NCBI GenBank assembly: GCA_947462335.1
Contig: OX381709.1
Span: 64,038,609-64,102,608, forward strand
Direction of reading: 5' to 3'
DNA length: 64,000 bases
From: Harmothoe impar
Taxonomy: Eukaryota > Annelida > Polychaeta > Phyllodocida > Polynoidae
Shown: positions 1 to 64,000 of the stretch, in pieces
Position numbering within the stretch: position 1 is the stretch's first letter
How the letters are laid out: each line of letters opens with the position of its first letter
Program-made: the position numbers and the translations under genes
Notes under the pieces: generated by a model
Told to the model about the DNA's origin: nothing
The model's database searches: none
The model's input: the letters and a program-made list of their open reading frames with translations, nothing else

Positions 1-275
1 TGGTCTCTGGCGGACAAGTACCTGTGCATCTAAACAACAGGTCAACCCTTGAAATGACAATAAGACTAGGTGACAAAGTTGGTTGGCTTACGGAAGTAAG
101 CAGCACCCAGATATCACAGGCACAAGCATGTAGATTCTGCCAGGTGTCAGTAGCCCGGGAACTAAATGGGGAAATGCTGACACTTCTTGAGGGTACGAAT
201 GCCGACCTGACAGTAGAACAAGTAAAAAACTTACTGCAGGAAAACTGGAGCAAACTGCCCGTGACAAAATGAGTA
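1..275 (+). pseudogene. Ty3/Gypsy pol fragment (protease-RT linker), copy 1
   Basis: Bases 1-236 are nearly identical to 3543-3778, with about four substitutions (for example at 103, 138, 160 and 198). There the same sequence lies just downstream of a retropepsin-like domain, so this is the linker between protease and reverse transcriptase of a Gypsy-type element. The open frame runs about 82 codons and stops at 272. It is cut by the window edge on the left. After about 236 the two copies diverge, so one or both were truncated there. No catalytic domain lies in this piece. The assignment rests on context, not on a motif. Confidence 0.6.
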
Positions 276-478
276 AGATGGTCAAGTAAGAAAGTAATGG
301 TTGTTTAATGCCATTTTGATAGCTAAGGTCACATTCATGGCGAGAAAGTTACATTAGACATCAATTTTAGATATATACATGTGTCTGTGTCCGTGCATAT
401 GAGCACCAGACAAACCAAAGAGAAATTGAAAAGAGGAGATAAAGACCCTTTTAAGGGCTAGGGAAGATGGTGAACCAA

Positions 479-723
479 GGTGTTATCCAACCCTCAGATA
501 GCGCTTGGTCGGCCCCTATTGTCATGGTCCGAAAGAAGGACGGCAGTCAGAGGCTAACAGAGTGACTGAGAAAGATGCATACCCATTGCCCAACATTGAC
601 GACTGCCTGGCCTGTCTCGGGGGCAGCACCTGGTTCGCAACACTGGATCTGGCAAGCGGATATTGGCAGGTACGCATGAAGGCAGAAGACCAGCCCAAAA
701 CTGCCATGGGTCTGTGCGATTGA
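479..723 (+). pseudogene. Ty3/Gypsy reverse transcriptase fragment
   Basis: Translation gives GVIQPSDSAWSAPIVMVRKK followed, after a frame change near 553-560, by KDAYPLPNIDD and TLDLASGYWQV. These are the N-terminal RT motifs of Gypsy-type elements: the S-x-W-x-SP-type start, the YPLP motif, and motif A with the first catalytic Asp in LDL. The stretch that normally joins the KKDG and KDAYPLP blocks is mostly missing, so there is an internal deletion with a frameshift. The frame ends in a stop at 723, before the YxDD box. The fragment cannot encode an active enzyme. Confidence 0.85.
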
Positions 724-880
724 TTGATTTGTTTAACGTCCAAGCGTACATAGACCCTATGGGACTTCTCAGGTTTGATCGGACAATAGGTCCTTTCTTT
801 TCTCATCTTAAAGTGTCTGTACGATAACAAAGCCAGACACCACTTGTAAAAAAGGTACATGGCCAAATTAATCACTGAAT
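724..880. other. Interspersed non-coding repeat (GATTGATTTGTTTAACRTCCAA)
   Basis: The start of this stretch, TGATTGATTTGTTTAACGTC, recurs at about 6097-6120 with one change, also directly after a Gypsy fragment. It is therefore a dispersed repeat or part of an element flank. No coding potential was recognised. Confidence 0.4.
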
Positions 881-1600
881 GGACACATTGAGATCTTCAA
901 GGATACTAGACATATCCAAGAGCTGCCTCATAGCATAGGGGATATACCATCATTGTTACAGGAATTGGATATATCCAACAACCAGCTAACAGTGCTGTCT
1001 GTGTAAAGAGGAATACACAGCTAGTAAAGCACTAGAATAGTAAGGCACTAGAACAAAACAACCTAGCAGAACTGACTCATATCATACCGAATATTCCATC
1101 ATCAATATAGGTGTTGAATTTTTTTTTAAAACACAAAAAAACAATACACCAAGTGCCAAATGCATAAAAAGACGGGAGCAATACATGAAAAGGCAGGAGG
1201 CACCCAGTGTTCAAGATACATTAAGGAGTCAACAACTACAAATAGTCTGTGTAAAACAGAGTTTGAGGCTGGACATATCCAATAATAACTGAAAAGAGCT
1301 CCCTTATAGCTTAGGGAATCTTTGATCATTCTAACAGGTGTTAGACATATCCAACAACCAACTCGCTCAGCTGTGTACACCTTGAAAAATCAACTAAAAA
1401 GGCATACACTGTTTGTAACACTGGGTACATGGCTTAATTCATCATTGAAATGGGCAAATTGAAATCATCAGAGGTACTAGACATATCAAATAACAACCTG
1501 ACAGAACTGCCTAAAAACATAGGAGTATTCAATCCTTGTTACAAGGATTGGATGTATCCAACAACCAGCTCACTGAGGTGCCTGTGTAGAGAGATTGATT
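881..1600 (+). pseudogene. Decayed leucine-rich-repeat segments (array 1)
   Basis: At least three short LRR-coding relics are visible, for example near 920-1000, 1300-1370 and 1460-1575. They translate, with frame changes, to pieces such as LDISNNQLT and LP-S-IG. This is the typical animal LRR pattern LxxLDISNNxLTxLPxxIGxL. They are separated by sequence resembling that between the relics at 6.9-9.1 kb. No open frame spans them and stops are frequent. The parent could be any of the many intracellular LRR genes that are expanded in marine invertebrates. No specific gene is identified. Confidence 0.6.
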
Positions 1601-1799
1601 GATTGATTGGATGCTACACCTGTGGTGACCCAAACCACTAGCAACAATGATGTCCCTCATCGACTCCCCCCCCCAATTGCTACAACTGTGGTGTAGAGGG
1701 AACACTACAACACTGTGCCACTCAACACTGTGCCAAACCAGGTTTCAGTTTGTTTGTTTGTTTGTGTAGTACCACCTTCGATGTATTTCCAAGGAATTT

Positions 1800-2990
1800 C
1801 CGCCACTACTCTACTGTGAAGTTGGACTTCTGATCGGATATAATTGCTCACAAGCTCTAGTCCCTAGGAAGGTTGTCACGGGAGGGAACAACGAACCATC
1901 TGCGGTCAAAACTGACCTTGGTTGGAGCATCGTTGGTAATACCTCTCAGAGCCATCAATTGGCATTCGCCAACAGACTCTGCCACAGAATCAGTCAAGGA
2001 GCTGCCTCCAATAACACTAGGAGATGCTATTAAGGCCTTAGAAAGGGACTTTCAAGACAGTAAGGCTGATGAAACGTGCATTTCACAAGATGACATCCTG
2101 TTTCTAAACAAGATGGAGAACGCTATTGACATGAACGATAAAGGTCACTATGAGATGCAATTGCCATTCAGGTTCCGTCACCACCTCCCAGATAACAAGA
2201 GAACAGCGCTCGTTAGGCTGAAATGTCTGAAGAAGAAGCTACAAAAAGGACGATAGCTACAGAAACCACTAACCCCAATTCATTAACGGCCTATTTGAGG
2301 CAGGGCACGCCGAAGTAGTGAAGGAAGACCTAACACCTGGTGAAACATGGTACATTCCCCATCATGGCGTGTACCACCCAAACAAACCAGACAAGCTGAG
2401 AGTGGTATTCGACTGCTCTTCTTAGCATAACGGCACTTCACTGAACGACCACCTGCTCACTGGCCCCGACCTGACAAATAGTTTGATGGGAGTCCTTATA
2501 CGGTTTAGGCTACACCCAGTGGCAGTCCTTTGCCATGTGGAGAAAATGTTTCACCAATTCCACGTTGACACTAACGACCGAGACTTTCTCCGATTCTTCT
2601 GGTGGAAGGATAATGACTTCGATGCTGACCCCATAGAATGTCGCATGACAGTCCACCTCTTTGGGGCTGCATCCTCCCCTGGATGCGCCAACTACGGACT
2701 GAAGCACCTAGTGAAGGAACACGGAGAACGCTTCCCCTTGGCGGCCGACTTCATATGGAAGTCTGCACCAAAGGCAACCTGCGCCTTCATGAATTCCTCT
2801 CCAACAGCAGGAACAGCAGGAACGTCATGAAGGCCATAGATCCTGAAAGACTGGGGACTAACATAAGTGAGTTTGACTTAGACAGAAATCATTCCACTTC
2901 AGAAAGAGCGCTTGGGTTGCGTTGGTTCATCCATAAGGACCTGTTCACGCTAACTAGCCAGATCAAACCTCAGCCAGTTCCAAAAGAAAT
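1800..2990 (+). pseudogene. BEL/Pao retrotransposon pol fragment (A17 protease-RT)
   Basis: The order of domains is that of a BEL/Pao polyprotein. At 1820-1945 the frame reads LLIGYNCSQALVPR and then KTDLGWSIVG, the Pao-type peptidase A17 region. At about 1980-2250 (after a frame shift) follows the pre-RT segment with DDILFLNKME and HYEMQLPF. At about 2280-2760 comes the RT: VVFDCSS, then a stop, then [11 protein letters not shown], and [13 protein letters not shown]. At 2850-2935 the C-terminal RT region ends in SERALGLRW. Several frame changes (near 1950, 2250 and 2765-2830) and a stop at 2425 make it a pseudogene. The YxDD active-site box expected after AADFI is absent. Confidence 0.88.
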
Positions 2991-3498
2991 GCATGTCATA
3001 GTTGAGATAGAGACTGATAATAGAAAAGAGCAGGTGGCTGCCCTTCTTGACACAGGAGAAGAGAGGTCGTTTGTGGGTCATGACTTAGTAGCCCGCCTCC
3101 GCCAAAGGGATACCGACCTGAAAATGAAGCGGGTTCACCTGAAAGTGCTCGCCATAAATGGCACTTTGGTCCATACCGACAGCTCTGTACAACTAGGACT
3201 CCTCACCAAGCTAGGAGCAACCACCCATGAGTTCTATGTTTCGAACATGGGGTATGAACTTCTACTGGGCTGTGACTTCTTGCGGAAGCACAAGTGGGAA
3301 TGGAGCTGGAGGGATGAAGACATAAGACTGCCAGGCAACAATACAGCAGGAGCAGCCATCCGCTTACAAGCTGCGACCAACAACACCATGATACCTGTAT
3401 ACGCCGGATGCGAATGTGTCCTACCATCATACCATACACTCACTATAAGGGGCATCCTGACCAGCATTCCAGAAAGGACTTATTGGATCTCTGAGTGA
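2985..3498 (+). pseudogene. Ty3/Gypsy-type retropepsin domain
   Basis: The reading frame continues from the BEL/Pao fragment without a stop. At 3001 it becomes VEIETDNRKEQVAALLDTGE, which has the hydrophobic-LDTG signature of a retroviral-type aspartic protease, with Asp in DTG as catalytic residue. Farther on, YELLLGCDFLRKHKWEW matches the ALLGxDFL-type strand typical of Gypsy proteases. Since BEL/Pao proteases lie upstream of their RT, this is a second element abutting the first. The frame stops at 3498, and the following linker continues in another frame. Confidence 0.75.
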
Positions 3499-3505
3499 TA
3501 TAGAC

Positions 3506-3841
3506 TTGAACTCAACTACGCTAGTCGAGGCGGCAGTAGTCTCAGTCTCTGGCGGACAAGTACCTGTGCATCTAAACAACAGGTCAACCCTTGAAATGAC
3601 AATAAGACTAGGTGACAAAGTTGGTTGGCTTACGGAAGTAAGCGGCACCCAGATATCACAGGCACAAGCATGTAGATTCCGCCAGGTGTCAGTAGCCCGG
3701 GAGCTAAATGGGGAAATGCTGACACTTCTTGAGGGTACAAATGCCGACCTGACAGTAGAACAAGTAAAAAACTTACTTGGATCAGAAATGAGTACCACAG
3801 ATTGGAACCACATACTGCCTACTGTTGCGGTTGTTTTATGA
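3506..3841 (+). pseudogene. Ty3/Gypsy protease-RT linker, copy 2
   Basis: This follows the retropepsin after a small frame shift (stop at 3498, frame resumes by 3506). The first 236 bases of the repeat (3543-3778) match 1-236. It has no catalytic motif of its own and is interpreted as the linker region before the RT. The frame ends at 3841 without entering RT sequence, so the RT is missing here. Confidence 0.6.
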
Positions 3842-4109
3842 CATCGAGGGATATCAATGGAGCCGTGAGGTGACAGAAAATGTACATTTCAGAAGACTTG
3901 TGTTTAGACCCTATTGTCTTGGATAGGGCCAGGATAGGGTGGGTTTGTAACCTTTCCAGCGACTGTTGACAGTGACACATATTGCAGGTGGTTAAGCATA
4001 TACAGATTGCTATGCAGCAACAAGCGCAAATCTTGTCTACATTCCTACCGGGCGTGACATTGGGGCATTGTAAACATTATACCCTGATCGAACCAGTGAC
4101 TGGCAAACT

Positions 4110-4625
4110 GGCTCCTCCTCCTTGGAAGAATATATAAATTATTTCATGCTGCTCACCAGGCTCAACGAATGGGAACTGCAAGAGCAGCTCAATATACTCC
4201 TGGTACAGCTGACCGGTGGAGGTGGATTGTGGGGTGGAAGGCCACTACAAATGGGAATGCCCCAGACCACCCAGTCCTGGACCGAGCTGACACCGCAACC
4301 AATCCCCAGGCTGCAGCTGTTTCAACTGTGGCACGGCCGGTCATTATCAACGTGAGTGCCTAAGACCTCCGACCCCAAGTGGGCATTGGCAGCAATTGCC
4401 TTGCAGCTCAGAGGCCAGCTTGCTTAAATTGTGAGGACTCTAGTCACTACCAACGGGAGTGGCTGCATGTCAAAAGCACCAGTGGTGGTGAAGCCAGTAA
4501 CTACCCCAATGCAAGTGGCACTGTATGCCCAGGGCAAAGCCAATCACAGTCGCCGGCAAGTGCCTGAAGCTGGGACTCACAAGGCTGTAAAGATAGTCCC
4601 CACCCTAATCAGCGGACACTAAAAA
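4110..4625 (+). pseudogene. Gag nucleocapsid relic with CCHC zinc knuckles
   Basis: At 4318-4359 the sequence encodes CFNCGTAGHYQREC, a perfect CX2CX4HX4C zinc knuckle of a retrotransposon Gag nucleocapsid. A second one at 4421-4462 reads CLNCEDSSHYQREW, with the last Cys replaced by Trp and the reading frame shifted by one base. Upstream sequence from about 4120 is open in two frames and could be the end of the capsid region. This is a degenerate gag, probably of the Gypsy element whose pol pieces surround it, although gene order (gag after pol) shows that the pieces are rearranged or come from different copies. Confidence 0.75.
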
Positions 4626-5720
4626 AAACTACAAAGGCGGTTTTGGCTTCCTTGGCCTGAAGGATGGAACAAGTTTGTATCGGTGAGGTGAGAAAACTGT
4701 CAGTCATTCCAAAACTTGGAGGAGAGCCAGTGAAGTTGCTGCTGATGGAGAATCAAAACACCAGGCCGCCAGACCACACAGGACTGGGAGAACCCAAATG
4801 CCAAAACTCCTGCAAGAGGTGCAAGAGGGGTGGAATGGAGAAGCAACCGATTCTGTGTCAACTTTCAAGAGATAAACGCTGTTACAACTTACAGAGAGAG
4901 ACAGCTGCCCTGGAACCAAGAGCCTGTTCAACACTTTTGTTATTTGCAATATTTGTAAGAGTAATTGTCTCGTTTGATTTAAATTGGTTTATGAGTGATA
5001 ATTGGAGTTGTTTTCAGTGAGAAGGACTGTACATGAGACAAAAGGTGCAGCTGGACTCCCGGGGGGCATGGCCAGTCCAATCAAGAACCAACACACGATT
5101 GTGCATATGTCTAATAATCCTGAATATATAACAAATTATAAGTTTAACCACCTGTAGGATTTTAACATATGTATCCCACCAATAGGCTATAATGTATGAG
5201 AGTTGCTTGAGGGAGAGAAAGGTTTAAGGGGGTAGGGGGAGAGCGTAATGGGAAGGGTTTCCGAATGCCCCCATGACCGTCCACTCCTCTCTATGTAATG
5301 GTGTGCGCACTGGCTTCCAGACACACACCAGTTTACTCAGGACTGAACAAGTTTCTCCAGTACCTTTGGTGGGTGACCGTAGCAGTTTAAGGACCAATAT
5401 TTACATTGCTGACTTGTGACTATCATTGTATTCAAGGTTTTGAATTGTTTGTAGAAGAATATATAGTTTTTCATTAGGATTTACTGTCTTTGGTTTTGCC
5501 TCCACATATATTTACTCAAGCATTGTAGATCTCACTCCCCCAACCTCCTGGTTGGTGGCCAAGTCCCTCTAAGGGCAACTTCTGGCCATCTGACATCTAA
5601 ATTACCATATAAGTATCATTAAAATAATCCCCTAGCCCAAAACATCAAAAGGATTGTCACCATGTGCAGTGATTGCCCTGATGACAAAACCCTTGCCTCA
5701 AGGACCCTGGAAAAGGGTTG
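4626..5720. other. No recognisable gene; probable retroelement remnants
   Basis: A 118-codon open frame (4664-5020) has no recognisable motif and is not called. The stretch lies between gag and integrase relics, so it is probably untranslated or decayed element sequence. I could not delimit long terminal repeats here. Confidence 0.4.
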
Positions 5721-5734
5721 AGATAGACCTCTTC

Positions 5735-6153
5735 CAAAGGTCATGTGTGATTACTATTCTAGGTGGATAGAAATCCTCGCCCTGACGTCTATGGCGTCTA
5801 CAGCCGTCATCTGTCAGATAAAAGATGTAGTTGCCCACTTTTTCGATGCACCAATCAAGATTATATCCAACAACGGTCCGCAATTTACATCAGTCGAGTT
5901 TAAGGAATTCTTGGAGAAGTACTACATTTTCAATCATGTTATGTCAAGCTCGTACCTCCCAAACTCCAACGAGGAGGCAGAAAGAGGCGTCTGCACTGCC
6001 AAACTAATGATATACCAAAAGGACCCCACTTCTTACAGCATATTGAGAAGTGGCCTTAGTCGGCTTAAGGACAACGTGACACGGCCATTATGTTCATTGA
6101 TTGATTTGTTTAACATCCAAGTGTATTGTGACACCTGGGATTTACTATCGTAG
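5735..6153 (+). pseudogene. Ty3/Gypsy integrase core fragment
   Basis: The translation contains CDYYSRWIEI, then SNNGPQFTSVEF, then LPNSNEEAERGV. These are the three blocks around the D, D and E residues of a retroelement integrase (rve) core. The second block normally reads DNGPQF; here the catalytic Asp has become Asn, so the enzyme would be dead even if expressed. The frame leaves integrase homology at about 6085 and runs into the dispersed repeat at 6097. The zinc-binding HHCC domain and the C-terminus are absent. Confidence 0.88.
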
Positions 6154-6559
6154 CAGTAGAACACTGCTCATGTGCATCGGGCCCTCCTTTATTGTGCTGC
6201 CTCACACAGATGCTGTGCCGCAGACTGTTGCCATTATCTAAGCAGGAAGTGACAACTTCACGCGTATGCACCCTTATTGCTTAAGATTTACAGACCATTT
6301 CCCAATAATCCTCATTTAGTGTTTTGCAGTAAATATATTTGGGTACCTTGTGTGATCTAGCATACTAGCTATACATGTGTTCTCTAGACCAATGTTCATT
6401 ATACAAACGATTTGTTCACATAGATAGACCCTATGCAGTAGAAAAAGAGTTATCTGATGCATTCATCATTACAGGTGGTGAACATACCACAACATTTTTT
6501 GATTGATTGGGTTGGTGAAGACACTGTTCATGGAGATGTTAGCGCTGAAATGGGCAGTG

Positions 6560-6875
6560 ACAGATAAGCTCAGTGATTACCTCATTGGGGCAGAGTCCTG
6601 ACAGATAATAACCCATTGGCCCATCTAGAGACGGCCAAGTTGGGAGCGGTAGAGCAGCACTGGGCAATTGATTTGGCCCCCTATAATTGTACTATTAAGT
6701 ATCGTTCAGGAAAGGAGAATCAAAGTGTGGATGCACTGAGTCGCAAAGAACAGTACCAGAGCAGCGCTGGGCAATTGATTTGGCCCCCTACAATTGTACC
6801 ATTAAGTATCGTTCAGGAAAGGAGAATCAAAGTGCTGATGCACTGAGTCGCAAAGAACAGTACCCCCTAATACTA
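6560..6875 (+). pseudogene. Ty3/Gypsy RNase H fragment with internal tandem duplication
   Basis: LTDNNPLAHL, starting near 6598, is the TD-N-P-L block of a Gypsy RNase H. It is followed by a segment containing YRSGKENQ and VDALSRKEQ, equivalent to the N-x-ADALSR end of the domain. The 107-bp piece 6651-6757 is repeated in tandem at 6758-6864 with few changes, so the end of the domain is present twice. The second copy is frame-shifted relative to the first. This is a dead fragment. Confidence 0.85.
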
Positions 6876-6879
6876 TAGG

Positions 6880-9180
6880 AAAGCTGTCATCATTGCGTAC
6901 TGACTGTTTATCCCATTTCAAAGACAAAACTAGATACAGCTGGTAAGGCTAGGAACATGGCTCAACTAGGAAAACTGAGATCATCTTCAGAGGCACTGGA
7001 CATATCCCAAAATAATCTAACAGGACATGTCATAGCTTATAGTAAAGGGAATCCTCTACCATTACAGGTGCTGGATGTATCAAACAACCATCTCACTCAG
7101 TGCAACCCTTGAAGAATGTATGAAACTGGTATTCCTTAGAAGATAGATAAGATGTCAACAGCAAGGATAGACCTCTCTAGTAGCTTCCTACTTGTCTGCA
7201 TGATACAGATTGTAAGGCAGGGTAAATGGCTAGACTGATGACTGAAATAAGCAAATCCAGATCTTCTGTGGCACTGGACATATCCAACAAGAAGCTAACC
7301 TAGCTCCCTTATAGCGTAGGGAACCTAACAGTATTACAGGTGTTGAATATCTCACACAACCACCGAAGAGAACTCCTTGGTACTATAGGAAAGCTGTCAT
7401 CACTAAGTGCTGACTGTACATGCCATTTCAAAGACAAAACTAGATACAGCTGGTAAGGCTAGGAACATGACTAAACTAGCCATTAAGATTGGAAAACTAA
7501 GATCTTCAGAGGCACCGGACATGTCCCAAAATGATCTAACAGACCTCATAGCTTATAGTAAAGGGAATCCTCTACAATTACAGGTGCTGGATATATCCAA
7601 CAACCAACTCACTCAGTGCAAACCTTGAAGAATGTATGAAACTGGTATTCCTTGGAAGATAGATAAGATGTCAACAGCAAGAATAGCCCTACCTTGTAGC
7701 TTCCTACTTCGGTCTGCATGATACAGATTGTAAGGCTGGGAAAATGGCTTGACTAATGATTGAAATAAGCAAATCGAGATCTTCTGTAGCACTGGTCATA
7801 TCCAACCAGTATCTAACCTAACTCTTTTATAGCATAGGTAATTTAACATCATTACAAGTCTTGAATGTCTCACACAACCACCTAACAGAACTCTTTTATA
7901 CCATAGGAAAACTCATCACTGCAGTTGCGGAATATATTCCACAACCACATAACAGAATTCCCTAATACTATAGGAAAGCTGTCATCATTACAGGTGCTAA
8001 ATGTTAATGCCATTTCAAGGACAGAAACTAGACACAGTAAGGCAAATTACATGGCTCAACTGGTCATTGGAATTGACAAACTGAGATCTTCAGATACACT
8101 GGTCATATCCAAAGCGCATAGCTTATAGCAAAGGGAATCCTCCACCATTACAGGTGCTGGATATATCAAATAACACCCTCACCCAGTGCAAACCTTGAGG
8201 AATGGATAAAATAGGTATTCCTGTAAGATAAATAATGAGTCAAAGACCAATTTCCAACAACAATCTAACATAACTGCCTTATACTATAGGGAACTTAGCA
8301 TCATTCAGAGATGTAAGTCAGGTATTGACAGCATCCCTGAAAAGGTACTCAGTTACCTGGTTATCTCCCGATTTTTACTATTTACTTACAGAAGGGAGGA
8401 GTTTGAAATCCCTATTTCCAGGGAAATCCCTGACCACTTACATCTCTGATCATTACAAGTGCTGAATATATCACAGAACCACCTGACAGAACTCCTTTAT
8501 ACCATAGGAAAGCTGTCCTCATTACAGGTGCTGTCTGTCAAATGCCATTTCAAGGAAAACCCTAGATAAAGCTGGTAAGGCAGGTAAACGGCTCTACTTG
8601 TCATTAGGATTTGCTTTTGTTGCCATTTGAGCAATTTTTAATGAATAAACACCATTTTTAGTAAATGCTTGAGCCTCAATCCTGTGATATGTTCCCCAGA
8701 ATTTTGAGTTATAAAGCATTTCATCGGCAAGCAATGCAAATTGTGCTTACGCTATGTCTGCTTGCCGAAGTTTAGATTGTGATTCTTAAGTCTGTGGAGA
8801 GAGAAACCTTAGGGTTTGGGTATATCTAAAGTCATAACACTACTGCTAGTAGCTGAGGGTCAGAATGAAAGTACAGTGAGGAAGGACCATTCCATTTTGT
8901 TAGGTAATTTAACGTCCGAAGGGCAAGTGATAATGACAGTAAAGTGTATAATGTTAATTTGCCAGCTAAAAACAAGACCAGACACAGCTGGCGAGGCAGG
9001 AGACATGGCTAGGCTCCTCACTGCAATGGGCACATTGAGATCTTTAGGGGCACTGGACATATCCAATAACAACCTGAGAAAAATGCCTTATAGTATATGG
9101 AACACATATGAAAATATCAAACAACACTTAACATTGAAATATTTGAACAGCTAAAGGAGAAAACTCTAAGCTAACTTAAA
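6880..9180 (+). pseudogene. Tandem array of decayed LRR-coding segments (array 2)
   Basis: A segment beginning GGAAAGCTGTCATCA recurs at about 6888, 7388, 7972 and 8507, so roughly 0.5-0.6 kb is repeated four times in direct orientation. Each unit carries one or more LRR-coding relics (LDISNNQLTQ, LNVSHNHLTEL and similar) and a shared stretch containing CCATTTCAA and ACAGCTGGTAAGGC. Frames are broken everywhere. The largest open piece is 112 codons (8816-9154) and contains one LRR relic, LGALDISNNNLRKMPYSIWN. The array looks like repeated duplication of an exon plus intron of an LRR gene that has since decayed. The parental gene cannot be named. Confidence 0.6.
8600..8815. mobile_element. Partial copy of the 10.1-kb MITE
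   Basis: GCTATGTCTGCTTGCC and AGTCTGTGGAGAGAGAAACC near 8752-8808 resemble the right end of the element at 10081-10461 (GCTATGTCAGCTTGCC and AGTCTGTGGAGAACCCTG). Only one end is recognisable. Confidence 0.45.
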
Positions 9181-9292
9181 ATGATAGAATTCCCTTTAGC
9201 ATAGAGAAGGGTGATGATCAATCGCCTATGTTTCCACAGCAAGTAGGGGACATGACTGAATCGCACTACTCAATGTTCTCATGATTAGCCAG

Positions 9293-9830
9293 CTCCTGCT
9301 GTGGTATTGCAGCTACATCATTATGAGAGTTGAATATCTCCAACAACCAGCTGACTGCTCCCTGCTGCTATATTGCAGCTACATTATTATGAGAGTTGAA
9401 TATCTCCAACAACCAGCTGACTGCTCCCTGCTGCTATATTGCAGCTACATCATTATGAGAGTTGAATATCTCCAACAACCAGCTGACTGCTCCCTGCTGC
9501 TATATTGCAGCTACATTATTATGAGAGTTGAATATCTCCAACAACCAGCTGACTGCTCCCTGCTGCTATATTGCAGCTACATCATTATGAGAGTTGAATA
9601 TCTCCAACAACCAGCTGACTGCTCCCTGCTGCTATATTGCAGCTACATTATTATGAGAGTTGAATATCTCCAACAACCAGCTGACTGCTCCCTGCTGCTA
9701 TATTGCAGCTACATCATTATGAGAGTTGAATATCTCCAACAACCAGCTGACTGCTCCCTGCTGCTATATTGCAGCTACATCATTATGAGAGTTGAATATC
9801 TCCAACAACAAGCTGACTGCTTTGCAGCTG
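9293..9830 (+). repeat. 66-bp minisatellite made of LRR codons, about 8 copies
   Basis: Eight near-identical 66-bp units run head to tail. In one frame the units form an uninterrupted ORF (9281-9877) of 22-residue repeats. In another frame each unit reads LNISNNQLTAP followed by CYIAATSL and a stop. That is a recognisable LRR with a frame-disrupting change. The sole common variant (CATCATT or CATTATT in the first part of the unit) alternates C,T,C,T,C,T,C,C along the array, so the array grew in 132-bp dimers. The 198-residue ORF is a by-product of the 66-bp (3n) period and not a recognised protein. Confidence 0.9.
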
Positions 9831-10080
9831 CATCATTAGGAATATTCAAAGTAACTAACAAACAATCTTTAGTATAATAAGGATGTTGTAGAGCAGGTTT
9901 TTGACAGATAAATCAAGATCCAACTTCAATTGAGAGGAAGGAAAAACACGAGAAAAGAATGCAATGAAGAATACAACTTTTACATCCAAGACTCTTCAAA
10001 ACGAGATAATTCAAATCATTGCAGATCATAATTTGTTGCCTTTCTAAAGTCCTTGAAAAGCACTGGTGCAGTGTTCTGAC

Positions 10081-10461
10081 CAGGGTTCTCCCCACACTGC
10101 AACGACGCCGGCGGGCCGCCGGCGTCGTTTTCACTGCCGCCGGCGTTAAATTACCCTAGAATCACCGCGGGCGTCATTTCAGCTACCTATGGGTTTTTGA
10201 ATTTTTTAAATCCATCAATTAGAACCAAAGTAATTCACATTTTAGCATTTTTTTCAAAAATAAATATATAGTTTTTCACATTTTAGCACTTTTTTAGAAA
10301 ATGAATATATGGATATTCATATTCTAGCACTTTTTTTTAGAAATAAATACATATCCATCAATTAGAACAGAAGATATTCCCATTTAAGCTATTTCAAGGC
10401 CTTTGCTATGTCAGCTTGCCAGGTTTTTACGGTGTGATTTTTGAGTCTGTGGAGAACCCTG
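10081..10461. mobile_element. MITE with TIR CAGGGTTCTCC
   Basis: The left end CAGGGTTCTCCCCA and right end TGGAGAACCCTG are inverted copies. The interior has a perfect GC-rich palindrome at 10101-10129 and then AT-rich repeated ATTTTAGCA blocks. It has no coding capacity. The CAGGG ends suggest a hAT-like non-autonomous element, but no clean 8-bp target duplication is seen. Confidence 0.65.
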
Positions 10462-10599
10462 AGTTCTCTACTATTGGAGATGAGGTCACAGATAAGTAGG
10501 AAGACAGGGGAAAGCAATAACCACTGCCCTTCTGACATGATTGAGAAAACGTGGGTTAGACACTCAAAAGGTCGGTGGACAAGCCTATGTCTATAGATA

Positions 10600-11030
10600 T
10601 GGGGTCAAGCAAGGATCAAAGAACATGTGCCATCTGCCCTCTACACCCACTGGAAGTTATGTAAAAGACCAAAGATGAAAAAAGAAGTTGCGAAAAGGGG
10701 ACCCCTTGTATGTAGTATTATTGTACCAAGACAAAACTCAAAGGGCGTTGCAAGACAGAGGTCCAATGTAGACAGTTTACAGGCTGGTTTAAAGACAGCC
10801 AGGAAATGCTGGTCAGACAGCATAGAAATACCAACAAAGCAAGCAAGGATCAAAGAGTACGTGCCATCTGCCCTCTACACTAAAGATGCAAACTTGAAAG
10901 GAGGTTGCAAGACACAGTGGGTAGAATGGCATGAGTGTTTTGACAGATTCCAGGAACTCTTACCATACATCGCAATAACTATAACGTGCATTACACTTAT
11001 GCAAAGAAGTTCCCAGATATAAACATGCTT
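10600..11030 (+). other. 131-codon ORF with a 40-bp internal direct repeat, unassigned
   Basis: The ORF 10627-11022 contains two copies of a segment reading QARIKE-VPSALYT (10604-10644 and 10840-10881). No family is recognised. It lies directly upstream of a zinc-finger relic and may be part of the same decayed gene. No splice signals were convincing. Confidence 0.25.
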
Positions 11031-11159
11031 CGGGATTAGGAATCTGTGAAAGAAGAATCTGATAAGGAAGATAACCCAGCACCTAATGCACCCGGTATAA
11101 ACTAAAAATGCATCTGGGGAAAGACCTGCTCTCCATCCGTGGAAGAGGAAAAGTCTGGC

Positions 11160-11520
11160 ATTTACCAATTTGTATGTGATAGTTGTTGGGCAGGATTTAG
11201 CTTCATGATCATCCCAAACTTTAGACCACACGTCAACAATCACACGGGGGAAACCCACTATGAATGTGGGAAATGCGCATACAAGAGTGCCTCACATTCT
11301 GATCTCATCAAGCATAACAATCATGTGGGGTAAAGGATAAACTCTATGAGTGTGACATTTGTAACAACATGCTAAATTCTATAAAGAATGCTCATAAAAA
11401 TGTACGCACGGACCAACAGAGGTGTGTGTGTGTTGTGCATGTGGTAAGAGATATCCATACAGGTCGTCGTTCATCAACCATGAAAAGTGTGGTGGCCAAG
11501 CACCAAAAACATAAGATGTC
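11160..11520 (+). pseudogene. C2H2 zinc-finger relic
   Basis: The translation from about 11169 shows CDSC, then HVNNH, then the linker TGETHYE, then CGKC and a further H-N-N-H. This is two C2H2 fingers with a TGEKP-like linker. The first has two residues too many between Cys and His, and the second has too few between its His residues. After a stop at 11331 a third finger start, YECDIC, follows in a shifted frame. These defects mark a decayed zinc-finger gene or one domesticated from a mobile element. It is not an intact DNA-binding protein. Confidence 0.6.
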
Positions 11521-11753
11521 CTTTGACTTATGCAACACTCTGCGACAGACTTGTCATGTTAATGCATTTAAAGGGTTATATAACGTGATCATGAGCATCT
11601 GCAAAATTGATCATAAACGTATAATTTTGTTATGTTCTCTAAGCAGACCATGCCTAACACTCGACTCATGAAGGAATCTTTAGAGGCAGCCTTAATTATT
11701 TCTCATGTTCATTCATATATATATAGATATCATAAGATCATAGTGCAGAATCC

Positions 11754-12554
11754 ATGACCGTAATTCCGAATTACGGTCACACAAGATGGCGGCGGCAGGT
11801 GAACATGATGAATAACATTGGGCAACAAGAAGACTTTATTTGTGTTGTGAGAGATTTAGCTGATGGTGAATTGGACCCCACAAATATTTCACTGCACCTG
11901 CTACTGGATATAGGAGGCTTCCTGTCTGCACGGACCACAAAGAATGTCAGATATAACCAAACCACTCTGGACTTTTGGTCAGTAGTACGCAAGCTTTTCA
12001 GAGGCAAAGCCACCCACTTCTTCCGAGGCCACATGGCTTCAGATCCCAACTCAGAACACGATGTGGTAAAAACATCAGAATGCAAAATAAACTTTGCCGT
12101 TCCGTCAGACAGAAAACCCACAAAACATACCCAAAAAAATAAAGTTGGAGCAGAGAAACCAGGGATATTGGAATACCCACTCGATTCCTTTGTAAATGCT
12201 TTTGGGCTCACAGATGTCAAACTATCCACAGATGGGAAGACAATTGCCTACGGTTTTGGAAAACAACTAGGTGATGAGGATCTTTGTGGTCATGAAGAAC
12301 CCCCTACCTTAGATGACGGTCAGAAAAGGATCAGAGCTGAAAAGAACCTGCTTGAGGAAATGTGCAACTGAATGGCAGAACTCGCCATAGAAGATAAAGA
12401 ACTGGATGATATGGTGGAGGAAGACCGTAACAAGTTGAAAGAGAATATGATGGAAGCCACGGGCATTTTAAGTGAACGAGTAAAGGAACTCAAGACTGTA
12501 ATAATGAAAAAGAAGTGTGCATTATCCCTTCTCATGAAAAGGTTTCGAAAGTGA
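11754..12554 (+). pseudogene. Uncharacterised ORF with in-frame TGA, broken by a nested MITE
   Basis: A 205-codon frame (11754-12371) ends in TGA and is followed in the same frame, with no gap, by ATG and 60 more codons (12372-12554). The likely start is the ATG pair near 11803, because the first ATG lies inside the TIR. Notable segments are TLDFWSVVRKLFRG (residues 63-76), KINFAVPSDRKP, and a C-terminal acidic, coiled-coil-like stretch of about 100 residues. After one frame shift at the end and the MITE at 12583-13022, an open frame resumes (13023-13218, FLQTKIIQCQSCYHSLV and onward). I recall similar unnamed invertebrate proteins but cannot name the family. No transposase motif is visible. 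Confidence 0.5.
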
Positions 12555-12582
12555 GTGGAAGAAGAGCCCTAATGCAGCTCAT

Positions 12583-13022
12583 CAGGGTTGCCACTGACAA
12601 GGTAGTTTTGAATTCCCTGACTTTTCCCTGACGTTATATCAAATTTCCCTGACAATCGCGATATAAACCCAATAATTTTAAATGCCCTCCAACTATGAAT
12701 ATGCTCTCTTTTTAAAGTTATCTTCTACTTAGCAAGTGGTCCTGTGTATCGCGTGCGTGCAAAATTTTACCCCCTCCTTTTTGAGGATTTAGATATTGTT
12801 CTCCCTTAGAATCTTAGTAAAATACAGGCTTTTTTCAGAGAAAACAGGTGGCTTTTTTTGTATTTCAAAGATTTTCCCTAACATAATGTTATTTTCCCTG
12901 ACATTTTCAGAAAATAATATTTTCCCTGACATTTCGCAAAAAAATCTGAAATTCCCTGACATTTCCCTGACCTGGAACAAAAAATATTTTCCCTGACATT
13001 TTCCCTGACAGTGGCAACCCTG
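12583..13022. mobile_element. Nested MITE, TIR CAGGGTTGCCACTG
   Basis: Left end CAGGGTTGCCACTGACA and right end TGACAGTGGCAACCCTG are inverted copies. It is flanked by a 5-bp direct repeat CTCAT (12578-12582 and 13023-13027). The interior repeats TTCCCTGACATT-like words many times. It interrupts the ORF of the surrounding TIR unit, so it is the younger insertion. Confidence 0.85.
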
Positions 13023-13218
13023 CTCATATAAGCTTTCTTCAGACCAAGATAATTCAGTGCCAGTCTTGCTACCATTCACTAGTACAATCGGTTGATGAAT
13101 TTGGCCATGTGATAGCTCACATAAATCGTGTGGGTGCCTCATACATCAAAGGTTTCAACAGTCAGGTTTTTCTTGACCACCAATCTAATTATGCATGCCT
13201 TCAGAGCCTCCCAGTATA
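13023..13218 (+). pseudogene. 3' part of the interrupted uncharacterised ORF
   Basis: Downstream of the nested MITE an open frame of about 65 codons runs from the insertion point to TAG at 13216-13218. Joined across the MITE, with one of the CTCAT copies removed, it is open back to GAAAGTGAGTGG at about 12547, one base out of frame with the upstream ORF. This supports a single original reading frame of roughly 330 codons. No domain is recognised. Confidence 0.45.
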
Positions 13219-13582
13219 GAACCCAACATGGTTAACCTACAGTGATACCTGTGTCTTATACAGCTGCAAATGCAATGGCAACCCCTACAACTATTGCTAA
13301 GTGGGGTAAATCACCCCCCTGCTCTTTGTTTACAAACTCACCTGCTACGACCGAGTATGACCGTAATTCCGAAATACGGTCATGGATTCGGCACTGTGAA
13401 CATACACTTGTTGTTACGCAACATTACTCTGTAAAATATCACCATACTTTTTTTTAACGTTTGCTACGCGTTTGCCATCTTCACATTTTTTGTTGGGAAG
13501 CGAGATCGATAGCTGGTTGATAGTTCCTGGAGGAATCTCTTTTGGGAGAAAGAAAATACCAGAGAAGACGAGAAATCGCTAA

Positions 13583-13640
13583 GGCCACTCAAAAAAAAAG
13601 TTGTTTCTCTCACCGCGCGCATCATGAAATATTATATATG
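13583..13640. mobile_element. Single end of a GGCCACTC MITE
   Basis: GGCCACTCAAAAAA followed by TTTCTCTCACCGCGCGCATCA matches, in reverse complement, the right end of the element at 22173-22535. The other end is not present. Confidence 0.6.
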
Positions 13641-13885
13641 AATGAACTTTCCATCTTGTTTTTTTAATTAGTGTTTTATAATGAACGACTTGGTCCCTTA
13701 TGTAATTGCAAAATCTCAAATCGGTGATAGAGAGGCATTAACTGTCGAAGTGCAAAGATACTCTGGATAACCATCCTTTTATTTACAGGGATGAAAGTCG
13801 ACTATGTCAAAAAAACTAGAAGATATAACATACCTTACAACTACATTATAGAGCATATAAATGTTTATGCATCTATAGACACATA

Positions 13886-14204
13886 CCGTATTCGACGTAA
13901 TAAGCGGCCTCCCCCTAATAAGCGCCCCCCCCTTTTTCAGATTTTTTCCTAGATTTTTAAGGTGTTCCTCCGATTTTGTTACTGATTTTCAAACCTGTAT
14001 GTAACTTGGAGCACTTCACACCTGTGCAGGTGTTAAGGCCAAGTTAAGTGTGAAGTGATAGAGGTGTGTAGAAGCCTTGTAGGGGCCACTGAGGCCTGTA
14101 TACAACAGCCATGGGGGGCGCTTATTAGAATGATTATTTGAGGCTGATTTTTCCTCTTAAAATAATCTTTTAAGCGCCCAGGGCGCTTATTACGTCGAAT
14201 ACGG
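13886..14204. mobile_element. MITE, TIR CCGTATTCGACGTAATAAGC, TA target
   Basis: The left end CCGTATTCGACGTAATAAGC and the right end GCTTATTACGTCGAATACGG are inverted copies. TA lies directly outside both ends, as expected for a Tc1/mariner-type insertion. The interior is 319 bp in total with no ORF. A shorter copy in the opposite orientation is at 23715-23894. Confidence 0.9.
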
Positions 14205-14222
14205 TATATCTAGTGCTGTGCA

Positions 14223-14330
14223 GCAGGATTTGTCATGTCTATATTCTCCTGGACGTCATCTCCTGCTGAGGAGAAGCATTTGTCATGTCCATGTGATCAT
14301 GGACGTTATCTCCTGCTGAGGAGAATGAGA
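14223..14330. repeat. Tandem duplication of about 55 bp
   Basis: Two adjacent units share TTTGTCATGTC, GGACGT and ATCTCCTGCTGAGGAGA. No function is apparent. Confidence 0.7.
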
Positions 14331-17184
14331 AATCTGTCCATACACTCTCCATGCATAGCCCTTTAGTTTCAGTGGCTAAGCCTCATGTAAAGAGTGTAAA
14401 TGCATAGGACTATAGAGGAGAGAGAGGGCTTCAAGGTTTCTCAAGTTAACTTGAGAAAAACTTGACACTGAGATCAGTGTGGTGTAGCCTGTCTGTGTAT
14501 GGGTAGGACCACTGAGGATGAACCAGTGATGATTCTGCTGTCTTTTCATAGGATTACACAAACAAAATAAGTTTCTTTGAGTTTATATTGAGTAATTATC
14601 AAATATATCCTAATCCTGATTATATTTTTTGATTTAAAAAAAACTTGATTTCAGGGAAAAACTTGAAGACTTTCATCCCTGTATTTATGAAGTTTTAACA
14701 TAGGTGTTGACCAAGAACATTCTGCGTATTAGAAGTCCCTCAGGTGAATGTGGGTGAATCGGCAGGGCTGGCTGCAGCTTATGGAAAAGACCCACAGGCG
14801 GGCGGAGCAGCAGGAGGAGGGTCTGGTCCTGTGACCCCAGCCTGACCTCCGGGTAGACTTGTCAGAGTAGATGTGTAGGAGTCTCTGCCATGAGCTATTT
14901 ATACATAAATAAATCTGCGGTATATTTCACCTATAATACAAGATAAGGCTTTAGATAATCACCAGGGGAAGGGACTCTCTTTTCTGTATGTGTTTGACAT
15001 GTTTTGTGTGTAACAGAAAGCTCCAGCATACAGCCTTCAAGTCACCAGCTCCACGTTGCCACATCCACACATCTAGAACAGGTATACATCTAAAATAGGT
15101 ATGATCGGGGAAGGAGTCCAGGTCATGGACATCCATGAGTGATCTCACATATAAAGTGCCTGAAATAGCTCTCTGTCCATGCCACGTTTTATAGCTAGAC
15201 AGTGACTGAGTGAGGAATAGATCTACTCTGGGTTACTCTGCGATAGGTCAAAAAAAACAACAAAAAAAAACAAAAAAAAAAAAAAAAACATTCAAGTGTT
15301 ATCCTTGCATTAGACTACCTGGAACGTCAATATTATTGTGAAATTAGACTAAAGAGAGGTCAAAATGTTACCCCCTCCCCCGCCAAATTCGCATCTCCGG
15401 GAGAGATCCAATATATTTCAGGCTTTTACACTGGAAACATGTGATATTATAGTCCCGTCTCAATGACAGCACATGCTACATATTTTGAAAGCCTGGTATC
15501 ATGTGGTCGTGAAATTACTTCTTTTTCTATGAACAGATTCCTCACAACACGATGGTTCATTTTGTCCATCATTCATCCCGTACATATAACTTTACGATCT
15601 AACAATTTTCATCCCACCTTCAAAACCAGTATTCGATAATTCTTTGATGGCATTAATTGCCATGGCTCACTCAATGAAGACACAGATATGGGAGCTAATT
15701 GAAATTAAAGAGTTTTTATTTATACATTGTCAAATTTGGAAACTATTTAGGACAACAATCGTACACAAATCACAAATACAACATTTAATAGTTTTTTTGG
15801 AAACAGTTAACATACCATTGAGCAAGCATAGAGCTTCAGGGTTTATATTTTCGAACTTCAGGTAATGTGCCTTAGCCCTCATTTAGAACAACCTAGTAAA
15901 AGATCCCACAACCTATTAGAATGTATACAGTAAAAATGTTCAGATACATAACCATACACTTCTATAATACAATGGATTAGATTTGGACCATACACCAGAG
16001 GAAAGTGTAATCGGGTTCTCTGTTGCATTGTACTGATTCATGAAACTGGTCTAAAATGAGCATGGACCAAAGATATGCGTTTCTGTCAGGCTTGGGTTAT
16101 CCTGATATATAAGGCACATAAAAACTTCCTACAATCAAGTATGAGCAGTTTGTACTTTGAAAATAAAGGCACGAGCCACTGAATATCAGCAACTTTAATC
16201 AGGGTAGTACCGCAGAGGTTGTACTCAAAAGGAGTTGGCGACTTCAACAAAAGATGTCCTTCTCATGCCTCATTTCTATTAACCAAAATGTATGTACAAG
16301 CTGAATTCAAATACACAACTATCCTGTTTCGCCAAAACCCACGCTTAAGACTTAACACCTTGCTAAATTGCGAAGCTTCATGTGAGAATGTCCCAGGGAT
16401 GTAGATCTATATTTAAGTAACAAGTGTACGAACTTTTCTTAATCATACAAAGCTTACCTAGCCAGTCAACCCTTGCTATTTCAGATCTTTATGAGGGATT
16501 CAGAGTGATGTGATCCCAAAGTAGTAAGGCCTAACTATCTATCTGTAGAACTATTACCGGTAGTTCAGCTGTCTGCGATGATAATGCATTTGAAACCATT
16601 AATAATTTGCAGCTAAATACGTTGCATGCAACAACAGATTGTGGTTAAATCAGGAAACTCTTGCATCAATAGATATATATGTAGATGTATTTAGTTCAAG
16701 TTGTACACAATCCTATCTCTGGTAAGCTATGCAATCAGATAGGTTTACAATATATATCTATATATTTACATGGTTTGTGGCCTACATATAGAAATAGTCA
16801 AGGCTTCATTTAGAATCTTTCAAGTTTGTGTGTGAATTAACAAGAAAAACATCTCGACAATAGAATAAATGCGCAGCTGCTGCAAAAATGAGTTCTAGTA
16901 TTAGCACCCTGAACCCATGAATCATTTGCCAGTAAAAGACATTGCAGGTCTAATTATCAAATTGTTGCGAACATAGAAAATCTGAAATAAATGCAGCTGG
17001 ACACAGTTCAAATTATGCAGAAATTAGTCTAGACTGGCCACCTAGGCAGCAGGCACCAAAATCAAGAGAGGAAATTCAATGTAACCCATTATCAAGAGTT
17101 ATCAATTGCCGTGGTATGGTCCCTTGGAAAATATTTTGTAAAAGTCAGTTATCATATTCTTTGGCAATACTCCCAAAATTAAAG
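14331..17184. other. No gene recognised; poly-A tract at 15251-15290
   Basis: This is AT-rich sequence with only short chance frames. Part of it may be 3'UTR of the minus-strand membrane-protein gene that ends at 17186. AATAAA-type signals on the minus strand occur at 17185 (overlapping the stop codon) and near 15713. The A-rich tract at 15251-15290 could be the tail of an old retroposon, but no element body was recognised. Confidence 0.4.
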
Positions 17185-17185
17185 T

Positions 17186-17721
17186 TTATTCTTTTTTGAG
17201 ACCAGGTCCGTCTCCTGAGCCATGTGCCTGGAATGAACCTCCATCGGTGTCGGTTACAAGTGACGATTGTGACCGGAATGTGGCAGACGGACCCTTACTC
17301 GCGTCTTTATCAAAGAAGACGATTCCAGAGACACCAAGGCCAATACCCAGCAGTGCGATCAGGAAGGACATGTAATACAGCACAGACTGGAGGACCACTG
17401 CAGATATGATGATCATATGGTAGAGCAGGTAGGTCTTGATGATGATGGCAGCGCTGATTACACCACACGACACCATCCAATAGGTATGCGACGGCTTATC
17501 CTTTTTCGTGTAGATGTATTCGTACAGGACGGTGATGGCATGGAAGACTGCACAAATGTAGAAGGCGATACCCGCTTTTGCAGGGTTAGCGTACGCCTTT
17601 CCACACCGTGTTTGCAGCATAGAGTTTATTGCTCCTGATGGAGTAACTGGGATCTTTGGTGGCCCATATTTACGTGCCTTTCCATCGACTGCGTCTTTCA
17701 TTGTGAAGGTTGGGTTGTGAT
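17186..17721 (-). CDS. Small multi-pass membrane protein, last coding exon
   Basis: The exon encodes 171 residues from the ATG at 17701 to TAA at 17186. It begins with a good minus-strand acceptor (TTTATTAATTTAG before base 17721), giving 20 nt before that ATG. Hydrophobic segments lie at residues 43-64, 74-95 and 96-130 (one long or two short helices), followed by a hydrophilic Ser/Gly-rich tail ending GLKKE. Residues 20-75 (TPSGAINSMLQ, then PAKAGI, a helix, and K-K-x-K-x-S-H-TYW) faintly recall the region around the single helix of mitochondrial ATP synthase subunit f, but the extra helices do not fit. The family is not identified. Spliced to 25233-25353 the frame stays open, giving 218 residues. 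Confidence 0.75.
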
Positions 17722-18953
17722 CTAAATTAATAAAAAAGTTAATTTAAAATTAGCTTGAATCCTTTGTATATATATTTATACATGATTCACATCAATATCA
17801 CAGCCCGATGTCTGATATATTTGTAGTTTTAATACTATGCTCCAACATAAAACAAAGTTTAGAATACAAGGAAATATAAACTTTTGTCATGCAACATTGA
17901 TATCGTTGTAAATTATCAATATCAGTTTTACTTATCATCCATACAATAGGCAACTTAGGACATGTCAACACGCAATTCCACCACCATATGGACAAAGAGA
18001 CAGAACGACCGGTACATTGAGTCTCTCATTTATGACACAAATAAATTTCTTGGCATAAAATCCCAACAAAATGAAGCTAAATTCAAGCTTACTTGCAACC
18101 CGTTTCTACAGACTATGTACAGTAACCATGCCACATGCATTCCAATCACACGGAAAAAGAACTACTGGATGTCTATCTTAATGATCACACCAATGGGTTT
18201 TTAAAAATCACTTGTTAGACCAGGTTAGTTGTCAATATATCATTTGATTCCTTTAATCTGGCTTTTGCTCATTGAACGTCCTTTTTCTGTGAATATATAA
18301 GTATTCGATGCGGTGCTCGATTACAAGCATTTGAGGTAAAGTGGACAAGAATACATTTCCTGTGTATAGCCTTTAGTTTAGGTTGTTTGGAAACTAGTTC
18401 ATTCAGGCACTGAAATAGGTATAGCCAGTCTCACAAAAGATTATCTTTTATCTTCCCCACTAAAATTATTCTTTCTCCACTTCACCTCCTCTATATCAGC
18501 ATTAAATAAGGAAAATACTGCGTAAGCATGCTATCTACTTGAGACCAGTTCATGGTGGTCAAAATGGGACCCACCTTTTTGGAAAGAAAGGGGAAGATTC
18601 TGCTTCGATGATCTTGATATCCTGTGTAAATATTCCTGTAAACTTCTGCACAAATTGTCAAAATATGACCCTCTAGTTTTAGATAACCCTGCTCCCTTGG
18701 CTCTCTTTCCGGTATGACCCAAGCACAGGGCTCTGCTAAAGTGGGCCCTGGTGTGCAGGGTGTACCGTGTTTTCTGATTGGTTGATGCAGTAGTGCATGA
18801 CCTGTTTAGATATATGCAGAAAACAGAAATGGGAGGGGCAGGTTACAGAATACACTCGCTGGTCTAGCCTGGCGACCTGCCTAGCGCTAGCGTATTAGGG
18901 ACATAGACAGATTTCCACGATGATCTGTCTGAATGACAGGTTTCTTCACGATT

Positions 18954-19010
18954 GGTACCTTGGATCATATCACACGAGGCAGAGATGAGTGTGATATGAT
19001 TCAAGGTACC
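18954..19010. repeat. 22-bp-arm hairpin
   Basis: Arms 18954-18975 and 18989-19010 are inverted copies with one mismatch, each beginning or ending in the GGTACC palindrome. The loop is 13 nt. No TIR family match was seen elsewhere in the window. Confidence 0.85.
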
Positions 19011-20389
19011 AGGTGTGTGCCGGTTTAATACTGCCCATACTAGAGAGCGAGCCAAGGGAACCAGACCGGTCGGTTTCAGATCAATAAGATATATTTTATG
19101 GTGTTTGAAAATGGTTACTATATTGTATATCAGCATTCATTACGATGAACTTTGTTTGCCTGTTAGAAACCTCCCATAAATGTGCTCACATGGTAGACAT
19201 TTTTAATTTTTTAAGAGGACAGGAATTTACTAAGGCACAAAGTCAAAGGGGTTACCTGGGTACTCGGTACATTTTACATTGCATTGATTTAAGCAGCCTT
19301 AGTCAAAGCTATTTATAGATCCTTGATGGAATTTAGAGCCATTGAGAAAACAGATAGATCTACCTGTTGACGAAAAGTCTTCATTATGCCTTTTTTTCTG
19401 ATCTGTGATGTTCTTTTTCTGTCTAAAAATGGTCTCTTTGAGAAAACATTATCATAATCTTTGTTCCCCGTGCAGATCTACGCCAATCTGTCAATGATCT
19501 AAATATGGCATAATAGGTGATATAATATATAACCTGGAGGCTGGACAATATGGCCTGCTTATGACAATACAGTCCGATGGGTGCCAAACTGCCTAGTAAG
19601 AGAGCCACATGGTTTGAATTGAGGGTAGCACTCAGTATGACGGTATCATATTTCGGGTCACCAGAGGCAGAGCTAACTGTGAGTCTGACGTACAAACAAA
19701 CAAGCTAGGGTTCTTCATATGATATGCAGCCTGTAGTGTCCACCATGATGTCCATCAAGATTTAAGATGGCTTTATTGACTAACGTAAGGATACATTTAT
19801 GTCAGCACCGAGTTAGCATTGATGGCATTATATTATAGATCTACACAGTTTTTATATAGGAATATATACAGTTGATGGCTGCCGGCCTGTTTTATGATAA
19901 AGAATTGGTAATTTGTGAGACCTTTCTGTTGTCCGGTTGTCTCAATGCTTGTCATAAGCAGTGGCAAACTTAATATATTTTTCTTCACAGCTTTTGAAGG
20001 CACTCTGAATCTCCGGCCGATTACAGTATAGTATTACATGCTTTGCGTAACGTTACAGTGTGTGCACATATTATCCAATGTTTTTTCCCTCTATCACTTC
20101 TTGATAAGCTGTTCTGAGTATAGTTAGAATCTATGGGCAGCTTTGTAATAATACTTCTAATATAGGGGGGGGGGGTGTGTGTGACCTAGATACTCGCACA
20201 ATGATCATGTTACCAACATTCAGATTGAAATTCCCAGACCAAGAAACGACATTTTCCCTGACCATATTGAATGATATTCTAGCTAATCTAGGTTTCTATT
20301 CGTAGTCTCTAGATCTACTCCAGTCTCCAGAAGACCAGACTCCAGACTAAACCAGACACCAAGTCACTCTGAAAGTGAAAGATTTTTAG

Positions 20390-20565
20390 GGAGTGATCAT
20401 TTATTAATTACAGGGGGGGGAGGTGAGATTTCGCGCGGAGGGGCGAAATCTTTTTACGCCCCCCCCCCCCCCCTCGAGAGCGCGTGGAAGGTTTCGCGCC
20501 CCCCCCCCCTCGCCAAAGACTACGAAACCCCCCCCCCCCCCGCCTTTGATCTATAGTAACGCACA
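20390..20565. mobile_element. Left end of a GGGAGTG poly-C MITE
   Basis: After TTTTTA comes GGGAGTGATCATTTATTAATTACAGGGG, followed by C-rich blocks and then CTATAGTAACGC. The same blocks occur in the other members of the family. The right end is missing. Confidence 0.65.
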
Positions 20566-20649
20566 GATAAAAGACTCACCCAGATACGCAGGCCTACGGC
20601 AACCGGAAGTCCTGCCCCGGCGTAAAGCCACCTGGTGGTCAGCCTTCAT

Positions 20650-20760
20650 AACTAAACAAAATGGCGGCCGTAGCAATGGCAAACAAATGTGCAAACCGTT
20701 GCAGACACGTTGCATGTACAATATGCCTAAAGGCAGGATAATAACAGTGGAGCTCTGAAA
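20650..20760 (+). promoter_or_regulatory. YY1-like motif with a 27-codon ATG frame
   Basis: AAAATGGCGGCC at about 20657-20668 matches the AANATGGCGGC YY1 consensus often found at invertebrate and vertebrate start sites. The ATG opens a 27-codon frame only, ending in TAA near 20740. A promoter or a small upstream frame is possible; there is no further support. Confidence 0.25.
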
Positions 20761-21181
20761 TTTGTTGTGTGAACAGATACGTATGGTGTTTGTGTCATAT
20801 CATATTTTCGGAATCATGAGACAAAGCTAAGGGTTGTTTTTGACCCGCATGAAATACGGTATTATACGGCACGTGGCTGCCGGGGTGGCTGCCAGCGTGT
20901 TTCCCGCGCGTGTGTACGTAGGCCTAGGCTATGGGTGCATCCCCGGGGATGGGGGGGGGGGGGGGGTCACTTTAATAGTATATTTTGTATACACGTGTAT
21001 GGGTATAGACCCCTCATTTCAATACGACGACATGGCCATTTCTTATAATTGACACGGCGACATGGCAACCTAGGATGACCTAAGCAAAACATAACTTATG
21101 ATTTCAGAAGTTTAATTTTCTTTTACTCGCCACACACTGTAAATTGATCATAGTGATAAGATGTTGCAGATCACCACCTAA

Positions 21182-21424
21182 GGGAGTGCTCTTTTTTTAG
21201 CAACAGCTAGGGGGGGTGGTGAGAGGGGTCGAAATCCCCCCCCCCCCCCCGGCAGGCCGAAAATCGCCCTTTGTAGCATAGTAAAGCGCTGGCTTTTCCC
21301 CTCCAAATAGGTTGGACTTTTTTTGACCCCCCCCCCCGGTCAAGGGGTCCAAATTACCCCCCCCCCCCCCCCGCCCAAATCCACCACTCCCCCCCCTATT
21401 GTCTCTATAAAAGGCTCTCAAATG
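21182..21424. mobile_element. GGGAGTG poly-C MITE, left end
   Basis: It starts AGGGAGTGCTCTTTTTTTAG and continues with C12-C14 runs and GTAGCATAGTAAAGCGCTGGC, shared with the copy at 35235. The right end is degraded near 21400-21424. Confidence 0.6.
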
Positions 21425-22172
21425 CATCAGAATGCACCATTTTGCTTCTAGAAGTTAAAATTTCCTGGTAGAGGGGCAATTCCCGACCCCCCCCCCCCAT
21501 ATACTTGTGACATATTGCGGTATTTAATGATCTTGCTAAATTAGGGTGTCCCTACATTTTCCCCTCAGTGACACTAGTGACATGGGTTTTTTACTTAGTG
21601 ACATGTGACATGCCCATTTCTTAAAATCGACATGCGACACTGTGACCCCCCCCCCCCCCCCCATGTGTGTGCGGCTGGCAAGGGCACTTTTGTATACGCC
21701 ATAGGAAGGGTCCACTTTTAAAGAAAAATAGCCTACCAAGGGTACAGTTTCAAGAAAATCGCCATAACAAGGGTCCACTTCTCATTATAATGTCACGAGT
21801 TTTTACCAAGATTTCCCAGTTTTCACTCAAATATCCCAGTTTCTTTTCAATATCCTTGTGCCTCTAAATGGGGCCTACCTACAATTTTGACCATGTCGCT
21901 GTGTCGATTTTTTGCAGAAAGACAGTGTCATTGTGTAGATTTTTAGGCATATAAGTACTTGGAGAAAAATCCCTGTGGGACGATTTTTATCCCTAATTTT
22001 CCTGTGTCCGTTGATTTTTAAAAAGGCCTAAACGGAATTAATATATGATCATCGGTTTTACATTAAACTCGATGATAATGAATGGTATATGTGATGTATA
22101 TCACATGTGAACCAGGGCTTTTTTTTGCAATACTGTTGATTTCATTTAGTTTTCTTTTTTTCACTGTATTTA

Positions 22173-22535
22173 GGCCACTCAAAAAAAAAAAGTGGTTGCT
22201 CATCACCAAGATCTGAGAAATCTGACGAGGGAGGCTTTTTTTTTTTTCTCACAGGCCAAAATGTATAGGAAAATTTACGGGTTTATTTGGCCAAAATTCA
22301 CATTTTATTGGTTAAGAATTAATTGATCTTTAGAAGTGGGGAGAATGTAAGTCATTTCTATACCACTGCATTGCTGGCATTATTAGCTTTAATTTGATAC
22401 TAAATATGACCAATTCTATCCATTTTGATGAGGTTTTTCATCAAAATTTGGCCAAAGAAAAAAAAAAGTTTTCCCAAAACCTGATTTATATGATGCGCGC
22501 GGTGATGAGAAACCATTTTATTTTTTTGAGTGGCC
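22173..22535. mobile_element. MITE, TIR GGCCACTCAAAAAA, TTA target
   Basis: Left GGCCACTCAAAAAA and right TTTTTTTGAGTGGCC are inverted copies, and TTA lies on both sides. Ends starting GGCC with a 3-bp TTA duplication fit a PIF/Harbinger (Tourist-like) non-autonomous element. No ORF is present. Confidence 0.85.
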
Positions 22536-22980
22536 TTATCTATAACGTTTAAAATGAAAATGAAATGTAGGCAAAAAATCCAAAAATACCTGTCTCTAAA
22601 GAACCTGGCACTACTGTGCTCTGGTTCAATAACCACGGGGGTATAATCAGTACTAAAATCCCATACAAAGCATGTTTATATACGTCATGCCCCCCAACTT
22701 TTTTGTTGGGGGGGGGGGGGGGGGGGGGGGAAGACTATGTTCTTGCCCCCCCCCAACTTTTTCCAGAATTATAGTTTTCAGGGTTGTCTCACTGTATCTT
22801 TATAGGGCTTAAAGTTGTTATCGAATTGAGTTGTGCCTTTGGAACTGGTCAAAATGCATCATTTTACTTCTGGAATTTCTAAAAAAATATATAAAACACA
22901 AATTTAGGAGGAGGGGGGCATGCCCCCTTTTAAGAATAGCTCTGACCTCTAAGTGTCATATTCTTTTCCCCTGATGTCAG

Positions 22981-23204
22981 GTAGGCCCATACAGTCTTGC
23001 CATCCCTCCCCCCCCCCCCCCCTCCAAGTATATAAGGCGCCAAAAATGTTTGCCCCCCCCCCTTTGAACTATAGTAACGCGCTGGCTTTTTTTTTGCTAA
23101 AAAGGGGCTTAAATTTTACGCCCCCCCCCCCCTCAGGAGGGGTCGGAATTTTTTACGCCGCCCCCCCCCCCCCCCCTGTAACTAATAAATGAACACTCCC
23201 TAAA
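22981..23204. mobile_element. GGGAGTG poly-C MITE, right part
   Basis: It ends in CTAATAAATGAACACTCCC followed by TAA, and contains CTATAGTAACGCGCTGGC as in other members. The left end cannot be defined among the poly-C runs. Confidence 0.65.
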
Positions 23205-23714
23205 GGGATGTTTGTTGGGTGTGAGGGGTAGGCAGGGAGGGGAGGTAAAGAGTAAAGAGTAATTTCACCCCCCCCCCCCCGAAAAAAACACGCTCAGACC
23301 CTCCCTCTACATTCCTTCATCTTGATTGCATAACTTTGATTAGCCATATATCTTGGACAAAGAAAAGTAAACCTTTATAAACTAACACTGATGAGTTTAC
23401 CACTCATATTACTATAACAACTCCTTCCCTATGATGCCAGTCTGCTTAATCCTGCTTAAACACCTTAGTCAGTCCATGTCATCATTTTTATTAAAATTTA
23501 CTTCGTTGTGTCAGGTGTAGTCGACCCCTCCCCTCTTTGTATATCCTAGCATAAGTATTGGGCATATATCTGGATAATATTATATTAAATTCTTACTGGA
23601 CCACAATGAACTATTGATTTATATTTCAATAAACATGGATTGATGACTGTATCTAATACATAACTATGTGTAACTATGTAGATATCCGTACCCAGATAAC
23701 AATATATAGGCCTA

Positions 23715-23894
23715 CCGTATTTGATGTAATAAGCGCCCTGGGCGCTTATAAAATTATTTCCATGGCGTTTTTAGTGCTTAAGAGTTTAATTGTCACCAAA
23801 ATCTTGAAAGTTGAGCCTTTGTTCTTGTCTAAAAATGCCCCAAAAAAGGGGGGGGCGCTTATTAGGGGGAGGGCGCTTATTACGTCGAATACGG
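23715..23894. mobile_element. Short TA-target MITE, second copy
   Basis: The ends CCGTATTTGATGTAATAAGCG and CGCTTATTACGTCGAATACGG are inverted copies with two mismatches and TA on both sides. It is the same family as 13886-14204, in reverse orientation and internally shorter (180 bp). Confidence 0.85.
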
Positions 23895-24560
23895 TATTCA
23901 CAATTGTACATGAACAAAACACCCCCCTCCATCCTCTTACCCCCCCCCCCCCCCCCCCCACTCATACATGTAGGATCTAGAGGACCGGTCGTTTTGGAAA
24001 ACCGGCCGATTTTATCTAGTCACAGATATGAGACTCTACTGTGGTAGAGCACCTGTCAGCTTTTATGCGATCACTTGTTTTGGGCACGTTCAACTAATTT
24101 GATCCAAAACTGAGGTCGTCGATATATCGAGACTTCACTGTACCAATCCCCCATACTACTGCTGTAGGCCTATACTATAGCATTAGAAAGCCCCGGCTCA
24201 GCTAGTATGATGGATGAATCGAGTTTTGTTCAAGTTTCTATTGGGATCGAAAATTGAGTACTCTAAGAAAAATTTTCACAATAGAGGAGGCTATAGCCTA
24301 GCCTAGGTGAGTAGGTCTATGTCGGCCCGTGGGTGTAAGACATACGGCTGTATCTTTTTTTCTAGCCATTGTCCATTAATTTTGACGACATATTCTGAAT
24401 TTGTGACAAATTTTACATGGGATCCCTTCACTGCAATATAATCATGGACCTGTACAATTCCATGATATAATAGACCAGTTATTAGTCCCCCGAAATCAAC
24501 GTGGACATTCCTCTGCTCCCACCCCGGCCATGTTGTGGCTGCAGTCTATGAAGGCAAGCC

Positions 24561-24600
24561 GCTAGGCGGCGCTACCACCCATGCGGGAGCGCCGCCTAGC
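24561..24600. repeat. Perfect GC-rich 13-bp-arm hairpin
   Basis: GCTAGGCGGCGCT (24561-24573) faces AGCGCCGCCTAGC (24588-24600) across a 14-nt loop. It stands out from the AT-rich surroundings. It is not the end of a recognised element. Confidence 0.9.
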
Positions 24601-24629
24601 ATAGAGCTTGCGCTTCTGGGACGTCTCTT

Positions 24630-24755
24630 TTCTGTGAGTAACGCGCTAGCTTTTTTGCTAAAAAGGGGCTTACATTTTTATGCTCCCCCCCTCAAGAGGG
24701 GTCAGAATCTTTCCCCCCCCACCCCCCCTGTAATTAATAAATGAACACTCCCTTG
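24630..24755. mobile_element. GGGAGTG poly-C MITE, right part
   Basis: AGTAACGCGCTAGCTTTTTTGC, then C runs, then TAATTAATAAATGAACACTCCC followed by TTG. It lacks a left end. Confidence 0.6.
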
Positions 24756-25232
24756 GCCTATGTTTCCATGAATCCACCCCCCCCCCCCCCCGCTAACCCA
24801 CGAGTGGTTGAAAGTTTTTGCCCCCCCCCCCCCCTTTTTGCCCCCACCCTTCCTCGGCGGGATGGATAGGCCTACTTTTTACCATTCCATAGTCCATGAC
24901 TCCATTATCCATAATCTAATCAGTCAAAAGACAAAAACAGAGGAGAAAACCAACACTCAGGAGAGTTCGCCCAATGGCATCAGGAATCACATGAATGCTC
25001 GTTGGGTACATCCCATTCGGTGACTGTGGCCCAGTGTGGGGGCGGCACATGAGCACAGAAAAGATGGTAGAAATGAGGTCAGCTTACTTTGCAGAATCAT
25101 AACCAAATAACTATTCTAAAACTGCACACCACCACGAAACGGAATCACAAGTAACACCTAGAAGAATCAAAGAACCACACACCACCACAACGAAGGACAG
25201 ACATAGCTTTAAAGTCAACAATTTATACTTAC

Positions 25233-25353
25233 CAAAGAAGAAGACGTGACGAAGCTTGAGAGCCCAAAATTCAACTGGGGAGCCGTTTCCGGGAGCGGTT
25301 GATCGAATCTTTAGCTCAATCTCCAAGCGGATGTATACTCCGCCCGAAACCAT
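25233..25353 (-). CDS. Candidate first coding exon of the membrane-protein gene
   Basis: Forty codons from ATG at 25353 plus one base, ending in CTTTG before a consensus donor GTAAGTATA. Joined to the exon that starts at 17721, the frame continues through seven codons into the ATG at 17701 with no stop, giving a 47-residue N-terminal extension. An in-frame stop lies upstream of 25353. The join is in frame, which has a one-in-three chance of being luck. The ATG at 17701 has the better Kozak context (A at -3). So this exon may be coding or may be 5'UTR only. The exon is more GC-rich than its surroundings, as first exons often are. Confidence 0.45.
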
Positions 25354-26549
25354 ACGATTTAGACATGTGTTCTGCCTGAAGAGTGCACTTGACCTAGATA
25401 ACGTAGTTCAGACGTAAAGCACCAGACGGCGCACGTATATTTTAGTCTGCTCATAATACAACAGGTGGCGCCATAATTTTTTTGCTCCCTTACTGGCTAC
25501 GCCCAGACTGCCTGGGAAAATGTATAAACATTTGCACTCATTGATGCATGATAGGGTAAAAGGATTGAACTCCTGCCCTTGCTTTTATAATGGAGGTCTG
25601 GGTTAAAAGTATTATATAATAGTGGGGGTACAAATACACATGCAGCTTTGCATTGGCTTTGGGTGCCCAGCTGATCTCCCTCTAGTCTAGACACTTAGGG
25701 TGTAATCCTAGGCCATATTAAAATGTGGCAGCCATGAAGTGTGTCATCCGCTTCACTGCTAACCTGACTGGAGTCTGGGTGTAGCCCACTTCTATGGTCG
25801 TTCATATCACCCAGAGAACGACTGGGCAGACCCCTCCATACATGACTGGATATGACTGAGCTAAATTGATTGGTTGACTTGATAGCCTATCAGAGGCTGG
25901 TATACCATAAACATGTGCATGTGCAGGCCTTGTGTATTGGGAAATACACATCTAACCACAAACAACATTTTTATGACCCCTTTCATGTTTTTAATTGCCC
26001 CTATGATCTTTAGGTGTGTATTGGTCAATATACACCCAACATAGGGGGAGGTCACCCATATAGCGTTCCCTGCCTGTATTTTATCACAGGGAGGTCTACA
26101 GCCTACTTCACTGCACATGGCAAGGTCACCTGGACCGGGGGGCGGGGGGGATTCAGAATACACATCCATTAATAGAGGATCAAGATAATGATGAGGTGGT
26201 GAACCGTTTGAGATGCCAGGGATGAGAGTGACCAGGCTCAAAATAACTTGAGATGTTCAAATTGAGGCCCCTGATAGGCCTGAATGAAGGTCCTCTCTGG
26301 TTCAACATTAAAAAACTTGAAATCAGAGAAAACGTTCATCCCTGTTATATAGCAAACTTTCATCCCTGTCATATAGCAATTACAGGGGAGGTGTAAAGAC
26401 GGGAGATTTGGGCATTTTGTAGTCTGTAATCTAATAGGGTGAGGATGCATATATCGTCAAAAATGCTAAGTATTGAAAAGATAGGGAGCGTCCTGCTATA
26501 GTAGTGGCATGCAAAAAGAAGAAGAAAACACTTCAGTTTCAAGCACATT
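25354..26549. other. Intergenic; no feature recognised
   Basis: Likely contains the promoter of the minus-strand membrane-protein gene just above 25353 and the end of the ABHD17 transcript near 26550. No other gene or repeat was recognised. Confidence 0.4.
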
Positions 26550-29500
26550 TTTGTTTTATTAAGAACTGATGTTTACACAGTAAATATACCTGTGTGAATG
26601 TATTAGGATGATCCTGTTGCATCTTTTCAATGAAAATATCATCGAGAATAACATCCCTTTTTACATAGCCTAACATGACTCTGTAAATAAATTATACATA
26701 CAACCAACAGCATGTTGCCCGCGGACATACATGTGATGATGGGATAATTCATTTGATCATTAGACTATGGAAATATAATATGATGATGGTCTGCTGCCAA
26801 GTCAACAATTCCACTTTCAATAATCTACAATTTCCTCAAAACTTCCCTCAGTGCCCCCGTAAGGCGCCCGTTAGTAATATCTCAGAATATTTCACCATGG
26901 ATTCATCAGTTCGTTAATATAATACAGGTGCAATGCTCATGCCTGATCCTTTATGTATTTATTATAATATAAATCCAGTTTATCATAGTTTTGTGACTGA
27001 CCTGTGAACTATACACCAGAAAAGAAGTTCGGTTACAAAGTAAAGCTGTACAAGAGAATAACATAAAAGAAACAAAAGACAAGCACAGGACAGCTAGATA
27101 GCTAAAAAAAAAACATGTACTCGTCTGAACTCATGGCAAGAAAATAAACTACCAATATTGCAAAGTCATCCTCATTACATCTTCATCAAAAATATGTTTC
27201 TCGTAATAAATTAACTTACAATTTCAGTCACAAAGACCATACAAGTTCGCCATTGCACCTTGGGATTTCTTCGGTGTATTCATGAACAAATATCTGCCCA
27301 TGTATTTCTACATTTGCTGGCTTCAGACTGAAGAGGGGAGGGGAGAGAGCATCTGATGGGATATTCCTATCGAATTCTATCTACGGCGCGCCTATGACTG
27401 ACAATGAAAGTAGTAAGCATACAGGAAATATTTTCCATACACCGAATTTTATATAAAATTTTCCCAAGAGCAATGTATTATTTCATTTTTTATACATGGT
27501 ACATTGTCTCTGAGAATCAATTGTTTCATTCCCCCCATATATTATGCACCTTATAACTGCTAAAAACTGCAAAGATGCAATGCAAAACTCAAAGAAATAC
27601 CCACCAGTGACCAGTGCAGTTAAGTTATAATATTCAGTTCGCAGTCTGCTGCCTGGTGCTCAGAGGTTCTAATGGAGATTGTCATACTGAAATCAGCTAC
27701 AAGTTTAAACAAATCTAAATTATCAAACTAAAAGAAGTTTAAGAGAACAATTGATTACTACAAGTCAGTGAACAACAGTTTGGTCCAGTGAAATGGCCAC
27801 TGTGATTTGTTGATACAAGTCTCCCTTCTGACAGAATACTGGTTGAAAACGTCGTCTACACTGTATGATATAAAATACTTAAACATTATATGTTTGAAAA
27901 TGATCAGACATACCCGCCGGTAATGATTTTGTGGAAGAGCATGACACCTGTCTGTCCTTCTGCAAAGTTGGCAGTTGTTATCTATGAATGTTTCTAACAT
28001 AAAACGAACTACTACTGCTTTGTATTTACATCCCTTCATGCCGTCCTTTTTGATCCATTTTATCTTGCACTGTTTGTCTGCTGTTCCAACAACCAGAATA
28101 ACATTAGGATATATATCAATACCTGTTAGAGGGAAACTATCTTCGACGTAATGTATACACCAGTTCAAGTATTAAGTCGAGACCTTCCCTTTGTACTGAC
28201 AACACCAGGTTAGATGTGTCGCTTCAGTCCTTCGGCCAACTGATATTCCATTGTTTTATAATAACGGTCAGCTCTTTTTGTGAAAGGGAAGGAAGAATTT
28301 TCTAAAAAGATTTAGATTCTAATTTTCTTTTTTTCAAGTTTATCGTCCATCTCCATCAGACACCCACTCACACAGTACTGGTCTATGAGTTACTCTGTTA
28401 CGATTTGCTTGTGTCCGACACAAGTCTGAATATTTTAAGTCCACCATAATTCTGACTCACAAATGATCTTACATTGTCAGTGACCTGAAAATGTACAGAC
28501 TGAGGAATATACAGGGATATCAGCGGATACTCGTAACAGAAAAAATACAAGACAGGAAACATTTTTACAGCCTGTCTATGCGTGTACCCAACAGGTTTAT
28601 CCCCATCTTTAAATACATACACATATATAGATATATGATTTGCTGTTTTTGTCGATGCGGCCTTTATGTCTTTTTTTCGCAGTGCTTAGCATTTTTTCGG
28701 CCTTAAACTTGAAAAACTTGAGACGGTTCCTGTAAAAGTCAGCATCGTGACTAGTTTTGTCACGCTACATTTATATGTATATATGTATAGATATATATGT
28801 AATATTAACTATGAATGATGAAGATGAAAGCGTCTTATGAAGTGCCAACACCCACTCACAGGCACACAGGGGTTCATAGTTGGCTCCACGTGCACGACAA
28901 TATTACAGGGTCGACACAATACATCCTCCAGCAGTGCGCACAGGTTCACTTTGTTTGGTTGAACAGTACAATAAAAGACTTTATCCACATCAGTACAGGG
29001 TAGGGTAGTCTTCTCAATTCTCACTTTGTCACTTCACTTCAATTTCACTTGAGTCACAACAAGCAGGTCTCCCTATCACTCAGTGTTTAATACATCACTT
29101 TCTTGGTTTGCACACACTCCTCTCTACTTTCCTCCGTATGTACATACACACATGCACACCTCATTGACTTAACTAGATTGACAAACTCATGCAAGGAGGA
29201 AATACTCATTCTCAATGCACCCAACACTCCATGGGGGGTGATGAGTCCATAACCTGGGTTGGTAGAGGGAGGGAGGTAGTAGTGGATTAAGGGTATGTGA
29301 CATAACCCGCTGGAGGCTATTTATCATGTATACTGTATGAGTGATGAGTAATTATTACGATGTAACAGGTGAAAACAAAGTTCCCTGAACCTCATGGTGA
29401 CAGGTGAGATGGATGGTGCCAAATGATGATTCCTTCTCCAGTTTCAGAGGGGCTTGAAGTGGATATTTATGTATTCATATATATATTCATATTATGTATA

Positions 29501-30856
29501 TTCATAGATTTACGACAACAGTAGTTCATGTCACAGATGGGTAACAAGTATTTCTGACAATGATAATGAACTAGGGTCAGGGGAGTCACCTCTAGCGGTG
29601 CTCTCTGTTTTACTTCTCCGACCCGGTTCCATAACCGCAGCGGCGGTATCGGTTGGGATGGAGGTGGTAGATGTTGAATTTGTAGATAAAGTGACACTTT
29701 CATTGACACTAGGGCGATTGGTAGCGGACACGGACGCTGTATCTCCGTTGACGATGGTAACACTGTCCCTCAGCAATACCGAGTTGTTGTAGAGCAGCTC
29801 GGATGACGATGAGGTGGTGGTGGACTCCTTCTCAGAGACTACCACCTCAAGGACTGCATCGCTGAGGGCAGTACTGCTGAACATCTCCTTGGTGAGAGAC
29901 TCACTGGCCAGTGAGGGGCTCGTGATGGCTGAGTCACCCACCGACATCTCGCTTGCAGCTGACGATGACGTAGCCGGCGAGGTCTTGTGTGATGACTGCA
30001 GGTCACCTGCCGAATAGATACCACTGGTGTGGCAATCACTGGCACTTGCCAATGACCCGCCATTTGCAGTGCCTACATACTCGCTGGCAATGCTTGATAG
30101 CGGCATGCTGCCAAGTGAGGCATCCTCCTGTATGGGGGAGTTGCTCGCAAGGGACATGACATTGGCTAGTGAATCGCTCGACTTGGAAGCAGGTTCCTCC
30201 TCCTCGACGGCGGCTGGCGACACGCTCACACTCACGTTGGATGCTGAGGCACAGTCCCGTGGCATGCAGAGCTCATCAGCCGCAGAGTCACACGACGGTG
30301 CAGCCGAGCCAGCTGAGTCACAGGAATGCGACACGGAAAAGTCCTCTGGCACCGAGACCTCGTCCAGCGAGAGCGGCACCGGTGGTGGTGGTATACGTGG
30401 TGTGGCCACAGAGTCACCATCGTCGTTGGCAGCAGCGCGGCGGCGGCTTGGTCGCGAAGAGGGAGATTCCTCCGCAGTGGCGGTGGTTGATACATCGTCT
30501 AACAGGTTCAAGGGCTCCAAGATGGCGGCAGTTTTGATGACGTTGAGAGGGTCCGACACAGAAGTCAAAGAGGTTTGGGGATACTCGATGACGACAGAGT
30601 CCTCGCTGCTGATGGAAACACGTCTGGCAGGTGACACTCGAGCATTGGACGGCTTCTCGTCAGACACTGGCTCCGCACCGAAGGATGTCTCTATGGTAGC
30701 AGCTTCAGCACTGAAGGAAGTTTCTATGATAGCAGTCTCACGTCCAATGGAGGCCTCAATGTTGGCGATTTCCTCTGATAGAGATGCCCTGCCTTTGGTA
30801 AGAGATGATCTTGCGCCCGGTCCAGCTGACCTTCATACCCTAGTGTCCTCCTTATG
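26550..30856 (-). other. Probable long 3'UTR of ABHD17
   Basis: The minus strand below the ABHD17 stop at 30857 has AATAAA signals at 26569-26574 and near 26951. There is no competing gene, and the sequence is AT-rich with no recognisable repeat elements. The absence of MITEs, so common in the introns, supports a transcribed mature region. A 136-codon frame at 27758-28168 (minus) has no recognisable motif and is not called. The first 1.3 kb of this UTR contains the long in-frame ORF listed separately. Confidence 0.4.
29531..30832 (-). other. 433-codon Ser-rich ORF, in frame after the ABHD17 stop
   Basis: Reading on past the ABHD17 TGA (30859-30857) in the same frame gives seven codons (HKEDTRV), a second TGA (30835-30833), and then 433 codons without a stop to 29531. 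The product is rich in Ser, Ala, Glu, Asp and Thr, predicted disordered, with recurring SLAS or ASES words, an RRRAAA basic patch and IPPPPVP. The plus strand is also open here for 296 codons (30027-30917), since the segment is GC-rich, so openness alone is weak proof. Options are stop-codon read-through, an alternative last exon, a separate gene, or non-coding UTR. No known domain is seen. Confidence 0.35.
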
Positions 30857-31076
30857 TCAATTGAGCGCCAGTTCAACCCCTATGAACTGTTTCAAGCGCT
30901 CAAGGTACTGTCCATAGAGTTCTACATCGTTGTGGCCCGCACCCTCTACCCAGAGCGGTTCCACAGTCCGCGGGCACCTTTCATAGATGGCTAGTCCGTG
31001 TGAGAAGTCAATCACCTCGTCCTCTGTCCCGTGTATAACTAGCACCGGAGATGTGATCTTGGGCACTTTGTCTATA
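30857..31076 (-). CDS. ABHD17: ABHD17 depalmitoylase, last coding exon
   Basis: Residues 216-288 of an ABHD17-type alpha/beta hydrolase. The acceptor is TTGTGTACTTGCAG before 31076. The exon completes the split codon for Ser216 (AG + T) and continues [20 protein letters not shown]. It supplies the catalytic acid Asp235 in HGTEDE and the catalytic His264 in GAGHND, and ends at TGA. The final strand and helix ([13 protein letters not shown]) are complete, so the fold is intact. With exon 53724-54370 the protein is 288 residues, the same length as human ABHD17B. Exon phase and length agree exactly, which leaves little doubt about the join despite the 22.6-kb gap. Confidence 0.95.
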
Positions 31077-31884
31077 CTGCAAGTACACAAAGAGAAAAGA
31101 CAAGACATTAGTGACATTGCTTCGATTGGTGAATATTATGCCTATGTAAAAACAGTAATATTGGACTCCATGTACAGAGCCCTTTTATGCCACCTCTAGA
31201 TGCTGCACCAATTTCTGGCGCATCTACTCTGACTGAAAACAAAAGTTCATCAGTTAGCCACTATCAATATGATCTCTTCAGTACATTGTTATTAGTACGC
31301 TGATAGTGTGTGGTGGCCGAGTGCAATGTGGATAAAACCTCCGTCAGCTCAGGATTGCAATCACCAGCTGGGGTCAGACTCACCCATCGTGTCCCAAGCA
31401 ATAAGGTTGCTGCCTATCGATCACACCCTGGAATGGTCTACTAGTAGTACCCGCACCCACCCCAAGGCTCCTCCTCTGTGAGAACACCATGTGTTGATCC
31501 CCCATACATTTGTGGCCTCGGGTTTTACACCGATGTGATATGGATTCCCTGTCAGATGGAAATATGGATGGGAAAGAATTCAGGATGATGTAGGGAGATG
31601 GTTTCAACTTCAAACGAATATCAAATCAGAGATTAGAACCCATAGGATAGATGGATACTGAAAGTCCCATGTTTTTATTGAAAAAGATTGAACGTGTGAT
31701 TAACATCACAGATGACTCAGGGTCAGGGTGATAAAGTGATTGAAATGATAGACTAAACAACTGAATCTGTAAATATTATTTCAGGAACAATGAATTATTT
31801 GTCAATTCTGAGAGCAGGAATGTATTCCTGGGTCAAAACTACCCTCAAATCATGTGTCACACTAGTATGTGATCATATTTCAGC

Positions 31885-32115
31885 TGAGCAGGTGTGTGTG
31901 GGCGAGCTGGTGGGTGTGGGTGAGACGGTGGGTGTGGGCGAGCCGGTGTGTGTGGGCGAGCAAGTGCGTCTGGGCAAGCAGGTGGCTGTCGGTATCAGCG
32001 CCTGGTGGCGTGTAACCGCCGTTTTACGTCTCGGCCGAAAAGCGAGTCGATCGGAGCGTCAGCAGCGACACCATCTTCGGTTCTGTTTCGCCGTGTCGGC
32101 CGCCCGCGGGGCGGC
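31885..32115. repeat. 18-bp minisatellite followed by CpG-rich patch
   Basis: From about 31885 to 31990 the plus strand repeats an 18-bp unit around GGTGTGGGCGAG roughly six times (six-residue VGExV-type repeats in one frame). The next 125 bp are unusually rich in CpG (TCTCGGCCGAAAAGCGAGTCG and GCGGGGCGGCG). The patch might mark an internal promoter or enhancer in the ABHD17 intron, but no further support is visible. Confidence 0.5.
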
Positions 32116-33221
32116 GTGTGTAACAGATGATTAACTCCCCCCAGTCAATTACCACTGCCGACATATCTAGCAGAGGGGGGGGGGGGGGGGGGTACTCACA
32201 TTTCCATATAGTCTTTGTAACGATACGTGCATTGTCAGTGCAAAGTGAATCAGGGTTATCACAACACTGATCTGTTACACAAATAATATCAAGTTACCTC
32301 CCCTGTAAATTACCTCTAGTACTTAAGTGTTTGATAGATGTCTGAAAAAAAGCGTCTCACCTACCCCTCCCATAGAGATAGCATTGGTTGTCACGAACTA
32401 TCCAAATTTGGGGTTATCGGTTATCTACACGCTCTCATAGAGCTCTATGCTGAAGCAAATTACCAGCAATTACTGCCTAATATTATTTTTCATTTTTTAG
32501 GGGGTTACAGTTGGAATTTGTAAAAAACAAATACACCATTAGATAGATATTGTGGAAAGTGATCTAATGACACCATGCAAGATGCAAAGAGTGAAATATT
32601 GACCAAATGGGAGCAATTTCATTTTTTCAAGGAAAAGAGGTGTCCAGAATCGTCTCACTAGACCTCTGGGGCAGAACCCTGAGTCAAAAAGAAAAACAGG
32701 ACCAAATAGTAGACTTACAAATGCTAAGGCAATTTGATAGTCAAGGATTGACTAAAAGTATGGCAAACGTCACCAAATTAACTTTTTCTTTTTCGCTTAG
32801 CCTTAGTATAATAAAATTCCTACTGCAATATGACATCCATATTTTTGTCTGCAACTACAAAATAGAGGGATTCAACTACTCTGCTCCTCAGCTGTTTTGT
32901 GCTAATCTTAGTTGTTAAACTAAATTGAATATTTTTATTTGGCAGCGGGACATCTATCGTTACCTGCTTACCACCAGTGGTAGAGTGGTATCATGGAGTA
33001 GGCGTGGGGCAGGTAATGATCTAGTGGCGGTGGTGGGTATAGGATGGCAGTACGGCTGAGAGGACTGATCAATATGTGATGTATGTTTACCACAAGTATA
33101 AGTGACGGTGTATTACACCTCCCCAGCTGGCAACCATGTACAACTTATAGTACAGCACAACATAACTATCGACTACCTTCATTTTACTGCTTCTGATTAG
33201 GTGGGGGATGGGGATCTTTAT

Positions 33222-33325
33222 ATACTGTAATATCTGGCGTTTCAACAGCGGCTTATACACGATCAGAACCTCTAGTGTGGCTTATAGGATTGCATTAAAC
33301 TTGGGGTACAGCTTATATGCGTGGT
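33222..33325. mobile_element. Fragment of the TA-target GTATAAGCCGC MITE family
   Basis: TACTGTAATATCTGGCG, GCGGCTTATACACGA and GGCTTATAGGATTGCA resemble, with many changes, the members at 45068 and 63060. Only part of the element remains. Confidence 0.4.
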
Positions 33326-35234
33326 GCACAAAGTTTTATGGTGTATTAGACGAAAACTTGTATCTGATATTTAAAAACAACTCTCTCCACAACAACCACT
33401 ATCCAAACCCAGCAAAAGTTTAAGGCTGGGTCATAGCAGGAGTTCCCAGCGCCTGTGTGGAAGGGGCTCGGAGGCACAGAGTATGGCGTTGTGAGGGTTG
33501 TGACACGGTGCTGTGGGCAGCAGGTGCAGGGGAGCGTTCAGCTGGGCAGGACACGGTACTACTGGGGTCACTGCCCTCGGCACCGCGCTCTGCCTGCTAT
33601 GGTCCATGGGGGCTGTTTATAGAAAAAGGCCCACTGACCAGACAGTCTGATGTGATAACACCAGTTAGTGTTGGATTCAGAAACAGCAAGGACAACATAT
33701 GGATAAAATTAATTTGGCCTTTTTTTGTTTGCATATTTTCAAGTCCGGTCTCGTAATGCATGTTTTTTTTCATCATTTGATGATCGATCGATGGTACAAT
33801 TTATTATGCTGTTTACGATCTATGAGAGTGATCAATATTAGAATATCAAAATTAAAATAGTGCTATTAAATCCAGATACTAAATTGGCGTTGTGTGCCAT
33901 CAACTTTATTTTGTTTTTGTTTCTCGTTTGATCTTCATGAACAAAACATGCGATACTTCAGATACTAATTATTGGTGGGGGATGATTAAAAACATAATCG
34001 AACAACACAAGAAAACAAATTTGATCCAGGATCGCATCCCTCTGTCTATCAAATGTCATTGGGGAAGTGAGTCGCTAGGATTGTGCCCCTGCTGAAATTA
34101 CACCCCCCACCCCCACCCCTCCCAGTGAGCAGCTCACGTCGACCACCCTGTTTCACCTGTCCATGGGTGGCAGTCCTCAACTTACCCAGCACAGAGCAGT
34201 AAGAGCTACTCATGTTGCGTTGGGTACAATATACACTGTGATCGTTGTGACTGTGTGTCAGTGTGGAGTAGCTTACTAGTAGTTGGCGCAGTGACATAGG
34301 AATAGGGAGGCAGTACAGGATATAAATAGTGTCTGATTACTGATACAATGGGGACTGCATGGCCTTTATAGAGCTGATACTCATCTGCACCTATTATCTG
34401 ACGCAGACTGTTTTTATCTTTATGGGAGGCAGTATGCTTTATTGCCACTACATGATACTATTTATATGAAAACACAAATTCCATATTCCTCCCTGGGAAC
34501 ACGCCCCTGGCACTATTTCTGCCATTCCTTTTTATTCATTTCATAGCTCTAGGAGTTCACCACCTGAAATAGATAATTTGAGATCGTATAATCTCTTAGC
34601 CTCCATTACTGCCTGGCTGTTTGGGTGTCATCTGGGTCGTGTTGTGAATTAGAGCTCTAAGGGCTACATCTATAACTGAGTGACCTGTCCACCCATACCA
34701 TTACAGAGGCCAACCTACCGTAATTGATTCGGTGTAGGATTGACTGCCGTGGGCGCCCCCGTTTATACTCACAATAACCCAGAATGGACAGGTAATATCC
34801 TAAGTACATTAATCTGGGGGCAGTGCCACGTCCTCCAGCCTTAATAGGTAGCCCCACTAACACACCACCCACTGCTAGGTGGCAAATGAGAGATCTAATT
34901 TAAGATCTCCCAGCAGTATTTGCGCTTAACACTGCTACCAAAACCTATTAACCAATTATCTTTAATTAATACCTGTACTAAATATCAGGCACATCCAAAC
35001 ATGCAGTTAAAACTTGCCGCTAAAACATCACGTTTCAAAGTTTACCTACCCATTAATACTACAACCTATATTAGCCCCCCCCCCCCCCAACATTTAAACA
35101 ACAACATTAAAGCTTTGAACGAGAGTGTGTGCCCGTACTATTGATGGACGAAATAAATAGTCCATGGATAATGGAAGGAGATGGATCTGAACCGATGGAT
35201 CTGGTTGCCGAGGGTAAGTTCAATTGGCTATTAA

Positions 35235-35533
35235 GGTAGTGCTCATTTTTTAACAACAGGGGGGGGGGCGGAGAGATTTTGCGCGGAGCGCGCGAAATTT
35301 TTTCACCCCTCCCCCGCTAGAGGGGTCGAAATTTGTTACCCACCCCCCCCCCCCCCGGCAGGCCAAAAGTCGCGCGCGTTCGCGCCCCTTTGTAGCATAG
35401 TAACGCGCGGGCTTTTCCCCTCAAAACAGGTTGAATTTTTTTCACCCCCCCCCCCCAAGAGGGGTCTAAATTTTTTACCCCCCCCCCCCCAAATCCACCA
35501 CCTCCCCCCTGTTGTTAACAAATGAGCACTCCC
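35235..35533. mobile_element. GGGAGTG poly-C MITE, full copy, TAA target
   Basis: Left end GGTAGTGCTCATTTTTTAAC and right end GTTAACAAATGAGCACTCCC are inverted copies, flanked by TAA on both sides (35232-35234 and 35534-35536). The 299-bp body is made of C runs, a palindromic GCGCGG-rich block and GTAGCATAGTAACGCG. The 3-bp TWA target suggests a PIF/Harbinger-type origin. Confidence 0.85.
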
Positions 35534-37223
35534 TAACTAGCCAGAGCTACTTCTGTCTGAAAATGGCCCGCGGGTATTTTGGGAAACATAGAACACAATA
35601 CTTATTGATGCCTGCAATGTTAATTCATTGCTTAGTGTCGTATCGATCACCACTATCATCAACACGGGACACCGGGGGCAGTTTAATTGAATTCCGGCTG
35701 CCATGGCCAAGAACTAGAACTAGGACAGGTCTACAGGGTACAGGTTTATCATAGGGGATCGGGAGCTGGGAATGTAGACTGGACACTGATGGCTTACTGA
35801 ACACCAATATATACAGCCTCTCCGACCCCCTAACTTTCCCCTCTGTTGATCAATAATGTCTCATCAGGGCACTATACCGGGACTACAAGGATGCCTACAG
35901 ACCCGACAGTACAGTAATCTTTATATTGAGCCGTCAGTATATGATTATATCATGACATTGATGACCACAAGGTAACTAGTTAGATGAGTCTAGATATTGA
36001 TGTAACTGAACCTATTGAACCGTATTAACCCTGGACCTCGCATCTAACTCTATCTTTATTTGGAGTCTATATGTTTATATTTGCTTTAGGACGATTTTAC
36101 TTCCCAAAAAGGTCCAATTTGCTTCATAGGTGAGGTCCACTGATGGGCAAGGTTAATTACTATACAATGATCCATATCACGAGGTACACAAGTTATGGAT
36201 GCATACTAGTCTCAAACAGCCCTGCGACTGGCTCGATACCTACTACGAGCCAAGTACAGGCTAGATGCATACTGGAAATGTTCATACCATGCCAATATGT
36301 CACATCCCGTTTAGTCTGGGCGTTATTTGATAGCTGGAATGTCGGGACGCTTAGTGTCGGGGAGTTGTTGGGTGGTGTTGGCAACATATTGGCAGTATAC
36401 AGTATACATACTATCCTATATGAGATGTCACACATTAGGCACCAGGTCATTCAGTGGTATGAGAGCTATTACACACCAGTATTTGGACACATCATGAAGC
36501 ATGGTGGTGCACCGTCCCTAACCCTACTCCACCTAATGTGTGCGTCCAGCGGATATTGAAGTGAGATAGATGGAGTATACATGGGTGTGAGATAGTGGGC
36601 GCAAATAATGAAAAAGGTTTTTAAAGCTTAAAGTGAGTATGTCCGATGATTATGGCTCACAAATCGATCTCCTCAAAATAGGGGCACGATGTTCACTATG
36701 ACAACAGTAAAGTTGCTACCTACATTATTTGATCTAATTCCCTATAATTTTGCTTGTTAATCAGTCTGACCGTACGTAAGATCTATGCTCAATGTGCTAC
36801 TTTTGGAGGGCAGTTTCACGCTTTAATTTCACCCAAAAAGACAATGGCTGGCTCTTACTACCAATCGATTACATTTTACACTGTTTCAAGCACATTTTTA
36901 TAAAGTAAGATTTTTTTTTGGGGGGGGGGTGGAGAAATCGGACATTTATTTATCGCAACTTTATTCACTTCCCATTATTGCAGTACAAAAATTCTTAGCT
37001 AATTCTTTTTCTACAGAGTTATCATACAGTGTCCATAGCCGGGGTCCATATGGAGTACGGTACTACAAGGTTCATGGGCCCCATGGGGGAGTGTGGTACT
37101 TGGTAGTCGTTGACCTGCCTTCAATGCTGTGTGTCATGATCCCATCTATTACTGGTACAAACAGCGGCGAGTGCCCTCTGGCATTATGTCACATATAGCT
37201 GACGGCATAACGTGCACATGGCT

Positions 37224-37631
37224 CCCGGGGGGGCCACTCCCTCAGATTTGAATACCATGTGTGAACACGATTCCAAGGGAAAGGGTCCGTTTTTGGGTCC
37301 TAGGCACGGGCCCGCGAGGGCCCTTGATAAGGGGTGCTTTTTAGTCAAATTTTGGGGAAAAGGGGTACATTTTCAGAGCTTTAAAGGGTAATTTTTACTT
37401 TTTTCCCATATAATATTTCTTGGTCACCCCTGAGAAGGGGATTTTTTTCAGGGTCACCCATAATTAGGGTATATATTTCAGGGTCATCTGTGATTTAGGT
37501 CTGTTTTCTTGCTAATTTTCCCTTGAAAAGAGTATGTTTTTTGAAATTTTTGCCCCTTGATAAGGGTACCAGATTTGAGGTGATGTTCACACATAGTGAC
37601 TATAGAAAAGATAGGGAGTGGCCCCCCCGGG
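37224..37631. mobile_element. MITE, TIR CCCGGGGGGGCCACTCCCT, 8-bp target duplication
   Basis: The 19-bp ends are perfect inverted copies (37224-37242 and 37613-37631). A perfect 8-bp direct repeat ACATGGCT flanks it (37216-37223 and 37632-37639). The interior repeats GGGTCACC and AAGGGGTAC-like words. An 8-bp duplication points to a hAT-type transposase acting in trans. Confidence 0.95.
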
Positions 37632-40600
37632 ACATGGCTGCGACATGTGTGTGTATTGATAAGCCATACATCCAGCCACTTAACTACCAGGGGGGACAAC
37701 ATGTAGTACAACACCACAAATACATGTCTGTCTGGAATCTGTGTTAAAACACACTTACAGCTAACAATGGGGCTTTTAATTTTATTCACAGATGCAATTC
37801 TTAACGCGCGCGCGTGTGCTGGAGCCTCGTTGGCTGCATCAGGAAAGGGCAGCAAAAAGAGCTTTAAATCCTTCCCCCACACGACGGAACAACAAAAACA
37901 TACTTAAAATGTCATCATTTGCCACTAAAATAACATCGCTGCTGTCCTAATAGCATTTTAAAGGTTGTTTGACACTAAATACCTAGCTCTAGTGTCTGCT
38001 CTCAAATAACAGCCACATAGAGTGGGAGTTACCCTTGGCCATGCAGTTCTTAGGAATGTAAAACACTAGCATGCCTATTTGAAAAATGCTAACTTATCAT
38101 GTATCAACACCTATTAAAGTATGTCTCTCATCGAGGCCAAGTCCCTGGGCTCGGGCCAGATACCGAGAAACTATAAAGATACTCCTATGGGCCAAGTGAT
38201 GAAAACGTTCTCTGGCTCCCTCATTATTCCTACAATATAATATACTGCATGTTCTTTCTCTTTTTTTCCGAGTGTCAGTATCAACACACTGCTGGCCTTG
38301 TGTTTCCCCCCTGAATACATACTTCATGTTTCTGTTCAGTACTGGCCCAGACCTGTTTTTCTTTCTTCTTTTGTTTTGTTCAAATTAATCAAGTATAATT
38401 ACGAGAATAACAAGTCGTTTATTTGCGGTGGGATGCCAAGGATAACAAAGGGATGATATTAAGCACGAGGGAAAAAAAGCATGAAAAAAGAGGCCGTGGA
38501 GGAGAAAGAAGATTGGATGTGTAGAGCGGGAAAGGGGGTGGAAAAGGGTGAGATTAGTAGCGCCTTTTCTGTGGGCACTGAGTGAGAGTTGGGGTAGTAC
38601 TAGGGGCAGCAAGGGCAGAGGCAGTTCAGGGGTGCCTTGTGCTAGATGGGGCAGGCAAGACTTGGGGAGTGCAGCTCCACATGTTAATCATATATCACCA
38701 GCAAGCCTCCTTTACCCCAGAGGCCGGCGGGTATCCAGCTGCAGCAGCAGCAGCGGCAACCCAACCCACCCCTACAGCTCCCCTTCAACATAGTTATATC
38801 CAATAGCACCTCACCTCTATCCCCCATACACTAGCCTGTCTGCATAATGCATTAACTAGTTGTGTAACCATTACCCCACAGGTGTTTGCTACATTGATAT
38901 TAACCACTACAATAACACCCTACCCCCTACCCATCAGTCTAAATCTAACCTACTCGACCTGCCTGTTAATGTTGGTGTTGTACACATGCACTAAGGACAC
39001 TACCACAGAGAGTCTGAGAGTGATACTTTTATTTATTTGCTTGGTGGCTGTGTGTTTTTCTCTGTGTGTAAACAGTTGCGGGTTGTGGTGTTAACCCGGA
39101 GCTGAGCCGTGAGCTACACGGTGTGAGCTGCTCATCACGGCCGGTAATTCCTCATGCATTACTCAGGAGCAGCTCCCCATGCCGGCAATAACTGTGAGCG
39201 GCCTACCAGGTGATAAAATGACGGCCTGACTAAAGGTAGGGCGCCTATCGGTGTGGATGGTAGTAGCTTTACTGAGTCTACAGGAATGCACAGAGCACTC
39301 TGCTCATTCTGCTCAGTCTATCTCTATCTATAGCACTTACAGGTCCAATGTCAACAGCCATTCTTCATCCATCAGACCAGTTATTGTCTCCTCCAATGAA
39401 AGCCTTACGTGGTCGTGGATGTAAAGGCTCGTTGCATTCGGTTATTGTTGATCCAGGCTGTGCATATTCATTATGCAGGATGAATACCCCATGATATAAT
39501 CTCATACAGTTGCTGTATAGTCTATCCTCTGAGTCACATATGATATGTGGCCTATATACGCGAGGTTTTACGGTTGGTTCCACATACAGGATGGCTGAAT
39601 CTCCAAGGAGTTCTTAAACGCCTATAAAGTATATGCATAGGGCAGAGGCAACCCCAGGTCTGCATTATACTGTTCCCAAAGGGCAGGCCATTAATCACAC
39701 TGTACAGGACTGTGGTATCAGGGAGGGCATTCTATGGTATACATATTTATAAAGTAAAGTATACTACCTATAAATGGAACTGACAAGTCACGGTGCCTCT
39801 TATACGAAGAGCAATGAACACCTAATGAGCCTATACAATTGTGCGCAGGTTCTACAACGGCCTCATACTGGATGTTACTGAACTATCACTGTCCATAAGG
39901 GTTGCAAAATTCCCCTGCTTATACAAGTACTATACGCATACATTCATCTCTTAACAGTTAGTGTACTACATATACTGTACTAATGCGACCAGGTGCTTGT
40001 CCTATCGCCAGTCCTGAGGTGATTATCATTAAATTGGTACCCACCATTTTAATGTGTATCTCTAACAAAATCTGCAAATGCAAACCATATCTAAATCATT
40101 CCCCAACGCTTATTAAGTGCTATATTCAGTCAATTTGGGGATCAATGAACATGTGGTTCAGTTCTGGGTACAGAAGCAGCTGGCACTGGGTGGCTAATTT
40201 GGTGTAGTAAGTCAATTATGTGCTAACCTGGCAGGCCCATTCTACCATCCATGAATGATCGATCCATTTTAAATGTGATCATGAGAATAGCGTCAATCCA
40301 ACTGTGCCATTTGATTGAGATCGGGAATGAAGTTATCAGATGAGGTGCTCCATATGCATGTGCCATTGCCATAGTCATTTATCAACTACCGGTATGTAAA
40401 TGCAGCAATAACAGCGATATTTGCGGTACCAACGATCACTTTGAAATGAACGAATCCGATTGCTCCTATTTAATCGGCACTTCATTATGACCAAACCCGT
40501 CTATTCATGGGTAGGAGCTGCATGTGCATGTACATGGGTTCTTGTGTATGCCCATACTATATAATATCGGTATGGTGCTAGGTCATTGAGGTTTACCGAA

Positions 40601-42209
40601 GGTCAGGCGGGTTGGCGAGGTGGCCGGACATTGGCAGCTTTGTGTATTTTATGGAGGGAGGGGGGCGGCAGTAACTGATGGTGCTTGACATGGTTAGCGT
40701 CTTTTTCATTTTTTTCCCTTCATGAATATGCTGGTATAGGGGTGTGCGATATCAATATGTATAAAAAGACATAGAGGGGAAGACGTATTGTTCTCACAGA
40801 CAGTCTTCGCTTATAAATGTATTAGCCTGAGGCGCCGACATCTTTTTATGATTAACTGTTACCTGGCCAGGTAAATCTACCTGAGTAGGTGGCTGAAACA
40901 GGTGTGGTCGCCCTGACACCTGGCGAGCCAAGCTCTAGAATCCCATTCACACACTGCCTTTAGGGCATTGAACATGCTACATATTCAGTCCAGGTCGTTG
41001 CACAATTGTTTATGTTCTTGGAATTGGACTGGGCTGGAGCTATCTATAGATCATATGCTAATGATGCATTTAACAAGTCGTCCTGTAGTCGTTGTAAGGA
41101 TGGACACCACACAATGGGGTTCAGTGGGATTCATGGCCAACTTTGGGACCATTTGATCTGACTAATTCAGGCTGATGGCCCTTGACAGACCCATTATTGA
41201 GTTGCTATGCTCTCCATTAGGTGAATTTGTGCAATTATGCAGAGGGTGTGAAGGCTCTTGCCAATGCTATATTTATATTCTTTCACCTGTAGAAATGTGA
41301 AGGCCATTGGCCAGATACATTTAACATATACACTGGAGTTAATTCCTTCATTTCTTACCTAGCTCCAGACACAGTAATAGTGGCCAATATATTCTGTATA
41401 TTGACCATATTAACAACTGCTCAGAGCGCACTAAACATTAAAAGCACCAATCCCCTTGATTACAGACAACCCTCTGCTGTGTCCAGGCAGCCAGACTCTT
41501 GAGACTACCAAAATAGTCAGGCTTCTCAGTAGACATTACTAGCGGGAATTAGCGATGTTTCACACCTGATGGTTTGACAAAGTTGAGGGACAGTGCCTGG
41601 TGGGAGAGGAGGAGGCCAACTGGGCGGCCTAAATTAGGCCCTGTCGCTCTAGTCCCCTGACAATCAAAGTGGCTGGAGACGCTGCGTGACCTTCCTGCAG
41701 CTGAAAAGTGGTTTTAATGAACTACTCGGAGCTGCTCCACCTCAGGCCTTTGTCTCCCAGACCAGCGTCTACCTCTCACATTAAATCCACTCTGCCCGGG
41801 TGAGCAGGAACAGCCAACTAGCGTCCTAATCAGACCCACCCGTCTTAGCTCTCCTATTTCCAATATTAATTTCATCACCTCCAAACCAGACCAATCCCAA
41901 CAGGTCCTGTCTATTTTTTGGGGTGCGTCTAATAATATTGTTTTACCTCAGCTCTCGGCGAGCGGGGGCTTCAGGTAAATCATACCTGTGTGTTACAGTA
42001 TTTACTGTGGCATGGCATCTAACAGTTGACAGTTTGACATAGAAGCATGAAAATGCCGACTGGAGGAGGGTAGAACTATGGCTGCAGTCTCTCTCTCTGA
42101 CAGTCCAAACAAGGGGCGTTAGGTTGACACACAGGTGTGCTTGGACTTTAAGGCATTCATGAGAAAACATATAGTAGTCAAACTCAAACGACTTCTATTC
42201 CCTATCCCA

Positions 42210-42552
42210 CAGTGTTGCCAAAATGACGCCGGCACGCCGGCTAGAATCTTAATGGCCGGCGTAGAGCCTTAGGACGCAGGCCACAATGGCCTGCCATGAC
42301 CTCAGCTTCCTAATGGTGAAAGAATTTTTCAAATCGGTCAATTATAGGCGAAGATAGGGCCATATTTGTAAGATTTGTTATATTAATACCTTTTCAATAT
42401 CATTTAAGTTTGGCATAACACAAAACAAGTTATAATGAAGTTAATGAAATATTGAAATTCAAATGGCCTGCGTGAGAAGGAAATGGCCCGCGTAAGACGC
42501 CATGACGCAGGCCAACGTGGCCTGCGTCAAGAAAAAGTTTTCGGCAACACTG
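42210..42552. mobile_element. hAT-like MITE, TIR CAGTGTTGCC, copy 1
   Basis: Ends CAGTGTTGCCAAAATGACG and TTTTCGGCAACACTG are inverted copies. A perfect 9-bp direct repeat CCTATCCCA flanks it (42201-42209 and 42553-42561). The ends and the target length fit hAT elements, which usually give 8 bp. The interior has repeated GGCCTGCGT and GACGCAGGCC words, giving strong internal hairpins. It has no ORF. Confidence 0.92.
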
Positions 42553-43163
42553 CCTATCCCATGACAACATGATAAAGCTGTAGCAATAAATTATAATGGT
42601 GCCATTCGTACAGGGTCGGTTAAAGTCCAGGCCTCAGATGTCAGAGGAACCCAATACTGGTGTGCTATACGGAGTCGGGGGGGGGGGGGGAGGGGGCTGT
42701 TATGTCAGGCACAGTTTCGTAAAGTATAGAACGCAGGAGTTACTTGACACGCTTTTGACGTAACGGTAACTAAAGCAATTACCCTAATGATGTAAGCTGA
42801 AGACGGAAACCAATGAAACCACACCAATCTTACCTGTACATAATAATTGACCACACGGACAACCCACCTTGATTCTGCTACCTTCGTTGCCTCTCGTTTG
42901 CTGTTTATAACTCTAACGTTAAAATGAATTTCATACTACTAAGGACAAAATAGGAATGATGCAAATGTAGGATGAGTGCCTCTCCTGCTTTGCCGAATCG
43001 CTAAACTACCATTGTGACGCCTATGGCACGTTATCTATCCAACTAATAGATCTGACGGAGGTATAAAACACGCCTACGCAAATACACAACCTGTGTTACT
43101 GTCAGCATCAACCACCAAAGAGCGATAGCAGCCAGTGCTGTCACTAGGTACTGTATACATATA

Positions 43164-43472
43164 CAGGGTTCCCACAAAAATTTCAGTTAGAAATTCCATG
43201 GCATTCCATGACAAAATCTCAATTTTTCCATGACATTTATGACATTTTTGTGGGGGGTTTGGGGCTTGGCCCCTGAGAAAATGTCTATAATCTAGAAAGC
43301 AAACGGTACATTCTCAGAGATTTTGTGATATTAATTCTATAATTCATGACATTCCATGACATTCCATGACACACAGCAAATTTTAACAAAAGTCCATGAC
43401 ATTCAATGAATTTCCATGACAGCTTTCAAATTCCATGACATTCCATGATTTCCATGACTTGTGGGAACCCTG
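43164..43472. mobile_element. MITE, TIR CAGGGTTCCCACAA
   Basis: Left CAGGGTTCCCACAA and right TTGTGGGAACCCTG are perfect inverted copies. The interior is built from repeated TTCCATGACATT words, a design like that of the element at 12583 (TTCCCTGACATT). No clear target duplication was found. Confidence 0.85.
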
Positions 43473-45067
43473 ATATATTAAGGTGGGTGTCTACGATGGA
43501 AAAAATGTACACCCAAGTAAATCTGAATATTTTTGGACCACAATAGATGCCCAGCGTAAACGCTGCACCGTACAATAGCAACTCAGCCTGAAGATTAGAC
43601 CAGATAGAGAAGTGGATGTCCTGTATATCCTTCGGTACACAACGCTGAATATCATGCATTTGAGAATGGATTGGGGGAGTCACTTAATACATGTACAGTC
43701 TTATTTGTCTGTATATTGGAAACTAATTCACCCCTCAATTTAATTCCCTGAAGATTTGGCAAGAATCTCGCACTGTGCCCTAAAGTTTAACAATGGAACT
43801 AATTACATGTACCCGGTATACATTATCTTTAGTCTACTAAAGTTACAGGGGAACTCCCAGAGTGATCTCTACCCGGGGGATCTCTACAACTGTCCCGTCC
43901 TGCCAGTTTTAGACAAAGAGGCCTCCGTTGAGTCACGCCCAAGACCAAGAGCAACTGCTACATGTCGACCCAGTGACATACACACCCCGCTGCCTGAGTC
44001 ACAACAACGTGCACCCGGGGCCATGCCTTCTCTCACTAGTCTCACCACAACTAGACTCCCCTTAGGGAATTTCAGTCAATGTTGGATAGAGTGAGTCCAC
44101 CACCTTGTCTAATATTGCCTGTCTTCTGGTCAACACTAGAGACCTGTAGTGCGTCCGTTCTATATACACTCATCAAGTGGGTTGGAATGATACTTTAACT
44201 TTGTGAAAATAATTGCGATATGCATCATTTAAGGCGTGTCATGCCCGCCTACAGACCCCCATGCGTAGCTAAGGCTGGCCCAAGTCTAGCTCTAGAGAGT
44301 CGGGTTTCTATGTCAAGATACAGAGCTGCTATACAAGACTCCCACGTCCAGTGATGACGATCAACTCATAAAGTACAGCCACTGCACCCAATATCTCAGT
44401 GAGACCCGCCCCATTCACACAACATAGATAAAGCAGCCCACGCCTGACACAAATAACCATCCCACGCCTCAATACCAATAATACCCCCCCCCCCAAACCA
44501 CCAACGCCATGCTATACATACCGTATACTGAGTTGATTTCTTTTTTCCCCTCCTTCAGAGATGCTTTATAATCAAATGAGTATTCTAGGAGACCTAGGCT
44601 AGAGTGACCTTGGGTTTCGAGTGGGTGAGGACTGGACTCAGATAACATATGATATTTGTATTTTCCTAGCCTAACACATTTACTAGACAAGATGTAAGAG
44701 AACATCCGGTAAGAACAATATTGTTTCTAAATGCAATTCTCTTGCTTTCTAAAAATGAATGGCTACCTGATGGCGAGGAGGCTCTATCGTTTTAATCAAA
44801 TCGGCGTTGTGATCTGCTGCTATTTTTTACTGTTTCCCTTTGTTGTTACAACTCGCCCACCATGCCCGCCTCAGTGCGAGTCGGTCTGTCTGTGCGAGCA
44901 GCTCACAAAATGTGCCATGGTTACCATCCTAATCACCTGTCTAGCAGCTGACTAATTTTCTAATTACCAGGATGACAAAAACCCAACGGCAGCCACCATG
45001 ACTGCTGCCTGAGATTGGCCCTGCCACCAGCTTCCTACACAAGCCTCACAACAGTCGGCTATTTGTA

Positions 45068-45263
45068 CCGTAAGTTCTCTCGCGGAAGCCACGGCTTGTA
45101 TGACGCCAGTGCGGCTTAATTAGTATAGGATTCTAAAAAGATAGGGGTGCCATTTATACGCAGTACAAAAGTAGCCAAAGTCAGACCTCAGGTGTGGTTT
45201 ATAGGATTTGTCAAAGTTAGGGCTTACCCCTGGGTTACGCTTATAACACGAGGATATTTACGG
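45068..45263. mobile_element. TA-target MITE of the GTATAAGCCGC family
   Basis: It starts CCGTAAGTTCTCTCGCGG and ends AGGATATTTACGG, with TA on both sides. Internally it contains GTGCGGCTTA and TTATAGGATT words shared with the copies at 56069 and 63060. Confidence 0.6.
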
Positions 45264-45305
45264 TAGTCATAGTAAAGGCCAGGAATATTAAAGGTACTTT
45301 CTGAG

Positions 45306-45657
45306 CAGTGTTGCCGAATACTTTTTCTTAGCCCAGGCCACTTTGGCCTGCGTCATGGCATCTTACGCAGGCCATTTCCTTCTCACGCAGGCCATATGAA
45401 TTTCAATATTTCATAAACTTCATTATAACTTGTTTTGTGTTATGCCAAACTTAAATGATATTGAAAAGGTATTAATATAACAAATCTCACAAATATGGCC
45501 CTATCTTCGCTTCTAATTGACCGATTTGAAAAATTCTTTCACCATTAGGAAGCTGAGATCATGGCAGGCCATTGTGGCATGCGAGTGCGTCCTAAGGACC
45601 TACCCCGGCCATTAAGATTCTACGCCGGCAAAAGCCGGCGTCATTTCGGCAACACTG
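45306..45657. mobile_element. hAT-like MITE, TIR CAGTGTTGCC, copy 2
   Basis: Same family as 42210-42552 but in the opposite orientation: the GACGCCGGC block is now at the right end. Ends CAGTGTTGCCGAA and TTCGGCAACACTG. A flanking CTGAG repeat is offset, so the target duplication is imperfect. Confidence 0.9.
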
Positions 45658-48600
45658 CCTGAGCATTAAAGTTTCATTGTGTTGCATGTGTTAAGGTTAG
45701 TGTTAAGTATGTCTCATCTTGGTCCCTTTCCCGTTCATATTTGGGACTGTGCCCATAAAATGTGCCCAGTGCCAAACCTGCAAAGAACGATGAAAATAGA
45801 ACTCAGTCGTAAACCTCTCCTCTGTCTAAGGATTGGAAATAAATTTAAGAAGAAAGGATATGAGACTGCTCATGTTGGGAAAAACCACCAAACGGCAATA
45901 AAAGCAACAGGTCGGAACGAGTGCCTCAGTCCCCCTCCCCCCCCCCCTTACCCGCCCACGTTCTTTTAACAGTGTAGAGGTTATTTGACATTCTAGATCA
46001 GCTAGTAAACACTAGCGGACTACGAAGGTGACTGGTTTGCATGGGTTATTATTTGATGAGGATATTGCCCATCCACACGTCAATGCAGCACTAGATGCAG
46101 CATTGTCCTATTGTCCCCTCGCCCTTTGCCCACACGCGACAGGTGACGAAGAACCCCCCCCCCCTCCCCCTCCCCCCGCCACTCCCCTGTCTCCTCCAGC
46201 GGCACACGCACAAAGCGGTCAAACAAGCAAATGGACTCTCTGTGTTGAAATGTCCAACTCTGTTTGTCCCAAAGAAAACAACATAAAAAATGTGTGTTGA
46301 ATGACCTAAGCTGTCCTATTATCCTGAGGAAAAGAAAGCAAGACGCTGGAAATCCATAAGGATTTTTCAAGTTTATCAGCGCCATTAACCAGCAGCTCAT
46401 TAACCCAGTTTACAAAGGGCATGGGTAGGGGGACCTCGTATGTCAGCAGTGTAAAGTACTACATCTACAAAGACATCCACAGCTACCTGGCCCATCACAG
46501 CACCAACGCTATCGACCCACCCGACCCCAAATGGCATGGATAACGTCTAGTGTTCACACTACGTCTACCCCTCCTTACACCTAACCCTGAATAATCCAAC
46601 AGCCTTGTGCTGGAGTCACACCCTGGAGGATCATGTCCATGCCACCTCCATGTGTGTGTGAAGCCTTAACGCTGCGGCTAATAGCGTTCAAGTCCTCAGC
46701 TCATAACTGTATGTAATGTACCCCTGGGGCCTGCCGCGACAGGGATGGCAGTGAGGAGTAATATTCCCCCATGACTCGGCGACCCACACTGATGGACCAT
46801 GACATTTGGTGCAATAACAAAGCGGCAGTCTCCTGTGTCGTTTTCTTTTAACTCCACGACTATTAAATCCTACCCTCGAGATCGATGCATCATATCGCAC
46901 TGGGAATCATAACTCAGTGTTCCCGGGTTCAACATCCTCCATGACTGTTTTATTTAACAATCACTACCAACTACCGGGTAGATCTGTCAATACTATAATT
47001 ATTGATAGTATCCTGGTGTGTGTGAATCATAAGAAATGGGGACCGATGAAATACAATTGTCAAGGGGGGTGGGGCCTGTTTCTTTTTTTATCCGACCATT
47101 TCTCCAGCACCGTAAAAGAGGTTCCTCCTATTGACGATGTCTATCCACATTTCCAGGATTCCATTTCGTTCCAAGCATCTCTTTATCGCTGTCGTTTTAG
47201 TAGCACAGACTCCCTACAGACTACACATACTGACTGCGCATTACAGAACCGTAGATGGGTTCCTGGGAAGATAGTAGATTCTAAAGTGTTCATAAGAATC
47301 CAGACTAGGTCCACACGTGACATTCACGCAGATGTTTATTACTACATGTAAACAGTCAGTGAGTCCCCCTTGTTGAACAGGTCTAAAGAATGTTGTCATC
47401 CATCCATGCATCTCACTCAGGCAGTGCAGACTAGTATTAAGCTAGCCCTAGATGCTATCCTATGGCTATGGTTTGGAGAAGGAAAAAAGGGCTGTAGAGG
47501 GTTGGGTTGGGGGAGGAGGTATAATAACAGGCTCTCTTGGAGGTAGGTCTCTAATGCAGGTCATGGTGGGCACCTTTTCATGTGTGCCGCCCAGGAGCCA
47601 GACGAGGAACTGCGGGGTCAGAGGGTGGAGGTTGGGGTGAAGGTGGAGGGGACAGAACGGGAGAGGGGGGCTCTGAGGACACTCGGCTAGTAATAGCTGC
47701 CTCGTCCGATTGGACAACGTGACTGGTAGCGTGACCCATGCACGGGGCGGATATAACCGGAGCACACACCCTCAACTCTGCCATCTCATTTCTCAGCCTG
47801 CTAAAAGCTTTCAGACGGTCTCACCAGAGATGTGGATTCTATAGAGCTGGTATCACCATCAAGGCTGGCCATGCACATTCTATTATCATTAGGCCATAGC
47901 ATGTGTTGTCGGGGCCTGTGTGTTTCTACATGTCTATACTCTAAATCCTAGGGTACTGGCTGACACAATAAGCAATGTACACCATATGTACCAGAGGACA
48001 TATACAATGTATTTTAACATAGCCCTGTATCTTGATCTCTGCCTAAAAGATGTTTATTTTGTACCAGACACGAAACACCAACTACCATCTCCATTTTCTC
48101 CAATACTGCCCTATTTGGAGGGCAGTAATAATACAGCAGGTAATAGGAGAATGTTACTATACCCTCGGGCTGTAGTTACTACACCCAGGGAGCCCGACCC
48201 ACTGATACCTACTTGTACATGGAAGTCTGTCTGTTTGTCTTCATAGACCTGCTCAATTACCATAAAACCTACATAAACGAGCGACTCTGCTGGTTCTTGG
48301 GATGTAGCGACTACTGTGCCTTTATTGACTATTGATTTATATGTAGGAGTGGGTCGGGGTCTTATCGTTGTCACAAGATTATACTAAAATGTGCCGATGC
48401 TGCTATTGTGGATAGAATAGATCCTTGCCAGTCCATATATACAATACATGACTCGTTTTATGCTCTTGTCATACCAACATGTACCAAATTCTGAACGTCC
48501 ATTAGGCATTGTTCTCAGCAAATAAGGGCGAACCATGATGCTAGATAATGATGCCGTGTCTAGTTGGCAGTGGTTCTTTAGTCGACCTTTAAAGACATCA

Positions 48601-51600
48601 AATAAGCTTTAACTTCTGTAGAGAAGAAAGTTTTAATTTGATCCTTGCAGAATAACGAAGAGGTCTTCAAACGAGAATCGACAGTGATTAAAGTGAGGAT
48701 AACATGTGTGCTAAAAGGACAAAACACAGAATATGCCTCATACTAGTCATAGTTGGGACGTGTAGCATATATGTTTTAGCTCCATAATTCCTGGATCAGA
48801 TCCAACACATCCGCAAGTGTGTGCCATATTATGTCATGTTCGATATTGCACTGATATAGCTAGAGGAGCTGTTATTGGATCAAAGATGGGGCATGCTGTT
48901 AGGTTTGGCGAGGCCAGAGTGGGTGTGACATATCAGACATATCCAGGAACCCCCTTTAAAGTATTGCCAGGTCACTGAACTGGACAGTACAGACTGCTAG
49001 GTGGGAGGGTGCGATGTGACAGTGGGATCGCGTATCATGCTGGGTAGCATAGAACTTAAGGCAGGATAGGGCAGGGCAGCTGAGGAAAACAGGATTTTTT
49101 TAAACGGTTTTATTTTATCCTGGTTGTACGTATCAGTTTGACTGCTCGAGCACAATACAACCAGTTGGGTACAGGAGCTGGTACCCTGATATGATATGAT
49201 ATGTGATAAGTAAATGTACAAATTTTTAGATCCAAGATCTGCGCAATACAAAACTCTTAGTTTGATGCTCCAAGGAGGAAAATTATAATAGTACACAAGG
49301 AATAGATGACATGGAGCGATCAATGATAAGAAACAACGATACAGGTAGACAGATAGGAGGAGAGGACAGGGCACGTGAAAGAACATGTAGGCAATAGGAT
49401 ATCAGAACTGGACAAAGTATTGGTCACGAATGGTGCGTGATAGAGGGTGAGAATCAGATAAAATATCCGGGGTGGAAGGTGGCAAATGGGAGAAAATTTG
49501 AGGTTATGACCAGTAGAGGGGCACACTTTTGATCGATGGTCAGGAAACGGCAGATATTGGGCTGGGTAGAAGGGCAAGAGGTGTTAACAGACTGGAGAAC
49601 GGAAGGCATGACCCAGGAAGGAGAGAAGGGGGCAGGCTCTACTGTACCCCCCACCTCTCCTGATCGATAATATCTTTGAGCATTGAGTCCAGAACGCCAT
49701 AAACCACTTGGTTACTTCAATGGAGCAGACCTCCCCATGGGTGATCTCTAAGTGCAGGAGCGGGAGGTGACAGCTCACGGCGCTCCATGGCCGCATGTAC
49801 AAAGACTGCACCACAAGTCCTACTGCATATGGTGATGTATTTCCTCTGGTTTTATAACAGCGTGATATTACAAGAACCTGGCTTTAGCAATCTGCTGTTT
49901 GTATAAGGTCACATATATAATAAATCCCTCATGATTGATAAGCCGACCACTCTCTTAAGCCCACCCCTACCCCTTAATGTGGGGGACATTTATAAACCGA
50001 CAAATTTAACATGTTTAAACTATAATGTTGTATTTATTTAAAACTTCATGACCTGAACCCCGACGGTGAACTTTATTATTGATCCAAGAATGTACAGTTA
50101 AGTGCGAATTTACACTATAGTCTTACAGGTATTTCATACTCGGTAATACCAAGAATGTTGCCAATCGATATCCAATAGTACAATGTAGTAACCATTGGTG
50201 CAAGGCATTGTATGGCATTAATCACTGCAATAAGGACGGGGACCTGTACATGTATTATATACGAGGTTAGCAGCATTACTTTTGTATACCTCATCCATGA
50301 ACCAAGCCACTAAATTAGGGGCTAACCCAAGACCAGCACGATACACGTGCATGTATAACTAATGGACTGAGACTTCTCTGGACCTGGGTTTCCTGTATTA
50401 TGGCAGACTCCCACAAGAGGAGACGACTGCAGCCCCTAAAGGCAGGTTTCCCCCAGTTGTGATGACGGTATCAATGTTGCATGTGGTGGTAGGGGGCGCA
50501 GGCCAAAACGCCCACACGCCAACCACGTGACTTGGGATCAATGATTGAAAACTAGGCACCCCCACCCCCACCCCCAGACACCATGCACTCCCACCCCTTA
50601 ACACTGGCCTGTCCCCAAATGGGAGTATGTACTTGTAAGCACCTAGCCCTCTGTGCACGCTCTAACAATGCAGGCTTCCTTATGAATGTTGACGACCATG
50701 GAGGGGTTGGTAGTACCAATGTAATGATGGCGTTTGACTGGGTGTTTTGGCAATGGGCGTGTTGAGTGCAGACTAGAACGCCTACAATACGTGTATAACA
50801 ACTACCCTTAGGCTTAGAACACGATTTTCCTTAAACGCTACTGCTCAGAGACTCTATGTAACAGGATGTTTCTGTCGAGTATCTAAATGTGTTGTTATAG
50901 CGTTAAAAGATAAGTATGGATGAAAAGCCATGACTAGTTTATAGTGTATTTTTTGTGATACAGAATAGACGTTTGATTGAAGTACCTATCTCTGTACATG
51001 TATATATCAGTGTTCATTCACGTTTATATCTGTTCGTTTCAGTACATTATGAGTCAGCCGCACCTGGGATCTGATAATTGCTATTGCTACTCTCGTACTA
51101 TACCATGCCTTGCATCCTTTACCTGGTATTTTCGTACAACTTACATTGAGGTTCTGATCGTATAATGTAATATACTTTGAATATTTGCTTGATATAGGAC
51201 AATGCCCTCCTAGTACCTCAACGTTGGCAACGGGCCTATTTTGATATTTAAGGTTATTAACATGTCAGATCAGAACCTTGTAAAATCAAACCCTGTCAGT
51301 CAGCCAATGTATCTCAACCATACATGTATTAAGTTTTTTACAAATGCTTTTTTCCATTATAATACGCACTCTAACACATATGCATTACACTGCGAATCCA
51401 ATGTCAAACCGCACCATAAAATATTCTTCCCGGTGAGACAGCACCATCTGTGACCACGTTGAATAACATTGTGCACCACTAGTGCCTAGTAGTGGCCCCC
51501 GTGTGATGTGCCTATGCTGAGGGATATAATATGATATCCTATTTTATTATAGGTCAATACATAACTCATAACGAAAGTTATAGTGAAACGGGATAGGTTG

Positions 51601-52343
51601 GGTGAGATTACAAAATGCATTAGTAACCAGCAGGTTATGAATAAGCCGGTGATGTTAATTTATTGGCAGGACTTTCAAAATACGTTTTTGGAAATATTAT
51701 CATGGATTACGGATCCAGCGCCGAGATTTTTGGTCGCTGGGAACTTTGGGTATATTATAACAGTTTTTTCTTGTCTCTGCCAGCCCAAAATATTTGCTGT
51801 GAAAACTCGTAATCCAAATTTTCAAACTGAAGTGGACCTAACAGGAAACATGTAAGAATGGAAAACAAGTATACATGGCAAGTATACACTCCGTGATAGG
51901 AGGGAACCTGTCCAACTGGCTGCTCAAATCGCTGCCAGACTAGACGTCAGGAGGCGTGTATGGTGTGTGGGGGGGGGGGGGGGGACTGGACGGGAGGGGG
52001 GAGGTACCTGTACATGCAGGTGAACAGAAGGCAGCCAACATAGGGGAGGACCCTGACACACACACATACACATCTGGTGCCGACGGGAAGGAGGGGGGGG
52101 GGGGGTGTTAGGAAGCTTAATCACCATCCCCGGCTCACCACTTTAATCGTGCAGCCTACTTTTCTTCGTCATGTGAATGACCCAGCTGAGTGGGAGGGTG
52201 TTGCCAAAAATAAATACTTAATGTTTGCAGCGATTGGAAGAGACACAATCTGCGTTACGGTTTTGTTGCAACAAGCTGTGCTGTCAGAACAGGTGAATTA
52301 ATTTATTCAAGTTGGCAGGACTTCATTCATATTTTTTAAGTTA

Positions 52344-52499
52344 GGGAGTGCTCATTTTTTAACAACAGGGTGGGGGTGGTGGATTTTTTTTTTGGGGGGG
52401 GGGGGGTAAAAAATTTCGACCCCTCTAGGGGGGGGGTGAAAAAAATTTGCGAAATCTCACCGCCCCCCCCCCCCCTGTTGTTAAAAAATGAGCTCTCCC
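52344..52499. mobile_element. Short GGGAGTG poly-C MITE, TTA target
   Basis: Left GGGAGTGCTCATTTTTTAAC and right GTTAAAAAATGAGCTCTCCC are inverted copies, with TTA on both sides. At 156 bp it is an internally deleted form of the family. Confidence 0.88.
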
Positions 52500-53723
52500 T
52501 TATACCGGTAGTTCTATTTTGCTCCCTGCTATTTCGTTTGAGTCCAAAGGTGCGAACACAGGGATACATTTGGCACGAGTTTCACTATACAGTGGGAGAG
52601 TCTGGGTCAGTCACTGTGTATCAATAGCAGGGGCCACTATCAGTTCGCCATACCAGTGGGTTACATTCGGGGATAACATCGTTTGTGGAGCAGTCTACAC
52701 GTAGTGAATGCCTGTCACCCACTCATAAACCGTATCAGATCACGAGTGTATAGAGATGTACAAACATTCACAAATCCTATTGTAAACATGCATCTCCACT
52801 CATTCAGTCATTATGTATACTGCTATCAATATGACAATATCATATCTAACTTGTTACTTGCACACTCACAGGTTGGCTGGGATCCCTCTCATCTGGGCCA
52901 ACATTCAGTCTGCTGATTAGATACAACGTTATCGCTGACTCCGTCATTGATCACGTATAATGCATGACTCAGCCAATCACATGACAACTGAGGTATACAA
53001 AGGTTTAGGATGACAGTCCAAGCTGACCTAAAAAGGGGCTAGGGAACAGTCTCATAATTCTGGCAATGAGGAAGTAGGATATCATGCACAATGCAGTTAA
53101 GTGTAATCCTTGTGAAGGCCACTGTAATACACAAACTGTGAAAATTGATGGTTTATAGTCAGACCACCCAGTCAATTAATAGCTGTTATGCTGTGTTTAT
53201 GTTCGATTTCTAACTGATAACATTAGTCCACAAAGGGGGGAGGAGACCTAAATCATAGGCATGGCCAGCCTCTCATATCTTAATTTGTTGAAAACGTAAC
53301 TGAAATTGAAGCATTCTGCCTTCTGTCAGAGCAAATTGAGCAATCCTGCAAAATAAGCATGGTAAAAAGAAAGGATATGACAGAGTTTGGTGTCAACTAA
53401 ATTTACGATAGTGTATTGTTAGCCTGTGTGAAGTGGCTTCATCAGTACTATGCCTAACAGTAACAATCAGAGCTATCAGTATCAAACAGGCAACTCTACA
53501 CTACACTACAGACAATAATGCAAATACAGTATTAATTGTATACAGATACAGTGAATCTATTGAAGCACATGTGGGTCATTATATATCATTGTGTAATTTA
53601 ATTGTAAAATCATGAATCTTAATTCTGTAGTGACTTGATGGATATTGGGCACTGGCTAGATATCATAGATATTTAATGTATTTGTGTATTGTATTTTATT
53701 ATTTGAAAATATAAGAATCCTAC

Positions 53724-54370
53724 CTAGGGAAGGCATCAAAGAACCACGTCCTCTTGGTGTCGGGGAAGGCAACTCTCATTCCTGACATGAGTGGTGAGTG
53801 GAGGACCACAGCTCCAACCTCGTATCTTGATGCCAAGTCGATTGTAGGCACGGTACCGATGCTCTGTCCATACAAGACAATGTTTTCGGGACTGATGCCA
53901 TACCTCGTTCTCAAGGCCAGCCACGCGGCGTCAATATCCGAATACAGATTCTTCTCAGACGGTTTTCCAGAACTCGTGCCATAGCCAGAGTAGTCGTAAC
54001 TAAAGATGTTACAGTTGATCCTACTCCCAAGGCCGATGTAGAAGCTGGTCATCTGTCCCAGATCGACGGCGTTCCCGTGACTGAAGAGTATGGTGTACCG
54101 GGCGTTCGGCGCACAGCGAACATAAGCACAAGCAATGCGATTTCCACGGGCTGTGCGTGTCTGAAATACCTCTATACAGTCCAATTCGCGTTGGGTATAC
54201 TGCCATTCTGCTCTCTCGGTTAGATGAAGGCTGCTCTTGGATCCAGTGTCGTCCGAAATGAAGGAATATGTTGGTTCTGGTGGCAGAAAAGCCAGTTTGG
54301 CAGCTACCCGTGATGGGCATGGCGGACAGCAGAACAAACAACAGAGCTCACTCAGAGATAAACCATTCAT
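53724..54370 (-). CDS. ABHD17: ABHD17 depalmitoylase, first coding exon
   Basis: Encodes residues 1-215 plus two bases of Ser216. The N-terminus [18 protein letters not shown] has Cys at 10, 11, 14, 15 and 18, the palmitoylated cluster that anchors ABHD17 proteins to the plasma membrane and endosomes. [12 protein letters not shown] (residues 95-106) forms the oxyanion region. The nucleophile Ser170 lies in GQSIG. The family removes palmitate from substrates such as N-Ras and PSD-95. The exon ends TTCCCTAG before donor GTAGGA. The start is the only ATG consistent with the family N-terminus. The gene is divergent from the C9orf85 homologue, 721 bp away ATG to ATG. All three triad residues are present once joined to the last exon. 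Confidence 0.97.
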
Positions 54371-55091
54371 TTTGTCGGCATAGGTGTGCTTCCAAAGATG
54401 AATGTATCTGTTCCTGGACTATTTAATATAGTTCAGGAACGGCGAATGAGCCCAAAATATGGTGATCGTGACAGTATTTTGACTCTTTCCTTTCGCCGAC
54501 AACTGTTTTCCTCAGAAGGTGACGTCACACACCGAGTACGCCAAACGGAAGCGAGGCGACGCTTCCGTGTTGTCCCGGAGTAAATTCTTATCATTTTGTC
54601 TAAATAAAGGAAAATATAGGAATTAATTGACATATAATGATACCTTTTGTCAGTTCTTTGTTTTATAGCATTATTTGAATCGTCCTTTTGGGCAGAAACA
54701 CCTGAAATCTCATTTTGCGTTTGTGTATTCGCTGGTTCCAACCAACCAAACCGCGGTACTCGAAACTGTTCGGCACCAGCAACTTCAGTACATCCGGAGC
54801 ACACATCTTTTCGAGAAGCGTGCAATAATTTTCAACTATTCAGGCGATTTCCCCGAGAAGTATAAGGAAACACTGCATATACACACCAATTTACTTGAGG
54901 ACATTTATCCCAGTGTACCTATTGTTGCTAAGAACTTCGAAGTAGGGTGCTTAGACAACAACAAGGCTGAATTTGACACTGTCACTGTTGTCTGACTCTG
55001 AGTGTTGAGTGCCAGCGTGGTCACTTGTTTATTTTTTCTCTTTTGATTTTCTCGACCAGGAGTGTTACGCCAAGGAAAGCACTTTGACAAG
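54371..55091. promoter_or_regulatory. Bidirectional promoter region of ABHD17 and C9orf85
   Basis: This 721-bp gap separates the two divergent start codons. A full CRE palindrome TGACGTCA lies at 54520-54527. ACGGAAGC (54545-54552) and GCTTCCGT (54561-54568) form a mirror pair of ETS/GABP-type sites around an 8-bp spacer. Such paired or palindromic ETS sites are common in bidirectional housekeeping promoters. An exon acceptor for the plus-strand gene lies at 55058-55059. A weak donor GTAAAT at about 54573 could end its untranslated first exon. A 106-codon frame at 54675-54995 has no recognised motif and probably lies in that intron. Confidence 0.7.
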
Positions 55092-55300
55092 ATGAGTTCT
55101 CAACGTGGTAACGTGTCGAGGACACGACCACAAAAACATAAGAATGCAAAAGCATTTAAAAACAACATGCATGACACAACTCAAAAGATACAAATGCTAA
55201 ATAGTCTTGAAGTGACCGGATGTTGTGCAAGGTGCAAGGATATCATCGACTGGAAGATTAAGTACAAGAAATACAAGCCCCTCAGCCAGGCAAAGACATG
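55060..55300 (+). CDS. C9orf85: C9orf85 homologue (DUF2039), first coding exon
   Basis: Acceptor TTTTCTCGACCAG precedes 55060; coding starts at ATG 55092. Residues 1-69 begin MSSQRGNVSRTRPQKHKN, matching the conserved basic N-terminus of the C9orf85 / DUF2039 family, and include CARC (Cys45 and Cys48), the first Cys-x-x-Cys pair. The donor is GTAGGC at 55301, splitting the codon for Cys70. The family is conserved across eukaryotes and is a putative zinc-binding protein. Its function is unknown. The full protein is 200 residues over four coding exons (55092-55300, 57235-57348, 57713-57795, 58204-58400), all in phase. Confidence 0.93.
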
Positions 55301-56068
55301 GTAGGCCCCTAAAAATGTTAACCCTTTATAAATATATGAATGAAATATAACAAATTATCATTGTCCAGAGTGACATGTGATTTAATCCCAGTGCCAAGCT
55401 TTGAGGGATGGAGGGGTTACTTTTTACCATTTGTGACATTTGTACTTCATGATTTATCCATAGACGGGCATAGCCTTATAATAGACAACCTATTAAAGAT
55501 ATCTTCTTTCTTACATAGCCTTCCTCAATATGTAATATTAATAACTATTCAAAGAATAGCTCTGAGTGTAGTAGCGGAGGCAACTGCACATCGTCCAACC
55601 CGAACTATTCAAAGAATAGAATATACAACGTAACCCCCCCCCCCCCCCCCCCCACCTGCCTTGGTGATCGATGCACGTTGAACTTAAAGAGTTCAAAAAG
55701 ACAGAAATGCGGATATCGCTGCTGTGATTGGCTCTATTTTTGACAGGGACAGTTAGCGGATGAGGCCTGTGGCTCAGCGATGTCGGGCAAAGTTGTGTCT
55801 TGCAAAGTTTAATATGTCTGGTAAAATTTGGAGGGGTCTCTGTACAAAACCACTGTTGTTGACTTGATTGACTTGATTTTTGGCGGGGACTGAAACCAGA
55901 GGGCATGTGCGTGCAACCAGACGATGTCGCCCACACCCACCACCTCAGCCACACCCACCTGCTTACCTGATTACAGTCGGCCCGCACTTCCTCGAATTTA
56001 GAAAATGCAAGGAAACATGTCTGAGAGTGAGAAAGCAAACTATCCAATGAGTTAAGCCCAAATATAAT

Positions 56069-56257
56069 GAAACTCGCGTATAAGCCGTACCCCGACTTTG
56101 GGCCGATCCTATAAGCCGCACCAGGAGTTTGGTTGTGGCGACTTTAACACTGTACCATAGTGGCAAAAACTCCCATATAAGCCGCACCCCGATCATATAA
56201 GCCGCACCGCTGATTTGACTCGCATACTAGCCGCGGCTTCTACATGGGGTTTTACGG
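56069..56257. mobile_element. MITE of the GTATAAGCCGC family, left end truncated
   Basis: Contains AACTCGCGTATAAGCCG, several ATAAGCCGCACC words and CTAGCCGCGGCTTCTACA, and ends GGGGTTTTACGG followed by TA. It is closely related to 63060-63233. Confidence 0.8.
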
Positions 56258-56514
56258 TAGTGAGGGTCGACTGTATCAGAGACATAGACCTCCCTGACTG
56301 TAAAGACTAGTGTGCTACATGATTTGAATACGTTTCTGCTCTCAAAATTGACAAATAATTCATTGTATCTGAAATAATTTACACCTTCAATCTTATCAAT
56401 CAAGTCCATCATGTTATCACCCTGTCCCTGAGTCATTTGTGATGTACATCAAAATGTAAGGGCAGTGGTTACCGAACCGACCCAGTAACGTACGGCGCTG
56501 CTAGATTGTCAGAA

Positions 56515-56587
56515 GGGGAAGTAGCTCAGTGGTAGAGCACTTGGCTTCGGAGTCAGGGGGTCGTGGGTTCGAGTCCCGCTTTCTCCA
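56515..56587 (+). tRNA. tRNA-like gene, left terminal repeat (Arg-TCG-like)
   Basis: Seventy-three bases with a full cloverleaf: acceptor GGGGAAG with TTTCTCC (two G-U pairs), D-stem GCTC/GAGC with a 7-nt loop, T-stem GTGGG/CCCGC with loop TTCGAGT, discriminator A, no encoded CCA. A box TAGCTCAGTGG and B box GGTTCGAGTCC are intact, and TTTTT follows at 56593-56597. The anticodon stem pairs fully (CTTGG with TCAGG) only if the loop is 8 nt, CTTCGGAG. With a normal 7-nt loop (CTTCGGA, anticodon TCG, Arg) two pairs are lost. It may be a working tRNA-Arg, an altered tRNA used only as primer, or a transcribed pseudogene. Confidence 0.75.
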
Positions 56588-56592
56588 GACGA

Positions 56593-56597
56593 TTTTT
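56593..56597 (+). terminator. Pol III terminator T5, left repeat
   Basis: TTTTT five bases after the tRNA 3' end, as for normal Pol III tRNA genes. Confidence 0.75.
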
Positions 56598-56612
56598 CCG
56601 CGACCGTTACAC

Positions 56613-56626
56613 TGGTGGAGAAAGCG
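56613..56626 (+). other. Primer-binding site matching the element's own tRNA
   Basis: TGGTGGAGAAAGCG starts one base after the left repeat. TGG pairs with the added CCA, and the next 11 bases pair with the tRNA end CGCTTTCTCCA. The fifteenth base is a mismatch. Confidence 0.85.
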
Positions 56627-56917
56627 AGCGCACTCGCTGGTACGGTTGACTTAGACGGTTGGAGCATCCCAACTTGCTGGGGATTGGCCACCTGCTGGCG
56701 GTTGGTAGTTGGAGGAGCAGGTAGTGAAGAGTTGGTTCCCAGTACGGGTAGTTGGAGTTCAGCATGGAGTCAAGTCAACAAATTTGGCTGGATCGGTTTG
56801 GCACTGTGAGCTTCTATCATTGGCTGCTACGGGGCATGATAGAGGCTGGGGGAGCTGTGTAAGGGCAGTGGTTACCGAACCGACCCAGTAACGTACGGCG
56901 CTGTTAGATTGTCAGAA

Positions 56918-56990
56918 GGGGAAGTAGCTCAGTGGTAGAGCACTTGGCTTCGGAGTCAGGGGGTCGTGGGTTCGAGTCCCGCTTTCTCCA
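56918..56990 (+). tRNA. tRNA-like gene, right terminal repeat
   Basis: Identical to 56515-56587, including both internal promoter boxes and the 8-nt anticodon loop, and followed by TTTTT at 56996-57000. Identity of the two tRNA copies is expected because both repeats are made from one template during reverse transcription. Confidence 0.75.
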
Positions 56991-57234
56991 GACGATTTTT
57001 CCGCGACCGTTACAAAAAGATCAATCTTTTGATAGCTATTGCTCAAGCCCGGTGGTTTGAGGGGAGGGGGAGTTAAATAAGCCCCCAATACCATGCTGAA
57101 AGGGGCTGGTGTCAAAACAGAATATGGTTCATTAAATACTCACGCAGTTGGGGGATGGTCAATATTACCACCAGTATCACATGTCAATTTAGTTTAATCT
57201 ATGAGGTATTAATTCTTGCTCTTCTTGCTTCCAG

Positions 57235-57348
57235 TACTGCATGCAAACAAAAAACGGTGAAGAAGGCATATTACCTCCTGTGTGAGCCATGCGCCAAAGA
57301 AAAACAAGTGTGCGCTAAATGTGGAGATAAACAAAATATTGTCCAGCA
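57235..57348 (+). CDS. C9orf85: C9orf85 homologue, second coding exon
   Basis: Residues 70 (completed) to 107 plus two bases. After acceptor CTTGCTTCCAG it reads TACKQKTVKKAYYLLCEPC and CAKCGDKQNIV. It provides Cys70/Cys73, Cys86/Cys89 and Cys96/Cys99. With Cys45/Cys48 these make four C-x-x-C pairs, enough for two zinc sites as in the human protein. The donor is GTGAGT at 57349. The QKTVK and VCAKCG blocks are the most conserved part of DUF2039. Confidence 0.95.
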
Positions 57349-57712
57349 GTGAGTACATCATGCGTTAATTTATTTCCCTTTATACATGTACTGAAATTGA
57401 AGACTATACGATTATGAGAACCCTTGTAATATACATGTATCCATCTAAATAGTTTTAAGGCAAGCCTTCTCTCTGATTTATGCAATTTTGAATGCGTATA
57501 CTAAGAAGTATTCATTCAATGATACATAGTAGTTAAACCACTACTAGGCCGCTGTACGTAGGATAATGGTGACAGTCTAGGCTGATCACGAGTCGCTGAC
57601 GAGTGTGCTCAGCCGTGATAAGCCATTTTCTTCAGTGCAGGGGTCTGGAGTGGTTTAACTAACTTATGCCACACACTGAATTAATTTGTTTTGAAATCGA
57701 ATATCTTTTCAG

Positions 57713-57795
57713 ACCTGGGCTCACGACTGCTGAAGAACACAAACAACAAGCGATGTTTCAATTGGAGTTAAAAGCCCTATCAGAAAAGCAGAGAA
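57713..57795 (+). CDS. C9orf85: C9orf85 homologue, third coding exon
   Basis: Acceptor TATCTTTTCAG; donor GTAAGC at 57796. Residues 108-135 plus one base, helical and charged (PGLTTAEEHKQQAMFQLEL). Phase matches both neighbours. This part is variable in the family. Confidence 0.85.
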
Positions 57796-57940
57796 GTAAG
57801 CATCAACACACGTTTTGTATCAATCTAGGCATCTTTGGATTCGAACATTTGTAGTTGTATTAATTTTAGGTCATGCCCATCGATACATTTTACAGTATGA
57901 AAAGCTTTTTCTCCAATATCGAATGTCTGTGTACTATAAT

Positions 57941-58120
57941 ACAGTAAAATCTCGTTATATTATAACGAGGACTGATATCAGGAATTTCCTGTTATAAAGA
58001 GCCCGTTTTCACAGTCATAATTTCCTATTCACTCTATATTGTATTAGTTCGAAGGAACTTTGCAATATATGGAGCAAATTTGCCCTGCAAAAGGCCCTCC
58101 TTAAAACGAGATTTCACAGT
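57941..58120. mobile_element. MITE, TIR ACAGTAAAATCTCGTT (pogo/Tigger-like)
   Basis: Left ACAGTAAAATCTCGTTATA and right TTAAAACGAGATTTCACAGT are inverted copies with two mismatches near the tip, and TA dinucleotides lie at the borders. The CAGT...AAATCTCG ends recall pogo/Tigger-type elements. It sits inside the last C9orf85 intron and leaves the splice sites intact. Confidence 0.7.
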
Positions 58121-58203
58121 AGTTGCAGCTAAAACCGATACATCTAGATATTCAATGCATACGGGCAATTGTAATTAATGAGTATACCTTTTCTCTTCAT
58201 TAG

Positions 58204-58400
58204 GGAAGTTCATCCGTTTGAGGGAATCTGGCAAGTTGAAGCCTGGCGAGATGCCCTCAACCGCAAGTATGGAAGCAGAAAGTGACCACGAATCAGACGC
58301 AGAGGATGTGGATGAGGACAGTGGTCACGGAGGCGGATCGGTATCTGGTGGAGACGAAGAGGCGGAGGGAGCGCAGGCCTGTGCTGGAGCGGCCGTTTGA
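58204..58400 (+). CDS. C9orf85: C9orf85 homologue, last coding exon
   Basis: Acceptor TTTCTCTTCATTAG; 65 codons (counting split Arg136) to TGA at 58398-58400. It starts KFIRLRESGKLKPGE and ends in an acidic and Gly-rich low-complexity tail (ESDAEDVDEDSGHGGG and onward), like the acidic C-terminus of vertebrate forms. ATTAAA at 58414-58419 is a likely polyadenylation signal. Confidence 0.88.
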
Positions 58401-58413
58401 ACCACCTTGCAGT

Positions 58414-58419
58414 AATTAA
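58414..58419 (+). terminator. Candidate poly(A) signal of C9orf85 homologue
   Basis: ATTAAA 14 bp after the stop codon, followed by a GT-rich stretch (CATTGTGTGAG). If it is used, the 3'UTR is very short. Confidence 0.5.
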
Positions 58420-58690
58420 AGTGTAAACACTTCCATTGTGTGAGACTTGAAATCATAAAATATGTCTTCCTTGGTTTATGTATTGTGTGCCTATCTGAAA
58501 ACGCATTTTCTATTCGTTTTCATTTAATGGAAAGAAATTAGTTCAGGAAGAGTCGTGACCCATAACCGTATTTCCCGAAGAATTTACGACCAATGCATGT
58601 TATAAAGACATTTAATACCTGGAACTTTGAGAGAGTTCTGAGGTATGTGTTCTTTTATGATCAAATCTCTAGGAATGATTATTTACATTA

Positions 58691-58961
58691 GGCCACACCA
58701 AAAAAAAAAGTTGGTCTACGGATTTTCATTTAGAAAAAATGGTGCGAGCGAGCGAATTTTTTTTTTTTTTTTCCAAATTTTCTTTTTGTCTGCGGATTTT
58801 AATCTTGAATCAAGTGGAGCGGTGGCAATTTTTTTTTTTTTTTGAGGGAAACATTTTTGCAAACTCCCAAATTTGGCTAGCGATCAGAAAAAAGCCACCC
58901 CCCCATTTTCAAAAATATGGTGCGGGAAATCCGTAGACCAACTTTTTTTTTTGGTGTGGCC
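58691..58961. mobile_element. MITE, TIR GGCCACACCAAAAAAAAAAG, copy 1
   Basis: The ends continue into GTTGGTCTACGGA and TCCGTAGACCAAC, so the inverted repeat exceeds 30 bp. TTA lies on both sides. The interior has T16-type runs after GGTGCGAGCGAGCGAA. The GGCC ends and 3-bp target fit PIF/Harbinger. It has no ORF. Confidence 0.92.
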
Positions 58962-60610
58962 TTAGGATGGGATTAAATTTAAGAGATGATTATGCAAACC
59001 TGAGAATTCATTCAATATATATTTATGTTATTTAAATGCACGTCCCTATAACCAGTCACTAGTACGTAGAGAAACTACAATTACGGTATAACATTTAGAA
59101 AGTCATATCCAGGTTCCGGTATGATAATACGTATACATGTACTTCATGTCTATATTAATTCAAAATGTGGCGTAGGAAAGGGCAGGGGGACCCGGGCCCC
59201 CCAGTCACAAAAGAGGGGGAGCGCTGATTATGTCTGCCTCCCCTCCCCCCCCCCAAAAAAAAATATATATATATATACACAATTGAATTCCCAAAACTTA
59301 CCTCTCCCACATAGTGGAGATAGAGGCCTGGGCCCACTCAGAACTAAAGGGGGCTTTTCAATGCAATTCTAATACAAGCTTGTATATGTGCCACCATGCA
59401 TGATAGCCGATGCTTAACGTTGATTGCAGTAGCCTCCCCCCCCCCCCCCATGGAGATTTGCTTCCTACGCCTCTGCGTAACCTAATTACACTGTACGGCT
59501 TGTATCTATTACCAGTACTGTACCAGTTAACATGACTATGGATGGTGGCTTTTAGAAGTTCGTGCTTGTCCAGCCTTCAAAGTAGAAAATGTTGCACAGT
59601 AATGAAAGTCATTTTTCCTAGATTTCAAGTCACTGAAACTTTTGATTACCTATAGAGGTCCTAAGGTCAGGGACCTCCATTTGAACATTTCAAGGTTTTT
59701 CGAGATTGGTGACTTTTATCCCTGAATGTATACAAACTATCTGTCTATGTTCATCTATTAACTGAATGTGGCTTTAACTGGCGAGGTAGTGATGGTTGTT
59801 GTCTCTGAGAATGAATTATATGTATTAACATAGCCGATAACTTGTGAAGTTTTAAGGGAATCTTTGTTTCATCAGAGATTTGAAATCACTGATAGCTCAT
59901 TTATTATTTCCATAAAACCTTATAAGACATAAGATATCATATGCTGCAAGTATCGCGATTAAGGAATAGCTTCAGCTCGTTGTTATGAATGTCCAATTTT
60001 GTTACTGTGATTGTTACTGGACATCGATTCTCTCTCTTTGTAGCTCTATAGTGATCGATGCCCAGTTTTATACTTCAGACCAGTGGCTCATTTTGGCTGT
60101 TTTTTGCCTCACAGATTGCTTCTAGGGCAAAATCCTGACTAGGTGCCAATATATTCTCTATGCCAATGTGTAAAATGAGGGTAGAAAACACTGGAACCTC
60201 AGTTAGAAAAAATCCTACTGAACAGTTTTTGAGAAAATTAGGGTTTTGTTGCATATTTTTGGTGTTTTTAGTACATTTCCTACATAAACCGTGAACGCCA
60301 GCATTTCTCACTTTTCAGGTGTTTAGAATCAGAATTTGACTTTTTCTTATTCGCAGTAGGATTTCTGAGTATCGAGCCATTCTAGAAAAGCTATTCTTTG
60401 GAAAAAATACTTAGTATTTCTTGATGATTTTCGTTGCACAAATTTAGGGTTGTAATATAAAAACTGCATTGTCATCCAATCAAAGTGTTTATGCACTGTT
60501 GATGGTCACCCCCTCCCACCCTCTTCACTCTGAATTGAAGGAGAACAGGCAGGGGAGGTACATGTGTCCGTATATAGCTGTTGACCTGGGTGCTGGGTGC
60601 ATTTTTAATT
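58962..60610. other. No gene recognised
   Basis: AT-rich intergenic sequence with C runs at about 59236 and 59437 and an AT dinucleotide run near 59263. Only short chance frames. Confidence 0.5.
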
Positions 60611-61665
60611 TATGGGGTGCCAACTGTTCATGAAAGAAAAATCAAATAGAATATTTTTTATTTTTTAGTATCAGATTAATGCAACTACAATTTGTGATAG
60701 CACTTAAAGCATTGTATTTGCATTAATATGAATGGTAGTCACCTTATGGGGTGCCAACTATTCATGAAAGAAAAATCGATAAGAATTTGTTTTTTATTAG
60801 CATTAAATTGATGCAACTACAATTAGAGATTGCATTTCAAGCATCGGGGCATTCAATGAATGGTAGTCATCTTAAATATATGGGGTGCCAACTGTTCATG
60901 AATTTAAAAAAAAGAATAGAATTAGTTTTTTTATCAGTATCAGATTAATGCAACTACAATTCATGATTGCACTTAAAGCATTGTGGCATGCAATGACTGG
61001 TAGCCACCTTGAATGTATGGGGTGCCAACTGTTCATGAAAGAAAAAAAAGAAAGTATTTTTTTAAGAATCAAATTAATACAACTGCAATTCAAGATTGCA
61101 TTTAAGCATTATGGCATTCAATGACTGGTGGCCATCTTGGACCTATGGGGTGCCAATTCTTCATGAAAAAAAAACAACTAAATTGGATTTTTTTAACAGT
61201 ATAAAATTAATGCAACTACATTTCAAGATTGCATTTAAAGCATTGTGGCATTCAATAAATGGTGGCCATCCTTAACCTATGGGGTGCCAACTGTGTTTGA
61301 AAAAGGTATCAAATAGAAATTTTCTTATATAGATATCAAATTAATGCAACTACAATTCTTCATTGCACTGAAAGCATTGTGGCATTTAGTAAATGGTAGC
61401 CATCTTGAATGGGTTGAATGAAGGAAAAATCAAGTAGGATTTGTTTTTTTGATAGTATCAAATTAATGCAACTGCAAGTCAAGATTGCATTTCAAGCATC
61501 GGGACATTTAATGAGTGATAGCCATCTTGAATCTATGGGATGCCAACTGTTCATGAAAGAAAAATAGAATAGATTTTTTTTATTACTATCAAATTACTGC
61601 AACTGCAATTCGAGATTACATTGAAAGCATGGTGGCATTCAATGAATGGTTGCAATCTTGAATTT
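60611..61665. repeat. Satellite of about 133 bp, eight tandem units
   Basis: TATGGGGTGCCAACTGTTCATG starts units at 60611, 60745, 60879, 61016, 61144, 61278 and 61534; one degenerate unit begins near 61409. Each unit also has ATTAATGCAACTACAATT, GATTGCA and GCATTCAATGAATGGTAG. Spacing is 128-137 bp. The units are clearly diverged, so the array is not recently homogenised. Confidence 0.9.
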
Positions 61666-62775
61666 TGAAATGAACATACACACAGACATATTTATAGGCA
61701 TGAACATGGTGTTCTCCTTCATATAGATATTCATGGATTTCTACTTCTACTAAATATAGCTTTCTGTTAGAAGGATTCTGTTGCATGGATGTCGATGTCG
61801 ATGTCCAGTTTTAGATATATATCCATATAGTGCATTGGAGTGCTATAATGTTGGACTGCTGTATATTTCATGTGTGTTTGAGCAACAACAGAAATGTATT
61901 TAAATGTGATATATGTTTTCGTACAAGAGTGTTACTGGGCAACTTGAGAATTTCATAAGTCTTCAATAAATAACAGCGGTGAAACATTTGAATCATTTAC
62001 TATACGATGGAAGCTTAGACTATGCATGTTGTAGGTGCAAAGGCTTTTGGTGTATAAAGTATTAAATTTAAAACAAAACATAACAAAAATGTGTTGTTGT
62101 TGCTACTTATTGGACGATGACCCCAGTATCCTATCGGGGTCAGACCTTCGGGTCATGTGAGAGACTAAGTAGCCAGCAGTAGATATTAGCTTTTTTAGAC
62201 AGTACTCTATAGTCATAGCAACACCATACAGATCACCTAGGGCCTAGGTTAGGCTCGGGTCTTTTAAGTCGCTGTTTTGGCATTGAAGCTGGAATTTAAT
62301 TGATGAAAGGAGTGCGGTTAACGCCAGGTTCCCATACTTTGCTATAGTAAATCAGGTTGAGGCTACTCTAATAGGCCTGAAAAGTAGCCAGAAATTGACT
62401 CAAACCTTAGCGCCCACTCACTGACAACAGCGTTGACTCATGGACTATCAAATTGACTCTGAAATGGCTCATAAATTACTTGAAATATAAATATTTTTTC
62501 AAAATTGGATAGCATTTTCTAGGGTCGGCCCTCTTTTGCTAGTTAGGGTAAAAAGTTGTAAACTTCAGTGCCAACAACATCGCAGACTACCAAATTGACT
62601 CTGAAATAGCCCAAAGAGTACTTGTTTTTTTTGGATAAAAATTTCTAGGATTGGCCCTGTTTTGCTAGATAGGGTCAGGTAACCCGTAACACCGTTTTTT
62701 TGGACCCTACAGACAAATATAAACGAACCTTTATAGGGTGTCGCCATTCTGAATGTTAGTCAGTCTACTAACAGT
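61666..62775. other. No gene recognised
   Basis: Intergenic. A pair of similar stretches (AAATTGACTCTGAAATRGC near 62450 and 62593, with TTTTGCTAG and AGGGT words) suggests an old duplication. Nothing else is visible. Confidence 0.4.
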
Positions 62776-62776
62776 A

Positions 62777-62905
62777 CCGTAAATTTCTGCGTATAACCCG
62801 CACCCTAAAGTTAGGAGAATCCTATAACCCGTTTTTGGGTTTGAAAATTTGTATTTTAGTACTGTGTTAAATAGTAATAAAAACCCTCGTATAATCCGCA
62901 CCCTA
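62777..62905. mobile_element. One end of a TA-target CCGTAAA MITE
   Basis: CCGTAAATTTCTGCGTATAACCCGCACC after TA, then ATAACCCG and ATAATCCGCACC words. Similar in design to 63060-63233 but a different subfamily. The right end is not found. Confidence 0.55.
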
Positions 62906-63059
62906 TATAAGCATGTTTGGTATCAAATGAAAGCTTGAGACTGGTTCATGGGTAAAAACCACATTACCACATGTAATAGGAGTGGGGCCAGCATGGGGTA
63001 CTTGTCATTACAAACGGCCTATTTGGCACACAGTAACAGACTATGGTTATGAAAGGGTA

Positions 63060-63233
63060 CCGTAAAACCTCGCGTATTAGCCGCACCACCAATCTGATTT
63101 TGGTGAGCTTAGTACTGTACCACAGTAGCAAAAACCCTTGTATAAGCCGCACCCCTATGCTGGGCCAATCCTAGAAGCCGCACCAGCGATCTGATTCGCG
63201 TACTAGCCGCGGCCTATACGTGAGGTTTTACTG
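63060..63233. mobile_element. TA-target MITE of the GTATAAGCCGC family, full copy
   Basis: Left CCGTAAAACCTCGCGTATTA and right TACGTGAGGTTTTACTG are inverted copies, with TA on both sides. Internal words ATAAGCCGCACC and CTAGCCGCGG are shared with 56069-56257. Confidence 0.85.
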
Positions 63234-63480
63234 TACATAGAATTAACCACAGCAGACTGGTGGGGCCAGACAAGGGCGAAGCCTAAGTCACCCTACCAGT
63301 TTGCTGTGGTTAATCCTACTTATCCTTTCATAACCACTGTCTATCTGTTTTAAACCACCGCAGTAAGGTTTTGTCAGGATATGCGAAATAACCAATAAGC
63401 TAACTTCTTAGTCTTACCCCTTCGCTGTGGTTTAAATCCAAATAGCCTGACTTCAATCCCTCTCGTACCTTGGCACATAG

Positions 63481-63866
63481 GGCCACACCAAAAAAAAAAG
63501 TTGGTCAATGGATTTCACTTTTCAAAAAATGGTGCGAGCGAGCGAATTTTTTTTTTTTTTTTTTTAAGAATTTTTTTTTGTCAATGGATTTTGCTGGTGG
63601 AAAACTGGAGCGAGCGACAATTTTTTTTTTTTTTTTACCAGCCTTGGACAAAAGTTTTTAGTGGACCCCTAACATAAAAATTTATTGGTTGATCTAGGGG
63701 AATAACTGGAAGAAAATTTGAAAAAAAAAAAAAAAAATTCTCAATTTTGAAAAAAATGAAGCGAGCGAAATCCATTGACAATTTTTTTTTCAAAAAAAAT
63801 AAAAAATTCCATTTCCGAAAATAAGGTGCACGAAATCCATTGACCAACTTTTTTTTTGGTCTGGCC
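63481..63866. mobile_element. MITE, TIR GGCCACACCAAAAAAAAAAG, copy 2
   Basis: Ends GGCCACACC...GTTGGTCAATGGATTT and AAATCCATTGACCAAC...GGTCTGGCC are inverted copies of about 35 bp with one mismatch. TAG lies on both sides. The body is longer than in copy 1 and again has GGTGCGAGCGAGCGAA followed by a T run. Its sequence inside the ends differs from copy 1 (CAATGGATTT against CTACGGATTT). Confidence 0.9.
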
Positions 63867-64000
63867 TAGAGGGGATATAGAAGGGATAGCAGAGGCCCGC
63901 CACACATTTATAACTAATGCAAACAATAATATTTTTAGTGAACGGCTGTTTATTACTGTAGTTGCTTCCCTTATTAAATGAGCCACATAATGATATCTGT

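Follow-up and report, generated by a model that had tools for sequence, protein, structure and literature searches.

It is generally assumed that LTR retroelements rely largely on cellular tRNAs for the initiation of reverse transcription. The locus described here, located in a window of 64,000 nucleotides of Harmothoe impar DNA, raises the question whether a short element can supply the tRNA that primes it from its own long terminal repeats (LTRs). The match between this LTR tRNA and the primer-binding site (PBS) and the co-variation of both between families suggest, short of proof, that the LTR tRNA is the element's own primer for reverse transcription.

Structure of the element and its primer-binding site

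A complete TRIM of 560 bp was found in the window (Table 1). The original prediction had described two 157-bp TG...CA repeats with one mismatch. These were confirmed as an LTR pair differing at one base, with the ends TGTAA...TTACA. A 4-bp target duplication, which the prediction had not contained, flanks both ends of the element. Within the element no ORF of at least 170 aa was present. The purine tract in front of the right LTR was judged by eye and by its likeness to the interior ends of three related families (B, C and D, see below), which are similarly purine-rich.

Table 1. Coordinates of the element and its parts within the window
Feature	Position	Strand	Basis
Left target-site duplication AAAA	56451-56454		Sequence; same as the four bases past the right LTR
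Left LTR, 157 nt, TGTAA...TTACA	56455-56611	+	Direct repeat; same ends in scattered copies that carry target duplications
tRNA gene in left LTR, 8-nt anticodon loop	56515-56587	+	ARAGORN; Rfam, 55.1 bits; acceptor stem
TTTTT, five bases past the left-LTR tRNA	56593-56597	+	Sequence
Interior, 246 bp	56612-56857	+	Between the LTRs
PBS TGGTGGAGAAAGCG, 14 nt	56613-56626	+	Complementary to the terminal 11 nt of the LTR tRNA and to CCA
Possible small hairpin AGCGAG/CTCGCT overlapping the PBS end	56623-56638	+	By eye; similar one in family B
Polypurine-tract-like stretch ahead of the right LTR	56841-56857	+	Sequence; putative role
Right LTR, one difference to the left LTR	56858-57014	+	Direct repeat; copy comparison
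tRNA gene in right LTR	56918-56990	+	ARAGORN; Rfam, 55.1 bits
Right target-site duplication AAAA	57015-57018		Sequence; copy comparison

Both LTR tRNAs scored well above the Rfam tRNA cut-off of 29 bits, and ARAGORN agreed. That each repeat holds a full tRNA gene, as predicted, is therefore true of the fold. It is not true of an ordinary decoding tRNA, since ARAGORN assigned an anticodon of four bases and consequently an 8-nt loop. Boxes A and B of the left-LTR tRNA presumably lie near 56522-56532 and 56566-56576, and we take the adjacent TTTTT to be a putative Pol III terminator.

The PBS starts one C past the left LTR. Its final 11 bases exactly complement the terminal 11 of the tRNA, whose 3' end in this family (here named A) reads CGCTTTCTCCA, and its first three, TGG, are the complement of CCA. 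The predicted match over 11 bases plus an uncoded CCA was thus found as proposed. The CCA is not encoded at the tRNA end: the acceptor stem is paired at 7 of 7 positions (two of them G-U) and the following base is A. An encoded CCA as tail of the tRNA was set aside for this reason, and the PBS with its TGG is in agreement with a CCA that is added. When the first 24 interior bases of family A were compared with dinucleotide-shuffled LTRs, none of 2000 shuffles gave an exact complement of 11 nt. The same control was weaker in families B and C, with 5 and 1 of 2000 shuffles, respectively. A PBS match usually extends over 18 nt; here it ends at 14 nt, which we counted against self-priming.

Several other features of the window were noted. 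Degenerate TATAAGCCGCACC repeats are located beside the element (56079-56218) and near the end of the window (63075-63158). A long, near-perfect inverted repeat on the minus strand at 58690-58962, one arm of which occurs again near 63475-63577, is perhaps an inverted-repeat transposon; its match to a plant microRNA family was weak and far below the cut-off. A 233-nt repeat (3-235 and 3545-3777) was considered as the LTR pair of a helper and rejected, no TG...CA ends being visible. The ORF between its two copies (2638-3498) had a weak, below-cut-off match to a gag-type aspartyl protease. Furthermore, a tandem array with a unit of 66 bp (9229-9953) has one frame open over 198 codons. The ORF at 53720-54370 resembles ABHD17, a well conserved protein; its nearest named relative, from Haliotis rubra, is 87% identical.

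Copies and related families in the genome

The genome (1.51 Gb, 736 contigs) was searched with the whole element. The best 40 of 1858 first-look candidates were scored, 39 of them fetched in addition to the copy in the window. All 40 were of full or nearly full length with 98-100% identity, and two further short matches belonged to a second family. Exact 4-bp target duplications were present in 32 of the 40 copies and duplications with a one-base difference in 5 more. The two LTRs of a copy differed at no position in 16 copies, at one in 16, at two in 5 and at three in 1; this count omits two copies whose length differed. The 14-nt PBS was unchanged in 39/40 copies and the 11-nt tRNA end in 78/80 LTRs; as the copies were the best-scoring ones, this sample leans towards young insertions. 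In family A the tRNA shows no stronger conservation than the interior (changed cells 0.82% and 0.55% in the tRNAs of the two LTRs versus 0.27% in the interior), and this was also counted against self-priming.

The original prediction had looked to further copies for its support or refutation. Two LTRs, the interior and the PBS region are kept in all 40, and copies without interior or PBS were not seen among the best 40 of the 1858 candidates. Tandem tRNA genes were ruled out, since the copies are dispersed over separate locations and carry target duplications. The element is a real and recently active TRIM of the Helenus type.

The second family, B, adjoins one of the A copies (L020). Its LTRs of 230 nt lie within a 237-nt repeat that is identical at 236 positions, the sole difference falling just beyond the LTR. 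The B tRNA ends in CGGTGTCTCCA, and the B PBS, TGGTGGAGACACCG, is the complement of this end plus CCA. Further relatives were collected with a pattern consisting of a tRNA T-arm, 15-45 bases and CA-N-TGG, which leaves the PBS beyond TGG free and, through a single position, does not match family A. It matched the genome 444 times, the backwards pattern once. About a hundred of the 444 matches were listed, and these include sequences other than LTRs, e.g. an unrelated repeat cluster on contig C3.

The first 30 loci among the matches listed were sorted into families. One belonged to family B (L080, 14-nt PBS match) and one was a diverged A-like copy with one PBS mismatch to its own tRNA (L097). 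Family C, with the tRNA 3' end CGGCCGATCCA, was represented by 22 copies. Three of these, here named C-minor, have the PBS TGGTGGATCGGCCG with contiguous matches of 14 (L088), 14 (L107) and 12 nt (L087), the last one being shorter because the left-LTR tRNA is mutated; the right-LTR tRNA lacks the mutation and matches the PBS. In the remaining 19 (C-major), position 10 of the PBS is a T, and two of these have another PBS change as well. Two loci formed family D with the PBS TGGTGGATCTACCGGG. Finally, at two loci an LTR was joined to 10 or 11 matching PBS bases with other sequence behind them, and two loci were LTRs without PBS. Both flanks were read for 17 loci of families C and D, and 15 of these had exact target duplications; for family B none was seen. 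Families B, C and D pass the Rfam tRNA cut-off; ARAGORN gave no tRNA in the C loci L078, L079, L081, L090 and L104.

The two LTRs with 10 or 11 PBS bases and unrelated sequence behind them, L082 (G000:C1:17173349-17173401) and L084 (G000:C1:41526327-41526379), might be integrated incomplete cDNA. They were rejected as autonomous relatives, as no second LTR was present within about 4.5 kb downstream; additionally, no stop-free stretch of at least 90 codons was found on the element's strand in the scanned pieces. At these two loci, too small a number for a conclusion, PBS base 10 agrees with the own LTR tRNA, unlike in most C copies. Possible tandem or longer arrangements were seen twice: in L099 the LTR pair is 1348 bp apart compared to the usual distance of about 651, and at G000:C2:54529514-54530264 two B-type LTR ends lie 689 bp apart, each followed by a PBS CACTGG.

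Co-variation and the mismatched families

The PBSs of A, B and C-minor match their own tRNA over 14 contiguous bases and the tRNAs of the other families over 7-9, and the variable PBS columns 8-12 are compensated in all three. Identities were determined separately for each part, using one representative per family and a reversed sequence as control; the B tRNA slice was offset by one base, which hardly moved the values. Between A and C the interiors were 85% identical (208/244) and the tRNAs 61% compared to 64% in the control. For B and C the respective values were 85% (interiors) and 70% versus 62% (tRNAs). The tRNAs of A and B reached 77% versus 57%, their interiors 78% versus 72%. C and D share 99% in the tRNAs, with interiors at 73% versus 68%. 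Judged from these identities, the tRNAs of A and B are related and have since diverged. Since the A and C interiors are so alike and the tRNAs no better than the reversed control, the tRNA was, by the same measure, exchanged or altered past recognition inside one element lineage, and the PBS was changed with it. Part of the co-variation between A and B could be due to the small hairpin next to the PBS that was noted by eye in both families.

The T at PBS position 10 is unpaired with the own tRNA in 19 of the 22 fetched C copies and in both D copies. LTR-pair identity in the three matching C copies was 95.9% (122 nt aligned), 96.5% and 99.6%. Among the 19 copies with T, 15 had LTR pairs of 98.6-100% identity, one of 98.2% and one of 96.8%, and two were without a pair in the fetched piece. 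The young and abundant form of C is therefore the mismatched one. The predicted self-priming accordingly agrees with the PBSs of A, B and C-minor, which fit their own tRNA despite its differing ends, and disagrees with those of C-major and D. The tRNA 3' ends GGCAGATCCA and GGTAGATCCA would fit the latter two. Read as its complement, the D PBS resembles a normal tRNA end, apparently of a tRNA other than those seen here, and a different tRNA may prime the C-major and D elements.

Cellular tRNAs of the host were taken from one family search, in which 63 of 100471 candidates were scored. Among these were seven kinds, namely Lys-TTT, Thr-AGT, Asn-GTT, Leu-AAG, Leu-TAG, Cys-GCA and Glu-TTC, in arrays and as single genes. 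A long tandem array of this type with a unit of about 1.36 kb (G000:C12:62640037-62773253) holds Lys, Asn, Leu-AAG, Leu-TAG and Thr tRNA genes. In the six kinds compared with the PBSs (all but Asn) no more than 6 contiguous nt matched, and Thr-AGT shares 14 of 18 scattered PBS positions with C-major and D.

Based on these data we propose that a helper LTR retrotransposon would move the TRIM in trans and supply the proteins. Pol III would transcribe the LTR tRNA, and short transcripts would stop at the adjacent TTTTT. Trimmed and provided with CCA, such a transcript could become the primer for minus-strand synthesis. Longer transcripts, from Pol III read-through or from Pol II and ending in the right LTR, would be the template, and their 14-nt PBS would pair with the same LTR tRNA. 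On balance we regard this proposal as a whole, in which an LTR-made Pol III tRNA with added CCA primes a longer transcript and a helper provides the proteins, as probable. An exchanged LTR tRNA would moreover bring its PBS along, because the primer can serve as the template for the PBS of the new copy. The LTR tRNA may hence be an exchangeable cassette, both Pol III promoter and primer source, with a PBS rewritten by replication and a closed, self-updating priming that needs no cellular tRNA; this extension we put forward tentatively, as a real possibility. Within it, C-major and D would represent a system which is decaying or moving to another tRNA.

Alternatively, a cellular tRNA might prime the element, and the LTR tRNA might have been captured from the primer type of the helper, e.g. 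by copying of the primer into the LTR, and act as Pol III promoter only; the PBS match would then reflect common origin. Described Helenus elements are primed by cellular tRNAs according to their survey (PMC10886601), and the T at position 10 in C-major and D would fit a tRNA from outside the LTR, as would the scattered positions shared with Thr-AGT. The A and B PBSs, however, fit their LTR versions over 14 nt, the A tRNA with its 8-nt loop is no plain copy of a decoding tRNA, and the six cellular tRNAs compared, an incomplete set, offer only the short contiguous matches given above. We consider this explanation rather doubtful, if still a serious one.

That the complementarity forms a stem in the element RNA, for folding, packaging or termination control, and is kept by compensatory changes while something else primes, appears improbable to us. 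The two arms are 24-35 nt apart in one RNA, and in A and B the small hairpin, as judged by eye, appears to reach into the PBS, but the TGG has no encoded partner beside the 11 nt and the site lies directly past the LTR, where a PBS belongs. A plain inverted repeat was rejected as well, because it leaves the TGG unexplained. Chance, or ordinary tandem tRNA genes, can practically be dismissed: although shuffled LTRs of B and C occasionally reached 11 nt, those of A never did, in three families the match sits at an equivalent position with a different sequence, and the copies are dispersed, most of them with exact target duplications.

If the proposed self-priming is true, the element escapes the dependence on cellular tRNAs and its LTR tRNA is explained beyond promoter duty. 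It would furthermore be a natural system for how a primer and its PBS stay matched.

Comparison with known systems

For a vector of MLV, Lund et al. 1997, cited in PMC3185771, reportedly altered the PBS and engineered a tRNA-like primer to match it, a man-made case outside a natural LTR. By analogy, it would support the feasibility of a supplied tRNA-like primer. The primer of Tf1 is a fragment of its own mRNA and not a tRNA made from the LTR. Self-priming LTR retrotransposons of the Tf1 type are named in PMC6934838, and our element shares with them that the proposed primer comes from the element's own RNA rather than from a tRNA of the cell. The TRIMs of bivalves treated in the same paper are mollusc elements in which no canonical PBS could be identified, unlike here.

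Cassandra and Ajax are likewise TRIMs whose LTRs contain sequence derived from a Pol III gene, according to PMC10886601. Theirs is 5S rRNA and not tRNA, and therefore this LTR sequence is unable to serve as tRNA primer; for Ajax, tRNA-Leu is given as the primer in that paper.

The closest relatives are the Helenus elements (Kojima 2024, PMC10886601; TRIMp3), TRIMs with tRNA-derived LTR sequence reported from fungi, animals and one plant, with bivalve families among those described. The original prediction had allowed that the element may be described elsewhere. This applies to the class, known as Helenus, and not to the complementarity, which the survey reports as absent and which is present here. 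A literature search judged on titles and the openings of abstracts, with preprints and the majority of subscription journals outside its scope, gave no other report of such complementarity. A PBS region in common with a Gypsy element as helper is a further trait of animal Helenus.

As in the Helenus elements of the survey (PMC10886601), our element is short (560 bp, compared to less than 1000 bp), non-coding and bounded by two LTRs, with tRNA-derived sequence in both, a PBS past the left LTR and a purine tract before the right one. The 4-bp target duplications of animal Helenus are in agreement with those found here (exact in 32/40 A copies and in 15/17 C and D loci). The survey raised the LTR tRNA as a primer, found no complementarity to the PBS in its elements and hence saw no role for it in initiation. 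In A, B and C-minor, unlike in Helenus as reported there, the PBS complements the own LTR tRNA over 14 nt. The comparison of tRNA and PBS co-variation can be repeated in other genomes, and the idea of self-priming, rejected in the survey for want of complementarity, is reopened by these families.
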